Below, piece after piece: positions 1-64,000 of a stretch of 64,000 nucleotides of DNA. The notes below the pieces were generated by a model. The model did not search any database and was not told where the DNA came from. It saw only the letters and a list, made by a program, of their open reading frames with translations. The first letter of the stretch is position 1, and each line of letters opens with the position of its first letter. The position numbers and the translations under genes were made by a program. The DNA comes from Scytonema millei VB511283 (GTDB lineage: Bacteria > Cyanobacteriota > Cyanobacteriia > Cyanobacteriales > Chroococcidiopsidaceae): assembly GCF_000817735.3 (NCBI RefSeq), contig NZ_JTJC03000001.1, positions 1-64,000 of the forward strand, in the 5' to 3' direction.

Positions 1-93
1 TACTCATGTCGCTCTCTCGGTGCTGTGTACTAGTTATTCGCAGCTTACACCGAGTGAGCTTTTTTACTACCCAACCCACTTTTCAAACACCCT
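1..93. mobile_element. Putative end of an IS5-family-like insertion sequence (partial)
   Basis: The dhaM frame runs into this segment and stops at once. Read on the minus strand the junction is TTAG followed by AGGGTGTTTGAAAAG, which resembles the termini of IS5-type elements; these often duplicate a YTAR target such as CTAA/TTAG (here 94-97). The other end and the transposase would lie outside the window, so neither the partner inverted repeat nor a second copy of the target can be seen. This is inference from the end sequence plus the loss of conserved protein sequence exactly at the junction. Confidence 0.5.
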
Positions 94-2389
94 CTAAGGG
101 TTCGGCTGCGAGTTCGCCACACAATCCTATCCAAATTCCTGCATGGTGTGCGGCTTGCACAGTTTTTTGAACTGCTTGCAATACAGCAGGATGAAAAGCG
201 TCAGCTAATGAAGCAACTTTCGGATTGGTGCGATCGGCTGCCATGATATATTGGCTTAAATCATTCGTACCAATGCTGAAAAAATTCACTTCAGAGGCAA
301 GTTTATCCGCGATCGCAACCGCAGATGGAATTTCTATCATGATGCCAATTTCAATATTTTGATCGAAGGGAATACCAGCTTGGGACAATTCTGTTTGTGC
401 TTCTGCCCAAATTGCTTTAGCTGCTTGTAGTTCTGCTAAAGTTGCAATTGTGGGAAACATAACTTTAATTTGATATCCTGAGCTAGCTCGTAATATTGCT
501 CGTAACTGAGTTTTAAAAAGCTCGGGACGATCCAAGCAAAATCGAATACCTCGCCAGCCTAAAAAAGGATTAGTTTCTGTTTGTAATCCCAGATAAGAAA
601 GAGGTTTGTCGCCACCTATATCCAGAGTACGAATAATTAGGGAACGGTTTGCTAGAATTTGGGCGATCGCACGATAAATTTCAAATTGTTCTGCTTCTGT
701 AGGTGAGGACGTTCTGTCAAGATACAATAATTCGGTGCGTAACAATCCGACTCCCTCTGCACCTTGAGCGATCGCAATTTGAGCATCGGCAATACTACTA
801 ATATTAGCAAAGACTTGAATTCGCTTACCGTCACGGGCGATCGCTGGTGCTTGCGCTTTGACTCGTGCTTGCTGTCTAGCGGTAATTATCGCATCTCTTT
901 TCGCTTCGAGGGTAGCAATTGTTTTAGAATCGGGTTGTATCCAAATATTGCCATTTTCACCATCAATTGCTAGCAGCGTACCAGGTTCTAAATTTAAAAT
1001 CTGTGAGTTAACACCGACAACAGCCGGAATTCCTAACGTACGTGCCAGAATTACACTGTGAGAAGTAGCGCTACCTTGTAACGTACAAATTCCTAATACT
1101 TTTGTCCGATCTAATTGGACTGTATCAGAAGGAGAAAGATCGCGAGCAACAAGAATACTGGGCTGAGTTAATTCTATATTAGCAGTAGAAACGCCAAGGA
1201 GCGATCGCAAAACTCTTTGTCCTACATCAATAATATCTTTAGCTCGTTCTTGTAAATAAACGTCATTGAGATGGCGATAACTATTTGCTATTTCATCAAT
1301 GATGGTATTCCAAGCAAATTCAGCATTTTGATGTTGCTCAAAAATTCGTTTTTGGACGGGTTCGATAATTGCTGGATCTGCCAAAATTAAAAGATGTGCA
1401 TCAAATATTGCTGCTTCATTCTCATGAATATGGATTCGATCTTTGATATTTTGAATTTCTTGTTGGGCAGTTGCGATCGCTGTTTGTAAACGCTGCCATT
1501 CAGTCTCTACATCTACTACACAAAGTTCGTGAACTTTTATTTGATACGAATGATGTTGGAAAACTGGGGCGATCGCAATTCCTGGGACAGCGGGAATTCC
1601 TTGTGGAAAATGAGAGAAAGTATGGAGGTGAGGAGATGAAGTATGATGAGTCTCACCAAAATTATTTTCGACAAGTGTTTGTAGTGCTAACAGTGCCGCA
1701 TCTGCATCTTCACCAACAGAAGAGATCGCGATTTCGTGTCCTTGGCATACTCCTAATGTAGCAACTTGATTGATGCTATCTGCTCTCACAAATTCTGTGT
1801 TTCTGGTGATATTTCGCACGCGAATTTGAGCCTGAAACTGAGTTACTGTGGTAACAAATTGAGCCGCAGGACGTGCGTGTAGTCCTTGTGGGTTACGGAT
1901 TGTCAGGTGGATTTCGTTTGTTGGGAGATCCCCCCAACCTCCCTTAAAAAGGGGGGCAATAGAATGTTTGTTTTGGGTATTTATATTTAATTGTGCTGCT
2001 TTTGCTGTGAGTGCTTGTCGTGCTTCAGAAATAACAACATCGATATCGTTACTGGATGTAGCTGCAACAGAGGCGGCGATCGCACCTTCTACTAGAGGTG
2101 CTTCACATAAATGAATTTTATCCTGTTGTTCTTCTGGCAAGAATTCTATTGCCATCTCCGCACTAAGTAAGGCACTACCGAGATCCATGAGTACGAGAAC
2201 GCCATCGTCACTATAGACAGAGGCGATCGCTTCATAGACTTGCATGGCATCTGTACCTAGTGGATTTTCTGGATCGTCAATTCCTGCTGCTACGGCTATG
2301 GGTACTTTGTCCTGTACCATTTGTCGTGCAAGTTCCCGCACGCCTTCGGCTAGTTTTTTGCTGTGAGAGACAATAACAATGCTAACCAT
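83..2389 (-). CDS. dhaM: DhaM-type multiphosphoryl transfer protein (EIIA-HPr-EI fusion), 3'-truncated
   Basis: This is the PTS-like phosphodonor for the dihydroxyacetone kinase. In the family it passes phosphate from PEP through EI and HPr to the EIIA-Man-like domain, which re-phosphorylates ADP bound to DhaL. Visible domains: EIIA-Man-like at residues 1-130 with active His9 (IVSHS), HPr at about 158-245 with His171 (QGLHARPAA), then enzyme I from about 262 with His444 (TSHSVILAR) and the PEP-binding barrel up to Cys757 (GLCGELA). The frame ends 11 residues after this Cys, whereas E. coli EI continues about 70 residues, so about 60 are missing; the last three residues come from the putative IS end at 81-93. 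The linker at 146-156 (PLFKGGWGDLP) is encoded by a dispersed repeat. It is last in dhaK-dhaL-dhaM. Activity of the truncated form is doubtful. Confidence 0.88.
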   Translation of the reverse strand: MVSIVIVSHSKKLAEGVRELARQMVQDKVPIAVAAGIDDPENPLGTDAMQVYEAIASVYSDDGVLVLMDLGSALLSAEMAIEFLPEEQQDKIHLCEAPLVEGAIAASVAATSSNDIDVVISEARQALTAKAAQLNINTQNKHSIAPLFKGGWGDLPTNEIHLTIRNPQGLHARPAAQFVTTVTQFQAQIRVRNITRNTEFVRADSINQVATLGVCQGHEIAISSVGEDADAALLALQTLVENNFGETHHTSSPHLHTFSHFPQGIPAVPGIAIAPVFQHHSYQIKVHELCVVDVETEWQRLQTAIATAQQEIQNIKDRIHIHENEAAIFDAHLLILADPAIIEPVQKRIFEQHQNAEFAWNTIIDEIANSYRHLNDVYLQERAKDIIDVGQRVLRSLLGVSTANIELTQPSILVARDLSPSDTVQLDRTKVLGICTLQGSATSHSVILARTLGIPAVVGVNSQILNLEPGTLLAIDGENGNIWIQPDSKTIATLEAKRDAIITARQQARVKAQAPAIARDGKRIQVFANISSIADAQIAIAQGAEGVGLLRTELLYLDRTSSPTEAEQFEIYRAIAQILANRSLIIRTLDIGGDKPLSYLGLQTETNPFLGWRGIRFCLDRPELFKTQLRAILRASSGYQIKVMFPTIATLAELQAAKAIWAEAQTELSQAGIPFDQNIEIGIMIEIPSAVAIADKLASEVNFFSIGTNDLSQYIMAADRTNPKVASLADAFHPAVLQAVQKTVQAAHHAGIWIGLCGELAAEPLEGV
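1922..1954. repeat. Dispersed palindromic repeat translated in frame inside dhaM
   Basis: CCCCCCAACCTCCCTT followed by AAAAAGGGGGG forms an imperfect hairpin. It resembles a repeat common between cyanobacterial genes, and read on the minus strand it encodes PLFKGGWGDLP in the linker between the EIIA and HPr domains. Confidence 0.65.
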
Positions 2390-2590
2390 GCGATCGCCCC
2401 AAGAACATCTAGAAGCTTCTATCCTTGCAGTTACTTTATACTGCTAGCAACTTCATTGCATCAGCAACAGAGTAGACAATTCTTCAATTTTGCATAACTT
2501 TATTTGCTTTCACAAGGATTACAACGATATCTATAATGTGCTACAGATGTAAGAACTGAAGATTTAGGACATCTTTTTATTTTTAGTAAT

Positions 2591-3217
2591 TTAATTTTCC
2601 AACGTTGCTAACAAACTCTTCAGCATTAAATAAGTAGAAGTTGCGCCTGGATCTTGGTGTCCGATACTGCGATCGCCTAAATAACTCGCTCTCCCTTTTT
2701 TAGCTAGCATGAGAATAGTCTCTTTCATCGCTTGTTCTGCTACTAATACTACTTGCTGCATCGTTTCTAAAATATTTTTATTGTTATCTACAGATTGTTG
2801 AAAACTATCCACAACTGGTAATAAAACATCTATCATAGTCTTGTCACCAAGGTGCGCTTTACCTCGTTGAACTACACCTTCTAAACCTGCTTGTAATAAC
2901 TTGAGTAAATCTTCTGTTGCGAGTTCTTCTTTCCCTGTTACGGCTGTACTTGCTCTCAAAAAAAATGTGCCGTAAAGAGGACCACTTGCACCACCTACAG
3001 TAGAAATTAAGGTCATGCTGACAGTTTTTAAAATTGTGCTGATGTCTTTGTCGGCAACACTAGATAGTTGACTTGCTACTTTCTTAAAGCCGCGATCCAT
3101 ATTGATCCCATGATCGGCATCACCAATTGCTGCATCTAATTCTGTTAAATATTCTTTGTTTTGCTCAATCTCAGCAGCAAAATTTTGCAACCATTGTATT
3201 ACTTGTTCTTTATTCAT
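2591..3217 (-). CDS. dhaL: Dihydroxyacetone kinase ADP-binding subunit DhaL
   Basis: DhaL holds ADP/ATP as a permanent cofactor and transfers phosphate to dihydroxyacetone bound to DhaK. The metal/nucleotide loop GDADHGINMDRG is at residues 32-43, the GGASGPLYGT loop lies in the middle, and GHQDPGATS near the C-terminus also fits the family. The length of 208 residues is normal (E. coli DhaL about 210). It lies 84 bp after dhaK and 201 bp before dhaM on the same strand. The 84-bp dhaK-dhaL spacer is filled by AACTGAT heptamers. No good ribosome binding site is visible before the ATG. Confidence 0.95.
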   Translation of the reverse strand: MNKEQVIQWLQNFAAEIEQNKEYLTELDAAIGDADHGINMDRGFKKVASQLSSVADKDISTILKTVSMTLISTVGGASGPLYGTFFLRASTAVTGKEELATEDLLKLLQAGLEGVVQRGKAHLGDKTMIDVLLPVVDSFQQSVDNNKNILETMQQVVLVAEQAMKETILMLAKKGRASYLGDRSIGHQDPGATSTYLMLKSLLATLEN

Positions 3218-3266
3218 ATTGATTTGTCATTTGTCATTTGTGAGGAGTCAGAAGTCAGAATAAACT

Positions 3267-3301
3267 GAACTGATAACTGATAACTGATAACTGATAACTG
3301 A
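3267..3301. repeat. Short tandem repeat, (AACTGAT)n
   Basis: About five head-to-tail heptamers lie directly after the dhaK stop codon, in the spacer to dhaL. The same unit, or its complement ATCAGTT, recurs at many other intergenic sites in the window. Confidence 0.9.
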
Positions 3302-4369
3302 TTACCAACATAAACTTGCTGTTTTTACAGGCGTATCCCACAGCCGCAGCATTTCATCATCGACTTTGAGCAAGGTAATGGAACAGCCTTGCATTTCTAA
3401 AGATGTGATGTAATTGCCAATCAAGTTTCTCACTATTTGCAATCCCTGTTTTTGACAAATTTCGGCTAACTTGCGATACACAATATACAGTTCTGATAAG
3501 GGCGTACCACCCATACCGTTAACAAAAGCTAACACGCGATCGCCCGACTTAAATTCAGAATTGACTAACTCTACATCTACCCATTCTTCTTGAGTCTCAT
3601 CCCATTCTCGGACTGTACGACTGTAGGGGCGATCGTTAATTATTGATAAGGCTAGTATTTCTGTAATCTCGTCTACAGATTTTAGCGACATTCTTTCTCT
3701 ACCTGGTTCGCCGTGAATGCCAATCCCAATTTCCATTTCGCGATCGCCCAAACTAAAAGTAGGCGATCCTTTCGTGGGTACGGTACAAGATGTTAATGCC
3801 ATACCCATACTGCGACCGTTTAGATTCACCCGCCGACAGAAATCTGCCACTTGCGGCAAGTTGTATCCGTCTGCCGCAGCCGCACCGCAAATTTTCTCTG
3901 CTAATACTGTCGTGCCTACACCTCGCCTGCCTTGGGTATAAAGGCTATCTTGGACGGCAACATCATCGTCTATCAATACATTTAACACCCGTATATCCTC
4001 AACACGGGCTAACTCAGTTGCCATTTCAAAGTTCATTACGTCGCCGCTATAGTTTTTGACAATGTAAAGCACTCCAGCGCCGCCATCTACCTGTTTTGCC
4101 GCTGCTAGCATTTGGTCGGGTGTAGGAGAAGTAAACACCTCTCCAGGACACGCAGCATCTAACATACCCATACCAACAAAGCCAGCGTGCATCGGTTCGT
4201 GACCGCTACCTCCACCAGAAATAATTGCTACCTTACCTGTCACGGGTGCGTCGGCGCGGTATACAAATGTAGGGTCGAAATTTACCTTTAACAAGCTGGA
4301 ATGAGCTGCTGCCATGCCTGCTAAACTCTCCCGCACGAAGCTGTCCGGTTGGTTAATCAACTTCTTCAT
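3302..4369 (-). CDS. dhaK: Dihydroxyacetone kinase substrate-binding subunit DhaK
   Basis: DhaK binds dihydroxyacetone covalently as a hemiaminal on a histidine and presents it to DhaL for phosphorylation to DHAP. The glycine-rich [15 protein letters not shown] motif is at about residues 52-66, and the substrate-binding histidine is in GIHGEPG. At 355 residues it matches the bacterial PTS-dependent DhaK (356 in E. coli), not the longer ATP-dependent single-chain kinases. An AGGAG ribosome binding site lies 5-6 bases before the ATG. It is the first gene of dhaK-dhaL-dhaM; the upstream region faces a divergent small gene. Confidence 0.96.
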
Positions 4370-4705
4370 GGTTCGCTCCTATTCGAGAGGCTATTACAAC
4401 TCAGGATAAAAGACTTTGGCTCAGTCTTGACATTTACTCAGCTATCCTTACCGCTCAATGTAAATTTGGTTAACATTAGGTTAAGCCATGGTTAAAATAT
4501 GAGTCATAATATATTTTCCTAGAGTAAGCTCAGTTTGATAGCTCAATCGGGAAATACAACCAAAACAGGGAGATGACTGGCGAACACCAAGGCTTGTGTA
4601 TTCATAACTACAGATTGAAAGATGAAAATCTTTCTCATGGATGAAGGTCAGTAGAGTTAATTTAAGGATAGGTTAAGATAAATTCTTTTTTATAGGCAGA
4701 GTAGT
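4370..4705. promoter_or_regulatory. Divergent intergenic region of dhaK and the DUF7219-like gene
   Basis: This 336-bp region must hold promoters in both directions. An inverted repeat AAGACT-N7-AGTCTT lies at 4410-4428, about 40-60 bases before the dhaK ATG, and could be an operator; the 6-bp arms are short enough to occur by chance. AT-rich TAATATATTT is near 4508. No riboswitch or RNA gene was recognised. Confidence 0.3.
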
Positions 4706-4951
4706 ATGGCAAAAGCAGAGCTAAGTAATAAAAATAGTTTTATTTATGCCCAAAGCAGGTATCATGGCAAATTTACGCCAGAGCATCTGGCTTTTAATGC
4801 TAACTTACAAGAATTTGCTCAAAAACTTGCTTATATTTCTGCTTTACATACAGGCGGAAAGCTTTCCTCAGAGAAAGCATACGAACAGGTGGCAAGTCTA
4901 TGGCAAAAGATAGAGCAGAGCAAACGCGCCATGAACATTGGCTCGAAGTAG
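4706..4951 (+). CDS. Small conserved cyanobacterial protein, DUF7219-like
   Basis: An 81-residue soluble protein without membrane segments. The pattern SRYHGKFTPEHLAFNANLQEF, then a CxxL-like helix and GGKLSSEKAYEQV, resembles a small cyanobacteria-restricted family that I recall as DUF7219. The function is unknown. It begins with ATG 8 bases after a GGCAGAG purine stretch and is transcribed away from dhaK. The family name is from memory and should be taken as probable only. Confidence 0.65.
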   Translation: MAKAELSNKNSFIYAQSRYHGKFTPEHLAFNANLQEFAQKLAYISALHTGGKLSSEKAYEQVASLWQKIEQSKRAMNIGSK

Positions 4952-5078
4952 CGATCGCCCTAAAAATCTTTCTGCTACTAAATTTTAAACAAACAAATTT
5001 GAACTTTAAGCAATTTAAGGTTATGGATTTACTACCAGTCCTTTTGTTATCTTGCACTCAAATTCAGAACATGTAAGA

Positions 5079-5444
5079 ATGACGAAGGTTTTGGCGATTG
5101 AGGATGATGCACTATTGCGCGATAGTATTGTCAACTTACTCACACTAAGAGGTTTGACAGCGATCGCAGCTGAAAATGGTTACGTCGGATTAAAACTTGC
5201 ACAAGAAAATATTCCTGACTTGGTATTATGCGATGTGAAAATGCCAGGACTGAGTGGTTACGAAGTTCTGAAATCGCTGCGACAAGACCCAAACACCGCT
5301 GCTATTCCATTTATTTTTTTGACTGCTGAGAATACTCCAGAAGTTACGGCTATGGGAGCAGATTTGGCAGCGAATGGTTATTTGTGTAAACCGTTTTCTA
5401 CATCTGAGTTGATGAGAGCGATCGCACCTTTTATCAGTGACTAG
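5079..5444 (+). CDS. Single-domain response regulator (CheY-like)
   Basis: The protein is one receiver domain of 121 residues with no output domain. The acidic pair is at Asp9-Asp10, the phospho-acceptor is Asp52 (LCDVKMPG), Thr82 (FLTAEN) is the switch residue and Lys104 (CKPF) the conserved lysine. The upstream TTG at 5052 would add nine residues with no family support, so the ATG at 5079 was chosen. No sensor kinase lies beside it, so its partner is unknown. The last codons run into repeat DNA (ATCAGTGACTAGTGACCAG). Confidence 0.88.
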   Translation: MTKVLAIEDDALLRDSIVNLLTLRGLTAIAAENGYVGLKLAQENIPDLVLCDVKMPGLSGYEVLKSLRQDPNTAAIPFIFLTAENTPEVTAMGADLAANGYLCKPFSTSELMRAIAPFISD

Positions 5445-5470
5445 TGACCAGTTATCAGCGATCGCGCACC

Positions 5471-5529
5471 ACCAGCTACCAACTACCAACTACCAACTAC
5501 CAACTACCAACTACCAACTACCAATTACC
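5471..5529. repeat. Short tandem repeat, (ACCAACT)n
   Basis: About seven heptamers (ACCAACT) fill the gap between the convergent response regulator and def; the last copy covers the stop codon of def. Confidence 0.9.
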
Positions 5530-6040
5530 CACTCACTAATTTCTGATATTCCTGCTCTGTAATAATATCGTAGTTGGTTTCGAGGCGATCGAGGAAGACG
5601 ATACCGTCGAGATGGTCGAGTTCGTGTTGAAAGATTCTAGCAACGAAATCGGTCAATTCTTGCTTGTGTAACTTGCCGTAGCGATCGCTATATTCAACTT
5701 CAATCGATCGATCTCGGGGTACGGAACCGCGAATCCCAGGTATACTCAGACAACCTTCCCATCCTTTTACACTCTCACTAGAACGAGCCAAGATTTTAGG
5801 ATTAATCATCGGTGTTGGCTCCATTTCTGGAGCGTGAGGATAGCGGGGATTGGGACGGGAAGCAACAATAAAAATGCGATCGCCAACACCAACTTGCGGT
5901 GCAGCAATCCCTACACCATTCGTCTGTTTTACTGTAATTAATAAATCGTCTATAAGCTGTTGAATTTGCGGCTCGTCAATGTTTTCCACAAACTCAGCTT
6001 TACTTCGCAAAATCGGATTACCAAGTTGAATGATTTCCAT
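5525..6040 (-). CDS. def: Peptide deformylase
   Basis: Removes the N-formyl group from nascent proteins in the cytoplasm, using a metal ion. All three family motifs are present: GVGIAAPQVG (residues 42-51), EGCLS with ligand Cys97, and HELDH (139-143) with two His ligands and catalytic Glu140. The length of 171 residues is typical. The ATG is followed upstream almost immediately by ATCAGTT heptamers, so no ordinary ribosome binding site exists. It lies 97 bp downstream of the htrA-like gene on the same strand, but repeats separate the two. Confidence 0.96.
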   Translation of the reverse strand: MEIIQLGNPILRSKAEFVENIDEPQIQQLIDDLLITVKQTNGVGIAAPQVGVGDRIFIVASRPNPRYPHAPEMEPTPMINPKILARSSESVKGWEGCLSIPGIRGSVPRDRSIEVEYSDRYGKLHKQELTDFVARIFQHELDHLDGIVFLDRLETNYDIITEQEYQKLVSG

Positions 6041-6041
6041 T

Positions 6042-6137
6042 GTTATCAGTTATCAGTTATCAGTTATCAGTGAAGAATGGGGTGTAGGGTTGAGTTGTGA
6101 CTTACGACTTACGAATTACGAATTACGACTTACGACT
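6042..6137. repeat. Two short tandem repeat tracts, ATCAGTT and ACTTACG/AATTACG
   Basis: Four ATCAGTT heptamers at 6043-6072 are followed by a second heptamer family, ACTTACG/AATTACG, at about 6098-6136. Together they fill most of the space between def and the protease gene. Confidence 0.85.
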
Positions 6138-7556
6138 TCATCCTTCTTGTTGTACGGGTAAATTAGCCAACTTCACAGATAGCTGTGCGGTTTTGCCATT
6201 GCGTTGAACTTGGACGGAAACTTGGGTTCCTACAGAACTTTGTTCGACTATCTGCTGTACTTGGTCTGTTTTCGATACGGGTTGATTGTTAATTGACTGA
6301 ATGACATCTCCACTTCTGATCCCTGCTGCGGCTGCGGGAGAGTTAGGCACGACTCTGACTACTAATACGCCACTCTCAGCAGGGATTTGAATTTGTCCTT
6401 GCGACTCTACTTCTAGTTGCTGTCTAATTTCTGGTGTTAACGTCACCATTTGCACTCCCAAATAAGGGTGCTGAACGCTGCCTGTAGCAATAAGTTGTTT
6501 AGATATGCGCTGGACGGCATTAATTGGAATGGAGAAGCCTAATCCTTGCGCGCCTTGAATGATTGCCGTATTCATGCCGATAACTTCACCACGGGAGTTC
6601 AGCAGGGGTCCGCCAGAGTTACCTGGATTGATTGCCGCATCGGTTTGAATAAAGCCAATCCGCTTATCAGTTACGCCAATATCACTCGCAGAACGGTCTG
6701 TTGCACTGACAATTCCTGCTGTCACCGTATTATCTAAACCGAGGGGATTGCCGATCGCAATTACCCATTCTCCTGGTTGTAGTTCGTCAGAATTGCCAAT
6801 TTCTACTACGGGTAAATTATTTGACTGAACTTGAATTACGGCGATATCAGTCACCGGATCTTCGCCTAAAACTTTTCCCTCTAAAGTACGACCGTCTTTA
6901 AGCGTGACGCTGACGCGATCGGCTCCATTGACTACATGAGCGTTAGTCAAGATTTGACCGTTAGCACTAATAATAAATCCAGAACCAGTGCCGCGCACGA
7001 TCCGTTCTCGCGGTTGAGCCTCTGGTACGCCAAAAAAGCGGCGAAATAGGGGATCTTCAAATGCTTCTGGTAGCTGCCGTCTCACTGTTCTAGAAGCATT
7101 GATTCTCACCACAGCCGGACCAACTTTCTGAACGGCGGCGACGACAAAATTAGGGTCGCTGACACTAGGTAAAGCAGCGCGAGGAGTACCTGGCGTAGGA
7201 GCGACGGGGGATGGAGCTACGGGAGTCTGTTGAGCTTGGGATTGACGGAAAGGCTCTGTAATAGTAGTACAGCTACTTAACGAAACGCATAAAACACCAG
7301 AGATCAGTGTCAATGCCTTCCTGCCAACAGTTCCAGACAATCGCCGCCGATCGCCCCCTGCTTTGTCTGATAAACTCTTCCTTACGAGTCCTTCAAGGTT
7401 AGTTTCAACTAGATTGCCTGTGTTGCCAAAGAAATACCCGCCAAACCCATTCCGTTTACTGCCTGGGGTTTTTTCAGTGCCATCAAGCTGCAAACGCCTT
7501 GGTTTTCTCTCTTGTGGCTCAGGTCGTGACTCAATATTGCGTTGCCTGCTGCTCAT
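6138..7556 (-). CDS. HtrA/Deg-family serine protease with one PDZ domain (HhoA/HhoB/HtrA type)
   Basis: Envelope protease that degrades or refolds damaged proteins. A trypsin-like domain has His207 (TNAHVV), Asp237 (DPVTDIAV) and Ser314 (NPGNSGGP); one PDZ domain follows at about 370-465. The first 80 residues are hydrophilic and rich in Arg/Lys. They precede a hydrophobic stretch at 81-95 that ends in LSSC (Cys96), a possible lipoprotein box, followed by a Pro/Ala/Thr linker. Cyanobacterial relatives are near 390-420 residues, so the N-terminal extension may be partly untranslated: a GTG at about residue 77 could serve as the start, but no ribosome binding site settles this. Which of the cyanobacterial paralogues it is cannot be said. 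Confidence 0.92.
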
Positions 7557-7765
7557 CTGTTTTGCTGTTGGTGAAAGTCGATCGGTAGCTAGTTCGATTT
7601 TGCCTCAATTGAGCGGAGTTTTGCCGCTGAGTACAGGTAAGGAGTTTTGCAAAGGAGTTATACGATCGATGTTTTTGTCGATCGCGATCGCTGCGATCGA
7701 ATAAGAGTTTGGTAGATTAGTTAACCTATCCCTATTTTGACAGCTAACAGCAGAGGTGGTAAAAG
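7557..7765. promoter_or_regulatory. Divergent promoter region of the HtrA-like protease and dnaA
   Basis: A 209-bp intergenic region. GATCGCGATCGCTGCGATCGAAT near 7679 holds overlapping HIP1-type palindromes. No cluster of TTATCCACA-type DnaA boxes was found, so it is not supported as a replication origin. The GAGG at 7755 precedes the dnaA GTG start. Confidence 0.4.
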
Positions 7766-9142
7766 GTGGATCTTTCCCCCGATAATCTTTGGACTCAAGT
7801 ACTGGAGCGATTGCAACTCCAGTTAAGCAGACCTTCTTTTGAATCCTGGATTAAAACTGCCAATGCTGAGCGGCTTGAGGATAATTCCTTGACAATTTGC
7901 ACTCCCAATGCATTTCATCGAAATTGGTTGCAAAAGCGTTACATCAAAACAATTGCCGATACAGTTCAAGATATTCTCGGCTATCCTGTAGAAATTCACG
8001 TTACCGTGGCTCAGGGAGATGAATCCGTGCGTTTTGCCGAGTCAGAAGTCGCTCGGTCGTCTCCGAGTAACGATACCACTCCAAAAGCTTCTCCTAGCAA
8101 CAATGTGAAGCCGCCAGAACTGAATCAAAAGTATGTATTTTCGCGATTTGTCGTCGGTTCTAACAGTCGGATGGCTCACGCTGCGGCTTTAGCCGTGGCG
8201 GAATCTCCAGGACGAGAATTCAACCCGCTATTTTTATGTGGTGGCGTGGGGTTAGGAAAAACTCATCTGATGCAGGCGATCGGTCACTATCGCTTAGAAA
8301 TTGATGCAAATTCTAAAATTTTCTACGTTTCTACCGAGCAATTCACGAACGATCTGATTGCTTCGATCCGCAAAGATAGTATGCAGAGTTTTCGAGAGCA
8401 TTATCGTGCTGCCGATATTTTATTAGTCGATGATATTCAATTTATTGAAGGTAAAGAGTACACGCAAGAAGAATTTTTTCATACATTTAATACGCTGCAT
8501 GAAGCGGGAAAACAAGTCGTTCTAGCATCAGACCGTCCGCCAAACCAAATTCCCAAGTTGCAGGCTCGCTTATGTTCTCGATTCTCAATGGGATTGATTG
8601 CCGATATTCAGCCGCCAGATTTTGAAACGAGAATGGCAATTTTACAGAAAAAGGCAGAGTATGAAAATATGCGTCTGCCCAGAAACGTGATTGAGTATAT
8701 TGCCTCAAATTACACTTCTAATATTAGAGAATTAGAAGGAGCTTTGATTCGTGCTGTCGCTTATATTTCTATTTCTGGCTTATCTATGACCGTAGAAAAT
8801 CTTCGACCAGTTTTAAATCCAGGCATAGAAAAAGTAGCTGCTTCAGCTGAATCGGTGATGATGGTCGTCGCCGACGTTTATGATGTCTCGGTTGAAGATT
8901 TGAAAGGCAATTCACGGCGCAGAGAAATTAGTTGGGCGCGACAAATTGGCATGTATTTAATGCGACAGTATACAGATTTGAGTTTACCGAGAATTGGCGA
9001 AGAATTCGGCGGAAAAGACCATACCACCGTACTGTATAGTTGTGAGAAAATTTCTCAGCTCAAGGATAGCGATCCCAGTTTAGAACAAAAGTTAAGACAA
9101 TTAGCCGATCGCATCAGTATTACGAGTCGCTCGCGGAACTAA
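7766..9142 (+). CDS. dnaA: Chromosomal replication initiator protein DnaA
   Basis: AAA+ ATPase that recognises DnaA boxes and opens the replication origin. Domain I covers residues 1-80, then a Ser/Pro/Asn linker at 90-118. The ATPase follows with Walker [10 protein letters not shown] (159-167) and Walker B ILLVDD, and the C-terminal DNA-binding domain carries [11 protein letters not shown]. The length of 458 is usual for cyanobacteria. The start is GTG, preceded by GAGG at a fitting distance. dnaN is not adjacent, as is common in cyanobacteria. Confidence 0.98.
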
Positions 9143-9358
9143 ACTATGGAGAATGAAAAGCAAGCCAGCAGACTAACGAGTTGGCGCACAGTCGGGGGTT
9201 ACTGATGAGGAAAGACTGGCTGCAATTCGCTGCTGAGACCGGATTACCGATCCCATTTCCCATCTCTAACTCCTTACACCTCACGAAAGGTACAAGCATT
9301 AGAGCGAGCCAGCAAGTTATAATCTTTGCGGATGGCAATTGTGTAGAAATTTGTAGCT

Positions 9359-9685
9359 ATGAGTAATCCTCTGGTTCATGCCTTCTTTGTCGGTAGGGCA
9401 GCGGCTGAAATTGTCAGCGAAAAGTTAGAAAATGCATTGACCGATGCGCTGAGCGAATTAGGTAAATTTGATGCTGAAGCACGAGAGCAACTGCGGCAAT
9501 TTACCGAACAGGTGACGGAGCGAGCAGAGCGGGAAATGGAAGTGGCGACTGTAGGTAGAAGTACTACGGAGATAGTGCCTCAAAGCTCGCAACCCGCCGA
9601 CTTGCAGGCAACAATCGACGATATGCGGGCTGAAATTGCCCTACTACGGGCTGAATTACAACGCTATCGCAGCAACTCCCTCTAA
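9359..9685 (+). CDS. Conserved cyanobacterial coiled-coil protein, DUF6825-like
   Basis: A 108-residue acidic helical protein. The N-terminal block NPLVHAFFVGRAAAEIVSEKLE followed by ALTDALSELGKFDAEAREQLRQF matches what I recall of DUF6825, a family of cyanobacteria and plastids with unknown biochemical role. The C-terminal 30 residues look like a coiled coil (IDDMRAEIALLRAELQRYR). It ends 37 bases before the proposed start of the ABC1-kinase gene, so the two are probably cotranscribed. The family name is from memory. Confidence 0.72.
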   Translation: MSNPLVHAFFVGRAAAEIVSEKLENALTDALSELGKFDAEAREQLRQFTEQVTERAEREMEVATVGRSTTEIVPQSSQPADLQATIDDMRAEIALLRAELQRYRSNSL

Positions 9686-9722
9686 CAGCATCTCTTACCC
9701 CTTACCCCTTACCGCTCGATCA

Positions 9723-11462
9723 GTGTCTGTTTTTTCTGCCGACTCCGCCCAAATTACAAGTTACGCCGATCGCATGGAGAAGACTTACACGAATAAGTCC
9801 TATCGTTGGAACCGCGAAAATTACTCGCGCCAACGACGGTTCGTAGACATTTGGATGTTTGTCCTGACGCTACTGTTTGGATTGTGGCTAGATGGAAAAG
9901 CTTGGAGCTATCCAGGCGGCGTAACTGAAGCTAGAAAGATTGCTAGGCGCAAAAAACAGGCAATCTGGATTCGCAATACTTTATTGGATCTGGGTCCGAC
10001 CTTTATCAAAGTCGGACAGCTATTCTCTACCCGTGCCGATTTATTTCCTGGCGAATATGTTGAAGAACTCGCAAAGTTACAGGATCGGGTTCCCGCCTTT
10101 GGCTACGAACAAGTAGAAGCAACGGTAGAACGAGAATTAGGCAAAAAGATTCCCGAATTGTTTCATAGTTTTGAACCCATACCTCTAGCAGCGGCGAGTT
10201 TAGGTCAAGTCCATAAAGCTAAATTGCGATCGGGTGAGGAGGTTGTTGTCAAAATACAACGCCCTGGATTAAAAAAACTGTTTGAAATTGACCTGGCGAT
10301 TCTCAAAGGTATTACACGCTACTTTCAAAACCATCCCGACTGGGGGCGCGGTCGAGATTGGCTGGGAATATATGAAGAGTGTTGTCGCATTCTTTGGGAA
10401 GAAATTGATTATTTAAATGAAGGTCGCAATGCCGATACGTTTCGCCGCAATTTTCGCGAGTACGATTGGGTTAAAGTCCCTCGAATTTACTGGCGTTACA
10501 CTTCCCCGCAGGTTTTAACTCTGGAATATGCGCCAGGGATCAAGATCAGCCACTACGAAGCGATAGAAGCCGCTGGCTTAGATCGGAAGTTGATTGCCAA
10601 ACAAGGGGCTGAAGCCTATTTACACCAGTTACTTAATAATGGCTTCTTTCACGCCGACCCGCACCCGGGTAATATCGCTGTTAGTCCCGAAGGGTCGCTG
10701 ATTTTTTATGATTTTGGCATGATGGGACGGATCAAGGCAAACGTGCGCGAACAGTTGATGAAGACACTGTTCGGCATTGCGCAAAAAGATGGCGATCGCG
10801 TGGTTGCATCTTTAGTAGAACTGGGCGCTTTAGCACCTACAGATGATATGGGTCCAGTCCGGCGATCGGTGCAGTTTATGCTGGACAATTTCATGGATAA
10901 GCCGTTTGAGAATCAATCGGTGAGTGCGATTAGCGACGATCTTTATGAAATTGCCTACGGTCAGCCATTTCGCTTTCCGGCTACTTTTACGTTCGTCATG
11001 CGGGCTTTTTCTACTCTTGAAGGGGTCGGCAAGGGCTTAGACCCTGAGTTCAACTTTATGGAAGTTGCTAAACCTTTTGCATTCCAGCTTATGACTGATG
11101 GTAATGGTTCTGTTGATGGCAATAGCTTCTTGAATGAATTAAGTCGTCAAGCTGCCCAAGTGGGTAGTACTGCTTTCGGCTTACCAAGACGCTTAGAAGA
11201 CACCCTCGAAAAACTGGAACGAGGAGATTTGCGCGTGCGGGTACGGTCAATTGAAACAGAACGCTTGTTGCGGCGACAGAGTAGCGTCCAAGTCGCCATT
11301 ACTTACGCTCTAATTGTCAGTTCCTTCACGATTTCGGCAACGATTCTGTTAATTAGTCAATTTGCTTGGCTAGCATTGATCCCTGGGGCGATCGCCGCCG
11401 GAACTGGATTTTCTCTGATTCGCTTGCTGATGCGCCTCGATCGCTACGACAAAATGTTTTAA
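9723..11462 (+). CDS. ABC1/AarF (UbiB-like) atypical protein kinase
   Basis: Member of the ABC1K/UbiB family, membrane-associated ATP-binding proteins linked to quinone biosynthesis and thylakoid lipid metabolism. Seen: KVGQLFSTRADLFP (the KxGQ motif), the Ala-rich loop AAASLGQVHKA, the ATP lysine in VVKIQRPG, HADPHPGN in the catalytic loop, and YDFGMMG as the DFG motif. Two hydrophobic C-terminal helices (about residues 520-565) suggest membrane anchoring. The longest frame begins inside the preceding gene at 9636; GTG 9723 (580 residues) or ATG 9774 are more plausible, and neither has a clear ribosome binding site. Quinone-pathway assignment is inferred from the family. Confidence 0.9.
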   Translation: MSVFSADSAQITSYADRMEKTYTNKSYRWNRENYSRQRRFVDIWMFVLTLLFGLWLDGKAWSYPGGVTEARKIARRKKQAIWIRNTLLDLGPTFIKVGQLFSTRADLFPGEYVEELAKLQDRVPAFGYEQVEATVERELGKKIPELFHSFEPIPLAAASLGQVHKAKLRSGEEVVVKIQRPGLKKLFEIDLAILKGITRYFQNHPDWGRGRDWLGIYEECCRILWEEIDYLNEGRNADTFRRNFREYDWVKVPRIYWRYTSPQVLTLEYAPGIKISHYEAIEAAGLDRKLIAKQGAEAYLHQLLNNGFFHADPHPGNIAVSPEGSLIFYDFGMMGRIKANVREQLMKTLFGIAQKDGDRVVASLVELGALAPTDDMGPVRRSVQFMLDNFMDKPFENQSVSAISDDLYEIAYGQPFRFPATFTFVMRAFSTLEGVGKGLDPEFNFMEVAKPFAFQLMTDGNGSVDGNSFLNELSRQAAQVGSTAFGLPRRLEDTLEKLERGDLRVRVRSIETERLLRRQSSVQVAITYALIVSSFTISATILLISQFAWLALIPGAIAAGTGFSLIRLLMRLDRYDKMF

Positions 11463-11509
11463 ATCAGTTATCAGTTATCAGTTGTCAGTTATCAGCGAGT
11501 AGTGAGTGT

Positions 11510-11533
11510 AGGGTGTGTTATGCAACGCACCCT
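11510..11533. terminator. Hairpin downstream of the ABC1-kinase gene
   Basis: AGGGTGTGTT-ATGC-AACGCACCCT gives a 10-bp stem with one G-T pair and a 4-nt loop, followed by ATTTTGTTCTTT. It is a plausible factor-independent terminator. The sequence also resembles a common cyanobacterial repeat containing AACGCACCCT, so it may be a repeat that doubles as terminator. Confidence 0.5.
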
Positions 11534-11870
11534 ATTTTGTTCTTTCAGAAGAAAGATGGCGATCGCCTGCCATACCGCAAAGATTGAGATATGCAACCTG
11601 CGATACATTTCGCCGACTCGCCGCAGATTGCTAGAACCTCGATCGCGATCGAAGACTAACATTTTGACTTTTGACTTTTGCCTTTTGACTTGCCAATCCG
11701 CTGCATCTAGGTCTGTCTATAAGTATATCTACTTAGTTTTGTTCGGTCTGAGCATTTTTCTGGGACAGAACTTGTTAAAACTATCGATAAATTTCCTCAT
11801 ATCTACCGAAATCGAGATTCTGCCTTTTGATTTAATATGTATACCCAATAAGAAGTAGCGCATCTTGTCA
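11534..11870. other. Gene-poor stretch before nblA
   Basis: No supported gene. Open frames here lack family features and partly read ACTTTTGACTTTTGCC repeat DNA (about 11662-11690). A HIP1-type double palindrome is at about 11641-11652. Confidence 0.5.
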
Positions 11871-11919
11871 AGCAGTTGTTAAATTTGTTAATACATAGAG
11901 AAACAACTGCTGTTATACT
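11871..11919 (+). promoter_or_regulatory. Candidate nblA promoter with inverted and direct repeats
   Basis: A perfect inverted repeat, AGCAGTTGTT (11871-11880) and AACAACTGCT (11902-11911), lies just before a good -10 box TATACT (11914-11919). Inside it TTGTTAA occurs twice with a 9-bp period (11876-11882, 11885-11891). No good -35 hexamer is seen, which is typical of activator-dependent promoters. The regulator is not identified; it does not match a canonical GTA-N8-TAC NtcA site. Confidence 0.45.
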
Positions 11920-11988
11920 CAAGCAAAGCTTCCACGAAGCCAAGCTAGAACCAACTCAGTCACTACGTTTGTTTTCAGGAGTTAACTT

Positions 11989-12183
11989 ATGAGTCACCCA
12001 ATTGAACTCTCACTCGAACAGCAATTCAACATCCGCTCGTTTGAAACTCAGGTAGAAAAGATGGATCGAGAACAGGCACAAGACTTTCTCGTGAAGTTAT
12101 ATCGTCAAATGGTTATGCGCGAAGCCACCTACAAGGAATTGCTCAAGCACCATTGGGGTATAGACGGAGGTAATTGGCAATAA
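11989..12183 (+). CDS. nblA: Phycobilisome degradation protein NblA
   Basis: NblA is a small helical adaptor made under nutrient starvation; it binds phycobiliproteins and recruits the Clp protease to dismantle the phycobilisome. At 64 residues it has the family layout: PIELSLEQQFNIRSFETQV, then the acidic QAQDFLVKLYRQMVMREATY helix and a short KHHWGID tail. GGAG lies about 8 bases before the ATG. It stands alone with about 520 bp of free DNA upstream and 475 downstream, consistent with its own regulated promoter. Confidence 0.96.
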   Translation: MSHPIELSLEQQFNIRSFETQVEKMDREQAQDFLVKLYRQMVMREATYKELLKHHWGIDGGNWQ

Positions 12184-12658
12184 ACGCCTAAGCCATGTCT
12201 ACAGCAGTAGGCGACCTCCATCTCTTGCTGAGTTCCAAGCGGGAAAGGAGCTGGGGATGCTGGGGCGTCAACTCAACACAAAAACCAAAAACTGAGAAAA
12301 CATCAGACTGCGATTAGAATGTTTAATAGTTAGCGACACTACTGATGAAAAAAATCGTACAACCAACCAGTAGATGTCAATAGTAGGCTAGACCAGTGCG
12401 TGAAAATCAGAGAGTTCTCGCGATCGAGCAAACTGTGGCGAGGGTGATAGTGGACACAAAGTAAAATCCACTCAAATCATAACGAGTCAGTTAAAGAAAT
12501 TTGATAGATTTGATCGGCGATCGAAAACTGCTAAGTTTCAGGTATACCAGTTTTTGATGTGCGAAGGTAATTGAGAATACTTCCACGCTCCAAAGTACAA
12601 AACATAAAACTTATGGATCGCTCATAATCAAAGAAGAGTATTGCTATCTGAGTAAGTC
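12184..12658. other. Intergenic region between nblA and the creatininase-family gene
   Basis: 475 bp without a convincing gene or RNA. CGCCTA (12185-12190) and TAGGCG (about 12208-12213) could pair as a weak stem after nblA, without a U-run. The rest shows no repeats or motifs I recognise. Confidence 0.4.
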
Positions 12659-13405
12659 ATGTTATTGCATCTGAGTACCTGGCTGGAAGTAGAAGCATAT
12701 CTAGAGCATTCCCAAGGCGTAATTATGCCAATAGGTTCTACAGAGCAACATGGACCTACAGGATTGATTGGAACGGATGCGATTTGTGCAGAAGCGATCG
12801 CCAAAGGAGTCGGAGAGGCGACGCAAGCACTGGTTGCACCTACAATCAACATTGGGATGGCACTGCACCACACTGCTTTTCCTGGTTCTATGAGCCTGCG
12901 ACCCAGCACGATGATTCAAGTGGTAAAAGAATACATAACTTGTCTAGTAAAGGCTGGATTTACCAAATTCTTTTTTATCAACGGTCACGGTGGTAACATT
13001 GCTACCCTAAAAGCAGCATTTTCCGAAACCTACGCTCATTTAGCCGATCTCAACCTACCTAATGCTGGTAACATCAAGTGCTATCTAGGTAACTGGTTTA
13101 TGTGTGGTTCTGTCTATCAGTTAGCAAAAGAATTATACGGCGACAAAGAAGGTTCTCACGCTACGCCAAGCGAAGTTGCACTCACCCAGTACGTTTATCC
13201 AGAAGCAATCAAACAAGCGCCTCTATCGCCAGAAGTGGGGAGAGGATATAAAATTTACGGTGCAGAAGATTTCCGCCGTCGTTATCCCGATGGCAGAATG
13301 GGTTCCGATCCCGCCTTAGCAACCCCAGAACACGGGAAGCAGTTCTATGAGTTGGCGGTGAAGGAGTTGAGTCACACTTATCTAGAATTTGTGAATGGGG
13401 AGTAG
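12659..13405 (+). CDS. Creatininase-family amidohydrolase
   Basis: Metal-dependent hydrolase of the creatininase/FAPy-deformylase/MftE superfamily, 248 residues. Metal-binding motifs are visible: GSTEQHGP at residues 23-30 (with the Glu and His ligands), GTDA, and NGHGGN at about 109-114. Substrates in the family range from creatinine to formamidopyrimidines and peptides, so the substrate here cannot be named. No pathway partners are next to it. Creatinine use is unlikely in a phototroph without neighbouring creatinase genes. Confidence 0.9.
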   Translation: MLLHLSTWLEVEAYLEHSQGVIMPIGSTEQHGPTGLIGTDAICAEAIAKGVGEATQALVAPTINIGMALHHTAFPGSMSLRPSTMIQVVKEYITCLVKAGFTKFFFINGHGGNIATLKAAFSETYAHLADLNLPNAGNIKCYLGNWFMCGSVYQLAKELYGDKEGSHATPSEVALTQYVYPEAIKQAPLSPEVGRGYKIYGAEDFRRRYPDGRMGSDPALATPEHGKQFYELAVKELSHTYLEFVNGE

Positions 13406-13477
13406 ACAATACTTGGTAATTGGTAATCGGTAGTTAGTCTGTTAACTCTCCCTTGTCTTCTTATTCCCGACTCCCCT

Positions 13478-13545
13478 GTACGAGCGGGTTTAGCAGATAG
13501 CTTGACGATTCCAGCTTGCGATTTTTGGTCAAAACCCGCCCCTAC
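13478..13545. repeat. Inverted-repeat element, GTAC..GCGGGTTT / AAACCCGCCCCTAC, copy 1
   Basis: The left arm GTACGAGCGGGTTT and right arm AAAACCCGCCCCTAC enclose about 39 bp of unrelated sequence. Two more copies with the same arms and different insides are at 33529-33557 and 51407-51469. It ends one base before the KDPG-aldolase stop codon. Confidence 0.75.
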
Positions 13546-14238
13546 CTACGACTCCCGACTCCCGACTCCTAACATGAGAGTTTTAGCCAATTGCGCGATC
13601 GCCTCCCAATTTTCTGCTTCAATAAAATTTTTGGGAAATAATTGACCGGATAAGCCTACCGCGATCGCACCTGCTGCAATAAATTCTTTGGCATTTTCTA
13701 ACGTTACTCCACCGGTAGGAATTAAAGGAATATTCCCCAACGGTGCTTGTAGGCTCTTAATATAGCTCGTGCCTCCTAGTGCTTGCACGGGAAACACTTT
13801 GACGCAACTCGCTCCCGCCATCCACGCCGTGACAATTTCTGTGGGAGAGAGCGCTCCTGGAACAATCGGTATACCCCGAGCTACAGCAGCTTGAATTAAG
13901 ACAGAATCGACATGGGGAGTGAAGAGAAATTGCGCTCCAGAGGCGATCGCCTGTTGCAGTTGTTCTAAAGTTAGAATCGTTCCCGTACCAATTGTACAAG
14001 TAGGTAACTCGCGACGCAGTTGCGCAATCAACTCGGCGGGGCGATCGCTATTCCAAGTAACTTCGATTAACTGCATTCCTCCTGCTGCTACCGCTTTTGC
14101 CATTTGACAACCTAGCTCAATTTTATTGGCACGGATCACAGCGATTGCTCTATTTTGCTGCAATAACTTCAACCATGAATCGTTAAACATTGTCTTACCG
14201 AGCAGCTCAGCAAATCGATCGTTACCTGTCTGAAACAT
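13546..14238 (-). CDS. eda: KDPG/KHG aldolase (2-dehydro-3-deoxyphosphogluconate aldolase)
   Basis: Class I aldolase that cleaves KDPG to pyruvate and glyceraldehyde-3-phosphate, the last step of the Entner-Doudoroff route. The catalytic Glu is in LIEVTWNSD, the Schiff-base Lys in CVKVFP, and the phosphate-binding loop is PTGGVT. The first 16 residues are outside the family core, so translation may start at the ATG at 14190 (MFNDSW). The last residues GSRES are encoded by GGGAGTC heptamer DNA, showing that repeat growth has reached the gene end. No other Entner-Doudoroff gene is adjacent. Confidence 0.93.
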   Translation of the reverse strand: MFQTGNDRFAELLGKTMFNDSWLKLLQQNRAIAVIRANKIELGCQMAKAVAAGGMQLIEVTWNSDRPAELIAQLRRELPTCTIGTGTILTLEQLQQAIASGAQFLFTPHVDSVLIQAAVARGIPIVPGALSPTEIVTAWMAGASCVKVFPVQALGGTSYIKSLQAPLGNIPLIPTGGVTLENAKEFIAAGAIAVGLSGQLFPKNFIEAENWEAIAQLAKTLMLGVGSRES

Positions 14239-14337
14239 ATGTCTAGCAACAGTTCAGATGTCAGTCGCCAGCTGGATGAACCTAAAATCAGGCGCTTTTA
14301 ATCTATTATCATCCCTTTACTATTCTGAAGTATAAGT

Positions 14338-15177
14338 ATGCCACTGCACACGCTTGTAGACTTCGATCCTAATTATCAACAAATTCTTGATGGGGATGAT
14401 GTCAAATGGTTGGAAGTCTATACAGAAGAAGGACAAAAAGTTGGCACGGTGACTGACGCACTACTCGATCGCGAAGGTCGATTTCGTTATCTAGTCATTG
14501 ATTATCGTTTTGATGCGACAGGAAAGCAAATATTAATTCCAATTGGACTCGCTCGAATTGATGATGACCGACGACGAATTTACGTCAACGATTTGAGTTA
14601 CGCTCAAGTGGCACGACTGCCAGAATATAGCGATCGCCATGCCGTTGACTATGACTACGAAGAACGAGTACGCAATGTTTATCGTACAACTAACGAGCAG
14701 GGTATCGGCTCCGAGCGCGAGACGTACAACTATCAACAAGATGCATCTTTATATAATTTAAACGAGCAAAATCACCTGACTTTTAAACTTTATGAAGAAA
14801 GACTAATAGCTAATAAGAAGCGCGTTAAAGCTGGAGAAGTTGCGATCGGCAAACTTGTTGAAACAGAGATAGAACGGGTAGAAATGCCAATTACTAAAGA
14901 GCGATTGGTCATTGAGAGACTGCCTGCCTCAGATACCAATATAGTTGCTTCCGACGTACCTATGTTTGCTGAGGGAGAAATTGCGCGGGTAGAGCTGCAC
15001 GCAGAAACGCCAGAAATTTATAAAGAAGCTTTTGTCAGAGAAGAAGTCACAGTCAAAAAAATAATAGAACAAGATCTTGTAGAAGCAACAGAATCAGTAC
15101 GACATCAAGAACTAGATGTGACAGTTAAAGGTCAGCCAGATGTAGATGTAGTTAATCGGATACGCGATCGCGATTAG
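14338..15177 (+). CDS. PRC-barrel and DUF2382 (YsnF/AvaK-like) protein, paralogue 1
   Basis: The N-terminal half (about 1-90) is a PRC-barrel: a DGDDVKWLEVYTEEGQKVG start, then VTDALLDREGRFRYLVID. The C-terminal part (150-265) is the highly charged DUF2382 domain, with KLYEERLIANKKRVKAGEVAI and EEVTVKK blocks. Such proteins are soluble, acidic and often stress-linked in cyanobacteria (AvaK in Anabaena akinetes), but no activity is known. It is the first of three related genes in tandem. The ATG follows TTCTGAAGTATAAGT with no strong ribosome binding site. Confidence 0.9.
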   Translation: MPLHTLVDFDPNYQQILDGDDVKWLEVYTEEGQKVGTVTDALLDREGRFRYLVIDYRFDATGKQILIPIGLARIDDDRRRIYVNDLSYAQVARLPEYSDRHAVDYDYEERVRNVYRTTNEQGIGSERETYNYQQDASLYNLNEQNHLTFKLYEERLIANKKRVKAGEVAIGKLVETEIERVEMPITKERLVIERLPASDTNIVASDVPMFAEGEIARVELHAETPEIYKEAFVREEVTVKKIIEQDLVEATESVRHQELDVTVKGQPDVDVVNRIRDRD

Positions 15178-15214
15178 TCTACTCTTACCCTTACTAGTTG
15201 CGAATTTATTGTCA

Positions 15215-15231
15215 GGTGGGCGTTGCCCACC
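15215..15231. repeat. Palindromic repeat GGTGGGC-N3-GCCCACC, copy 1
   Basis: A perfect 7-bp stem with a 3-nt loop, followed by CTACTG. Close copies are at 51357-51375 and 55764-55785, all followed by CC(C)T. Confidence 0.8.
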
Positions 15232-15360
15232 CTACTGAATCAAAATATATAAGTAATGCCGAACAATCTATCCATAGAAGTATGGTTTTTAAACAATCTC
15301 TTTCAATAGTAAGAGGAAATGTTGTGAGTATAGCTTTAATGTGAGTAGCAGAAAAAACCT

Positions 15361-15400
15361 ACAAATCGCCTCCAATGGTAGATTTGTCGTTCTTTCTTTT
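15361..15400 (+). terminator. Weak hairpin after the first DUF2382 gene
   Basis: ACAAATC (15361-15367) and GATTTGT (15381-15387) pair around 13 nt and are followed by CGTTCTTTCTTTTC. A plausible but weak terminator in the 383-bp gap between paralogues 1 and 2. Confidence 0.35.
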
Positions 15401-15560
15401 CTATGAAAAAATTAAAGGAAACGAAACAACACTTATCTAATTGCAGACTGCCCGTATAAATAACTCATTCCCAGGATGAAATTGAATATTTCATTTGGAA
15501 GATGAGAGGTGAAAAATTGTTTTTTAGGATAGAAGAAATTGAAGCGGGAGAAAACAAATT

Positions 15561-16532
15561 ATGGCTTTGCATAAAATCTCAGATTTCGACCCCGATTATC
15601 GCAGCAGCTTTGACGATCGCGATATGAAAGGTTACTCTGTATATTCAGAAAATGATGAAAAAATCGGCTCAGTCAGCGACATTTTAGTAGATGAAGAAGG
15701 GCGCTTCCGCTATTTTATAGTGGATCTAGGTTTTTGGATTTTTGGCAAAAAAGTTCTGTTGCCAATGGGTCGCTCCAGAATTGATTACAATGCAGACCGT
15801 ATATATGCAACTGGTTTGACTCGCGAACAAGCAGAAAATTTACCAGAGTATAACGAACAAGATTTAGTCGATTACGACTACGAAGAGAGAGTCAGAGGAG
15901 TATATCGTACCCCAAATTATGGTACAGCAAGTACGATGGGTACGATGGGTACGATGGGTACGATGGGTTCAACCGCAGCTGCTCCAATCGAGCGTGAGGC
16001 TACACTTGATGCAACTGCACCGCTAGATCCATCTCCTTCTAATACAGGCTATACAGCAGCTGCTACTAGCTACAATCGCGACACCTACAAGTATGACGAC
16101 CACGATTCAGACTTGTACAATCTTAACGAGCAGAACCACCAAAGTCTCAAACTCTACGAAGAAAGATTGATTGCCAACAAGCGTCGCGTCAAGACTGGGG
16201 AAGTTACAATTGGCAAGCATGTAGAGGTCGAAACAGAGAGAGTTGCAGTACCCGTAGAAAAAGAGCGAGTCGTCATCGAGCGCGTGACACCGACGGATGC
16301 TGGTAGACCTGTAGCACCTGGCGAAGTAGACTTCCGTGAGGGAGAAGTAGCACGGATGGAAGTTTATGAAGAAACGCCTGAAATTCGTAAAGAAGCGTTC
16401 GTGCGTGAAGAAGTTAAAGTGAAGAAGGTCGTAGATCATCAAACTGTTAACGCCGAAGAAACAATCCGCCGCGAAGAGTTGGATGTAAATACTGGCAACT
16501 TACCAGTTGATGAAAACCGCGATCGCATCTAA
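15561..16532 (+). CDS. PRC-barrel and DUF2382 protein, paralogue 2
   Basis: A 323-residue protein with the same design as its upstream neighbour: PRC-barrel at 1-95 (DDRDMKGYSVYSENDEKIGSV, VDEEGRFRYFIVDLG) and DUF2382 at about 190-310. The shared blocks, such as SDLYNLNEQNH and LKLYEERLIANK, indicate gene duplication. The linker contains TMG repeated four times, encoded by a 9-bp tandem repeat, then a Pro/Ala/Thr-rich stretch. AAGCGGGAG before the ATG is a fair ribosome binding site. A strong terminator follows. Confidence 0.9.
   Translation: MALHKISDFDPDYRSSFDDRDMKGYSVYSENDEKIGSVSDILVDEEGRFRYFIVDLGFWIFGKKVLLPMGRSRIDYNADRIYATGLTREQAENLPEYNEQDLVDYDYEERVRGVYRTPNYGTASTMGTMGTMGTMGSTAAAPIEREATLDATAPLDPSPSNTGYTAAATSYNRDTYKYDDHDSDLYNLNEQNHQSLKLYEERLIANKRRVKTGEVTIGKHVEVETERVAVPVEKERVVIERVTPTDAGRPVAPGEVDFREGEVARMEVYEETPEIRKEAFVREEVKVKKVVDHQTVNAEETIRREELDVNTGNLPVDENRDRI
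15933..15968 (+). repeat. Coding 9-bp tandem repeat, (ACGATGGGT)4
   Basis: Four identical 9-bp units in frame encode a TMG repeat in the interdomain linker of the second DUF2382 protein. Unit number is likely to vary between strains. Confidence 0.9.
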
Positions 16533-16570
16533 GACATACTGGAAGTAGGGATCGCTACTTCTTAAAAGTG

Positions 16571-16611
16571 AGTACAGACAGAGCGCAGATCGCGTACTGT
16601 CTGTACTTTTT
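16571..16611 (+). terminator. Factor-independent terminator after DUF2382 paralogue 2
   Basis: AGTACAGACAG (16571-16581) and CTGTCTGTACT (16597-16607) form a perfect 11-bp stem around a 15-nt loop, followed directly by TTTTT. It is the clearest single terminator in the window and separates paralogue 2 from paralogue 3. Confidence 0.88.
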
Positions 16612-16785
16612 CACAACGTTTTATTTTTTTGATTTTATCTTGCTCGCGCTCGCATTAAAAAGCTCTTTCCTACCATATTAGGAACATACCTTTCATTTAT
16701 AACCAGAGTTAATACGTATTCTATAAAATAATCAGACTTTTAACACAAATATTTTTTTAATAGGTTTTGAAATAGGTGTTTTAAA

Positions 16786-17688
16786 ATGATATATCCAACG
16801 TCCGATCGCAGCCATTTCAATCTCTTGGTTGAAAAACTCAGAAAGAAATTAAAGGATTTCTTCGTCGTAAATTTGCAAGGCGATCGAATTGGCATCGTAA
16901 AGGATATCATTGTAGATCGCCAACAGCAGTTACAATTGATCGTTTCTTCTAAAGTTGGGAGCTTAGCTTCAAACTTGCAAATCAACAGTAAGCAAATACG
17001 AAAAATTGAAGTAGCAGATAAATTTGTAGCAGTCGATTTTACATTTGTACCTGAAGAAATAGAGCGAGATATCACTCAAGAACCCGACCGAGAACTGCAT
17101 TCAAGTAGCAGTCAAGACATAATGATGAGAGGCGGCTTAGAAGTTGCTTCTAGCGAACCTCTAGCAAGGCAATTGGAAGTTGTACCATCGGAACTATCAG
17201 CACCCATGACCAGCGAAATAAACAACCAAATTAATACCCAATTGAGTTCATCTCAAGACATATCAACAGAAGAGATTATTAAATTACTAGCAGAAAGAGT
17301 AGTAGTAGAGCGAACAAAACGTAAAGTTGGCGAAGTTATTGTCCGCAAAGAAATAGAAACGCGGATGGTAGAAGTCCCAGTGCGGTATGAGAAGCTGATT
17401 GTAGAACAGGTTAATCCAGAACACAAGCAAATAGCTGAAATTAATTTAGGACAAGAAACTCTTGCCGATCGCAAAGTGAATTCCTGGGATGTTGGTGAAA
17501 AAAATCAAAGTGTAGGTGAATTGACAGTAACAGGTAGATTTGATTCGCCTAAAGTTGCCAGTCTATTATTAAACGCGATCGCCCGCGAACGTCAGCACGG
17601 ATGTCAGCAAATTCGGATTGAAATTGTCGTAGACAGTCCAGATAAACAAAAGACTTATCAAGAATGGTGCGATCGGTGTTCTCAGTAA
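16786..17688 (+). CDS. DUF2382 protein with degenerate PRC-barrel, paralogue 3
   Basis: 300 residues. The N-terminus (about 20-90, DFFVVNLQGDRIGIVKDIIVDRQ) is a divergent PRC-like barrel, and a single DUF2382 block covers about 160-215 (VVVERTKRKVGEVIVRKEIETRMVEVPV). The C-terminal 60 residues (GELTVTGRFDSPKVASLLL...RIEIVVDSP) are not shared with the two upstream genes. An upstream gap with terminator suggests its own promoter. Function unknown; shares the stress-protein context of its relatives. Confidence 0.82.
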   Translation: MIYPTSDRSHFNLLVEKLRKKLKDFFVVNLQGDRIGIVKDIIVDRQQQLQLIVSSKVGSLASNLQINSKQIRKIEVADKFVAVDFTFVPEEIERDITQEPDRELHSSSSQDIMMRGGLEVASSEPLARQLEVVPSELSAPMTSEINNQINTQLSSSQDISTEEIIKLLAERVVVERTKRKVGEVIVRKEIETRMVEVPVRYEKLIVEQVNPEHKQIAEINLGQETLADRKVNSWDVGEKNQSVGELTVTGRFDSPKVASLLLNAIARERQHGCQQIRIEIVVDSPDKQKTYQEWCDRCSQ

Positions 17689-17694
17689 GAAAGG

Positions 17695-17840
17695 AGTAGG
17701 GAGCAGGGAGTAGGGAGTAGGGTGTAATGGGGAGAATTCGGAATTAATTTTGAATTTTCTTGCTCCCTCAGCTCCCTCAGCTCCCTTGTCTTCTTTTTCC
17801 CTTCCCTCACTCCTCACTCCTCACTCCTCGCCCCTCAAAC
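17695..17840. repeat. Repeat cluster (GGGAGCA/GGGAGTA and CTCCCTCAG, CTCACTCCT units)
   Basis: Purine heptamers GGGAGCAGGGAGTAGGGAGTAGG on the plus strand are followed by pyrimidine units GCTCCCTCAGCTCCC and CTCACTCCTCACTCCTC. The two halves are roughly complementary and could fold on each other. Confidence 0.75.
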
Positions 17841-17915
17841 GATCGCTTTGTAGCAAGACACATAATCTTGGTACTATAAATGCTTGCAGCCAAGATCTAA
17901 ACAAAATTTAAAGAT

Positions 17916-19100
17916 ATGACGAGCGATCGCATAGATGGTATTGCTCCCCACGGCGGACAATTAATTAACCGCATTGCCAACCACGCACAGCGTCTAGAAT
18001 TCCTAGACAAAGCTGATTTTCTGCCTAGAGTTCAGTTAGACGAACGGGCAGTTTCCGATTTGCAAATGATTGCAATTGGTGCATTCAGCCCCTTGACTGG
18101 ATTTATGGCACAAGCAGACTATCAGTCAGTCGTTGACAATATGCGTCTGAGTAACGGTCTACCTTGGTCAATTCCCATTACTCTCTCTGTCAGCGAAGAA
18201 GTTGCAGCCCCACTGAAAGAAGGTAGTTTAGTCCGGCTAGACGATAAAAGCGATCGCTTTATTGGGGTTTTAGAACTATCACAAAAGTATCGTTATGACA
18301 AAATCCGTGAAGCAGCCAGTGTTTACCGCACCGATGACGAAGCACATCCTGGCGTAGCCGTTGTTTACAACCAAGGTGAAGTTAACCTAGCGGGTTCCAT
18401 TTGGTTGTTACACCGCGATCCACACCCTTTATTTCCCGACTATCAAATCGATCCAGCCAAATCCCGCGAACTTTTTAGAGAAAACGGTTGGCGCACAGTC
18501 GTTGGTTTTCAGACACGTAACCCCATCCATAGAGCGCACGAATATATTATCAAGTGCGCCCTCGAAATTGTCGATGGTTTATTCCTACACCCATTAGTAG
18601 GGGTAACAAAAAGCGATGATATTTCTGCTGAAGTGCGGATGCGTTGCTATGAAATTATGCTGGAACTCTACTTTCCTGAAAGCAGAGTCATTCTAGCAAT
18701 CAATCCTGCTTCCATGCGCTATGCGGGTCCAAGGGAAGCAATTTTCCACGCTCTCATCCGCAAAAACTACGGCTGCACCCACTTTATAGTCGGACGCGAT
18801 CACGCTGGAGTAGGAGACTACTACGGTACATATGACGCTCAACATATTTTTGACGAGTTTGAGCCAAAAGAATTAGGAATTATGCCATTAAAATTTGAAC
18901 ACGCCTTCTACTGCAAGCGGACTCTGCAAATGGCAACTACCAAAACCAGTCCTTCTCGACCCGAAGAACGAATTCACCTATCAGGAACAAAAGTCAGGGA
19001 GATGTTGCGGCGGGGTGAATTGCCACCACCAGAATTCTCCCGACCGGAAGTTGCAGCAGAACTAGCTAAAGCCATGAATATTACCCAATACGAGATTTAA
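17916..19100 (+). CDS. sat: Sulfate adenylyltransferase (ATP sulfurylase)
   Basis: Activates sulfate with ATP to adenosine 5'-phosphosulfate, the first step of sulfate assimilation. Nucleotide-binding motifs: [12 protein letters not shown] at residues 199-210 and [17 protein letters not shown] further on. The length of 394 is that of the bacterial/cyanobacterial homomeric enzyme without an APS kinase domain. The start ATG is at 17916. Repeats flank it on both sides, so it is probably monocistronic; no cys genes are adjacent. Confidence 0.97.
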
Positions 19101-19264
19101 TTGGTCATATGTGAGTGGTTGGTGGAACCAGTGGCTGGTCGCTAGTTTTTATTCTAGTCACTAGTCACCAGTCACTAGCCACTCTCTACTGATAACTGAT
19201 AACTGACTCCCTAGTTTATTGATAGGCTGGTAGCTGGTGAGACCAGTAGTAGCTGATAGCTAAA
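19101..19264. repeat. Repeat cluster between sat and the orthocaspase gene
   Basis: Units of the AGTCACTAGTCACCAGTCACTAG type and CTGATAACTGATAACTG heptamers, then TAGCTGGT/TAGCTGAT units up to the ATG. Confidence 0.75.
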
Positions 19265-21688
19265 ATGAAGCGGCGAGATTTTCTGAGACGATTAGCTCAA
19301 GCGATCGCAACATTGGGTGTGGTTGATGCTGGGTGGCTGCGAATAGGCGATCGCTATGCCCATGCCCTCGCCCAGCCAACGGGACGGAAATTAGCTCTCT
19401 TGGTAGGCATTAACCAATATCCCGCTACTTTGTCTTTGGGCGGTTGCCTCACAGATGTGGCACTCCAAAGAGAACTGCTCGTTCACCGATTTGGTTTCAA
19501 TCCAGCTGATATTCTTACCCTTACCGATCGACAAGCCACTCGAAAACAAGTTGAAGCTGCTTTTCTGGAACATCTCACCCAGCAAACCAAAGCTGGGGAT
19601 ACCGTTGTTTTTCACTTTAGCGGCTACGGGCGGCGCGTTTTTGAGGGAGCAGAGAGCAGGGAGCAGGGAGCAGGGGGAGCTGAGGGAGCAAACAACAACC
19701 GTCAACTGTCAGCCGTCAACCAGCAACCAACAACCAACAACCAATTCCCTATCAATAGTTTAGTTTGTGCTGATGGTGAAGATCTTCTAGATGAGACTTT
19801 ATGGCTGCTGTTACGATCGCTGCCGACTAAACAAATTGCAACTTTTCTCGATACGAGTTTTAGCACTCCTGTGAAGATTCTTCCAGGTAGTCTGCGCGTG
19901 CGCTCTTTTCCGCAAGCGCTACCAGGACAAGTCAGTGCAGCCGAACTTACCTTTCAACAACAGCTTCAACAAGACTTCCTTTGCCAAGGTATTTTAAATC
20001 GGATTGCTTGCGGAAGCATAGATGCTTCAATTAAACCTACACCGACTGCCAATATTCCTGGTGTGGCGATCGCCGCAGCTAGTCCTACTCAAGCTGCGAT
20101 TGAGACAGCTTGGAATGGTTTTAGTGCTGGACTGTTTACCTATGCCTTAACTCAACACCTCTGGGAAGCGACTCCAGCGACAACAGTACAAGTCAGTCTT
20201 AGTCGTGTCAGTGGCACAGTAGAGCAATTAGTAGGTAACGAGCAGCAGCCACAAGTCAACAGTCAAAAAAATCCGCCGTCCGCTCTCACCGACTACCTCA
20301 GCCAAGAACCCAGCACCAGCGCTGATGGTGTTGTCATGGCTGTAGAAGAAGACAAAAAGAGCGCTCAGTTATGGCTGGCAGGACTACCACCTACAGTCCT
20401 TGCCTACTATGACGTTGGCTCTAAATTAAATTTGATTTCTTTGGACAAGGGAGACAAGGGAGAGGGGGGAGACAAGGGAGACAAAGAAAACGCCTCACTC
20501 CTCGCTCCTCGCTCCTCACCCCTTCAACTACAAGTGCGATCGCGCAATGGGTTAATTGCAAAAGCTCAAGTCGTGGGTAATTCTAGCAATGATTCTCCGC
20601 AAGTCGGACAGCTAGTACAAGAAGCCGTCAGAGTTTTACCCCGTCATATTCGCTTGATTGTTGCTCTCGATCCGAGCCTAGAACGCATCGAACGGGTAGA
20701 TGCTACCAGTGCATTTGCTGCTATGCCTTTCGTGTCCCTTGCTACGACGAGCGAACAATTAGCAGATTATGTATTTGGTTTAGTTCCCCCGCCGAAATCG
20801 GCAGAAACACCAATTGTCGCAAATGCTAGTTCGCCTGCATCTCGCTACGGTTTATTTACACTCGATCGCCAACCGATCCCCAATACAGCTGGAGAATTCG
20901 GCGAAGCGGTAAAAGTTGCCGTGCAACGGTTGTCACCTAAGCTACAAACTCTATTAGCTGCTAAAATTTGGCGGCTGACAACCAACGACGGTTCTTCTCA
21001 CCTCAACGTCAAAGCAACTTTGGAAATGCTCGATCCCGAAAACAGAGTGTTAATGCAACGGGAAACCCTGCGATCGCCACAAGAAGAGACACCGACTCTT
21101 ATCGGAAAACTCAAAAAACAACTTCCGACTCCCCCAGATACCATTCCTGCTATACCAATCGGTAGCCGCATTCAATATCGAATCAAGAATAACGGCGATC
21201 GCCCAGTACATTTACTCTTACTGGGCTTAGATAGCAGCAAAAGCGCGATCGCGCTTTACTCTTCTCAATTACCTACCGATAATGATAATAACGAGTCTAA
21301 TTCTAAGCCAATTCTTAAGGATATAGAGATTGCACCAGGAGAGACGGCGACCGTACCGCAATCAACAGCTAATTTTACCTGGACGATTCACAAGCCAACT
21401 GGGTTGGCAGAGCATCAACTGATTTTTAGTAGTGCCAGCTTTACGCAAACTTTAGCAGTCTTGGCAAATACCGAGCGGGATCTCGACGAGCTAGAAGACA
21501 TTGGAGCTTTATCCAATCCCTTAGAAGTGGTTCAAGCTGTCATGAAAGATTTACAGGATGCCAGTGCGGTCCTCCCTCCACGCATCACTGCTAGCGCTAG
21601 TAATGACGCTGTTAGCCCTTCTTCAGACACTTACGCTCTTGATGTCAACGACTGGGCAAGTCTGAGCTTTGTTTACCAAGTCGTATGA
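19265..21688 (+). CDS. Caspase-family (peptidase C14) pseudo-orthocaspase, YS type, TAT-exported
   Basis: 807 residues. A twin-arginine signal (MKRRDFLRRLAQAIATLG) leads to a p20-like domain at about 40-205 (KLALLVGINQYP, LGGCLTDV). The catalytic His of SGHG is Tyr121 (HFSGYG) and the catalytic Cys of DSCHSG is replaced, with Ser198 in DTSFS. These are the substitutions of the cyanobacterial YS pseudo-orthocaspases, so proteolysis is not expected. The C-terminal part (about 705-800: IGSRIQYRIKNNGDRPVHLLLLGLDSS) looks like DUF4384. Residues 128-160 and 394-419 are translations of intergenic repeat DNA. Likely periplasmic or lumenal; role unknown. Its stop codon lies in a shared terminator with the next gene. 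Confidence 0.88.
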   Translation: MKRRDFLRRLAQAIATLGVVDAGWLRIGDRYAHALAQPTGRKLALLVGINQYPATLSLGGCLTDVALQRELLVHRFGFNPADILTLTDRQATRKQVEAAFLEHLTQQTKAGDTVVFHFSGYGRRVFEGAESREQGAGGAEGANNNRQLSAVNQQPTTNNQFPINSLVCADGEDLLDETLWLLLRSLPTKQIATFLDTSFSTPVKILPGSLRVRSFPQALPGQVSAAELTFQQQLQQDFLCQGILNRIACGSIDASIKPTPTANIPGVAIAAASPTQAAIETAWNGFSAGLFTYALTQHLWEATPATTVQVSLSRVSGTVEQLVGNEQQPQVNSQKNPPSALTDYLSQEPSTSADGVVMAVEEDKKSAQLWLAGLPPTVLAYYDVGSKLNLISLDKGDKGEGGDKGDKENASLLAPRSSPLQLQVRSRNGLIAKAQVVGNSSNDSPQVGQLVQEAVRVLPRHIRLIVALDPSLERIERVDATSAFAAMPFVSLATTSEQLADYVFGLVPPPKSAETPIVANASSPASRYGLFTLDRQPIPNTAGEFGEAVKVAVQRLSPKLQTLLAAKIWRLTTNDGSSHLNVKATLEMLDPENRVLMQRETLRSPQEETPTLIGKLKKQLPTPPDTIPAIPIGSRIQYRIKNNGDRPVHLLLLGLDSSKSAIALYSSQLPTDNDNNESNSKPILKDIEIAPGETATVPQSTANFTWTIHKPTGLAEHQLIFSSASFTQTLAVLANTERDLDELEDIGALSNPLEVVQAVMKDLQDASAVLPPRITASASNDAVSPSSDTYALDVNDWASLSFVYQVV
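19646..19744 (+). repeat. Short tandem repeat DNA inside the orthocaspase gene, tract 1
   Basis: GAGCAGGGAGCAGGGAGCAGG heptamers, then CAACCGTCAACTGTC and CAACCAACAACCAACAACC units. These match intergenic repeats elsewhere in the window but are read in frame as a low-complexity Gly/Glu then Asn/Gln insert just after the SGYG motif. Confidence 0.85.
20444..20521 (+). repeat. Short tandem repeat DNA inside the orthocaspase gene, tract 2
   Basis: GGACAAGGGAGACAAGGGAGA units, then CTCACTCCTCGCTCCTCGCTC units, both found between genes elsewhere (52855-52892; 17810-17833). Read as DKGDKGEGGDKGDKE and ASLLAPRSSP. Confidence 0.85.
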
Positions 21689-21715
21689 GTAGAAACGCGA
21701 TTGCGTTTCTACTCA
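21686..21715. terminator. Bidirectional terminator that contains both stop codons
   Basis: GAGTAGAAACGC-GATT-GCGTTTCTACTC is a perfect 12-bp stem (13 with the flanking T-A) and 4-nt loop. The orthocaspase TGA (21686-21688) is in the left arm; the TAG of the convergent cupin gene (21709-21711, minus) is in the right arm. It lacks a long U-run (AAAATA to the right), so Rho-independent strength is uncertain. Confidence 0.7.
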
Positions 21716-22197
21716 AAATATGTCTCCCAGGTGGCTACTAACTGCTGAGCTGCATCCGTGCCTTCAGCCGGAAATTGCTCTAAAAATTCTTTATCTGTGC
21801 TGGAGTTGTAGGGTCCTTCTTTCAGTTCCAAAATTATCGTATCTGGAGCTAGAGCAACTGCTGTATGGTAGGTTGCTTCAGGAAGTTCGAGTCCCCACAC
21901 TGCACCACCAGCACTAACAAGTTCTGTCGTGACGATCTCACCTCGATCGTTCATAACTAACATTCCTAGCGCACCTTGGCAAACTAGAAAGAACTCAAAC
22001 CCGTTTATCCCACCATCGCGACAGTGACGGTGCGGACGAACATATGTACCTGGCTGGAGAATATTGACAAAGCGCTGTACTTTTTCCGAGCGATCGTGAA
22101 AGCTATAAGTCTGGCGCAAGCGCGGACTTTGACGCGCTTGAGTAGCAATCCGCTCGATTAACTCTCGATCCAAGCGCTTGATAGGTAAAGTCTGCAT
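21709..22197 (-). CDS. WbuC-type cupin-fold metalloprotein
   Basis: 162 residues. PRLRQTYSFHDRSEKVQRFVN followed by PGTYVRPHRHCRDGGINGFEFFLVCQG fits the WbuC family: a cupin with metal-binding His residues in RPHRH and a Glu in FEFF, then the second barrel motif near TYHTAVAL. WbuC genes are often found in surface polysaccharide loci, but no glycosyl genes are near. The enzymatic reaction is unknown. Start ATG at 22197 with GGAGATT upstream (minus strand), a reasonable ribosome binding site. Confidence 0.83.
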   Translation of the reverse strand: MQTLPIKRLDRELIERIATQARQSPRLRQTYSFHDRSEKVQRFVNILQPGTYVRPHRHCRDGGINGFEFFLVCQGALGMLVMNDRGEIVTTELVSAGGAVWGLELPEATYHTAVALAPDTIILELKEGPYNSSTDKEFLEQFPAEGTDAAQQLVATWETYFE

Positions 22198-22363
22198 TTC
22201 AATCTCCTGCGATCGCCCTTACTGCACGTTCTCTAGAAATTTACCTAGATGCATTACCCATAGTCAAATGTTCGTGTGAGATTAGCTTCTACAGATGGGA
22301 ATACTGGAGGTAAGCAATTAGCAGCGATCGGCTATTCTATCCCTTACCCTCAGCTCCCTAGAA

Positions 22364-23917
22364 ATGAATGAGACAACAGTACAAAACTTTATCCAACTAA
22401 TTTCTGCACGTACGGGTTTGCAAGTTCGCCCGCAAGATCGCCAAGAGCTTTGTAAAAAACTAGAGACACGGATGAAGGTTTTGAAACTGAATGCTCCAGA
22501 AAAGTACTATCAACTATTACTGGGATCGACTGATGACTCAAATAGCAACAGAGAATGGCAAGAACTACTCATTTTATTAACAGTTGGCGAAACTTATTTT
22601 TTTCGCGACCAAGGACATTTTAAGCTACTCAAACATCAAATTTTACCTGAGTTGATCGAGAGTAAAAGAAAGGCTTGCCTTAATTCTTTAACACAAAAGC
22701 CAAGTCTAAGAATTTGGAGTGCAGGATGCTCCAGCGGTCAAGAACCTTATTCTATTGCAATTTTAGTCAAAGAACTCATTCCCGATCTCAGCGACTGGGA
22801 AGTTGTGATTTTGGGAACTGACATAAATTCAGAAGCAATTGAAAAAGCAAGACGAGGCATTTACGAATCTTGGTCTTTTCGTCAAGTAGATCCTCAGCTT
22901 CAGAAGCACTATTTTCAGCAACGCAAGCTTGGTTGGGAACTCGATCCGAGAATTCGCCGTATGGTGAAATTTCAGTGTAGTAATTTGTTACAAGACTCCT
23001 TTCCTAGTTCAACTCTCAATATCCACGATATGGATATTATTATTTGCCGTAATGTCTTTATTTATTTTAGTTTTGATGCGATCGCTACCGTAATCGAGAA
23101 GTTTTATCAAACTCTCAGACCCTATGGATATTTAATTGTCGGTCATACAGAACTTTCAGGGCAAAATCTCAGTAAATTTAAGCTTAAAGCTTTTACAGAA
23201 TCTATAGTCTATCAACGGCAGAATACATCAAACGAAACAAAAAACTCATTCAATAATGCTATAATTCAAAACTCGCATAATCAAGTAGATATTCCCAAAT
23301 CTATTCCCAAATCCATACCTCATCAATTAACAAACTTCCAGCTCAATCATCTTAAACATAACTCTCTAAAACTGAAGCCAATATCAGAACGATCGCCCGT
23401 TGCCTTACCTACGATCGTCTCCCAATCTATCTCCGACCTCGCAATAGTAGAAACTCTCTTTCAATCAGGAGAATATAGTAGAGCAATCCAAGCAGCTCAA
23501 ACACTGATTCAGCAACATCCTAAGTCTTTTAAAGCTTATTATTTAATCGCTCAATCTTGGGCAAACCTCGGTGACTATGAACGCGCAACTCACTACTGTC
23601 AGCAAGCTATAAAACTCGATAATTTATCTGAAAAACCTTATTATCTGTTAGCACGAATCGCTGAAGAGCAAGGAGATTTAGAAAAAGCCAAAACATTATT
23701 GAAAAAAATTATTTATCTTGCTCCTGAATCTATAGCAGCCTATCTAGAATTAGGTTCGCTTTATGAAAAAGCAGGCGATCGCCAGCGAGCAAATAAAATG
23801 CTAGCTACAGCCTTAGAACTTCTGAAAAAACTATCTCCTACAAGTGCGATCGAACCTTACGAGCAGGTCTTAGCAAGTGAATTAATTACTAAAATTAAAC
23901 AGACTTTAGCAATATAA
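22364..23917 (+). CDS. CheR-type protein methyltransferase with C-terminal TPR repeats
   Basis: SAM-dependent methyltransferase that methylates glutamates on chemoreceptors. The N-terminal helical CheR domain covers 1-75, and the Rossmann methyltransferase domain is at about 90-285. It has WSAGCSSGQEPYS as the SAM loop, GTDIN, and CRNVFIYF. A linker with IPKSIPKSIPH (12-bp repeat) leads to about three TPR units at 365-490 (AYYLIAQSWANLGDYERA, YLLARIAEEQGDLEKA, AYLELGSLYEKAGDRQRA). CheR-TPR fusions occur where the methyltransferase is docked on other proteins. It lies 1.2 kb upstream of the che gene cluster, separated by the exporter gene, and pairs logically with the cheB at 35402. Confidence 0.93.
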   Translation: MNETTVQNFIQLISARTGLQVRPQDRQELCKKLETRMKVLKLNAPEKYYQLLLGSTDDSNSNREWQELLILLTVGETYFFRDQGHFKLLKHQILPELIESKRKACLNSLTQKPSLRIWSAGCSSGQEPYSIAILVKELIPDLSDWEVVILGTDINSEAIEKARRGIYESWSFRQVDPQLQKHYFQQRKLGWELDPRIRRMVKFQCSNLLQDSFPSSTLNIHDMDIIICRNVFIYFSFDAIATVIEKFYQTLRPYGYLIVGHTELSGQNLSKFKLKAFTESIVYQRQNTSNETKNSFNNAIIQNSHNQVDIPKSIPKSIPHQLTNFQLNHLKHNSLKLKPISERSPVALPTIVSQSISDLAIVETLFQSGEYSRAIQAAQTLIQQHPKSFKAYYLIAQSWANLGDYERATHYCQQAIKLDNLSEKPYYLLARIAEEQGDLEKAKTLLKKIIYLAPESIAAYLELGSLYEKAGDRQRANKMLATALELLKKLSPTSAIEPYEQVLASELITKIKQTLAI

Positions 23918-23982
23918 TACAACCTACAACCGCAAAGACGAGCATAAAGGCGATCGCTTTTAGAAAGTAGGAGAAACAGATA

Positions 23983-24753
23983 ATGAGAGGAAATTGGCTA
24001 ATTTTAGCTACTGGTGGCTTATTTTCTGGTATTCTTGCTGGATTGCTAGGTATTGGTGGTGGTACTGTTCTCGTTCCCTTGCTAGTTTCTCTAGGTTATG
24101 CACCCGTACAGGCTGTTGCTACGAGTAGCTTGGCAATTTTAGTCACTTCTATTTCTGGTAGCATCCAAAACTGGCGCATGGGTTACTTTAACTGGAAGCA
24201 GGTGAGCTTGCTAGGATTTCCTGCGGTTGTAACCTCACAAATTGGCGTGTATACAGCTAGTCGCATTCTACCGTACATCCTTCTACTGGCTTTTGGTGTT
24301 TTATTGCTCGTCAACATTTATTTAGTTAACTTGCGCCAGCACCTCACTAATAAACAGACTTCGGCAGAGACACAATTTAACCCTTTACTCGCTCGACTTT
24401 TCACCGGAGGTGCAGCAGGTATTCTCGCTGGATTATTCGGTGTAGGTGGAGGGGTGATTATGGTTCCGCTTCAAATGTTACTCCTAAAAGAAGAAATAAA
24501 AGTTGCCATTCAAACGAGTTTAGGTGTAATTGTGATTACAGCTATTTCTGCAACTGTCGGGCATACCGTAACAGGTAACGTACTATTTATACCAGGATTA
24601 CTATTAGGTTGTGGTGGTTTGCTAGGAGCGCAAATTAGTACTCGCATTTTACCCAAACTACCAGATCGGACAGTTAGTTTTGTGTTTCGTCTATTTTTAG
24701 GAGTATTGTCAATCTACGTTTTTTGGCAAGCTTGGCAATCTTATTCTGCTTAA
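23983..24753 (+). CDS. TSUP/TauE-SafE family membrane transporter
   Basis: 256 residues, about eight hydrophobic segments. The protein is an internal duplication: GGLFSGILAGLLGIGGGTVLVPLL at residues 12-35 is repeated as GGAAGILAGLFGVGGGVIMVPLQ at about 146-168. This glycine-rich double motif is the hallmark of the TSUP family (sulfite, sulfonate or other organic anion export). The substrate cannot be deduced; sat is 5 kb away and not in an operon with it. GTAGGAGAAACAG precedes the ATG, a good ribosome binding site. It follows cheR by 65 bp. Confidence 0.92.
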   Translation: MRGNWLILATGGLFSGILAGLLGIGGGTVLVPLLVSLGYAPVQAVATSSLAILVTSISGSIQNWRMGYFNWKQVSLLGFPAVVTSQIGVYTASRILPYILLLAFGVLLLVNIYLVNLRQHLTNKQTSAETQFNPLLARLFTGGAAGILAGLFGVGGGVIMVPLQMLLLKEEIKVAIQTSLGVIVITAISATVGHTVTGNVLFIPGLLLGCGGLLGAQISTRILPKLPDRTVSFVFRLFLGVLSIYVFWQAWQSYSA

Positions 24754-25139
24754 TATTTAGGTGTCAGTCAGTTGCTAGCTATCTTAAATTGCTAGACAAA
24801 ACAATAGATACTTGAAGTCGTTTTTAATACGAGTGTCAAAATATACTGATAAAAAGTTATAAAATCTACAATTTAGAGTTAAATACTGAGTTTAACAGTA
24901 TTTTTGAGTCACTAGACTTTTTAAGTTTTGGTGAAATATCGAGCTATCAAAATACTGTAATAACACTGAAAAACCTTATCTTATCTTTATAATTCGGTAT
25001 TGCTACCGATACAATTACTTTTTACTATTTGCCATACTAAAAACGCAGCAATATAGCAAAAAACGCCTCATATTTAGATGACAATTCGAGCGAGCTGTGC
25101 TGTTTCTCTTGCTACATAACTTTCACGGCTAAGCAAACT
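24754..25139. promoter_or_regulatory. AT-rich region before the chemotaxis operon
   Basis: 386 bp with no gene; should hold the operon promoter. AT-rich, with no STRR repeats, in contrast to most gaps here. GTCAGTCAGTTGCTAGC at 24762 is unremarkable. No operator or RNA gene recognised. Confidence 0.35.
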
Positions 25140-26300
25140 ATGTTGCCTAATCAGTATCAAGCACAGGAACTATCTAATCTGTTAGAAAACATCCAAACTA
25201 AACAAGCAAGTGGTGTTTTGTATATAGATGCACAAGTCGATCCAGAAAAGCCTGCAAAACCTCGCGTGCTGATTTGGAAAGACGGACGCACGCTCTATGG
25301 TGGTAAAACAGTTCCAGATGCTCCTAGCTTAGTCAAATTGTTAGAACAAAAACTAAGTCGAGAATGGGTGGCTTCTGCGGTGGCTTTTGCAATGCGCCAA
25401 GTTACAGAGCAAGCATCACTTCGCGATGTACTAGAGCGTTTGGTGCAAATGCAGCTATATAACTGGGAACAAATTGAGGCTGTTCTTTACAGTCAGTTAT
25501 TATTAACGGTAGAACAAATTTTACCTTATCCCGGTAAGTTTCAATTTGATAGTCATAAGCAGCTAAATTTTTGTCGCGGCGTTGAATTATCAAAGCTAAT
25601 GCTAGATATTACTCAACGTCAGGAACAATGGTACAGCTTCAGACCTACTATTATGTCAATGGATGCAGTACCGAGTTTAAAATCTGATACTTTAGCTAAT
25701 GTTACAGAGCCAAATGTGCGCAAGCATTTGCAAGAATGGGTCAACGGACAGCGATCGCTAGTGGATATCGCTGAAGGATTGAATAAAGATCCGTTGAGTA
25801 TAGCAAAATCCTATATAAATTGGATACAAGCAGGCTGGTTAGACATAGCAAATAACAACACTACTACAACTCAAATTTCTTTATCTACAGTTTTAGCTGT
25901 AGATGATAGTGCCGTCATGCAACAACTGATTAAAAGAGCGCTGACGGGTTATTGTCAAGTCATATTGGCTAGTAATGCTGTAGATGCTCTGAACATAATT
26001 TATCATGAAAAAATTTCCCTGTTGCTACTCGATGTTTCTATGCCAGAGATAGATGGCTTAGAGCTTTGTCGAACTGTGCGTAGTATTCCTCAGTTCCGCG
26101 ACTTGCCAATTATTATGGTGACAGCAAGAGACGGTTTTTTTGATAAAGTTAAAGGTAAATTTGCTGGTTCTAATGACTATTTAACCAAGCCGTTTGATGC
26201 AGAACAGTTACGCCAGGTAGTAGGGAGATATATCGGATTGGGAATTAGTGCCAATAATAATAAAGATGCAGTTGCATTTGATTTATCTAGCTCTAGCTAG
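25140..26300 (+). CDS. PatA/PilG-like response regulator (DUF4388-type N-terminus plus REC)
   Basis: 386 residues. Residues 1-235 form the PatA-type N-terminal region (GVLYIDAQ ... VLIWKDGRTLYGG, then helices); the receiver domain is at 249-370, with Asp255-Asp256, phospho-acceptor Asp298 (LLLLDVSMP), Thr in MVTARD and Lys in LTKPF. This architecture is that of PatA (heterocyst patterning) and TaxP/PilG regulators that open pilus-motility operons in cyanobacteria. It leads the cluster, followed by CheW, CheA and receptors, so it probably receives phosphate from the hybrid CheA. No strong ribosome binding site is visible. Confidence 0.9.
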   Translation: MLPNQYQAQELSNLLENIQTKQASGVLYIDAQVDPEKPAKPRVLIWKDGRTLYGGKTVPDAPSLVKLLEQKLSREWVASAVAFAMRQVTEQASLRDVLERLVQMQLYNWEQIEAVLYSQLLLTVEQILPYPGKFQFDSHKQLNFCRGVELSKLMLDITQRQEQWYSFRPTIMSMDAVPSLKSDTLANVTEPNVRKHLQEWVNGQRSLVDIAEGLNKDPLSIAKSYINWIQAGWLDIANNNTTTTQISLSTVLAVDDSAVMQQLIKRALTGYCQVILASNAVDALNIIYHEKISLLLLDVSMPEIDGLELCRTVRSIPQFRDLPIIMVTARDGFFDKVKGKFAGSNDYLTKPFDAEQLRQVVGRYIGLGISANNNKDAVAFDLSSSS

Positions 26301-26418
26301 ATTTTTTATTTCTTTGCAACTCGCTTGAGAGCTATTTTCATTTCATATTCAATAACATAAATTATGACGATCGAATATTAGTTAATCACTCCGTTAATTA
26401 TTCAAGTGACAACCGCAA

Positions 26419-27501
26419 ATGGAAACTAAACCTTATCTAATTTTCAGCTTGCATGACTTGCAGTATGGAATTGATGCAACTCTCGTACAAGAAATTTTTC
26501 TGCTGCCCGAGTTGAATCCTATCATTGAAGCACCAACCGATATTGCAGGCATTTTGAATTTACGTTCTCAACTCGTACCCGTAATGCATCTCGGTCTGCG
26601 TTTAGGATACAAAATACAGAATTGTCACCTCAACGATAGCGTTATCGTTTTACAATGGCAAGATTTACGGATTGGGATTATTGTTAATTCCGTTTATGAA
26701 GTAAAAAATATTAGTTCTGAAGTTATAGAAACAAATATTTCATACGGACGAGTTAAAGAAACTACAGCGCAATTTATTCAGAGTATTGCCAAATTAGATG
26801 CAGATATGATCTTGTTGCTAGATCCAGAGCAACTGATCTGCTATTCTACAGTTGAAGATATTTTACCAGCACTAAATAGCGAATTCAACGAGATAGAAAC
26901 TCATGGCGATCGCCCTCAGTTAAAAGAGAAGGAAAGCATTCATAAACATAGTTTTTACGATTTATATTATCCGCAAGTCACCCCACAAGAAAAAGCAATT
27001 TTTCGGGAACGGGCTGAGAACTTGAGACGGCAAGCTGAGAGTTCTGATTTTACTGGACTTATACCATTAGCAGTATTTGGTCTTAACGGCGAATATTTTG
27101 GACTAGATTTAGATATCGTGCGAGAATTCACCAACATTCGTCATATGACTCAGATTCCGTGCTGCCCAAATCATATTGTTGGCAACATGAATTTACGCGG
27201 AGAAATTGTCACTTTAGTAGATATTCGTCAGGCTTTAAACTTATCGCTCGATCTCGATCGGACTACCTCAAAAGCCATTGTGATTCGCTTCAACGATACG
27301 ATCGCCGGAATACCTGTAGATGAAGTTTTTGATGTGATGTATCTACGTCCGTCAGATTTGACACCAGTACCAGTAGCAGTGCATTCCGCTAACGATGAAT
27401 ACCTCAGAGGTAATGCCCCATATTTAGAAAAAATGCTGACCGTACTTGACTTACCTCAGCTTTTATCTAAGAGCAGCTTAGTTGTAGACGAAGAAATTTA
27501 A
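26419..27501 (+). CDS. cheW: Tandem CheW adaptor protein
   Basis: CheW couples receptors to CheA. Here two CheW domains lie in one 360-residue chain: residues 5-155 (YLIFSLHDLQYGIDATLVQEIF, IAGILNLRSQLVPVMHL) and about 215-350 (LAVFGLNGEYFGLDLDIVREF, IVGNMNLRGEIVTLVDIRQAL). Both domains keep the NLRG/NLRS turn and the following hydrophobic strand. It ends 6 bases before the CheA ATG, so the two are cotranscribed and perhaps translationally coupled. The first domain is the more divergent and may bind a different partner. Confidence 0.95.
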   Translation: METKPYLIFSLHDLQYGIDATLVQEIFLLPELNPIIEAPTDIAGILNLRSQLVPVMHLGLRLGYKIQNCHLNDSVIVLQWQDLRIGIIVNSVYEVKNISSEVIETNISYGRVKETTAQFIQSIAKLDADMILLLDPEQLICYSTVEDILPALNSEFNEIETHGDRPQLKEKESIHKHSFYDLYYPQVTPQEKAIFRERAENLRRQAESSDFTGLIPLAVFGLNGEYFGLDLDIVREFTNIRHMTQIPCCPNHIVGNMNLRGEIVTLVDIRQALNLSLDLDRTTSKAIVIRFNDTIAGIPVDEVFDVMYLRPSDLTPVPVAVHSANDEYLRGNAPYLEKMLTVLDLPQLLSKSSLVVDEEI

Positions 27502-27507
27502 CATTTT

Positions 27508-30006
27508 ATGATAGACGATCCAGAACTGAGAGATATATATAAAACAGCTTGTGCCGAACGGATGCAGAAGTTGGAAGAGTGCTTAATGCACTTAGAAAAA
27601 CATCCAGGCGATCGCGAGCAACTCGAAGACTTTTTGCGAGAGATTCACACCCTCAAAGGAGACTCTCGAATGCTGGGTGTACAGGGTGTTGAAACCCTGA
27701 CGCATCAAATTGAAGAGGTACTAGCCGGAGTCAAGCGGGGTGAGAACAACTTAACCGCAGAACTGTGCGATCGTCTTTATCAAGGACTTGATGCCATGCG
27801 CCAGTTCGTCCATGAGGCGGTTACGGGTGTTGCTCCAAGCGTCAATCTTTTTTACGTCCTCGCCCGATTGATGGGCGCACAGTCCAGTCCTGTGAGTGAA
27901 GACGAGGAACTATTACCTGCTGACACTCCCATATTCACCGAACCTGTAGCCGCCGCAGACATCCCACTATTTGAGAACGATCTATTTCCCGAACCACCCA
28001 TCACTGCGTTAGAAGACGATCTATTCTCCGAAACGCCTGTTACTGCTCCATCTGAAGCGATCGCCGCATCATTTGACCTACTTAACGACGATTTGTTCTT
28101 GCCCGAACCTCCTGTATTACCGAAGATTCTCCCTACACCTCCATCACTGCCAGTTAAACAACCTGAAATTACACCTGCACCCGTACCCGAAGCTAAAGTC
28201 AAGCCGCAGCCAGCTCCAGCAGCCGAAGCCAGCGAGACAGCCCAAACTAGTAACTATCAAATCGATACGATTCGTGTCGAACCGCAAAAGCTCGATACGT
28301 TGATGACTCAAGCAGGTGAGTTAACGGTGACTAAACTGCGGATCGCTCAACGCATGGGTGAAATTGAAGAAATTCTCACCCTCTGGGAAGAGTGGAGTCG
28401 GGATGCTTTTGTCAATCGCTCGGTGTTTGACAAGATAGAGCTTGGCTTGCACGCCAACAACATCAAGCAATTACAGAACTTCCAACATCGGTCGGAGCAA
28501 CGTTTAGAACGCCTCGGCTCTCTGATTAACCATCTGAAAAGCACGGCTTACGAAGACACCGCTCGGTTAGATATTGTCACTGGAGAATTAGAGTCAGGGA
28601 TCAAGACTCTACGCCTTTTACCTCTATCGAATATGTTTGCGCTTTTTCCCCGTCTCGTCAGAGATTTAGCCAAGCAGCAAGGCAAGGAAATCAATTTAGT
28701 CATTGAAGGCGGAGATACCAAGGCAGACAAACGAATTTTAGAGGAAATGAAAGACCCATTGCTGCACCTGTTACGCAATGCAATCGATCACGGTATTGAG
28801 ACACCTCAAGAACGAGAAAGCTTGGGTAAACCACGCACGGCAACTATCCGCTTGCGAGGGTATCAATCTGCTAGCAGTATTGGGATTGAAGTTACAGATG
28901 ATGGGCGCGGTTTGAACATCGATAGCATTAAACGCACTGCTGTGCGACGGGGACTCCACCGCGAAGAAGAATTGGAAGCCATGACAACGGCTCAAATTCA
29001 ATCGCTAATTTTTGCCCCTGGTTTCTCGACTCGAACGACAGTGACAGAAATTTCTGGTCGCGGGGTGGGTTTGGATGTGGTGCGGGCAAATGTCGAAAGA
29101 ATGAAGGGGACGATCCAAATCGAATCTTTGCCTGGGATGGGCTGTGAGTTTCGGATCAAGTTAGATACGACTTTAGCCACCACTCAAGTTTTGATTGTGG
29201 AAGTTAATCGCATGTCCTACGCGCTGCCAGTGGAGTTCGTGCAGACAAACTTGCTCGTGTCTCGGCAAGAGATCTTTGCTTTGGAAGGCAGTCAAACGAT
29301 CGCGATTGAAGGTCAACCAGTTTCCGTGGCTTGGCTAGCCGATTTACTAGAGTTGCCCGCGATCGCTCCTAGTCTCAAATCTGCTGCTAAAATGCTGCCT
29401 TGTGTCATAGTGCAAGTCGGTAGCGATCGCCTTGGGTTGCTAGTAGACGCTTTACTCGATCGGCAAGATATCGTTCTAAAGCCGCAAAGTAAGTTACTCA
29501 AGCGCATTCGGAACGTAACTGGTGCAACTATCTTGGGTACGGGTGAAGTTTGCATGGTTCTCAATCCTCAAGATTTACTCAAATCCGTACAGAAGAAGCC
29601 TGTAGCCCTACACGCCAGTGAATCGAGCCAACAGGCACAAACTAAGCAAAAGCTGCTATTAGTCGAAGACTCAATTATCATCCGCACTCAAGTCAAGCGC
29701 CTGTTAGAGAGTGCTGGCTATGACGTGACTGCTGCTGTAGACGGGGCTGATGGATTCAACAAGCTGAGGACAGGCAGTTTTGATGCTGTCATCTCAGACG
29801 TGCAAATGCCGAATTTAGATGGTTTGGGGCTAGCGGCAAAAATTCGCCAACACAAAGAATATCAAGAGTTACCAATTATTCTCGTCACAACTCTTGCTTC
29901 TGATGAAGATAAACGTCGAGGTGCAGAAGCAGGAGCAAATGCTTACCTCACTAAAGGTACGTTCGATCAAAAAATCCTACTCGATACGTTGAATAGATTG
30001 ATTTAA
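27508..30006 (+). CDS. cheA: Hybrid chemotaxis histidine kinase CheA with C-terminal receiver
   Basis: 832 residues. Hpt domain 1-110 with phospho-acceptor His47 (REIHTLKGDSRMLG); a long Pro/Ala/Glu linker 130-245; dimerisation domain about 250-385; ATPase domain with N-box HLLRNAIDHGIE, G1 VTDDGRGL and GRGVGLDVV; CheW-like domain about 560-690; receiver domain 714-832 with Asp764 (ISDVQMPNLDG), Thr-Thr in LVTTLAS and Lys in LTKGT. A receiver on CheA is the usual form in cyanobacterial pilus-type systems and may act as phosphate sink. The order upstream CheW, downstream two receptors supports one signalling unit controlling type IV pilus motility. Confidence 0.96.
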   Translation: MIDDPELRDIYKTACAERMQKLEECLMHLEKHPGDREQLEDFLREIHTLKGDSRMLGVQGVETLTHQIEEVLAGVKRGENNLTAELCDRLYQGLDAMRQFVHEAVTGVAPSVNLFYVLARLMGAQSSPVSEDEELLPADTPIFTEPVAAADIPLFENDLFPEPPITALEDDLFSETPVTAPSEAIAASFDLLNDDLFLPEPPVLPKILPTPPSLPVKQPEITPAPVPEAKVKPQPAPAAEASETAQTSNYQIDTIRVEPQKLDTLMTQAGELTVTKLRIAQRMGEIEEILTLWEEWSRDAFVNRSVFDKIELGLHANNIKQLQNFQHRSEQRLERLGSLINHLKSTAYEDTARLDIVTGELESGIKTLRLLPLSNMFALFPRLVRDLAKQQGKEINLVIEGGDTKADKRILEEMKDPLLHLLRNAIDHGIETPQERESLGKPRTATIRLRGYQSASSIGIEVTDDGRGLNIDSIKRTAVRRGLHREEELEAMTTAQIQSLIFAPGFSTRTTVTEISGRGVGLDVVRANVERMKGTIQIESLPGMGCEFRIKLDTTLATTQVLIVEVNRMSYALPVEFVQTNLLVSRQEIFALEGSQTIAIEGQPVSVAWLADLLELPAIAPSLKSAAKMLPCVIVQVGSDRLGLLVDALLDRQDIVLKPQSKLLKRIRNVTGATILGTGEVCMVLNPQDLLKSVQKKPVALHASESSQQAQTKQKLLLVEDSIIIRTQVKRLLESAGYDVTAAVDGADGFNKLRTGSFDAVISDVQMPNLDGLGLAAKIRQHKEYQELPIILVTTLASDEDKRRGAEAGANAYLTKGTFDQKILLDTLNRLI

Positions 30007-30173
30007 AAGTCAAAAGTTAAAAGTCAAATGTCAAAAGTTATGTGTTAGTAAAGGTGAGTTCACTAAAATATTTGTCGTAGTATAAATATCTCGATGAATT
30101 TGTCGGGACAACAGTTAAACACTGAAACGAATTTGTGGCGATCGCTAAGAAATTATAGAAATGAGGAACCACT

Positions 30174-31526
30174 GTGAAAATTACAAGACAATTACAAGCA
30201 ACTGGCATCGGACTATTGATTTTTGCTGCAAGTAACGTAGTTTTTGTTTATCTCAATACTGCTACATCTGATAGTCGAATTGTGAATTATGCGGGGATTG
30301 TCAGAGGTGGGACTCAGAGATTAGTTAAATTAGAACTGGCTGGCAAAAAAAGCGATAAATTAAGTGCCAAACTAGACACAATTGTTAATGGATTGAGGCG
30401 AGGCGATCGCACGCTTGACTTACCTGCGGCAACCGAACCAGAGTTTATTGCCAAAATGAAAGAGATTGAAAAGGCTTGGATAACTCTGAAAGCTACTATC
30501 GCTCAAGTTAGGAAAAATTCACAATATCGCACCGACCTGTTGAGCCAAAGTGAAGATTATTTTGAATTGGCAGATAAAACTGTATCGACTGCTGAAGTCA
30601 TCGCTCAAGCCAAAGTCGAAAGATTACGGATGTTGCAGCTAGTTTTATTTGGTATGAACCTATTAATTTTGGGCATTATTCTGTGGATCAACCGTAATAT
30701 TGCCTTGAGTTTGCAAAAATCTGTCGGAACGATTGCCAATACCTCAACTCAAATTGCTGCGGCGATTTCAGAACAGGAACAAATAACAGTTCAACAGGCT
30801 GTTTCTGTGAATCAAGTTAGCAGCACGATGGACGAGCTAGGTGCTTCTTCTCAGCAATCGGCAGAGCAAGTAGAAGCTTCTGCTACAGGAGCTAGGCAAG
30901 CGTTGTCACTCGCTGAGGGAGGTACTAAAGCTGTCAGTAACATTTTAGAACAAATGAAATTGCTTGAGGAAAGTGTAGGTGCGATCGCCACCCAAATACT
31001 CAATTTGAGGGGACAAACAAATGAGATTGGTGGAATTTCCACTCTAGTATCGGGCATAGCCAGTCAGACCAATATGCTAGCGCTGAATGCAGCAGTGGAA
31101 GCAGCCAGGGCAGGAGAACACGGTAAAGGATTTGCTGTCGTAGCTGAAGAAATTCGTAAATTAGCCGACCAAAGCAAACAATCGGCAGAGCAAATTAATA
31201 CTCTTGTTGCAGATATTCAAGCAGCAATTAATGCAACTGCGATCGCTACTGAAAGAGGCACAAAAACAGTTGGTGCGGGTATGGAAATGACTCAAGGAAC
31301 GGCAACCTCGTTTCAAGGTGTGGCGAATTCAATTGACAGTATCTTTTTAAATCATCAACAAATTTCGCTCAACGCCCAGCAACAAGCACTAGCGACTCAA
31401 CAAGTTATGGATACTATGAATCAACTCGCCTTATCAGCTCAAGAATCAGCGGGTGGGATTAGCCAAATTAAAGTTGGTACTCAACAACTAGAAATGGCGG
31501 CTAAAAACTTATTGGCAATGGTGTAA
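30174..31526 (+). CDS. PilJ-type methyl-accepting chemotaxis protein
   Basis: 450 residues. A membrane segment (about 9-27) and a periplasmic PilJ-like helical domain ([20 protein letters not shown], about 39-58, to 140) precede the second segment (about 151-172) and the cytoplasmic signalling coiled coil. Its tip is [22 protein letters not shown] and the next block [17 protein letters not shown]. Only one sensor repeat is present, versus two in Pseudomonas PilJ. No HAMP domain is obvious. The start is GTG with ATGAGGA 9 bases before. Likely a receptor for the adjacent CheA through CheW. Confidence 0.93.
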
Positions 31527-31588
31527 AAGATAATCTACACAATTCAAAACCTCAACAAAAATTTCACAGAATAAAAGGAATAGCTCTC

Positions 31589-33382
31589 ATGAAACTTTCA
31601 TTAACAGCTAAAGCAATTGCTTTTTCTATCGCCCTTGGCACGCTGCCAGCCATGGCGATCGGAGTTAGTAACTATATTTCTGCGAGTAACAACTATCGCC
31701 AAAATGCAATTCAATCGCAAGAATCTCTCGCCTTTTCTTTAGCAGATAAGGTTGGGCGTTTTATGTTCGAGCGCGCTGGTGATATTCGAGTCATCTCTAG
31801 GTTGCCAATTTTAAATAATCCCGAAGGCACAAAAGAAATTACTCAGCAGCAAAGACAAAATGTGCTAGATGGATTTATGAGAATTTATGGCGTTTACGAC
31901 AGTATCGCTGTCATGGATTTGTCGGGAAAAGTAATTTTACGCACGACTGGAGAAACATCGACAAATCTAGCAGATCGTGATTATTTCAAGGAGGTGATAA
32001 GAACTAAACAGATAGCGATTATCCAACCTCGAAAAAGCTCAAATGGTGAAGTTACCGTTCACTTGGCTGCTCCGATAATTAATGCCAATACAGGCAAAAT
32101 GATAGGCGTAGTTCGCGCCCGTATGCCCGTAAAAAGCTTAGACAGCATTTTAAATGAAAAAATATTCAATGCATCGCAACAGACTCAACAAGTCGGATCG
32201 AGTAGTAAAGAATATCATCTCATCAGTTCTGATGAGAAGTTCTTTGCCGCACGGGAAGCAGAACAAGTCGGTCGCGATGCCAAAGAAGACTTTGCTAGCT
32301 TTGTCAAAATGCACGCCGAGAAAAAAATGGCAACAGCGATCGATATCGATCGCCTTGACAAATCAGAACAATTAGTCTCCTACGCGCCAGTACCGAACAC
32401 GGAAGGAATGCCAGAACTCAACTGGAGCGTAATCTTAGCAGAAGATACAAAATCCGTATTTGCTGGGCAGCAGCAACTCATCACCAACCTATTGCTGGGA
32501 ACTGGAATCACCTTACTAGTTGCTGGTGGGTTGGCAGTTTTGTTTGCTAGCCGTACAGCTAAGATGATTCAACAAATTGCCAATGCCGTTGCTTCCTCTT
32601 CTACTGAAATTGGAGCAACCGTCGAGCAACAAGAACGCACCACTACCGAACAAGCTAGTTCTGTCAACCAAACCACCGTCACTGTAGAAGAGTTGGGCGC
32701 AGCTTCTCGCCAATCTGCCGAACAAGCCGAAGCTTCTGCTGCTGGGGCGCGTCAAGCCCTAGAACTTGCCGATAACGGTAGCAAAGCCGTACATCAAACG
32801 ATGGCAGAAATGTCTACCGTCCGCGATAAAGTGGGGGCGATCGCCGAGCAAATTATGCGATTATCAGAACAAACGACTCAAATCGGTAGTATTTCCGATT
32901 TAGTTGCAGATGTTGCCAACCAAACCAATATGCTAGCCCTGAATGCAGCAGTAGAAGCAGCACGGGCAGGAGAACACGGTAAGGGATTTGGTGTAGTTGC
33001 AGGTGAAATTCGCAAACTTGCCGACCAAAGTAAGAAATCTGCCGAGAAGATCAATGCATTAGTTAACGATATTCAAGCTTCAATTAACAGCACCGTAATG
33101 GCAACGGACGAAGGCACAAAATCAGTCGATTATGGACTGCGCTTAGCCCAAGGAACCGTAGAATCCTTCACTGGAGTCGCAGATGCCGTTAACCACGTCT
33201 TCCTCAACAGCCAACAAATTTCTCTCAGCGCCAAGCAGCAAGCGGTTTCCGTGCAGCAAGTCGTCTCGGCAATGAACGAAATCAACCTCGGTGCAAAAGA
33301 TACGGCAGCTGGCATCAACCAAGTTCGCGTGTCAACGCAACAACTCAATCAAGTCGCCCAACAATTACAAGCAATTGTATAG
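31589..33382 (+). CDS. Methyl-accepting chemotaxis protein with dCache-like sensor
   Basis: 597 residues. The membrane segment at 10-30 is followed by a periplasmic domain up to about 300. This contains [34 protein letters not shown] and [13 protein letters not shown], features of a double-Cache (dCache) sensor for small ligands. The second membrane segment (about 305-328) leads to a signalling domain with [21 protein letters not shown] near 450. The signalling part is very similar to that of the upstream receptor over about 250 residues, which suggests domain duplication with different sensors. AAAAGGAATAG before the ATG gives a good ribosome binding site. Confidence 0.93.
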
Positions 33383-33386
33383 AAAT

Positions 33387-33616
33387 AAGTCAAAAGTCAA
33401 AAGTTAAAAGTCAAAAGTCAAAACCGAGAAGATAGGAGACAGAAAACAGAAGACAAAAGTAGTTTTTCTCCCTCAGCTCCCCCAGTTCTCTTCTTCCTCA
33501 ACTCTTTTCTTCCCGACTCCCAACTCCCGTACGGCAGGTTTCCAAACCCGCCCCTACCGGCTCCCGACTCCCAACTCCCTGATAACTGACAACTGATAAC
33601 TGATAACTGATAACTG
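33387..33616. repeat. Mixed repeat cluster with inverted-repeat element copy 2
   Basis: GTCAAAAGTTAAAAGTCAAAAG tracts, CTCCCTCAGCTCCCCC units, then the second copy of the GTACGG..AGGTTT / AAACCCGCCCCTAC element (33529-33557, inside almost deleted) embedded in CGACTCCCAACTCCC units, then CTGATAACTG heptamers up to the next ATG. Confidence 0.8.
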
Positions 33617-33618
33617 CC

Positions 33619-34047
33619 ATGACACCAATTAAAGTTTTATTAGTCGATGACTCTCCCGTTGCTATGAGCATTTTCCGTAAAGTACTTGATTCTGCACCAG
33701 AAGTGCAGGTTGTAGGTACAGCTCAAGATGGTGCAGAAGCTTTAAATTTAATTCCTAGAGTACAACCTCAAGTCATTTGCACTGACTTAAAAATGCCCAA
33801 AATGGATGGTTTGGAATTCATCAAACAAGTGATGGCGAAGACTCCATTACCAATTTTAGTTTTGAGTGATGCCGTTCAAAAGCAAGACATTGATAATGTG
33901 TTCCAAGTTTTGCAAGCTGGAGCCATCGATGTAATGCCAAAACCTGCATCAGTTTCCACCGCAGATCAGGAGGAACTAAAGCGCCAATTAATTACTAAAA
34001 TTAGAGTTTTGGCAAGCAAGCAAGTTAGTGCAAAACCGCTCACATAA
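33619..34047 (+). CDS. Receiver-domain protein related to the CheB N-terminal half
   Basis: 142 residues, a receiver domain with Asp10-Asp11, phospho-acceptor Asp56 (ICTDLKMP), and Lys in MPKPAS. It is clearly paralogous to residues 5-142 of the CheB at 35402: both read KVLLV-DSPV, QAGAIDV-PKPA and LITKI-VL. It ends with AKPLT where CheB continues into the linker to the methylesterase domain. It is either a CheB that lost its catalytic half or an independent CheY-like regulator. The ATG is preceded only by CTGATAACTG heptamers. The IS element lies 163 bases downstream and does not itself cut the gene. Confidence 0.88.
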   Translation: MTPIKVLLVDDSPVAMSIFRKVLDSAPEVQVVGTAQDGAEALNLIPRVQPQVICTDLKMPKMDGLEFIKQVMAKTPLPILVLSDAVQKQDIDNVFQVLQAGAIDVMPKPASVSTADQEELKRQLITKIRVLASKQVSAKPLT

Positions 34048-34090
34048 TCGTCACAGGAAGTGCGCCAACCGAATATCTGCGTCGTCGGTG

Positions 34091-34210
34091 TAGAGACGTT
34101 ATGGCAATTCTCGATTGCGTGTGTGACATTTGTAGGAACGCACAGAGAAAGCGCCCTTACAGATCGTGTGTTTTACCCAATTGAAAAACGCTATTAGATG
34201 TAACGTCTCT
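34091..34210. repeat. Inverted-repeat segment flanked by TAGAGACGTTA / TAACGTCTCTA
   Basis: TAGAGACGTTA (34091-34101) pairs with TAACGTCTCT (34201-34210) plus the A at 35360 on the far side of the IS. Without the IS the element is about 121 bp. Arms of this type are widespread in cyanobacterial genomes. The IS target duplication is part of the right arm. Confidence 0.65.
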
Positions 34211-35350
34211 CTTAGTACAGGACAAAACCTTGAAAACTAGAGAAGAAAAGGGTTTCATGGAAATTGCGAATTTTCTCGATGAAACCCTATGGATCAGGTT
34301 ACGCTACTACGGCAAACTTTACAGCCCCATTTGGCATGGCATGGAGCCCGCTTAAGCTTTCTAGCCATGTTCCTCATAGCTTTGTTTCGCGTTAAAACTG
34401 TCAATTTGGCTGAATTAGCTACAGGATTTGTGGGACAAGCGCAAACCGACTCAAATTACAAACGGCTCCAACGCTTCTTCCGCAACTTTGAACTCAACTA
34501 CTATGAGATAGCTAAAGTGATTGTGGGAATAATGAGCATCCCTGAACCTTGGGTGTTAAGCTTGGATCGGACTCAGTGGCAGTTTGGACAAACCACATTC
34601 AACATTCTGACTTTGGGCATCGTTCATCAAGGGATGGCATTTCCCGTGCTATGGTGGATGCTCGACAAGAAAGGGAACTCCAACACCAACGAGCGCATTG
34701 AGCTGATGGAGGAAGTAACTGCTCTGTTTCCAGACCGTGAAATCGCCTATCTCACTGCTGACCGGGAGTTTCTCGGACATGAGTGGTTTGGCTATCTGCT
34801 CAAACATCCTACCCTTCCCTTTCGGATTCGTATTCGCGCCAGTGATTGCTTGAGCAATGGACGACAAAGCTTGAAGGCAAGCGTTGTCTTTGCACACCTC
34901 AAACTCCAACAGACTCAGGTACTGCCCAAACGCCGTCGCTTGTGGGGCTATTGGTTGTACGTGGCTGCCCTACGGCTGGAGGATAACGAGCTATTGGTCG
35001 TAGTCACTCCCAATTCAGCCGCAACCGCGATCGCTGATTACGCAGCGCGGTGGGGCATTGAAACCCTATTTGGCACATTCAAAACGCGGGGCTTTTGTCT
35101 AGAATCAACCCATTTCACTGATTCAGAACGCTTGAGCAAACTCCTAGCTCTATTGACACTAGCCTTATGCTGGGCATTCCTTACAGGGCAGTGGTTGCAT
35201 CAAATCAAACCGCTCAAAATCAAAAAGCACGGACGTAAAGCTAAGAGCCTGTTTCGCTACGGCTTCGACCACTTGCGGGCAATTGTCCTAAACTTGGAGC
35301 AAAAAAACGCTGAATTTCTCAATGTTTTACAATTTTTGTCCTGTACTTAG
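34211..35350 (+). mobile_element. Complete IS4-family insertion sequence, 1140 bp
   Basis: Left terminus CTTAGTACAGGACAAAA and right terminus (complement) CTAAGTACAGGACAAAA are inverted repeats with one mismatch in 17. The 9-bp AACGTCTCT flanks it on both sides (34202-34210 and 35351-35359) as target duplication. One transposase gene fills it. The exact duplication and intact gene suggest a recent insertion. Confidence 0.93.
34289..35350 (+). CDS. IS4-family DDE transposase
   Basis: 353 residues. The DDE residues appear as Asp in LSLDRTQW (about residue 92), Asp in LTADREFLG (about 156) and Glu in ARWGIETLFGTFKTRG (about 262); the last matches the Y-(2)-R-(3)-E-(6)-K signature of IS4-family enzymes. 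The frame is uninterrupted, so it may be active. Its TAG stop codon is the last three bases of the element, inside the right inverted repeat. A 78-bp leader separates the start from the left end. No accessory gene is present. Confidence 0.93.
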   Translation: MDQVTLLRQTLQPHLAWHGARLSFLAMFLIALFRVKTVNLAELATGFVGQAQTDSNYKRLQRFFRNFELNYYEIAKVIVGIMSIPEPWVLSLDRTQWQFGQTTFNILTLGIVHQGMAFPVLWWMLDKKGNSNTNERIELMEEVTALFPDREIAYLTADREFLGHEWFGYLLKHPTLPFRIRIRASDCLSNGRQSLKASVVFAHLKLQQTQVLPKRRRLWGYWLYVAALRLEDNELLVVVTPNSAATAIADYAARWGIETLFGTFKTRGFCLESTHFTDSERLSKLLALLTLALCWAFLTGQWLHQIKPLKIKKHGRKAKSLFRYGFDHLRAIVLNLEQKNAEFLNVLQFLSCT

Positions 35351-35401
35351 AACGTCTCTATGCTATTTGCACTTTTGTACGGTTGATTCGAGATCCGATT
35401 A

Positions 35402-36475
35402 ATGCCAAAATTTCCAGTAAAAGTTTTATTAGTTGAAGATTCACCTGTTGTCTTGGCAATTCTGAAAAAGCTCTTAGCTACGACATCAGAAATAGAAGTC
35501 GTTGGCACGGCTAGCAACGGTCAAGAAGCTTTGGAAAAAATTCCCGAGCTGCAACCTAACGTCATTTGTACAGACCTACACATGAGAAAAATGGATGGTC
35601 TGGAGTTTACCAAACAGGTGATGGCAAAACACCCTTTACCAATTCTAGTTATCAGCAGTTCGGTACAGGAGAGCGACACCAATACGATTTTTCAATTGCT
35701 ACAAGCTGGAGCGATCGATGTCTTTCCCAAACCTGCAATGGGAACACCTTCAGAGTACGATCGCATCAAGCAAGAATTAATTACCAAAATTAAAGTACTT
35801 TCTGGTGTCAGCGTCTTCACGAAACCATTAAAGCAGCCCGTACTCTCAACCGCAGCTCAACCCTTAGTTCAAGGTAGAATTTCAGGATCTCACAGCGGGT
35901 TATCCTCAATTCGGATGGTGGCTGTCGGTGCTTCTACAGGTGGTCCCCAAGCATTACAGAAGCTTTTTAGCCATCTACCAAGTCACTTCCCAGCGCCCGT
36001 TATTTGTACTCAGCATATTAGCGAAGGATTTTTGCATGGATTGGTGAGTTGGCTGGCAACTGAGTGTCAAGTCAAAGTTAAGATTGCTCAAGATGGGGAA
36101 ATTCCATCACCGGGAACGATTTATTTTGCGCCAGAAAAGTGTCATTTAGAATTTAGTTCTCTAGGCAAATTTACTCTTAACCGAGCAACTGGCGTCGTAG
36201 ACGGTCACTGCCCCTCAGTTACAGTCATGTTTAAATCTGCTGCCCAGTTTTACGGTAAGGGAATCATAGGCGTGCTACTAACAGGAATGGGTAGAGATGG
36301 TGCTACGGGAATGCAAGCGATCGCCCAAGCCGGAGGAATGACAATTGCTCAAGACGAGGCAACTAGCATCGTGTTTGGAATGCCAAAAGAAGCGATCGCT
36401 CTAGGAGCCGTGCAACACATCTTACCGATTCAAAGCATAGCTCCCTTCGTGCTGAGTCGGGTTTTTGTTAGGTAA
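35402..36475 (+). CDS. cheB: Chemotaxis protein-glutamate methylesterase CheB
   Basis: CheB removes methyl groups added by CheR to chemoreceptors when its receiver domain is phosphorylated. Receiver 5-135 with Asp58 (ICTDLHM) and Lys in FPKPA; linker 136-170; methylesterase domain 171-355 with Ser178 (GASTGGP), His205 (TQHIS) and Asp in TGMGRDGA. The length of 357 is standard. Together with the CheR upstream it gives the cluster an adaptation module. The IS insertion lies 51 bases before its ATG and must have displaced any upstream promoter or operon readthrough. Confidence 0.96.
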   Translation: MPKFPVKVLLVEDSPVVLAILKKLLATTSEIEVVGTASNGQEALEKIPELQPNVICTDLHMRKMDGLEFTKQVMAKHPLPILVISSSVQESDTNTIFQLLQAGAIDVFPKPAMGTPSEYDRIKQELITKIKVLSGVSVFTKPLKQPVLSTAAQPLVQGRISGSHSGLSSIRMVAVGASTGGPQALQKLFSHLPSHFPAPVICTQHISEGFLHGLVSWLATECQVKVKIAQDGEIPSPGTIYFAPEKCHLEFSSLGKFTLNRATGVVDGHCPSVTVMFKSAAQFYGKGIIGVLLTGMGRDGATGMQAIAQAGGMTIAQDEATSIVFGMPKEAIALGAVQHILPIQSIAPFVLSRVFVR

Positions 36476-36657
36476 CAGTTATCAGTTGTCAGTTGTCAGT
36501 TATCAGAGGAATTTCTGACCAACAACAACCGTCATCACGGAGTGTAGCACAGCGCGTTTACCGTCAACCGTCTTCACGTAGCTTGCTTCCCCGAAGGGGT
36601 AGTGTAGCGAGCGCGTTTACCGTCAACCATCAACCGTCACCTAAACAACAAATAACC
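36476..36657. repeat. Repeat cluster after cheB
   Basis: ATCAGTTGTCAGTT units, then a longer unit of the type CTTCACG-AGTGTAGC-CAGCG followed by GTTTACCGTCAACC, present in two versions, one carrying the hairpin CTTCCCCGAAGGGG (36585-36599). A third related copy is at 50349-50390. Confidence 0.75.
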
Positions 36658-36658
36658 A

Positions 36659-37087
36659 TCATTCAGAAGCTTCAAACAACCACTTTCTAACTCGTTCCAT
36701 GCTTTGCCAATCTGGTTTGCGGCTCATGCCATCAGCAATGTTTTGCTTGACTTCATCCCGCATGTCGGAATCAATCATAATGAACTGCATAGCGCGATCG
36801 ACATGTTCGCGCACGCCTTTTTGTCCGGTTTCCAGCATGGCTACGGCAAGGTTAACTCTGGACTGGGCATCTTGGGGATGTAACTTAACTGCCTTTTGCG
36901 CCGCTTTGAGGGCAGCATTTGATTTATCGCTTAATAAATACAACCACGCCAAACAAGTCCAAGCAGCGCTGCTTTTGGGAGCGCGATCGCAAATGTCTTG
37001 AAAAACTGGAATTAACTTCTCTGGTTCTTCGCCAGCCTTGTAGCGTTCGAGTGCTGATTCAAATAAAGATGAGACAGTATCGGTCAT
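36659..37087 (-). CDS. TPR-repeat protein
   Basis: 142 residues, soluble and helical. Two to three tetratricopeptide units are visible: ESALERYKAGEEPEKLIPVFQDI, AAWTCLAWLYLLSDKSNAALKAA and AQSRVNLAVAMLETGQKGVREHV. The C-terminus (KPDWQSMERVRKWLFE) is a conserved tail in cyanobacterial homologues as I recall. A scaffolding role is likely but no partner can be named. It lies 83 bp downstream of the IscA-type gene on the same strand with CGTTAACTGTCAACTG repeats in between. Confidence 0.85.
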   Translation of the reverse strand: MTDTVSSLFESALERYKAGEEPEKLIPVFQDICDRAPKSSAAWTCLAWLYLLSDKSNAALKAAQKAVKLHPQDAQSRVNLAVAMLETGQKGVREHVDRAMQFIMIDSDMRDEVKQNIADGMSRKPDWQSMERVRKWLFEASE

Positions 37088-37169
37088 TGTTAATGAAAGA
37101 AAGTAGGTAAATAGTTAACGGTTAACGGCTGACAGTCAACCGTTAACTGTCAACTGTCAACTCTACCTA

Positions 37170-37526
37170 TTAAACCCCAAACGATTTCCCGCAGCCACAA
37201 GTTTGATTGGCGTTGGGGTTCGTGAATTGGAAGCCGCCACCGATCATGGCATTACTGTAATCTAGCTGTAAGCCATAAAGGTATAAGATGCTTTTGCGAT
37301 CGCACACGATCTTGAAGCCCTCGTAATCGTAGACTTCATCATCGGCTCTAACTTTACTAATATCTTCAAAATCCATCATGTAGGACATTCCAGAGCAGCC
37401 ACCCTGACGCACTCCCACCCGCAAGCAGAGGTCTTGCCCTTGGCGATCGCGCAGAAATGAAATATGTTGCAGAGCTGCTTGGGTTAACTGAATGCCTCGC
37501 TGTTGAGACTGGGTTGCTGATGTCAT
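37170..37526 (-). CDS. IscA/SufA-type iron-sulfur cluster carrier
   Basis: 118 residues of the HesB/IscA/SufA A-type carrier family. The three conserved cysteines are Cys44 (GGCSGMSY), Cys110 and Cys112 (TCGCGKSF). Two extra cysteines (34, 75) are present. A-type carriers receive Fe-S clusters from the scaffold and hand them to apoproteins; which cyanobacterial paralogue (IscA or SufA) this is cannot be told from the motifs. The start ATG is preceded on the minus strand by CCAGGAGTTGTAACAGTCT, with AGGAG at a usable distance. Isolated from other suf genes. Confidence 0.94.
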
Positions 37527-37806
37527 AGACTGTTACAACTCCTGGTATGGTTTTAGAATGCAATATGCAGCTTTTTCGTCCATTGTAACGGCAACAGAGG
37601 TGCGGTTTGAGAAATTGTCAACGATCCTGACCAAAGCGCCACAAAGATTTCTATCCTAGAATTGATAGGTCTAATTGGATGAAACGGGATCGGGGAAAAT
37701 ACAACTCCTGTTGGCTGAGGCAAAGCTGCCAATTGCTTAACGACAACTCCCACACCTAAGTAAGATCGAAAGTTTGCACTGTCTCCCTGATTGGCTTGGT
37801 TGGTCT

Positions 37807-39453
37807 ATGACAACTTCGTTAAATAGCTCCACGCGACGGCGTTTGCAGAAATTGAATCAAATTCCTTGTGTCTGGGAGGGCGATCGCCGCACGTTATCAG
37901 CGCCAAGCCCAAGAGGAGACACAGAAGCAGGGAGCGAGTGTATTTTGTGGGTAGATGGCTCTCAAGGAGTCGTGCGGGCAATGGATGTCGTGGCTACCGA
38001 CAGTGGACCCGAAGTTGTCGTGCGCACGCTGTTACGAGCAATGGAGCATCCCAACAGTCCCGCCAAACCCGCTCGTCCTCAAAAAATTGTCGTGCGCGAT
38101 CGCGAAATTCAGTTTTATTTGCGCGGCGTGTTACAAGAATTAGACATCGCGATCGATTACGTTCCCGATCTACCGCTAATTGATGAATTGTATCGCGGCT
38201 TTGAAGAATTTGGGGAAGCTCATCCCCCCGAATTGCCACCTCAATATGCCACCGCACTCAAAAAGAAAGCATTTGAGATTTGGCAAGCTGCTCCTTGGGA
38301 GTTATTAGAAGAACACCAAATTATCGCCGTCAAGCTCAACCATTTTGATATCGAAACCCTATATATTTCCGTGATGGGAATGTTGGGGATGGAATATGGC
38401 ATTTTGCTCTATCGCTCTGCTGAATCCTTGCAAAGATTTCGGGCGAAAGTTTTGATTGAAGAAGATGCCACAGAACAGCTAGAAGAAGCTTTTCTCAAAC
38501 AAGACTGCTTATTTCTTACTTTCGAGCGCTCGGAAGAGATGGATGGTGGTGGAGAATTTGTCGATCTAGCAGACTTACCCCTGTCGGAGATTGAGCCATC
38601 TTTTGGTAATATCCATCCTCTAGAAGGACTGCGCTCTGTCCTCTATGAGGAGGAGGCTAGTGCTGTCTTTGTTGCTTTGGAAGCTTTAAATCGCTTTTTG
38701 CGAAACGAGCGCCGACAACTAGGCGGGAAAACTTTTCCTGAGATTAGCCGCAACTATCGCATTACACTACCCTCATCCCAGTCGGAGAAAAAATCCCACC
38801 CCCTCAGCGTGACTGTCTCCACCTTGCCGAATTTGGCTACAGAGTTAGAGGAAATGGCAGATGCAGTTGCAACTGAGGCAATAGAAGCAGAAGATTTGGA
38901 CGACATGCCTCTATTTCAGTCTTTACGGGACGACCTAATCCCAGAAGATTCTTTTCTCAGTTTGGGGGTTGTGTCTTGGGAAATGGTGCAGCAATTGCGC
39001 CAGAAAGTCACCCATCAGCAAGTCGGCAAGCCTACAGAAGCAGGAGATGGGTTGCCAGTGATTTTGATTCAAACTTCCCGTCCTAAAGCCAAAGAAGCGA
39101 TCGAGGTTATCTTGAGTGCGGGAGGACTTAGAGGTATCGGTTTTAATCCCGGAGCAGATCCGTTTGGTGGCGATCGCTACGATTTAGGCGTGCTGCAAAC
39201 TAATAATGGAGAGTTATTTCTATTTGGCGAATTTTTAGAAGACGATCCAGTTCACGTCGTCGCGAGAAAGAAGTGGAACGATCGCTGCAAGCATACCAAA
39301 GGCTATTGCGGCTTAATCGTCGCCAGAGGACTAATGGGCGCTTCGCGGGGACAACCCCAAATGAAAGATATGATGGCACTATTTGAAGCGCGATCGCTTT
39401 CATCTAAAGACTTAGGCATCGGAATGCTTCAGTTAATGCCACAGCTTGAATAA
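37807..39453 (+). CDS. DUF6930-type conserved cyanobacterial protein
   Basis: 548 residues, soluble. The N-terminal ECILWVDGSQGVVRAMDVVATDSGPEVVVRTLL and central blocks WQAAPWELLEEHQIIAVKLNH and LYISVMGMLGMEYGILLYRS resemble a protein family restricted largely to cyanobacteria, which I recall as DUF6930. The C-terminal 150 residues form a further conserved domain (VILIQTSRPKAKEAIEVILSAGG, LGVLQTNNGELFLFGEF). No catalytic motif recognised. The longest frame starts at TTG 37774; the ATG at 37807 is favoured. Divergent from the IscA-type gene with a 280-bp gap. Confidence 0.75.
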   Translation: MTTSLNSSTRRRLQKLNQIPCVWEGDRRTLSAPSPRGDTEAGSECILWVDGSQGVVRAMDVVATDSGPEVVVRTLLRAMEHPNSPAKPARPQKIVVRDREIQFYLRGVLQELDIAIDYVPDLPLIDELYRGFEEFGEAHPPELPPQYATALKKKAFEIWQAAPWELLEEHQIIAVKLNHFDIETLYISVMGMLGMEYGILLYRSAESLQRFRAKVLIEEDATEQLEEAFLKQDCLFLTFERSEEMDGGGEFVDLADLPLSEIEPSFGNIHPLEGLRSVLYEEEASAVFVALEALNRFLRNERRQLGGKTFPEISRNYRITLPSSQSEKKSHPLSVTVSTLPNLATELEEMADAVATEAIEAEDLDDMPLFQSLRDDLIPEDSFLSLGVVSWEMVQQLRQKVTHQQVGKPTEAGDGLPVILIQTSRPKAKEAIEVILSAGGLRGIGFNPGADPFGGDRYDLGVLQTNNGELFLFGEFLEDDPVHVVARKKWNDRCKHTKGYCGLIVARGLMGASRGQPQMKDMMALFEARSLSSKDLGIGMLQLMPQLE

Positions 39454-39464
39454 GTAGTCATTGG

Positions 39465-39577
39465 TTAGTGGTTAGTGGCTAGTGGCTAGTAGCTAGACTC
39501 AACTCTTGTCATCGGTTCCTAGTCACTGATAACCGATCGCTGATAACTGGTCACTGATAACTGATAACTGATACCAG
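39465..39577. repeat. Repeat cluster, TAGTGGT/TAGTGGC and CTGATAA units
   Basis: GGTTAGTGGTTAGTGGCTAGTGGC units, then CACTGATAACCGATCGCTGATAACTGG and ACTGATA heptamers, in the convergent gap before the PAS protein. Confidence 0.8.
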
Positions 39578-40819
39578 TCACTGATTTTGTTCTACTTTAT
39601 GTTGCTCTAAATTGGCGAGATCGCGAAAAATAATCAAAAATTCTTTATCGCCAATTGTACTAATTCGTGCTTCCTGGTATTGCTGTTTATTTTTGAAAGG
39701 AATCGGAAATTGAAAAATCTGGGTTGCTCCAGTTGTTAAAGCTAGTCGAGCATATGTGATGAGCTGTTGTGCCGTTTCAGATGGTAAGAACTCACTCACG
39801 TTCTTACCTAAGATATCTCCATTTAAAGTAAACGAATTAGCCTCTTTTGCTGGCATGTAACTCAGACACGTACCATCTTGTTTCATCCGCAACATAGAAT
39901 CTGGCAGCGCCCTTAATATGGTACTACTCGCTGTTTCACTTTCATATAAGGCAGCTTGAATCTCCTTCTGTCGCCGCCAGTTCTGAATTAATTTCTCTAC
40001 TACAAGCGCACCTAATGCACCACAGACCAAGCCGAGAATTCCAATTGGAATTAGCAAGTCTTGAGCAGAAAAATTAGATTGCGATACTTCAGATACTGCT
40101 ACGTTATATTTTGTCAGAACTACTCGTGACGTTATGCCGTACAGAGCGCTACAAAATACAATTAAAAATAAGATGAGTCCCAGCCAAGCCTGTCTGCGGA
40201 GTAAAGCAACTGTATTAGCTAAAGCAGAGGGTGATAATGTTTGAACGGGAGATGGCTGCGGTTGCTGTCGCGGAATTTGACTGCCGATTAACGAAGTCAT
40301 CCTAATTCCAGCAATTAATAGCGCTATTAAACCCGAACCTAATAGCAGAATGTAAAAGTTACTGAATGTCCCTCCTAAATATAATCCCTGATGGATTTCC
40401 AGCAAAAATCCGATTTGCTCTCTAGATAAACCGAGCCAATCCCTTGCGATTGTGTAAGCTACACCTGTTTCAGCGCTGATTGAAAGTGGTAAAAGTAAAA
40501 TCAATGCGAGCAGCCGATGAATATTACGAATATTCGGTTTTGTCAGTTCGCGATCGCTACTCCGGCGATCGAGTAAATGCGTACCTGTTACGCTCATTCC
40601 CAATATCCCCAAGCTAATCAGAATAATGTATATGGGAACGAGACGTTTACCCAGATATTCACCTTGATGAATTGTCATCAAAACATCACCAACTGAGTTA
40701 GAAACTCCAAACCAACTTTTGCCCAAGCGGTATACAACTCCAGTCAGCGCACTAGCAAGTAGAGGTAAAAAAAGAATTGGAGCAAGCTGACGATGCAGTT
40801 TACGAAACTCTACTTTCAT
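39578..40819 (-). CDS. PepSY-type membrane protein with duplicated bis-histidine module and C-terminal PAS domain
   Basis: 413 residues from the ATG at 40819 (the longer frame begins at TTG). An internal duplication is plain: LHRQLAPILFLPLLASALTG with His9 and IHQGEYLG with His51, then IHRLLALILLLPLSISAETG with His101 and IHQGLYLG with His143. The His-His spacing is 42 in both halves and the repeat period 92. About seven membrane helices precede a coiled stretch and a PAS-like domain (about 298-405: ILRALPDSMLRMKQDG, ISTIGDKEFLIIFRDL). No kinase, cyclase or receiver follows. PepSY-TM proteins and heme-binding reductases share such paired histidines, so heme b binding is possible but inferred. 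Divergent from the 1250-residue protein. Confidence 0.75.
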   Translation of the reverse strand: MKVEFRKLHRQLAPILFLPLLASALTGVVYRLGKSWFGVSNSVGDVLMTIHQGEYLGKRLVPIYIILISLGILGMSVTGTHLLDRRSSDRELTKPNIRNIHRLLALILLLPLSISAETGVAYTIARDWLGLSREQIGFLLEIHQGLYLGGTFSNFYILLLGSGLIALLIAGIRMTSLIGSQIPRQQPQPSPVQTLSPSALANTVALLRRQAWLGLILFLIVFCSALYGITSRVVLTKYNVAVSEVSQSNFSAQDLLIPIGILGLVCGALGALVVEKLIQNWRRQKEIQAALYESETASSTILRALPDSMLRMKQDGTCLSYMPAKEANSFTLNGDILGKNVSEFLPSETAQQLITYARLALTTGATQIFQFPIPFKNKQQYQEARISTIGDKEFLIIFRDLANLEQHKVEQNQ

Positions 40820-41292
40820 AACAAACAACAAAACATCTAGAGCAGCTTTTATCTTACTCTTAATAACGCTACTTAGTAAACTGTTTAGTCTTGCAAATAA
40901 TTACATTAAGCCTTGCAATCTTGAGACTTGTTCCTAGTTTTTTTTGCACTTTATTTGCACTGATTTAATATTTGGGTATGAATTCATACAGTTATTTGCG
41001 TATGAGAGTTCGCCTGCCCTGAACTTGAAAAGTTTGGTGCAAAATTACATCGAAGGCATTTCCCGTGAGGCTAAGCGTTTGGTGTGCCTATCAATCTCAA
41101 TTGCAAATTTTTGGCAAATTTATGTCTGATGATAGATGTTTTCTCCTTGCGTCACAAACGCTTCACGTTACAAGTATTAACAAATACTAGATTTCAGTAT
41201 CGAAACATACAATATATTAATTGATTTCTCTTTTATATTGCAGTTTGAGTCATCAAGGTTGCATCTTTACGCTCGGAGTCAACAATTATTTT
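40820..41292. promoter_or_regulatory. Divergent intergenic region with 14-bp perfect palindrome
   Basis: 473 bp between the PAS protein and the GlmS-like fusion gene; AT-rich, no STRR repeats, no believable gene. GTATGAATTCATAC at 40976-40989 is a perfect palindrome and could bind a dimeric regulator of either gene. Confidence 0.4.
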
Positions 41293-44200
41293 ATGGAAAT
41301 TGTCCAAGCGCTTTTGGTTCGGTCGTTGTACTGGCAGAATGTTTTTTCTTTTTTCAAAAATGTTTTTCCAGAAGTTGTGGCGGCTGCGCTCATTACGGTT
41401 ATTAGTGCAAATGATTTTAATTTTCCTCTAAATTTTTTACTATTTCTATCAAGTGCAACGCTACTCAGATTGGTTTGGAACAGTGCCATTTTCATTCATG
41501 GCTTGGGACACGCGATTGCGATCGCCATTCTCGACCGACAACCAAACGCCCTAAATATTGTCAATATTCTCGAACATAGAAGTATCGCTGTAACTTTGCG
41601 ATCGCTACTACCTTTTCAGCCAATATTTATTCCTGGATGCGATCGACAAAATCTATGGGTAGCAGCAGGCGATCGCACTCCTTGGCGAATCAGAATTAAA
41701 GCTCTTGGTGGGGTTTGTTTTAATCTTCTCGTTATTGCCATATTATGGCAATTTTCTTCTGATAGTTTCGGCAATATTTGGACGAGAGGCGATCGGGCGA
41801 TCGCTTTTATTAGCACGTTTTTCAGTCAATCTTTTCTGAGTGCTAATTTGCTAATTATTCTTAGCTCCTGGTCCGATCTTGCAGCGTTAGTGACTGGAGT
41901 TGCAGAGATTTTTTGTTGCGGTAACTTTGGCTTTTTAGGTCAGCGCAATGCCGACGACGATCCGCACCAGCTTTTGCCAGAAAGAGTGGTAAATGTCTTT
42001 CACGAAATGGGGCGAGAAACAGAAATTCGCGGCGAACAAGCTGGTGGTGGACTGATTGTAGCGACAAACCGAGATCGTCAGACTGTATTTGTCGGGAAAA
42101 AAGTTGTCAACAAGAAAAGAGACAATTTGACAAAATCGCTTGAAACAGCTTTTGCAGCAGAAAGACGCAGAGCAGCACTAGCAGGCATTAAACCCCTAGA
42201 ATCGACAGTGACGGGGGTATGGCACTATCGCTTTGGCACGAGCGGACCCCCGGCTGTCTTGGAAACTCATTGGCATGAATGGATGAATGCCAGACAAGTA
42301 TCTGTATGGCAATTTCTAGAGGGAGAGTGGGTTCACCAGTATAAAAACGTCAATCATCGGATTACCCACAACGGCGATTTTGATGCTTGGACGCTGTTCG
42401 ATCGCTCGATTGGAAATACTGAGTTAGGCTGGTGGCTGGAAAGAGTTTTGCATACCCCCAACCACGCGCGGGGAGATTCGCCCAAAATTGCGGGCATGAT
42501 GGATCTACTGGTGACTCAAGGTATGTGGGATGCTTCGGTAAGATTAGCCTATCAACTGGCGATCGCTCCTTCAATCGAGTCAGCCTTTGGCGGACAAAAA
42601 CCCACCGTTGATGCTCCGAATACAGCGCCTTCCCCGCAAGAGATCGGTAATTGGGCTGCCACGTTTGAAAATATCTTCGTGCTATATCGCAAGCTTTTAG
42701 CAGCTCCAGATTCTCCCGCCTGTAGCCAATACTTTTGTCGTCTGGAACACGATATTCTCCAAGCAACGACCAACGACAGCTCAATGAGCCAATGGTCTTG
42801 GCAGAGAAGAGTCACCTTTGTCAGAACGGCAATTCATGCTTTCTTTCACAACAACTTGTATTTCGCCACCAAAACCTTCATGTCGAGAGCCGAAGGGAGT
42901 TTTGGTTTAGTCACAGTTTCTACCCTAGAAGAGGGAAAATTGGTACTGAGCGCTCAAGGACAACCAATGTCCATTGGCTTCAATTGGCAAGACGAATACA
43001 TGGTTTATGCCTCCGAACCAGCCGCCGTTGATGCTGTGTTACTGAATTTACCAGAGTCTTACCGTTTGGACTTAGACCAGAAAATGGGAGAAATTGCACT
43101 GGTCACTGCCAAAGACATTGCAATTTACTCGATGAGTCAAAAATGCGAAGTCGCTTCATCAGACCTCAAGGATAGATGGATATCGATGGCAGACCATCCC
43201 TATCTGCCCCACGTTAAATATCCTGAAAACGACACCGTAGATCCAATTGCAGCTGACTGTCGAGAAATTCCGCCAATTCTGGCAGAAATTAGACTATCGT
43301 GGCAGAATTCAACCTCACTCGATCGCCAAAGTGCAGATTATCTGGTTCAACTTTTTTGTGAGAAGGCGCATAAATTCGAGCAAAAGCGGCAAAAAATGGT
43401 GCGTGCTGGGTTAACCGGACACATGCAGCAATTACCGTCCGTCGATCTGCTCGTGACAGGTGTAGAAAATAGTTTGTGGTTGGGAGAGAGATTTGCCCAA
43501 GATTTAAAGATTGTCTTTCCGTGGCTAAACGTGCGAGTCATCTCTTCCAATGAAGTTTTGCAACAACTTCAACACGACTTTAGCAGCTTGCAGCTGGGCA
43601 AAGACTCGATCGTTCTAGCGATTACTCAATCCGGTCAAACTTTTCCTACGGTGCAGGCGATTAATACCTTCGACCAGCTATATCGGCAAGACATCATCGG
43701 CGAGCTATTTATTTTGACCGGAGAGTTAAGCAGTTTTTTAGGCTCTCGGGCGATTCAACCGAAGCACTCAAATGCTGTGCGTCATAATATCTTCGTCAAT
43801 GGTAGCGGACGCAGAACTTCTGAACCTGCCACGATCGCAGTAGCCGCAGCTCAACATACTTTAACGGAATTATTACTTTATCTAGCAAAGCAGGTCAAAC
43901 ATCAGTTTCCTGAGTCTAGCCCTTTTGGGATGACCTTGACTCAAGAAAGTCTCGCCGCCTTAGAAAAGATGAAAGATGACTTTCTCGATATCAATGTCGT
44001 GCAAATTATGGGGACAACTCCAACTGGAAACACAATTGAAACTGCAATCCGACGAACTCTGATTGCAGGTGGTCGCACATGGGCGCTCCATATCTTAGAA
44101 ACGCCTCTAGCGTGGGGAATTCATGCTTTATATGTCGCAATTACAGTTGGATGGGCAATTCCTTTCGGTCACACAATTCCCCTAGCTAAAACAATTTTGG

Positions 44201-45045
44201 CTCTGATTGTTTGGACAGCTCACATACCTCAAGATGCACTTTTTTTGGGAATAGTCAATCCTGTTGTTAGTTTAATTGACATTGCCATATACATTTTCGG
44301 TTCGTGGCTTTGGACGTTGGGACTGCGCTATTTTCAAGGCAGGCAACTCCTCGCGCGAATTGGCAAAAGAACTTTGGTAATTGGTGACGTACCTTGGGTG
44401 AGCAAATTATTAAAATCCTATGTCAGTAAATTGTTTTCTCTCAGCTACGGAATTGCTTCTTTAGAAGTTCATGGGGCAAATCCAGAAGACGATTTATTAC
44501 ACGATTTTGGACACCGAGTCGTGAGAGGGACTCTGCTATTTTTGGGCGTACCCGATGGTAGACGGGGACAGAAGCAAAAACACCAAGAAAACGCTGCAAT
44601 TATGACGGGAAAACAAGCAGACGGCGTGAGAAATATTGATGTCGGACCGGAAGTTGTCGTTATGGGTGCTAACCCTGAAATTGCGCGCAAAGGCTTCAGT
44701 AGCGCGATCGTTTTAGAAGGTAACGATGAGTATTTTTACTTTAGGAATGCCGCTTTTTACTTCAAAGACCAAAATGCCGAAGATCAAAAAGAACTGATTG
44801 AGGATTTGAGAGAATCTCGATTTGGGGCTTTTGAGCGATTGCTAGCCAGCTACGTATTCTTCTGGGCTTTAGCGAAAAAAGTCGCTTCATTTCCTGTTCT
44901 GCAATACCAGCACTGGAAGTCTCAAAGCCGCACCAAGATCATGACGACTGCCGCACCAGTAGCAGGAATGAGCGTAGCAACGCCAAAACAACTCTACCAA
45001 CCAGACCGAGACGACAAGCCAGAAGCAGTTATCAGTGACCAGTGA
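41293..45045 (+). CDS. Membrane fusion protein: degenerate site-2-protease-like module, GlmS-like glutaminase domain, SIS domain
   Basis: 1250 residues from ATG 41293 (the TTG at 41221 adds 24). Residues 1-205 hold five to six membrane helices with HGLGH (69-73) where M50 proteases have HExxH, so the catalytic Glu is Gly. Residues 209-680 follow the class II amidotransferase plan: CGNFGFLGQRN with Cys209, RGEQAGGGLIV, HYRFGTSG (Arg313), THNGDFDAW and SRAEGSFGLVTVS...GQPMSIGF. A SIS domain follows at about 714-866 with AITQSGQT (776-783). Further membrane helices lie at about 940-1010, then a soluble tail. GlmS makes glucosamine-6-phosphate, but here the second SIS domain is not evident and the Ntn Cys is internal. 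The last residues (AVISDQ) are read from ATCAGTGACC repeat DNA. Function unknown; a membrane-tied regulator or an envelope sugar enzyme is possible. Confidence 0.75.
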   Translation: MEIVQALLVRSLYWQNVFSFFKNVFPEVVAAALITVISANDFNFPLNFLLFLSSATLLRLVWNSAIFIHGLGHAIAIAILDRQPNALNIVNILEHRSIAVTLRSLLPFQPIFIPGCDRQNLWVAAGDRTPWRIRIKALGGVCFNLLVIAILWQFSSDSFGNIWTRGDRAIAFISTFFSQSFLSANLLIILSSWSDLAALVTGVAEIFCCGNFGFLGQRNADDDPHQLLPERVVNVFHEMGRETEIRGEQAGGGLIVATNRDRQTVFVGKKVVNKKRDNLTKSLETAFAAERRRAALAGIKPLESTVTGVWHYRFGTSGPPAVLETHWHEWMNARQVSVWQFLEGEWVHQYKNVNHRITHNGDFDAWTLFDRSIGNTELGWWLERVLHTPNHARGDSPKIAGMMDLLVTQGMWDASVRLAYQLAIAPSIESAFGGQKPTVDAPNTAPSPQEIGNWAATFENIFVLYRKLLAAPDSPACSQYFCRLEHDILQATTNDSSMSQWSWQRRVTFVRTAIHAFFHNNLYFATKTFMSRAEGSFGLVTVSTLEEGKLVLSAQGQPMSIGFNWQDEYMVYASEPAAVDAVLLNLPESYRLDLDQKMGEIALVTAKDIAIYSMSQKCEVASSDLKDRWISMADHPYLPHVKYPENDTVDPIAADCREIPPILAEIRLSWQNSTSLDRQSADYLVQLFCEKAHKFEQKRQKMVRAGLTGHMQQLPSVDLLVTGVENSLWLGERFAQDLKIVFPWLNVRVISSNEVLQQLQHDFSSLQLGKDSIVLAITQSGQTFPTVQAINTFDQLYRQDIIGELFILTGELSSFLGSRAIQPKHSNAVRHNIFVNGSGRRTSEPATIAVAAAQHTLTELLLYLAKQVKHQFPESSPFGMTLTQESLAALEKMKDDFLDINVVQIMGTTPTGNTIETAIRRTLIAGGRTWALHILETPLAWGIHALYVAITVGWAIPFGHTIPLAKTILALIVWTAHIPQDALFLGIVNPVVSLIDIAIYIFGSWLWTLGLRYFQGRQLLARIGKRTLVIGDVPWVSKLLKSYVSKLFSLSYGIASLEVHGANPEDDLLHDFGHRVVRGTLLFLGVPDGRRGQKQKHQENAAIMTGKQADGVRNIDVGPEVVVMGANPEIARKGFSSAIVLEGNDEYFYFRNAAFYFKDQNAEDQKELIEDLRESRFGAFERLLASYVFFWALAKKVASFPVLQYQHWKSQSRTKIMTTAAPVAGMSVATPKQLYQPDRDDKPEAVISDQ

Positions 45046-45165
45046 CCAGTTGTCAGTTATTAGTGGTAGTTGGTAGTTGGTAGTTGGTAGTTGGTAATTG
45101 GTAATTGGTGATTGGTAATTGGGTGTTATTCTCCTCAGCTCCCTCAGCTCCCGATCGCTCCCTCA
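45030..45165. repeat. Repeat cluster, TAGTTGG/TAATTGG units
   Basis: CAGTGACCAGTGACCAG, then at least eight TAGTTGG, TAATTGG or TGATTGG heptamers (45066-45122), then CTCCCTCAGCTCCC units. It starts inside the 3' end of the preceding gene. Confidence 0.85.
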
Positions 45166-45212
45166 GCTCTCTTTAGTCCCTAGCCGCTTATTACGGTATT
45201 ATTAGGAGAGCT

Positions 45213-45230
45213 GTCTGAGTTGAATCAGAC
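45213..45230 (+). promoter_or_regulatory. Short hairpin in the psbI leader region
   Basis: GTCTGA-GTTGAA-TCAGAC is a perfect 6-bp stem with 6-nt loop, 38 bases before the psbI ATG; a possible -10 box TATTAT is at 45197-45202, so the hairpin would lie near the 5' end of the transcript. Confidence 0.3.
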
Positions 45231-45268
45231 ACAAATATCAGCTTCTCATACAGCTTGGAGATACACCT

Positions 45269-45385
45269 ATGCTGACGCTTAAGATTGTCGTATATATCGT
45301 TGTTGGTTTTTTCTTGACGCTGTTCGTCTTTGGCTTTTTGTCTAATGACCCAGCTCGTAACCCCGGTCGGAGAGATCTCGACTAG
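45269..45385 (+). CDS. psbI: Photosystem II reaction centre protein I (PsbI)
   Basis: A 38-residue single-span thylakoid membrane protein of the photosystem II core, next to D1 and CP43; it supports assembly and dimer stability. The sequence begins [19 protein letters not shown] and ends [17 protein letters not shown], which is the near-invariant psbI pattern of cyanobacteria and plastids. GGAG lies 10 bases before the ATG. The frame is too short for usual ORF cut-offs. It appears monocistronic, with a hairpin terminator 55 bases downstream. Confidence 0.98.
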
Positions 45386-45439
45386 GTAATGATAACTAGG
45401 TAACGATAAAAAGAACCCTTTACTAGCAAGTGATGTGAC

Positions 45440-45472
45440 AGCGCGTTTGGATTTGCCAACGCGCTCAATTTC
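45440..45472 (+). terminator. Terminator after psbI
   Basis: AGCGCGTT (45440-45447) and AACGCGCT (45458-45465) form an 8-bp GC-rich stem with a 10-nt loop, followed by CAATTTCTAT. Fits the end of the psbI transcript. Confidence 0.7.
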
Positions 45473-45544
45473 TATCAATAAGCGGTAAAGCTGTGCGTTG
45501 GTTGGTTATACTCTGGGCTGGTTGTTTGCATTTTTAGCTGAAAT

Positions 45545-47980
45545 ATGACTCAATCTGTGCCACCGCCCAAACCACCCGCTCTCGTTCAACACCTACCACC
45601 AAAGCAAACTTTCTCGCCCCGCGGTCGAGGAGATCGACCTTTTGCTGTTGCTGAATTGTTGGCAGCTAAATCTGATTCCTCCCCAGCAGCGACGACTAGA
45701 ACCGCAGCCGCGATCGCCATAAAAAAGGCTGTGATGTTGGGTTCTGAAGTTACCGTCAGCTATGGTGCGGAACAGTTTGATATTGCTCAAAAAGACATAG
45801 GTATAGAACCAATTGGCAAAGCGGAGAACAAAAAACAGAAGGTAGAAGAAAATTTTATCTGCTCCGCTGCTGCTATCTGTCATCGAACTTCTGCTGTCAA
45901 AAAACCAGCGCAACCGATTCCGGCTTTTCGTCCGTCTCCGGCGATCGTCAAATTTAACAAGCTGTTGGCACAAGTCGCGACACCAACAAACCCTTCAGAG
46001 CTTGACCCAAATCGTCCTCAAGAATTAGATTTTCGCGCCCCTACACCTTCTAGCTCCGATCGGCAAACACAGCCGCCACAACAAACACCGCAACAAACTC
46101 CTACCAATGTCCCAGCGACTAAACGCCGGGTGATAGAAATCAATTCAGATCGTCAAGAATATGATGCCAATCGCCGCATTGTGACGGCGGAAGGTAGGGT
46201 TGAGGTGAGATTGCAAGATGGAGTCCTCAATGCCGATCGCTTGCAAGTTAGCATCCCGAATTTAATTGCTGTCGGTGAGGGTAATGTTGTCTATACCACA
46301 GGGAAACAAGTTTTAAGGGGAGAGCGATTCACATTCAACATCGTTCAAGATAGCGGGACTCTCCAAGGGGGGAGAGGAGAAATTTTTATTCCCTCAGCGA
46401 GTCGAGATTTTGCCGCTCCGATTGGGTCTGATGTGACTACGAGTAGCGTTTTACCAGGTGGCGATCGCTTTGCCCCCAGCCAACCATTACAGCAAGTCAC
46501 TAACGCCGGAGGACTGAATATCAACTACGGCAGCAAAAGGGGAATAGCTGGCGTTCCTGCGAGTCAAAAAGGTGGTACGGTGAAACGGCTGCGATTTGAA
46601 GCCGAGAAGATAGATTTCTACCGCGAAGGCTGGGAGGCAGAAAATGTCAGAATTACGAACGATCCATTTTCGCCACCGGAGTTAGAACTGAGAGCAGATC
46701 GGGTGACGTTGGTGCGAGAAACACCCCAACGCGATCGCATTCGCACCCAAAAGCAACGCTTGGTATTCGACCAAAGATTTGCCTTACCAATTCCCCGCGA
46801 CCAAGCAGTCATCGATCGCAACCAGCGCGAAACCAACCCCGCCTTGGCTCAAATTGGTTTTGATGGCGACGATCGCGGCGGAATTTTTATCGAACGCAAT
46901 TTCCCGATTTTTAATGCTGATGCAGTTCAGTTCAGCGTTACGCCGCAGTTTTTCGTGCAAAAAGCCATAGATGAGGGAAATGGTAATTTCTTTGACTCAG
47001 AATATTTTGGCTTGAGGGCAAATCTGAGAGCGAGTACGGGATTGAGAAATGCAATAACTGGTTCGGCAATCTTGACTAGTCTAGATTTTGGTGACTTAGA
47101 AGACAACTTGCGCGGCAGTTTGCGCTTTCAACAGTTAGTTGGCGGACGTTTAGCCCATACCGTCTCATTGGAAGCTAGCTACCGCGATCGCTTGTATAAC
47201 GGTACCTTAGGATATCAAGATGTCCAAAGTAGCATTGGTGGAATTGTGAGTTCTCCAATTATTCCATTGGGGAATACAGGCATTAATTTAAGCTATCAAG
47301 CAGGTTATCAATATATCAATGCCAATACAGACCGCTTAGAATTGCTAGACACGGTGCGGGAGAACGATCGCGCTTCTCTCGGTCGCTTTCAAGGTAGTGT
47401 AGCCCTAAATCGCGGTTTTCTACTTTGGGAGGGAAAAGGTTTACCTGCAACAGCCGAGCAAGGATTGAAATACACGCCCGTTCCAGTCGTTCCTTACTTA
47501 GCAGCTTTTGCTGGTGTCACTGGAACTAGCAGTTTCTATAGTAACGGCGACAACCAATCAACCTTAATTGGTACGGTGGGGCTAGAAGGGCAAATCGGTC
47601 ATTTCTCTCGTCCCTTTTTGGACTACACTCGCGTCAATGTCAGTTATTCCGAAGGGATTCGCAGTGGTATATCGCCGTTTCTGTTTGACCGTGCTGCCGA
47701 TACTCGGGTTTTAGGCTTTGGATTTACCCAGCAACTTTACGGTCCTTTCCGCATCGGTTTTCAAACATCATTCAACCTAGACAATAACGACACGCTCAGT
47801 ACCGACTACGTTTTAGAATACAGTCGGCGTACCTACGGCGTTGTCTTGCGCTACAATCCCGAACTGGAAATCGGTTCTATCAGCTTGCGAATTAGCGATT
47901 TCAACTGGACGGGTGGCGGCGATCCTTTCTCTACCACTGGAGTTCGTCCCGTGGTTGGCGGAGTGGAAAGAGGCGATTAA
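45545..47980 (+). CDS. DUF3769 outer-membrane protein, LptD/OstA-like
   Basis: 811 residues. After a Pro/Ala/Gln-rich N-terminus of about 190 residues comes an OstA/LptA-like beta-jellyroll (RVIEINSDRQEYDANRRIVTAEGRVEVRLQDGVLNADRLQV, GEGNVVYTTGKQVLRGERF, about 197-285). The rest, about 380-800, alternates in the way of an outer-membrane beta-barrel (AYRDRLYNGTLGYQDVQ-type strands), ending in LRISDFNWTG. I recall this as DUF3769, the cyanobacterial counterpart of LptD, which inserts lipopolysaccharide in the outer leaflet. A cleavable signal is not evident at the given start; the true start may be later. It converges with the ABC gene and overlaps it by 4 bp (TTAA). Confidence 0.8.
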   Translation: MTQSVPPPKPPALVQHLPPKQTFSPRGRGDRPFAVAELLAAKSDSSPAATTRTAAAIAIKKAVMLGSEVTVSYGAEQFDIAQKDIGIEPIGKAENKKQKVEENFICSAAAICHRTSAVKKPAQPIPAFRPSPAIVKFNKLLAQVATPTNPSELDPNRPQELDFRAPTPSSSDRQTQPPQQTPQQTPTNVPATKRRVIEINSDRQEYDANRRIVTAEGRVEVRLQDGVLNADRLQVSIPNLIAVGEGNVVYTTGKQVLRGERFTFNIVQDSGTLQGGRGEIFIPSASRDFAAPIGSDVTTSSVLPGGDRFAPSQPLQQVTNAGGLNINYGSKRGIAGVPASQKGGTVKRLRFEAEKIDFYREGWEAENVRITNDPFSPPELELRADRVTLVRETPQRDRIRTQKQRLVFDQRFALPIPRDQAVIDRNQRETNPALAQIGFDGDDRGGIFIERNFPIFNADAVQFSVTPQFFVQKAIDEGNGNFFDSEYFGLRANLRASTGLRNAITGSAILTSLDFGDLEDNLRGSLRFQQLVGGRLAHTVSLEASYRDRLYNGTLGYQDVQSSIGGIVSSPIIPLGNTGINLSYQAGYQYINANTDRLELLDTVRENDRASLGRFQGSVALNRGFLLWEGKGLPATAEQGLKYTPVPVVPYLAAFAGVTGTSSFYSNGDNQSTLIGTVGLEGQIGHFSRPFLDYTRVNVSYSEGIRSGISPFLFDRAADTRVLGFGFTQQLYGPFRIGFQTSFNLDNNDTLSTDYVLEYSRRTYGVVLRYNPELEIGSISLRISDFNWTGGGDPFSTTGVRPVVGGVERGD

Positions 47981-48963
47981 GATGCCACATTTCCTGCGGT
48001 AAAGACTCGCCCGATCGCCTCTTCGACTGGCGGATCGGTGACGGTTAAATCGACGACTTCTAACTCTGATAGCATTCTTGCAACTGCCCGTGTCATTTCT
48101 TCACGTTTGATACAAAAACGCACCGATAGACCCGTAACGGCTTTAATTTCACCGTAGGGTAGTAAATCTTGTTCGGATACAGGATGGGCAAGTTCTACCT
48201 GCACTTCGCGATAGGGAGAAAAGTTATCTACGAGTTGGTCTAAACTACCATCGTAAACTAATTGTCCTTTATGAATCACCAAAACTCGCTGACAAAGGGC
48301 AGTAATATCTGCCATATAGTGGCTGGTTAACAGAATTGTTGCTCCGTACCTTTGATTGTATTCCCGCAGAAATTCTCTCACTCCAACTTGCGCGTTCACG
48401 TCCAATCCTAAAGTCGGTTCGTCTAAAAATAAGACTTTAGGTTGATGCAGCAAGGCGGCTAGAAGTTCCGCTTTCATGCGTTCCCCCAAGGAAAGTTTGC
48501 GCACGGGTTGATTCAGCTTACCTTGCAGGGAGAGCATTTCTGTCAATTCTCCGACACGGTGGCGATATTCTTGAGTCGAAAGTCCGTAAATTGCCGCATT
48601 GATTTTTAGCGAGTCTAAAGCTGGCAAATCCCAGATCAGTTGTTGCTTTTGACCCATAACTAAAGTAATTTGCCGCAGAAATTCCGGTTGGCGTTGAAAA
48701 GGAATTTGTCCGGCTACTCTGACTCGTCCGTTAGAAGGATGGATCAAACCCGTGAGCATTTTAAGCGTCGTAGTTTTGCCTGCTCCATTTGCCCCTAAAA
48801 AGCCGACAACTTCCCCGGGTTCAATTTGAAACGAAACTTGCTTGACTGCTTCAATTTGTCGGTACGTACGGCGAAAAAAATGATTGATAGTTCCTTTTAA
48901 TCCAGGCTCTTTTACAGCTACAGGATAAACTTTACTTAAATTTTCTACTAAGACAATAGACAT
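47977..48963 (-). CDS. ABC transporter ATP-binding protein (ABC-2 export type)
   Basis: 328 residues from ATG 48963. Walker A GANGAGKTT, Q-loop near LVMGQKQQ, signature LSLGERMKA, Walker B VLFLDEPTLGLD and the H-loop TSHYMADI are all intact. The C-terminal 90 residues form the extra domain seen in ABC-2 type ATPases. The N-terminal lead QIEAVKQVSFQIEPGEVVGFLG and the GLKGTINHFFRR insert are as in ATPases paired with DUF990/ABC-2 permeases. No permease gene is next to it, so its partner is elsewhere. The longer frame to 49014 starts in TAATTGG repeat DNA and was rejected. Confidence 0.93.
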   Translation of the reverse strand: MSIVLVENLSKVYPVAVKEPGLKGTINHFFRRTYRQIEAVKQVSFQIEPGEVVGFLGANGAGKTTTLKMLTGLIHPSNGRVRVAGQIPFQRQPEFLRQITLVMGQKQQLIWDLPALDSLKINAAIYGLSTQEYRHRVGELTEMLSLQGKLNQPVRKLSLGERMKAELLAALLHQPKVLFLDEPTLGLDVNAQVGVREFLREYNQRYGATILLTSHYMADITALCQRVLVIHKGQLVYDGSLDQLVDNFSPYREVQVELAHPVSEQDLLPYGEIKAVTGLSVRFCIKREEMTRAVARMLSELEVVDLTVTDPPVEEAIGRVFTAGNVAS

Positions 48964-48974
48964 AATGAGGGGAA

Positions 48975-49095
48975 CTGATAATTGGTAATGGGTAATTGGT
49001 AATGGGGAAGTCAAAAGTTAAAAGTCAAAAGTCAAAAATTACTAATCACAAATGACGAATGACCAATTACCAACCACCAACCACCAACAACTAAC
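48975..49095. repeat. Repeat cluster between the ABC gene and dprA
   Basis: TAATTGGTAATGGGTAATTGG, AAGTTAAAAGTCAAAAGTC, CACAAATGACGAATGACC and CCAATTACCAACCACCAACCACC units in series. Confidence 0.8.
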
Positions 49096-49161
49096 AAAAT
49101 TCATCAAAGACAGGCTATAACCGAGTAATCTAACAGGCGCGCATACATTAAGGATAAATCA

Positions 49162-50274
49162 TTGACAGAAGAAAGGGCTTTTTGGCTGGCATGGGCGCAA
49201 ATTTCTGGGGTTGGTCCAGTGTTGTTACAGCGCTTGCAAGAGCATTTTGGAACGCTAGCAGCAGCTTGGCAAGCGAGTTCGACCGATCTACAAGCAGTAG
49301 AGGGGATGGGAACGCAGACACTCGAACAAGTTAAGGTCGCGCGATCGCAACTGCATCCAGCAGATTTTCTCGCCACCCACACAGCACAAAACCCCCACTT
49401 CTGGACACCCGCAGACAGCCATGAGTATCCTCGCCTGCTGTTGGAAATTGCCAGTCCGCCGCCCGTGCTGTACTATCGCGGCGTGGTGGATGAAGCAGAA
49501 AACCAAGGTAGCCAACCGCTCATTGGAATTGTTGGCACGCGCAGCCCTTCAGAATATGGCAAGCGTTGGACGCGGAAAATTAGTATGGCGCTGGCTCGTA
49601 ACGGGTTTACCGTCGTGTCTGGATTAGCAGAAGGAATTGACACGGAAGCACATCAAGGTTGTCTGGATGCAGGCGGAAGGACGATCGCGGTTTTGGGAAC
49701 GGGAGTCGATCTCGTCTACCCACCTCGAAATCAACGGCTTTACGAGCAAATTGTCGAGCAGGGTTTAGTAGTCAGCGAGTTTCCTAGTAAAACTCCCCCA
49801 GATCGCGCCCATTTTCCCCGTCGTAACCGAATTATTGCAGGTTTATGCCGTGCCGTGTTGGTGATGGAAGCTCCTACTAAGTCAGGTGCTTTGATTACAG
49901 CACGGTTTACGAATGATTTCGGGCGGGATGTTTACGTCTTACCAGGTAGTTTAGATAACCCGCGATCGCATGGTTGTTTGGGTTTGCTCAATAAGGGTGC
50001 TACGGTAATTTTAAGTGAAGGTCATTTGCTGGAATTGCTGGGAAGTCTGCCGCACCTCGATCCAGCCCCCCCTATTATCGAGCAATTAAGTTTACCTAAT
50101 TTAGAACCAGAACTTCAGCAAGTGCTGACGACAATTGCATCTGAGTTAATGTCTTTTGATGCGATCGTCCAGCAAACAGGTTACGCCACAGGCATAGTCG
50201 CCAGTGCTTTGTTACAGTTGGAATTGCTAGGGTTAGTATCTCAATTGCCAGGGATGCGGTATCAACGCTGTTAA
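49162..50274 (+). CDS. dprA: DNA-processing protein DprA
   Basis: DprA binds incoming single-stranded DNA and loads RecA during natural transformation. The N-terminal helical (SAM/HhH-like) region, residues 1-70, precedes the Rossmann-like domain at about 75-290, which contains GIVGTRSPSEYG, VVSGLAEGIDTEAH, TIAVLGTGVDLVYP, FPRRNRIIAGL and SGALITARF. The C-terminal DML1-like winged-helix domain covers about 310-370. The start is TTG at 49162 with AAGGA 8 bases before. Its presence, with the pilus chemotaxis cluster, is consistent with natural competence, but no other com genes are here. Confidence 0.96.
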   Translation: MTEERAFWLAWAQISGVGPVLLQRLQEHFGTLAAAWQASSTDLQAVEGMGTQTLEQVKVARSQLHPADFLATHTAQNPHFWTPADSHEYPRLLLEIASPPPVLYYRGVVDEAENQGSQPLIGIVGTRSPSEYGKRWTRKISMALARNGFTVVSGLAEGIDTEAHQGCLDAGGRTIAVLGTGVDLVYPPRNQRLYEQIVEQGLVVSEFPSKTPPDRAHFPRRNRIIAGLCRAVLVMEAPTKSGALITARFTNDFGRDVYVLPGSLDNPRSHGCLGLLNKGATVILSEGHLLELLGSLPHLDPAPPIIEQLSLPNLEPELQQVLTTIASELMSFDAIVQQTGYATGIVASALLQLELLGLVSQLPGMRYQRC

Positions 50275-50280
50275 GCTGAA

Positions 50281-50398
50281 TCAGCTGTCAGTTATCAGCT
50301 GTCAGTTAACCGTTAACCGTCAACCGTCTTTACACATATCAGTTATCAGTTAACCGTCTTCACGCAGTGTAGCGCAGCGTCTACCGTCAACCAAAAAT
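50281..50398. repeat. Repeat cluster after dprA
   Basis: CAGTTATCAG and GTTAACCGTTAACCGTCAACC units and a copy of the CTTCACGCAGTGTAGCGCAGCG unit also seen at 36534-36650. Confidence 0.8.
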
Positions 50399-50409
50399 CT
50401 ATCCTGAAC

Positions 50410-50943
50410 ATGTCACAATCCTCTCTAGAAGTACCCGCAGCAGTTTCCTTCGAGCAAGCGATCGCCTTAACTCAATCTTTGCTATCGCAAGTCGAAGCAG
50501 GAACGCTGAGTGAGACAGACATAGCCACTGTTATATCGGCACTGGTGAAGACAGAAAACGGTGCGAGGGGGTTTTTCGTAACTTACCTCACCTCAGAATC
50601 GTCCGTAGCGGATTCTCCCTCTGATGCAGTTATCGAGGCACTGCGATCGAGTCCAGACATTTCAGCAGAACTGCTAGTCAAAAATATAGCCATGTCAACA
50701 GCCCAAGCTATCTTTCATCATCGGCAGCAAAAAGAAGACATGGCAAAAGGCTCGGAACGAGTCAGCCAGCGCACGACAAAGCTCATACAGCTTGTCGATT
50801 TGCCTAGCGTCCGCGATCGCACCCAACAACTCATGCACTCAGCCAAAACTGGAGAAGGCACGTACAAAGCCTTCTTAGAACGCTGGCACTACGATACCGA
50901 GCAGCGACAGGCAATTTCTCAAGCTTTAGAGCAAATCAAGTAA
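50410..50943 (+). CDS. Conserved hypothetical protein, probably cyanobacterial
   Basis: 177 residues, mostly helical, acidic, without membrane segments or signal. FEQAIALTQSLLSQVEAGTLSETDIATVISALVKTENGARGFFVTYLT looks like a structured domain; VSQRTTKLIQLVDLPSVRDRTQQL and KAFLERWHYDTEQRQAI follow. I do not recognise a named family or function. Codon use, length and the HIP1 site near 50458 speak for a real gene. It is preceded and followed by repeats, so probably transcribed alone or with dprA. Confidence 0.75.
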   Translation: MSQSSLEVPAAVSFEQAIALTQSLLSQVEAGTLSETDIATVISALVKTENGARGFFVTYLTSESSVADSPSDAVIEALRSSPDISAELLVKNIAMSTAQAIFHHRQQKEDMAKGSERVSQRTTKLIQLVDLPSVRDRTQQLMHSAKTGEGTYKAFLERWHYDTEQRQAISQALEQIK

Positions 50944-51123
50944 TTCTTCCCTACTGCCTACTCCCCATTCCCTACTCCCTAATTCATTGTGCCAGTCAAA
51001 AGACCGGAATCGAGTCCGATCGTTTTGTAGAAAATATTAGGCACACTAAGGCAAGAGTGAAAATTGCTTTCTGTGCTGCCCAGACAAGATTGCAATTACG
51101 TGTGTGGTGATGAGGAAAAAGTT

Positions 51124-51285
51124 ATGTTTCAAAGAATATTATTAGCTTTATCGATCACTTTATCCCTCTATTTGTTTTGGGGAATCCGCCTACAACCAAA
51201 TACTTCTAGGGTAGAGCGTCAGACTTATTTTGCCGAGATAACAAGTTTTGCATATCTTAACAAAAACTTAGTAAAAGGTAATTGA
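51124..51285 (+). CDS. Small single-span membrane protein, hypothetical
   Basis: 53 residues: MFQRILLALSITLSLYLFWG gives one N-terminal membrane helix, followed by a short polar tail with LNKNLVKGN. GATGAGGAAAAAG before the ATG is a good ribosome binding site, which supports translation. The upstream extension to TTG 51064 is less likely. No family recognised; it could be a small thylakoid or plasma-membrane subunit or a chance frame. Confidence 0.45.
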   Translation: MFQRILLALSITLSLYLFWGIRLQPNTSRVERQTYFAEITSFAYLNKNLVKGN

Positions 51286-51356
51286 GCGCGATGATAAAAC
51301 GATATTGTTTTAAATCAGAGCGATCGTCTACTTACTTTTTCTAATATCTGGCTGTG

Positions 51357-51375
51357 GGGTGGGCAATGCCCACCC
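51357..51375. repeat. Palindromic repeat GGGTGGGC-AAT-GCCCACCC, copy 2
   Basis: Perfect 8-bp stem, 3-nt loop, followed by TATTTATTT. Related to 15215-15231 and 55764-55785. It could also end the preceding transcript. Confidence 0.85.
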
Positions 51376-51406
51376 TATTTATTTAAATTTTTGATTTTTT
51401 GCTTTT

Positions 51407-51469
51407 GTACGGGCAGGTTTACCAATTCACTCTGGCTCCAACAAATCTTTCCAATAAACCCGCCCCTAC
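51407..51469. repeat. Inverted-repeat element, GTAC..GGCAGGTTT / AAACCCGCCCCTAC, copy 3
   Basis: Left arm GTACGGGCAGGTTT, right arm AAACCCGCCCCTAC, inside about 35 bp. Same arms as copies at 13478 and 33529. Confidence 0.8.
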
Positions 51470-51494
51470 GAATGAATTTTGACTTGCCTACAAA

Positions 51495-52280
51495 TTATCC
51501 CTTCAGCAACGATTCCCCGCCATCAATCCACATTTCCGTACCTGTAATGTGACTAGCAGCATCAGAAGCTAAAAATAAAACTAACTGAGCTACTTGTTCC
51601 GATGTTCCTGGCTTACCATCTGTTAAAGGAACTTTACCTTCGGGAAACTCTACAGGTTCCTTAATTTCTTCTAAATTGCGTCGTTCGGTATTTTCATCAA
51701 TACTAGTTTCGATCGCCCCAGGACAAATAACATTTACCCGAACCCTGTGTTCTGCCAACTCTAAAGCAACCATTTTGGTAAAAGCAACTTGAGCCGCTTT
51801 CGTACAAGAATATGCAGTTGCACCTGTATTACTAAACACCCGTGTCCCATTAATTGAGGAAGTAATAATGATGGACGAACCAGGTTGTTTTTTTAGATAA
51901 GGTACGGCATATTTAACCGTTAAAAAAGTCCCCGTCAGATTGATATTTATCGTTTTGTTCCACTCTTCGGGCGTTAATTCCTCCAAAGATGCCCAAACAC
52001 CATTAACACCTGCATTCGCAAAAACAATGTCCAAACGCCCCCATTTCTCAGCAGCTTTTTGGTTCGCTTGTTGCATCTGTTCGGGTTGAGAAATATCACC
52101 AATTACAGATATTGCCGTACCCCCACTCGATTCAATTTCAACTAGAGTTTTCTCTAACTCATCTTCAGAACGTCCTAATAGTGCAACTTTTGCCCCTTCC
52201 TCAGCCATCAATTTAGCGGCTGCTTTGCCAATTCCAGAACCCGCGCCTGTCACTAATGCGACTTTTCCTGCCAGTTGCAT
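51495..52280 (-). CDS. Short-chain dehydrogenase/reductase (SDR), glucose-dehydrogenase-like
   Basis: 261 residues, classical SDR. Cofactor motif TGAGSGIG at 11-18, NAG in FANAGVNG, catalytic Ser in IITSSING and Tyr/Lys in AYSCTKAA, then CPGAIET. The residue after the second strand (LLGRSED) suggests NADP(H) preference through Arg, which is inference. The substrate cannot be given. It stands alone, transcribed toward the repeat cluster at 51.4 kb. Confidence 0.92.
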   Translation of the reverse strand: MQLAGKVALVTGAGSGIGKAAAKLMAEEGAKVALLGRSEDELEKTLVEIESSGGTAISVIGDISQPEQMQQANQKAAEKWGRLDIVFANAGVNGVWASLEELTPEEWNKTININLTGTFLTVKYAVPYLKKQPGSSIIITSSINGTRVFSNTGATAYSCTKAAQVAFTKMVALELAEHRVRVNVICPGAIETSIDENTERRNLEEIKEPVEFPEGKVPLTDGKPGTSEQVAQLVLFLASDAASHITGTEMWIDGGESLLKG

Positions 52281-52510
52281 AAACCTATCTCCCTACTTTG
52301 CTCTGACAGATGTGTATCACGTAGTCAAGGAATGAGTCATACTGCTGAAGGGGTAACAGCTAAATGAGTCAAAAGTTACAAGTCAAAAGTCAAAAAGGGA
52401 AAATTTAGTTCTGGTCATACTTTCGACTGCTAGCTGTAGGCAAATTAAATGCGGGACAACTTAAAAGTTGACGGTTAACAATTAAATGTCAACCGTCAAC
52501 CAATGACTGC

Positions 52511-52720
52511 TTACCCAGCTTGATATCCTTCAACTGTAAAACCCGCAGCTACGATTGACTGCTTAATTGTCTCTTCGGATGCCGCAGATTCTACCGTTAC
52601 CGTTTTAGCATTGACATCAACATCGACCTTAGCATCGGGTTCCATCGTGTGGATCGATTCGGTAATCGTCTCCGCACAACCGTCACAAGTGATATCGGGT
52701 ACTTTTAGTTTAAGTGCCAT
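52511..52720 (-). CDS. Heavy-metal-associated (HMA) domain protein, Atx1/CopZ-like copper chaperone
   Basis: 69 residues, one ferredoxin-like HMA domain with the metal site CDGC (Cys12, Cys15) after VPDIT. In cyanobacteria Atx1 carries copper from the importer to the thylakoid ATPase PacS for plastocyanin. The His of Synechocystis Atx1 loop 5 is not present here, which has Gly-Phe-Thr instead. No copper ATPase is adjacent. A role in copper delivery is likely from the family; other metals cannot be excluded. Confidence 0.9.
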   Translation of the reverse strand: MALKLKVPDITCDGCAETITESIHTMEPDAKVDVDVNAKTVTVESAASEETIKQSIVAAGFTVEGYQAG

Positions 52721-52814
52721 AGAAAAACCGGAAATTTGTCATTTTTTGTCTTCAGATGTCAATCTTATCGACTCAAGGCGCGATCGCTCATGACTCTTCA
52801 GCTAGATTTGTAAA

Positions 52815-53120
52815 TGATTGGGGAGTCGGGAGTCGGGAGTCGGGAGTCGGCAAGACAAGGGGGACAAGGGGGACAAGGGGGACAAGGAAGCAGGGGAGTC
52901 ATTCTAATCACTAACCACTAGCCACTAGCCACTTTCCACTCTCCACTGATAACTGACAACTGATAACTGACAACTAACAACTGGTAGCTGTAACTTTAAC
53001 CAAAATGCAAAAATATATTGAGCGGGAGTCGTGAGTCGGGAGTCGTGAGTCGGGAGTTGAGAACAGTCAGCTACCAATTACCATTCACCCCTAACCCCTA
53101 ACCCCTAACCCCTAATCCCT
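52815..53120. repeat. Large compound repeat cluster before alaS
   Basis: In order: GGGAGTC x4 (52819-52849), GGACAAGGG x4 (52856-52886), CTAACCACTAGCCACTAGCC, CTGATAACTGACAACTG, a short unique stretch, GGGAGTCGTGAGTC units (53025-53058), then CCCCTAA x5 up to the alaS ATG. At least five repeat families are joined end to end. Confidence 0.9.
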
Positions 53121-53127
53121 AGTTCAT

Positions 53128-55758
53128 ATGCAGTACCTCAGCGGTAACGAAATTCGGCAAACATTTTTAGAATTCTATTCCCAGAGAGGACACCAGATCC
53201 TCGCGAGTGCATCCCTCGTGCCAGAAGATCCTACCGTGTTACTGACGATCGCGGGGATGTTACCATTTAAACCGATTTTTCTGGGACAGCGATCGCCTGA
53301 GTTTAAACGCGCTACGTCATCTCAAAAGTGTATCCGCACCAATGATATTGAAAATGTCGGACGCACGGCAAGGCATCACACTTTTTTTGAGATGTTGGGC
53401 AATTTCAGCTTTGGCGACTATTTTAAAGAACAAGCGATCGCTTGGGGATGGGAACTGTCTACAAAAGTTTTTGGCTTACCCCCAGAACGTCTAGTTGTCA
53501 GCGTGTTTGAGTCAGACGACGAAGCCTATGCTATCTGGCGCGATAAAATTGGCGTTCCCGAAGTTAGAATCAAGCGCATGGGTGCAGATGATAACTTCTG
53601 GAATTCTGGTCCTACAGGACCATGCGGTCCTTGTTCGGAAATATACTACGATTTTCACCCCGAACGCGGTGATGCAAATATTGATTTAGAAGATGACACG
53701 CGGTTTATCGAGTTTTACAACTTGGTATTCATGCAATACAACCAGGATGCAGAAGGCAATCTCACACCTCTAGCTAACAAAAATATCGATACGGGAATGG
53801 GATTGGAACGGATGGCGCAGATCCTCCAGAAAGTCCCTAACAACTATGAAACCGATTTAATCATCCCGATTATCAAAACAGCAGCGGAAATCGCCGGAAT
53901 TGATTACAACAACTGCGACGAGAAAACCAAAGTCTCTTTTAAAGTGATTGGCGATCATATCCGTGCTGTGATGCACATGATTGCAGATGAAATTCGCGCT
54001 TCAAATACAGGAAGGGGTTACGTTTTACGGCGGTTAATTCGGCGTGTCGTCCGACATGGAAGATTAATCGGGATTCAGGGTGAGTTTACCACTAAAGTTG
54101 TAGAAACTGCGATCGCCTTGTCTGAATCTGCTTATCCTAACGTGCGGGTGCGAGAAGCACAAATCAAAGCCGAGTTGCAACGAGAAGAATCGCAATTTCT
54201 CAAGACTTTGGAACGCGGCGAGAAACTGCTAGATGAAATTATTCAAACGGCAAAACAGCAAAATAAAACTCGAATTAGCGGCGAGAGTGCTTTTACTCTC
54301 TACGACACCTATGGTTTTCCGTTGGAATTAACCCAAGAAGTTGCTGAAGAACACAACCTCACTGTTGATGTAGATGGCTTTGAGGTGGAAATGGAAAAAC
54401 AGCGCGAACGGGCAAAAGAAGCACACGAAACCATCGATTTAACCGTACAGGGTTCGCTAGATAAACTTGCCGAGCATATCCACGCTACCGATTTTATCGG
54501 ATATTCTCAACCCACTGCTACATCTGAAATTAAAGTGCTGCTGATGGCTGGAAAATGCGTTGAGGAAGCAGAAGCAGGACAAGACGTACAAATTGTCCTT
54601 GACAAAACACCATTTTATGCTGAATCGGGGGGACAAATCGGCGATCGCGGTTATCTTTCTGGCGATGCAATTTTGGTTCGGGTTGAAGATGTGAAAAAAG
54701 AGTCCGATTTCTTTGTCCATTTCGGCAGGATTGAACGCGGGACTTTACGTGTAGGGGATAAAGTCACAGGCCAAATCGATCGTGCTTGTCGTCGTCGCGC
54801 CCAAGCTAATCATAGCGCTACGCACCTACTACAAGCTGCTTTGAAAAAGATTGTCGATGATTCTATTTCGCAAGCAGGTTCTTTGGTAGATTTTACAAAA
54901 TTGCGATTTGATTTCAACTGTCCTCGTCCGGTGACACCAGATGAATTACAACAAATTGAAGAGACAATTAATACTTGGATTGCGGAAGCACATACAGCCG
55001 AAATTTCCATTTTGCCACTAGCAGAAGCTAAAGCTAGAGGCGCAGTTGCTATGTTTGGCGAAAAATACGGCGAGGAAGTGCGCGTATTAGATTTCCCTGG
55101 CGTATCGATGGAATTATGCGGTGGTACTCACGTCAGCAATACAGCCGAGATTGGCGTATTTAAGATTATTTCTGAAGCTGGTGTCGCTTCGGGAGTCAGG
55201 AGAATTGAAGCGGTGGCTGGACCTGCCGTGTTAGATTACCTAAATGTACGGGATAAAGTTGTTAAAGATTTGAGCGATCGCTTTAAGGTAAAACCGGAAG
55301 AATTACCGGATCGAATTACAACTTTACAAACCGAACTGAAAACCACTCAAAAACAGCTCGATACCCTCAAAGCACAACTTGCTTTAGCGAAATCTGAATC
55401 GTTATTAACCCAAGCTGAATCAGTGGGAGAATTCAAATATGTAGTTGCTCAAATGGAAGCTGTCGATCCTGAATCTTTAAAAACAGCCGCCGAAAGATTG
55501 TTGCAAAAATTAGGCAATGGTGCTGTCGTTTTAGGTTCCGTTCCAGAAGAGGGAAAGGTAAGTTTGGTTGCAGCTTTTAGTCCAGAAGTGAATAAAAAAG
55601 GCTTGCAAGCTGGCAAATTTATCGGCGCGATCGCTAAAATTTGCGGTGGTGGCGGCGGTGGTAGACCGAATTTAGCCCAAGCTGGCGGACGAGATGCTAG
55701 TAAGCTTCCAGAAGCCTTGGAAACGGCTCAAAAAGAGTTGCGCTCGGCTTTGAGTTAA
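53128..55758 (+). CDS. alaS: Alanyl-tRNA synthetase
   Basis: Charges tRNA-Ala and edits mischarged Ser/Gly. Class II catalytic core at 1-245 ([30 protein letters not shown]), tRNA-recognition domain to about 450, editing domain with the zinc/water motif NHSATHLL (HxxxH) and ELCGGTH, then the C-terminal C-Ala domain, ending in [16 protein letters not shown]. The length of 876 is normal. The ATG follows a tract of CCCCTAA repeats, and no ribosome binding site is visible. Confidence 0.98.
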
Positions 55759-55763
55759 GTTTA

Positions 55764-55785
55764 AGGGTGGGAAATTGCCCACCCT
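55764..55785. repeat. Palindromic repeat AGGGTGGG-N6-CCCACCCT, copy 3
   Basis: Eight-bp arms, 6-nt centre (AAATTG), six bases after the alaS stop codon. Could act as alaS terminator, although no U-run follows. Confidence 0.75.
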
Positions 55786-55949
55786 GCAATGAATATATTG
55801 ATAAAATCGCCAATTTGATTCAAGCTGGCTATAAAAGTTTTAAAGTTGAGCCTAAAGAATTAATTGAAAGTACTAAAATTCACCTACAACAGCAAAAGCC
55901 AGCAGTACAAATAGAAATAATAGGAGGACAAAAACCTATTATCACATAG
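55785..55949 (+). pseudogene. Possible gene remnant downstream of alaS
   Basis: An open frame gives EYIDKIANLIQAGYKSFKVEPKELIESTKIHL... IEIIGGQKPIIT, which has normal amino-acid composition and a mixed helical/strand look. Its only upstream starts lie in the palindromic repeat at 55764-55785. It may be the tail of a gene whose 5' part was lost, or a small gene starting at a TTG. No family recognised. Confidence 0.35.
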
Positions 55950-55979
55950 CGATCTGAAGTAAATTGAGTGGAATAGCTA

Positions 55980-56046
55980 TTTAAAGAAGTGTAGTTGATA
56001 GTTGGTTGATTGATAACTGATAACTGTTCACTGATAACTGTTCACT
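55980..56046. repeat. Repeat tract, CTGATAACTGTTCACTG units
   Basis: GTTGATAGTTGGTTGATTG followed by two CTGATAACTGTTCA units; the last unit covers the cphA stop codon region. Confidence 0.75.
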
Positions 56047-58654
56047 GATACCGACTTTCTACAAGCTTAATTGCACGGCTGACGCTTTCAGGTAGAATCA
56101 CAACTAAACTACCCTCAGTTGCCGTATCTAAAGCAGTATTAATTGCTGTGGTTTCGTCGAGAATGGTTTCGTAGTGAAAATCGGGTTTTTCTTCCTCAAT
56201 GCCTTGACGGATCAGATCGGCAGCTTCACCACGGGGGCGATCGCGGGTGTCGTCATCTTCTTTGACTATAATGCGATCGAAGATCCCAGCTGCTAGCTTG
56301 CCTAAATTGACTAAATCTTCATCGCGGCGATCGCCTGGACCCCCCACTACACCGATCTTTTCTCCCTCATGATGACGGACAAAATCACCCATTGCTTGGT
56401 AACTCGCGCCATTATGGGCGTAATCGATTAAAGCTTGATATTTATCCAAGTCGAATAAATTCATTCTGCCTGGGGTTTGATTTGCCGATGGTTTAAAGGC
56501 GATCAGGGCAGCGCGAATATCCTCTATTTTTACACCCTGCACGAAGGCGGCTAGACTGGCAGCTAAAGCATTGGCGATCGCAAAGTTAGCTTTTCCACCC
56601 AATGTCAGCGGTACGTTAACTGCTTGTTCGATCTGTTCCGACCAATCTTGTTTTTTAAACGTTAAATAACCATTTTCGTAAACTGCGGCAAGTCCCCCCT
56701 GTTGGACGTGCGACTGGACGATTTCATTATCTGGCTGCATGGAGAAATAAGCAATCTGCGCCTTAACCCGCTTTGCCATCGCCGCCACTAAAGGATCGTC
56801 AGCATTCAGGACTGCATAACCTTCAGGCATGACTGTTTCTGCAACCACGCTTTTAACATATGCCAAGTCTTCCACCGTATCGATCCCGTCAATGCCCAAG
56901 TGATCGGCGGCGACATTCAAGACAACACCGACATCGCAAGTCGAAAAGCCCAAACCAGAACGCAAAATTCCGCCCCGCGCCGCTTCTAAAATCGCCACTT
57001 CTGCCATCGGATCTTGCAGAATCAACTTCGCACTGTGGGGACCTGTATTATCCCCTGCTTCCACAAGGCGATCGTCTATATACGTTCCATCAGTGGTCGT
57101 GTAGCCCACAATGCGTTTGGTTTGGCGGAACATTTGGGCAGTTAAACGGGTAGTCGTCGTTTTGCCATTCGTCCCTGTAATTGCCACAATTGGAATGCGG
57201 CTGGGAGTACCAGGAGGAAACAGCATATTCAAGACTGCCTCTCCTACCGGACGCGGTAAACCTTGGCTGGGGTGAGTGTGCATCCGAAAACCAGGCGCGG
57301 CATTCACTTCGACAACTACGCCGCCGACTTCTGCTAAAGGAAGGGAGATGTCAGGGGCAACAATGTCAATGCCTGCAATATCCAGTCCGATAATTTTTGC
57401 CACCCTGACCGCTAAGTAGATGTTGTCAGAGTGAATTTCATCCGTGCGATCGATCGCAATTCCACCCGTACTCAGATTAGCCGTTGCCCGTAAATAGCAA
57501 ATTTCTCCTTCTCGCAGCACGGTATCCAAGCTAAACCTTTGCTTGCGCAGAAGTTCAAAACTGCTCCGGTCTAATTCAATCCGCGTCATCACGTTATCGT
57601 GTCCCTGTCCTCGGCGCGGATCGCGATTTGCCATTTCAATCAGTTCGTTAACCGTAGAACGCCCATCCCCCACTACATGGGCGGGGACTCGTTCGGCGAC
57701 GGCTGCGACTTTCCCATCTACAACTAATACACGGTGGTCGCGTCCTTTGTAGTAACGTTCGACAATGACAGTCCGAGATTTTGAGGCAGCGCTTGCCGCA
57801 TCGTAAGCCGCTTCTGCATCTCTCCAGGTATTGATATCCAGCGCCACACCTCTACCATGATTGCCATCAAGGGGCTTAATTGCCACGGGAAAACCACCCA
57901 CGGCATCGATCGCATTTTCTAACTCGTCAAAATAGCTAATCGTCATGCCACGCGGAACGGGAACCCCTGCATCTTGGAGAATGCGTTTCGTTCCTTCCTT
58001 ATCTCCTGCTAGCTCGATACCTAAAATACTGGTGCGATCGCTTTGCGTTGCCTGAATCCGATGCTGGTAGACTCCATAACCTAACTGAATTAAAAATCGC
58101 GCCCCCAATCGCAGCCAAGGAATACCTCTTGCCTCAGCAGCTTTGACAATCGCTTCCGTGCTTGGACCCAGTGCCGCCTCTGTCTCAAGTCTCTGCAAAT
58201 CTTGTAAATCTTGCCGTAAATCGTCGGAATGATAGCGCCCTTTATCTGCAATACTTTGACACAAACGGACGGCAGCTCTCGCCGCATAGCGTCCCGCTTC
58301 TGGAGCTTGATATTCAAATACGATGTAATAAACTCCACGAGTTGCAGTCTTTCGAGTCCGACTGAAACTTACGGGCATTCCAGCTAAAGATTGCAATTCT
58401 AATGCTACGTGTTCGACGACTTCCTCCATCCATAAGCTGCCGTCCTGCAATCGCTCTAAAAACTTTTCTCCCAAATCGCACTCGCGATCGCCCAAACTGG
58501 GTAGCGCCTCAGTCAGCCCCTTCAAAAAGCCAGAAATTCTATTTGGTTTGCGATCGCTCAAATCCTGCAAATCGAGACGCACGACAATCAGCTTGTGATC
58601 TTGGATGCTCCAATAGTTAGGACCTTGTAACGTCTGAATTTTGAGTATTTTCAT
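56042..58654 (-). CDS. cphA: Cyanophycin synthetase CphA1
   Basis: Builds multi-L-arginyl-poly-L-aspartate, the nitrogen reserve of cyanobacteria, from Asp and Arg with ATP. 870 residues from ATG 58654 (a TTG seven codons earlier was rejected). The N-terminal domain (1-160) is followed by an ATP-grasp domain (about 220-480: NHGRGVALDI, EVNAAPGFRMH) that adds Asp, then a Mur-ligase-like domain with P-loop TGTNGKTTTT at about 492, VLNVAADHLGIDGID and DYAHN, that adds Arg. The length is normal. Cyanophycinase cphB, often next to it, is absent from the window. The upstream region is 360 bp. Confidence 0.97.
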   Translation of the reverse strand: MKILKIQTLQGPNYWSIQDHKLIVVRLDLQDLSDRKPNRISGFLKGLTEALPSLGDRECDLGEKFLERLQDGSLWMEEVVEHVALELQSLAGMPVSFSRTRKTATRGVYYIVFEYQAPEAGRYAARAAVRLCQSIADKGRYHSDDLRQDLQDLQRLETEAALGPSTEAIVKAAEARGIPWLRLGARFLIQLGYGVYQHRIQATQSDRTSILGIELAGDKEGTKRILQDAGVPVPRGMTISYFDELENAIDAVGGFPVAIKPLDGNHGRGVALDINTWRDAEAAYDAASAASKSRTVIVERYYKGRDHRVLVVDGKVAAVAERVPAHVVGDGRSTVNELIEMANRDPRRGQGHDNVMTRIELDRSSFELLRKQRFSLDTVLREGEICYLRATANLSTGGIAIDRTDEIHSDNIYLAVRVAKIIGLDIAGIDIVAPDISLPLAEVGGVVVEVNAAPGFRMHTHPSQGLPRPVGEAVLNMLFPPGTPSRIPIVAITGTNGKTTTTRLTAQMFRQTKRIVGYTTTDGTYIDDRLVEAGDNTGPHSAKLILQDPMAEVAILEAARGGILRSGLGFSTCDVGVVLNVAADHLGIDGIDTVEDLAYVKSVVAETVMPEGYAVLNADDPLVAAMAKRVKAQIAYFSMQPDNEIVQSHVQQGGLAAVYENGYLTFKKQDWSEQIEQAVNVPLTLGGKANFAIANALAASLAAFVQGVKIEDIRAALIAFKPSANQTPGRMNLFDLDKYQALIDYAHNGASYQAMGDFVRHHEGEKIGVVGGPGDRRDEDLVNLGKLAAGIFDRIIVKEDDDTRDRPRGEAADLIRQGIEEEKPDFHYETILDETTAINTALDTATEGSLVVILPESVSRAIKLVESRYQ

Positions 58655-59038
58655 CGCAGTTTTTTCGATTGACAACTAGCGATCCGGTCATTCCACTAAA
58701 ATTCCTGGCTCCACGTTTATCTTCCCATGACTTGGAAGAGAATTTTTAAGTCCTCACCTAGTAACTTATAGTTAATATCAAATTGCGATCGCAAATACAA
58801 TCTCCTTAGCATTCTTCTTCACATCTTTCTTCTTTGCGCCTACTCTCCTGTGAGCAGCCGCTTTGCGTCTTTGCGTCTTTGCGTGAAACAAATCTTTTTT
58901 AAATGCAACTTGGTATGAATCATATCTCGCGGCAATTAAAATACTAACTGTCGCAAAAAATCAGTAAATTCCTATACTAAATTCCCAGGAAAATAGCGAT
59001 GAATAGTTAGGAAAAATCCGCTCGCCAACTCATTTAAA
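58655..59038. other. Intergenic region upstream of cphA
   Basis: About 380 bp. CTTTGCGT occurs three times in tandem at 58868-58891 (CCGCTTTGCGTCTTTGCGTC), and GCAAATTGCGATCGCAAAT-type HIP1 sequence is near 58781. It must contain the cphA promoter; no NtcA-type GTA-N8-TAC site was identified with confidence. No gene or RNA seen. Confidence 0.4.
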
Positions 59039-59566
59039 TTAACTGCGACAACGATCTAAAAGCGATTCCAGCTCAGCGACCATTTTAAACGGATTCTTAC
59101 CTTGAAAAACTACGGCGATCGCAACTTCATAAGGATTTCTACCCATTTGCCTCACTGCGGCAATTGCCTCTCGATTAGAAAAACCGCGACCGCGCACTAA
59201 CCAAGCGGCTAAAACATGACCAGTGCGCCCAACACCCCCACTGCAATGCACGACAACCTTCTCAGTCTGGCGATCGGCTTCCAGCAAAAATGGTAAAATC
59301 TTTCCAGTCAATATTTCAGGTTGAGCTAGAGTAAAATCCTCAATTGGTGTCCAGCAGACTTGTTGACTGCCAAATTCTCGTGCGTAAGTGCCAAGTAAAT
59401 CTGAGTAGGGAGCAAGTTGCTTTTGGGGAAGTAAGCAGCAAACTCGTTTAATGTCTCGATCTTTCATATACTGCAACCAATCTCGCACCTTTGCTTCTGA
59501 ATAGCCAGGTCGAGCCGAGCCAAATACAATAGTTTCTTGCTTGGAAGCTGGCGCAAATTTGTACAT
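59039..59566 (-). CDS. Dual-specificity/tyrosine protein phosphatase (CX5R family)
   Basis: 175 residues. The P-loop HCSGGVGRTG carries nucleophile Cys108 and Arg114. An upstream Asp77 in TPIEDFTLAQPE is a candidate general acid. The remainder (FGSARPGYSEAKVRDWLQYMKDRDIKRVCCLL) fits small cyclin/dual-specificity-like phosphatases found in cyanobacteria and archaea. The substrate is unknown; phosphotyrosine or other phosphates are possible. It ends the short unit Uma2 protein - phosphatase (14 bp apart) on the minus strand. Confidence 0.88.
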   Translation of the reverse strand: MYKFAPASKQETIVFGSARPGYSEAKVRDWLQYMKDRDIKRVCCLLPQKQLAPYSDLLGTYAREFGSQQVCWTPIEDFTLAQPEILTGKILPFLLEADRQTEKVVVHCSGGVGRTGHVLAAWLVRGRGFSNREAIAAVRQMGRNPYEVAIAVVFQGKNPFKMVAELESLLDRCRS

Positions 59567-59580
59567 AGCAATTGCATCAA

Positions 59581-60159
59581 CTAAGTTTGTTGCTGTAAGG
59601 CTTGGGTGAATGCTACTGTTGCATCGTACTGGTCTGATATGTTCAAACAGCGTACTAATAGATCTAAATCCAAGTCAGGTAAAAACTCGCTTCTAAATAT
59701 TTGCTCGTATCCATCGGACCGTAGACGGTAAATGGATAATTGTCTATTGCGATAAAACCAGACTTCAGGCACTCTCCAGCGACGATATTTTTCTAATTTG
59801 TCTACTCCACCACTAGTAAGAACTACCTCAATAGCGATATCTGGAATTTCTTTTTTAGTTTCTAAGTTATAAGATTCGTCAGGTTCTCCCCTAACTCCTA
59901 CTTCACGACTTCCCAGAGTATAGCCGCCGCGACCGTAAAATCGGATACCAATAAATCGTAAGTAAACTTCCAATAAATATCCAATAGTTGTTTTATACTC
60001 TTCATGTTCTGGTGAAGGTGTCATTATCTCCAAAATTCCATCTAAGTAAGTCAAGCGTGCTTTTGAGTCTTCTAATAATGCGGCGATCGCCTCAAATTTC
60101 TCCCATGAAATGTCATATAGTGTCACGCAGTTGTCCTGAAGTTGTTGAGTTTGAGACAT
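59581..60159 (-). CDS. Uma2-family (DUF820) putative endonuclease
   Basis: 192 residues of the restriction-endonuclease-fold Uma2/DUF820 family, which is greatly expanded in cyanobacteria. Visible core: MTPSPEHEEYKTTIGYLLEVYL, GGYTLGSREVGVRGEPDESY, then the PD-(D/E)xK-like IPDIAIEVVLTSGGVDKLEKYRRWRVPEVWFY. Biological role unknown. GGAGGAAAAAAG before the ATG (minus strand) is a strong ribosome binding site. Located 42 bp downstream of nadE and 14 bp before the phosphatase gene. Confidence 0.92.
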   Translation of the reverse strand: MSQTQQLQDNCVTLYDISWEKFEAIAALLEDSKARLTYLDGILEIMTPSPEHEEYKTTIGYLLEVYLRFIGIRFYGRGGYTLGSREVGVRGEPDESYNLETKKEIPDIAIEVVLTSGGVDKLEKYRRWRVPEVWFYRNRQLSIYRLRSDGYEQIFRSEFLPDLDLDLLVRCLNISDQYDATVAFTQALQQQT

Positions 60160-60201
60160 CTTTTTTCCTCCAAATATTAAGTATGAATCACAAGAGGAAC
60201 T

Positions 60202-62085
60202 TTATCGCGGTGGTAAAGAAGGACTCAAAGAAGCTTGCGACACTACCTCAGACGATGGAATTGTACTATTAGAAACCCACTTATTTGCAATCGGCATTCG
60301 CCAGCCAGTACCAAAAGCGCGATCGGTAATTTTTAACCCAGGAGGTGCTTGACGACGTTTAAATTCTGCTTTAACAACCAACTGTACGACGCGATCGACC
60401 ACAGTTGCATCATGTCCAGCAGCAACAATTTGCGCCGCCGATTGATGCTCTTGAATCAACTTCTGTAAAATATCGTCCAAAATATCGTAGTCAGGTAGAG
60501 AATCTTGGTCTAGCTGACCTGGTTTCAACTCTGCACTGGGGGGTTTGTTGATGACGTTTTCGGGAACGATCGGGAGTCGGGAGTCGGGAGTGGCTAGTGG
60601 CTGGTGGCTAGTGGCTAGAATTGCTCCACTCTCCGAGAAGCCGCTGTCGCGTCTACGCTCCTCGCCCCTCTCATTCAGCCAACGACAAATAGAATAGACG
60701 CGGGTTTTGGGGACATCTGCGATCGCCGCTAATCCGCCATTCATGTCACCGTAAAGGGTACAGTAACCTACTGCCATTTCTGACTTGTTACCAGTAGAGA
60801 GTAGGAGATAGCCAAATTTGTTGGCAACTGCCATGAGTAAATTGCCACGAATCCGCGATTGGATATTTTCTTCAGCAATGCCGAAAGGCGTACCAGCAAA
60901 TAGTGGTTCTAGAGTTTTGTCATAACCTTGCATTAACTCTCCAATCGGGATAGTCTGAGTTAATATGCCCAAATTTTTGCCTAATTCCAAGGCATCTTGG
61001 ACTGAGTGTTCCGAACTGTAGGGAGAAGGCATGAGTACGCCAAGCACATTCTCTTTACCTAAAGCTGCGGTAGCGATCGCTGCTACTAATGATGAATCAA
61101 TTCCCCCACTCAAACCGAGTACGACTTTAGAAAAGCCACACTTGCGCGTGTAGTCTCGCACGCCTAAAACAAGTGCCTGCCAGATTTCCTCATCCTCATT
61201 TGCAGGCATGGGAGCAATTTTACTTGGTTGCAAATCTCTTGCTTGCTCGTCGTATTCTACAATTAACAAATCTGTCTCAAATGCCCGCGCGCGACAAACC
61301 ATTTCCCCAGCGCGATTAAAGCCAACGCTGCAACCATCAAAAATCAGGTCGTCATTTGCTCCAACTTGGTTAGTATACAATACCGGAATTTGGTGACGCA
61401 TAGAGCCATGTTGCAACATCGCTTCTCGTACCTGCTGCTTATTAGCACTGTAGGGAGAGGCAGATAAATTCACCACCAGATCGACTCCTTGCTGGATCAG
61501 ATCGTCAATCGGATTAATTGCATAGCTGCGCTTACCCCAAAATTCTTCGTCATTCCACAAATCTTCGCAGATTGTAACTCCAATTTTGAGTGGTGCGTGG
61601 TGAGTTACGGTTGCTTCTTCCCGACTCCCGACTCCCGACTCCCGACTCCCGACTGCTTCTAACACTAAAGAATTCGCTGCTAATCCCGGCTCAAAATAAC
61701 GATACTCGTCGAATACGTCGTAGGTGGGAAGGAGGCGCTTGTGAAAGATTTGTTGGATTTTGCCGTGTTGTAGTAAAGCACTACTGTTGTATAAAGGCTT
61801 ACCACCAACAGCAAGCGATCGCTCGTTAGGTTGAACGCAGCCTACCAACACTGCCATTTGAGATGGTAATTCTTCGGCTAGCTGTTGCAAAATTACTCCC
61901 ATCTGAGAGACAAAACTAGGATCGAGTAGTAAATCCCGTGGTGGATAGCCGCATATGGAGAGTTCTGGTGTCAGCAACAACCGCACGTCCTGTTTTTCAG
62001 CTTCTCGTGCTGCTACCAAAATTTGCTTAGCATTTCCATTTAAGTCGCCAATTATAGGATTGAGTTGAGCGATCGCAATTTTCAT
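60202..62085 (-). CDS. nadE: Glutamine-hydrolysing NAD+ synthetase
   Basis: Makes NAD+ from nicotinate adenine dinucleotide, ATP and glutamine. The nitrilase-type glutaminase domain (1-270) has Glu41 (LTPELSICG), Lys116 (FHKRLLP) and Cys173 (TICEDLW). The synthetase domain (about 300-610) has the ATP loop LGLSGGIDSS and LSTGNKSEMAVGYCTLYGDMNGG. The length of 627 exceeds the usual 540-560 because two tracts of intergenic repeat DNA are translated in frame: residues 145-165, and about 473-506. The motifs on both sides are intact, so the enzyme is probably active. It lies in the NrtR-CM-oxidase-nadE group. Confidence 0.96.
   Translation of the reverse strand: MKIAIAQLNPIIGDLNGNAKQILVAAREAEKQDVRLLLTPELSICGYPPRDLLLDPSFVSQMGVILQQLAEELPSQMAVLVGCVQPNERSLAVGGKPLYNSSALLQHGKIQQIFHKRLLPTYDVFDEYRYFEPGLAANSLVLEAVGSRESGVGSREEATVTHHAPLKIGVTICEDLWNDEEFWGKRSYAINPIDDLIQQGVDLVVNLSASPYSANKQQVREAMLQHGSMRHQIPVLYTNQVGANDDLIFDGCSVGFNRAGEMVCRARAFETDLLIVEYDEQARDLQPSKIAPMPANEDEEIWQALVLGVRDYTRKCGFSKVVLGLSGGIDSSLVAAIATAALGKENVLGVLMPSPYSSEHSVQDALELGKNLGILTQTIPIGELMQGYDKTLEPLFAGTPFGIAEENIQSRIRGNLLMAVANKFGYLLLSTGNKSEMAVGYCTLYGDMNGGLAAIADVPKTRVYSICRWLNERGEERRRDSGFSESGAILATSHQPLATPDSRLPIVPENVINKPPSAELKPGQLDQDSLPDYDILDDILQKLIQEHQSAAQIVAAGHDATVVDRVVQLVVKAEFKRRQAPPGLKITDRAFGTGWRMPIANKWVSNSTIPSSEVVSQASLSPSLPPR
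60568..60668. repeat. Repeat DNA inside nadE, tract 1 (synthetase domain)
   Basis: GGGAGTC x3, then GGCTAGTGGCTGGTGGCTAG units, then a GAAGCCGCTGTCGCGTCTAC unit and CTCCTCGCCCCTC. All match intergenic repeat families of this window, and the frame stays open through all of them. Confidence 0.85.
61594..61653. repeat. Repeat DNA inside nadE, tract 2 (glutaminase domain)
   Basis: CGACTCC heptamers, at least five (61619-61652), read on the minus strand as VGSRESGVGSRE, between catalytic Lys116 and Cys173. Confidence 0.88.
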
Positions 62086-62090
62086 AATAA

Positions 62091-62160
62091 TCAGTTATCA
62101 GTTATCAGTTATCAGTTATCAGTTATCAGTTATCAGTTATCAGGGAGCAGGGAGTAGGGA
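62091..62160. repeat. Short tandem repeat, (ATCAGTT)7 and GGGAGCA units
   Basis: Seven or more perfect ATCAGTT heptamers (62091-62143), then GGGAGCAGGGAGTAGGGAGCA. It lies just before the nadE start, so it is in the nadE leader. Confidence 0.92.
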
Positions 62161-62183
62161 GCAGTGACCAATTAATTCTCTAC

Positions 62184-63275
62184 TTACGACTTACGACTTA
62201 CTAGTGAGGAGTCTATATCTATCAATTTCCTACAGCCACTTAATGCCATTGCTAAACTAAGTTCGTCGCGTAAAATTTCAATAACGTGCTGTACTCCTGT
62301 CTCGCCAGCTACGGCTAAACCCCACAACACGGGACGACCGATCAAAACGGCTTTTGCTCCCAATGCTAGCGCCTTTAAAATGTCAGTACCACGTCTAATT
62401 CCACCATCCATTAAAACCTCTGCACGATCGCCTACAGCCGCGACAATTTCAGACACAGCATCAATCGTGGCGATCGCGCCATCGAGTTGTCTGCCTCCAT
62501 GATTTGAGATAATAATTGCATCAGCGCCAACTTCTACAGCACGTATTGCATCATCCGAACGTAAAATTCCTTTGACCACAAGTGGCAACGGTACGAGCGA
62601 TCGCAACCATGCTAAGTCTTTCCAAGTTACGCCAGGATCGAGTTGTTCGGCAAAATAGGCAAATAAACCCGACTCGCCTTGACGGTAGGGAATATCTAAG
62701 TCTTTGCCTTTTAAATGATTTAAATTGGCTAATTCCATGCCTGGAGGGAGGACAAATTGATTGCGCGTATCCCTCTCCCGTCTCCCTAGAAATGGCGCAT
62801 CTACGGTGACGCACAGCGCCTTTGCACCACATTTATAGACATACTCTACTAAAGCGCGAGTTAAATTGCGATCGCGATGAATATACAATTGAAACCAAGT
62901 ATAAGGATTGGCGATCGCAACTTCTGACATACTTTTTGTAGACAGCGTACTCAACACCATCCCAACACCTGAATGAGCCGCCGCCTTTGCTGTAGCAACT
63001 TCCCCTGCGGGATCGGCTAGACACTGAAAAGCCATTGGTGCAATCAGGATTGGCGCGTTCAAAGATTGCCCTAAAATTGTCGTACTCAAATCTCTTTGAC
63101 TCACATCTACCAACATGCGTGGATGCAGTCGGTAGCGATTGAAAGCAGCGCGATTCTCCTGCAATGTCACTTCATCCCAAGCACCGCTAGTATAGTAATC
63201 CCAAGCCATTTGAGATAGATGTTTGCGTGCCAGCGTTTCGTATTCAAATAGATTGATTGGTTTAGCTGGAATCAT
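62184..63275 (-). CDS. FMN-dependent alpha-hydroxy-acid oxidase (lactate/glycolate oxidase family)
   Basis: 363 residues from ATG 63275. Oxidises L-2-hydroxy acids with FMN; in N2-fixing cyanobacteria a close relative prefers L-lactate, while the plant enzyme prefers glycolate. Seen: ILIAPMAFQ, STLSTKS, WFQLYIHRDR (FMN side), VTVDAPFLGRRERD, catalytic His in SNHGGRQLD, and DGGIRRGTDILKALALGAKAV for FMN phosphate. The ATG overlaps the stop codon of the chorismate mutase gene (ATGA), so the two are translationally coupled. Substrate preference cannot be decided by eye. Confidence 0.94.
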   Translation of the reverse strand: MIPAKPINLFEYETLARKHLSQMAWDYYTSGAWDEVTLQENRAAFNRYRLHPRMLVDVSQRDLSTTILGQSLNAPILIAPMAFQCLADPAGEVATAKAAAHSGVGMVLSTLSTKSMSEVAIANPYTWFQLYIHRDRNLTRALVEYVYKCGAKALCVTVDAPFLGRRERDTRNQFVLPPGMELANLNHLKGKDLDIPYRQGESGLFAYFAEQLDPGVTWKDLAWLRSLVPLPLVVKGILRSDDAIRAVEVGADAIIISNHGGRQLDGAIATIDAVSEIVAAVGDRAEVLMDGGIRRGTDILKALALGAKAVLIGRPVLWGLAVAGETGVQHVIEILRDELSLAMALSGCRKLIDIDSSLVSRKS

Positions 63276-63571
63276 AATTCCTTCGATTCCCAATGCTTCA
63301 ATTCTTCTTCAATAAAATAACCAACTAAATCCCGATATAACTTCTCGATTGCATCAGGATTCAAACCAAATTCCTCCGCCCAAACTCGTCTTCGATCCAA
63401 CATGGTATTCAAGCGATCTATAGCTTTGACACCATCAGTATTTTTTTTGAATTGAGCCGCTGCTTTCACATAAGTAAATCGCTTACCCAGCAATTCTATA
63501 ACTTCGCGATCGATCGCATCAATCTCTTTCCGAATCTCCTCAATATCCAAACATTCTTCTGCGTCTTTCAT
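63272..63571 (-). CDS. AroQ-class chorismate mutase (PchB-like)
   Basis: 99 residues from ATG 63571. All-helical AroQ fold: EEIRKEIDAIDREVIELLGKRFTYVKAAAQFKK carries the Arg/Lys residues that bind chorismate, and RRRVWAEEFGLNPDAIEKLYRDLVGYFIEEEL the second active-site helix. The family converts chorismate to prephenate or, as PchB, splits isochorismate to salicylate; the two cannot be told apart here. The longer frame (to 63610) would begin with 13 residues read from GGGAGCA heptamers and is unlikely. It is followed with overlap by the oxidase gene, an unusual coupling. Confidence 0.88.
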   Translation of the reverse strand: MKDAEECLDIEEIRKEIDAIDREVIELLGKRFTYVKAAAQFKKNTDGVKAIDRLNTMLDRRRVWAEEFGLNPDAIEKLYRDLVGYFIEEELKHWESKEL

Positions 63572-63573
63572 CC

Positions 63574-63604
63574 CCTGCTCCCTACTCCCTGCTCCCTGCT
63601 CCCT
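63574..63604. repeat. Short tandem repeat, (CTCCCTG/CTCCCTA)n
   Basis: Four heptamers CTGCTCCCTACTCCCTGCTCCC in the 36-bp gap between the Nudix regulator and chorismate mutase, giving the latter a misleading upstream open frame. Confidence 0.85.
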
Positions 63605-63606
63605 AT

Positions 63607-64000
63607 TCAAATAAACACCAAAGGTTTATCTTTAAAAGGGGCAAATGCTGTCGCGTCAAATCTGTATAAACTAGCCGGACGACCAGCACCCCGCGAGACT
63701 TTAATTCCCGTGTCGCATAAAAAACCTAGCTTTAATAACTTAGCCCGAAAGTTAGAATAATCAGAAAAGTTTTCACCTAAAACTGTTGTATAAAGCTGAT
63801 ATAAATCGCTTAAAGTAAACATTTCTGGTAACACTTCAAAGGCTACTGGGCTATATTCCAACTTATTTCGCAAACGTCGATGTCCGTATGTCAAAATCTC
63901 ATTGTGATCGAAAGCTAGTTGTGGCACTTCTTTGACAGGATACCAAGCAATCCCGCTGACTCCATCGGCAATCAGTTCTGCATCCTCAAATCTCACCAAG
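63607..64000 (-). CDS. NrtR-type Nudix regulator, C-terminal part (gene continues beyond the window)
   Basis: 131 residues of the C-terminal part. WYPVKEVPQLAFDHNEILTYGHRRLRNKLEYSPVAFEVLPEMFTLSDLYQLYTTVLG is the typical end of an NrtR Nudix domain followed by the winged helix (NFRAKLLKLGFLCDTGIKVSRGAGRPASLYRF). In Synechocystis an NrtR homologue lies beside nadE and represses NAD biosynthesis genes, sensing ADP-ribose. The Nudix box itself is outside the window. The frame is open to the edge. It is first in a minus-strand row leading to nadE. Confidence 0.88.
   Translation of the reverse strand, partial: LVRFEDAELIADGVSGIAWYPVKEVPQLAFDHNEILTYGHRRLRNKLEYSPVAFEVLPEMFTLSDLYQLYTTVLGENFSDYSNFRAKLLKLGFLCDTGIKVSRGAGRPASLYRFDATAFAPFKDKPLVFI

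Follow-up and report, generated by a model that had tools for sequence, protein, structure and literature searches.

Known class II glutamine amidotransferases expose their catalytic cysteine by the removal of methionine or of a short segment, and pro-segments of 11 and about 36 residues are encountered in family C44 of the MEROPS classification. The SIS regulator GKRP is not known to have a glutaminase domain or membrane parts. Passages on family C44 in two papers describe its precursors, PurF and glutamate synthase, as self-processing, with the residues that precede the catalytic cysteine having to be removed (PMC5753285, PMC9140057); the removed segment is given there as short, "a few amino acids" (PMC9140057), whereas at the locus described here it would be a polytopic membrane module.

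This locus lies in a window (the whole stretch of DNA that was analysed) of 64,000 nucleotides from the cyanobacterium Scytonema millei VB511283. The encoded protein resembles GlmS and GFAT in the order of its parts (glutaminase, then SIS), in its Ntn fold, and at the positions of the cysteine nucleophile, Arg73, Asn98-Gly99 and the SQSGxT loop. It differs from them in a 208-residue membrane module that precedes the cysteine, a long helical insert within the glutaminase, a membrane hairpin ahead of the probable second SIS half, the replacement of His77 by Ser and of Glu488 by Ser or Ala, and scores that fall far below the GlmS model cut-offs. With GKRP (4ly9, Z 15.3) it shares SIS domains, which may serve to bind sugar phosphates rather than to isomerise them. 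Among the titles listed by literature searches, none describes such a protein.

The reading that we favour, and regard as reasonably probable, is that of a class II glutamine amidotransferase of the membrane, derived from GlmS, whose precursor is cut before Cys209, most likely by itself, and whose SIS part probably binds a sugar phosphate. Here, residues 1-208 would serve as a pro-module of four helices, which may be distantly related to M50 metalloproteases and inactivated, and residues 209-640 as a predicted glutaminase with an almost complete glutamine site. The bond before Cys209 would be cut, most likely by the cysteine itself in the manner of the C44 precursors, which would free the amino group required by a class II glutaminase. 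The SIS part keeps the sugar-phosphate loop and lacks the isomerase Glu, and for this reason its likelier task is sugar-phosphate binding, to gate or receive ammonia, rather than the synthesis of glucosamine-6-phosphate; the role of the protein may be in signalling. Should the long form prove to be a precursor, its pro-segment would be an entire polytopic membrane module, and the family would offer a clean system for Ntn-enzyme maturation at the membrane and for control by an inactivated protease fold, as well as adding a likely non-GlmS glutaminase to loci rich in signalling genes.

The gene and its predicted glutaminase domain

The open frame runs from an ATG at 41293 to a stop codon at 45045, and a TTG at 41221 is in the same frame. 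The features referred to below are as follows.

41293..45045, + strand: whole gene P0001, 1250 amino acids (open frame; full-length homologues)
39578..40831, − strand: divergent neighbour, a PepSY_TM-like membrane protein with a PAS domain
41293..41916, + strand: N-terminal membrane module, residues 1-208, putative pro-segment (hydrophobic helices; model; missing from six short relatives)
41497..41511, + strand: HGLGH, residues 69-73, where HExxH is expected (alignment columns)
41707..41724, + strand: second of the conserved membrane motifs, GGVCFN at residues 139-144 (Asn144 kept in 22/22)
41845..41877, + strand: Asn185...Asp195, third conserved membrane motif (both residues 22/22)
41914..41919, + strand: proposed cleavage junction Cys208/Cys209 (Met-Cys starts of short relatives; pLDDT <50 at residues 205-207)
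41917..43212, + strand: residues 209-640, glutaminase domain of class II (Ntn) that contains a helical insert (model, structure match, profile alignment, columns)
43441..43962, + strand: SIS domain 1, about residues 717-890, with the phosphate-type loop TQSGQT at 778-783 (hhalign to GlmS, structure match, columns)
44104..44325, + strand: membrane hairpin, about residues 938-1011, ahead of the second SIS half (hydropathy; helices in a low-confidence model)
44341..44952, + strand: probably the second half of the SIS part, with the tail, roughly residues 1017-1220 (low local model confidence)

A check of frame and alignment columns bore out the open frame and the motifs of the original prediction: HGLGH at residues 69-73, Cys209 within CCGNFGF, and RGEQAGG, HYRFGTSG, THNGD and AITQSGQT starting at 246, 311, 358 and 776, respectively. 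The family set comprises 28 sequences, the window's own protein included, of which 22 are long forms and six are distinct short forms.

The Ntn glutaminase fold implied by the original prediction is present around residues 209-640 of the model (pLDDT 81.4), whose residues 209-638 match GlmS (1xff; Z 23.4, 235 residues at rmsd 2.5) and GFAT-1 (6zmk; Z 23.4), with residue 209 superposed on the catalytic cysteine. Cys209, whose conservation among homologues had been in question, is invariant (28/28), as are Arg246 and Gly361, and Arg313, Thr316, Asn360 and Asp395, the equivalents of GlmS Arg73, Thr76, Asn98 and Asp123, are kept in 27 sequences. The window protein keeps the GlmS positions Arg26, Gly27, Arg73, Thr76, Asn98, Gly99 and Asp123, the last assigned by motif and helix order; Thr76, Asn98 and Asp123 belong to the glutamine site of GlmS. 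The position of GlmS His77 is Ser throughout (28/28). The one exception to glutamine-site conservation is L033, a dead copy, and the glutaminase dN/dS of about 0.10-0.12 in four comparisons indicates purifying selection. The option of a dead glutaminase used as a sensor, which had been offered alongside that of cleavage, is less likely, since all but this copy keep the glutamine-site positions.

At the sequence level the similarity to GlmS is weak except in profile-profile comparison. NCBIfam GlmS models were matched by 17/17 family members (best E 1.9e-8), with scores far under the curated cut-offs, and the window protein stays below both equivalog cut-offs (17.9 bits against 418.05, and 22.8 against 381). 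The family profile aligned with a cyanobacterial GlmS profile at E 7.8e-8 and probability 94.5, cysteine upon cysteine; together with the NCBIfam matches, this places the motifs above chance. No Pfam family passed its cut-off with the complete protein, 21 modules or 17 mature parts, phmmer with the protein as a single sequence found nothing among PDB sequences up to E 1, and it took a profile of the mature part to reach GlmS 1xff, at E 1.5.

Short relatives and the junction before Cys209

Six distinct short forms (L007, L010, L012, L014, L027 and L037) are without the 208-residue module, and all six begin with Met-Cys at the position of Cys209, at the first ATG, GTG or TTG past an in-frame stop. 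Nature has seemingly run the same test several times, as relatives without the module begin exactly at Met-Cys. None of the 22 long forms has Met at residue 208, where Tyr occurs in 16, Asn in 4, His in 1 and Cys in 1 (the window protein), so that an internal start at residue 208 cannot expose the cysteine. Taken together, these two observations suggest that the long form is most likely a precursor cleaved between residues 208 and 209, which lends support from sequence comparison to the earlier idea of a cut before Cys209. The Ser in place of GlmS His77 and the second Cys, at residue 208 of the window protein, tell against this reading. Model and hydropathy place the junction about eight residues past the last membrane helix.

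The tree was built from 25 sequences, three fragments of the 28 being omitted. It contains four changes between long and short forms, at least three of them by starred branches, and the short forms are scattered. Parsimony favours loss of the module over its gain, yet this direction is not proven, as the root was not inferred.

Homologue searches found the domain order in other cyanobacteria, among which the gene is patchily distributed. The module profile is present in 13 of 388 genomes; 12 of these have module and remainder fused in a single frame, and in one (G223) the module is ended by a contig edge; a stand-alone module gene was looked for in the short-form-only genomes among the 388, and none was seen. 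The 198-residue piece in G223 (L039) was rejected as a separate module gene as it runs off the contig end. An additional upstream match at L027 (residues 166-208) sits in a response-regulator gene and was judged spurious, matches in G133 (27% identity, E 2.4e-4) and G394 (30%, 83 amino acids, E 8.8e-4) were judged to be chance, and G048 holds broken pieces only.

The membrane module and the M50 proteases

The module consists of four helices in the predicted model (residues 2-37, 44-80, 130-162 and 168-201). Its His69 is kept in 21 of 22 long forms, Gly70 in 20 (one Asp, one Glu) and His73 in all; HGxGH is found in 20/22, L016 having HELGH and L011 a broken motif. Asp195 is a possible metal ligand. 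The module is under constraint, weaker than that on the glutaminase, as dN/dS (NG86) was 0.42 and 0.46 against 0.12 in two close pairs and 0.22 against 0.10 in two distant pairs. L033 has lost the glutamine-site residues Arg, Thr, Asn and Asp, yet its module retains both His, both Asn and the Asp, which suggests that the module may do more than mature the glutaminase.

Like M50 (site-2) proteases, the module carries HxxxH in its membrane helices, followed by a Gly-rich motif ending in Asn and by Asn...Asp. It differs in that Gly stands for the catalytic Glu in 20/22, in an Asn-to-Asp spacing of 10 where that of M50 is about 8, and in having no Pfam hit above cut-off and no stand-alone copy seen in the 388 genomes. 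That it has no kinship with M50 and serves simply as an anchor of four helices, with a coincidental HGxGH, has only slightly less than an even chance in our view: Pfam PF02163 matched 1/21 module members (E 1.1), hhalign gave probabilities of 6.6-59.5% depending on the subfamily, and in two of the five comparisons a score as high as the real one came up once among 40 block shuffles. Against a plain anchor, no shuffle of 40 came as high in the other three, and every subfamily comparison shown has the motifs in the same order with the two His aligned. No M50 entry appeared among the 50 structure matches listed in either of two comparisons, the module having been modelled together with the glutaminase, and PDB sequences yielded one weak unrelated match. 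The degenerate site-2 protease of the original prediction finds weak support in the profile comparisons. The host genome carries ordinary M50 proteases, and the gene is not among its PF02163 matches.

The SIS part and competing readings

Model residues 435-1001 (mature numbering) superpose on 3tbf with Z 19.0 over 287 residues at 4.0 Å, pLDDT being <50 over 813-945. The second SIS half gave no hhalign alignment to GlmS alone or globally and aligned, at probability 39.4, once the membrane insert was removed; a second SIS half behind the hairpin is probable on the model. The motifs had been placed correctly by the original prediction, and its statement that all lie between two membrane regions needs amending, as the second hydrophobic stretch (about residues 938-1011) falls inside the SIS part and a further SIS-like half follows. 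This continuation and the replaced isomerase Glu are additions to that description. PADLOC returned one weak match (E 0.022), on the hairpin, which was not accepted as defence.

The position of GlmS Glu488, where the alignment is weak, is Ser or Ala in 26/26 (Ser1049 in the window protein), and the protein is for this reason probably not a glucosamine synthase. An active amino-sugar synthase with altered isomerase chemistry would fit the whole GlmS layout by fold, the kept SQSGxT loop, an invariant His that hhalign sets, in a weakly aligned region, on GlmS His504, and a UDP-glycosyltransferase gene nearby in 3/18 loci; we hold it to be the least likely of the readings, as it has to contend with the lost Glu, with a Lys603 position (placed by eye) that is Lys in 15 and Arg in 9 of 24, and with an ordinary GlmS in the same genome.

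Cleavage itself might be the work of another protease, or of the fused M50-like module acting in cis as an unusual metalloprotease. The closeness of the junction to the last membrane helix, the two His and the Asp, each kept in at least 21 of the 22 long forms, the true HELGH of L016 and the M50 proteases of the host agree with this, yet the catalytic Glu is Gly in 20/22 and the link to M50 is weak, and we consider it unlikely, though the foremost competitor to self-cleavage. A little less likely still is an uncut long form with an inactive glutaminase that senses glutamine or sugar phosphates at the membrane: the cysteine is internal in 22 long forms, signalling neighbours are frequent and L033 has a degraded glutamine site, but 21/22 long forms keep the glutamine-site positions, the low glutaminase dN/dS speaks for purifying selection and the short forms expose their cysteine. 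An improbable elaboration would be a membrane zymogen in which the fused metal-binding M50-like module times the cut in cis and a membrane signal activates a sugar-phosphate-gated glutaminase.

Neighbouring genes are, by raw count, often signalling genes. Relatives of the PepSY_TM-like/PAS neighbour adjoin the gene in L002, L003, L011 and L016.

Predicted glutaminase domain and its putative nucleophile

An open frame of 1250 codons, with every motif named in the original prediction, is present at window 41293-45045 (+). The predicted model of residues 1-640 has a mean pLDDT of 81.4 and a pTM of 0.68, and its top Foldseek match is E. coli GlmS (E 2.8e-8). In VIA-align superpositions this model reaches Z 23.4 both to GFAT-1 and to the glutaminase domain of GlmS (2.5 Å over 235 residues for the latter), with residue 209 falling on the catalytic Cys; the Ntn glutaminase fold proposed from this residue onward is thus upheld by the predicted model. 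A profile of the family against one of 30 GlmS sequences gives E 7.8e-8 at a probability of 94.5.

Residue counts were taken over 28 sequences, the window included, comprising 22 long forms (with the N-terminal membrane module) and six short forms. Cys209 is found in 28/28, as are Arg246 and Gly361. Arg313, Thr316, Asn360 and Asp395 occur in 27/28, the relative L033 having lost all four. Thr76, Asn98 and Asp123 of GlmS belong to its glutamine site; Asp395 was equated with Asp123 by the GDSPKIAG motif and helix order in the model, and hhalign set it elsewhere against GlmS, within a poorly conserved stretch. Unlike GlmS, all 28 family sequences have Ser at the position of GlmS His77.

Short forms and the proposed release of Cys209

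The membrane module is missing from six distinct relatives (L007, L010, L012, L014, L027 and L037; L024, L025 and L028 repeat the ORFs of L010, L012 and L014 and are not counted as distinct). The first ATG, GTG or TTG past the in-frame stop yields Met-Cys-Gly-Asn at the Cys209 position in 6/6 short forms. Three of these starts (L012, L014, L027) lie a few bases downstream of a response-regulator gene, and the long form at L005 is downstream of a relative of that same gene. A tree was built from the mature part, residue 209 onward (25 rows, IQ-TREE LG+G4, root not inferred); on it the long and short states require four changes, at least three by starred branches, and 34-35 of 500 label shuffles equalled this low count. 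Because the modules share common ancestry, their repeated loss is the simpler reading of the unrooted tree.

The residue preceding the Cys in the 22 long forms is Tyr (16), Asn (4), Cys (1) or His (1), so that initiation there cannot free the Cys; for the long form to work as a class II glutaminase, proteolysis would therefore be required. In the predicted model, the last membrane helix is connected to the first strand through residues 205-207, which are modelled with low confidence. The gene product, as we envisage it, would first be inserted in the membrane as a precursor, and the bond before Cys209 would most likely be cut by the Cys itself in the style of C44 precursors. Self-processing of C44 class II amidotransferase precursors is described in sections of PMC5753285 and PMC9140057. 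The cut would leave a membrane-held glutaminase, which may be gated by the SIS domain. The sequence, the predicted fold, the residue conservation, the Met-Cys starts and the tree are what the analysis shows; the cut and its agent, the activity, the ligand and the role are inferred from them.

Membrane module and SIS part

The module helices of the predicted model (2-37, 44-80, 130-162 and 168-201) bear the motifs HGxGH, GGxxFN and N...D. His73, Asn144, Asn185 and Asp195 are present in 22/22 long forms; position 70 is Gly in 20/22, Glu in L016 and Asp in the damaged L011. The module was compared by hhalign with cyanobacterial M50 subfamilies. The first of these (24 sequences, two settings) gave probabilities of 46.2 and 42.8, the second 6.9 and 6.6, the third 35.2 and 35.8, M50B 27.4, and the last (14 sequences) 59.5 (E 9e-5). 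Of 40 block shuffles in each of the five comparisons, 1, 0, 1, 0 and 0 scored as high as the real alignment, and the second module motif was aligned with the AGxxAN stretch of the protease in the first subfamily only. Together, these results leave the M50 relation behind the predicted degenerate site-2-protease module plausible but unproven. The long form at L033:1270-5004 (genome G302) has a degraded glutamine site, yet its membrane-module motifs are intact.

For residues 209-1250 the predicted model is of low quality (pLDDT 59.6, pTM 0.49); even so, its segment 435-1006, in mature numbering, resembles the GlmS isomerase domain with its two SIS folds, and 3tbf, for instance, superposes on the SIS part with Z 19.0 (287 residues, 4.0 Å). 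The loop TQSGQT resembles SQSGET of GlmS. With its membrane insert removed, the second SIS half is collinear with GlmS at a probability of 39.4, an alignment in which Ser1049 stands opposite GlmS Glu488, and a His conserved throughout the family opposite His504. The GlmS residues Cys1, Glu488, His504 and Lys603 are those named in PMC9272926. The family has Ser or Ala at the Glu488 position in 26/26 sequences (two fragments lack the column), and Lys (15) or Arg (9) at the Lys603 position, which was placed by eye. This makes glucosamine synthesis an unlikely role for the SIS part and the binding of a sugar phosphate a likely one.

Distribution and neighbouring genes

The gene is single-copy in the host genome, which also carries an ordinary GlmS and ordinary M50 proteases. 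A scan of genome contigs gave 17 loci, with cyanobacterial titles in 17/17. Matches (E <= 0.001) were found in 19/388 genomes of the class, G133 among these only weakly, and in 4/19 genomes of the host's own family; one of the four is weak and chance-like, and the remaining three belong to one genus. The host was the sole match in a phylum-level profile search of 244 genomes, and the PLSDB plasmid records held no match to the gene. By these patchy counts the gene is an accessory one.

In G388, a genome of the host's genus, one chromosomal copy (L158:2333-7944) is broken up by an inserted stretch containing a 551-aa ORF on the opposite strand, probably a transposase. The second copy, L159, is intact (82% identity) and sits on a contig of 344 kb. 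Over window 41433-42803, the gene's first part, this plasmid-like copy shows 93% DNA identity, as opposed to only 83% for the remainder, a split that suggests recombination between copies.

Gene surroundings were examined at 18 loci. A divergent PepSY_TM/PAS gene adjoins the gene at five (the window, L002, L003, L011, L016), a Ser/Thr kinase gene is upstream at four (L004, L006, L013, L017), and a response-regulator/kinase hybrid is immediately upstream at four (L005, L008, L012, L014); the other five include L009 and L015, both without upstream sequence. Pfam was run on two PepSY_TM/PAS loci, one kinase locus and one hybrid locus, the others being assigned by BLAST similarity. On these raw neighbour counts, a link to signalling is a lead. 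Individual neighbours are as follows.

Window 39578-40831 (-): PepSY_TM/PAS neighbour, 417 aa, without GGDEF; its L002 counterpart has 588 aa and a GGDEF domain
L013:2431-4818, directly upstream: fusion of a Ser/Thr kinase with a Peripla_BP_6 domain of periplasmic binding proteins
L013:8584-9882, L006:9339-10628 and L010:840-2216: UDP-glycosyltransferase gene near the gene, at 3/18 loci
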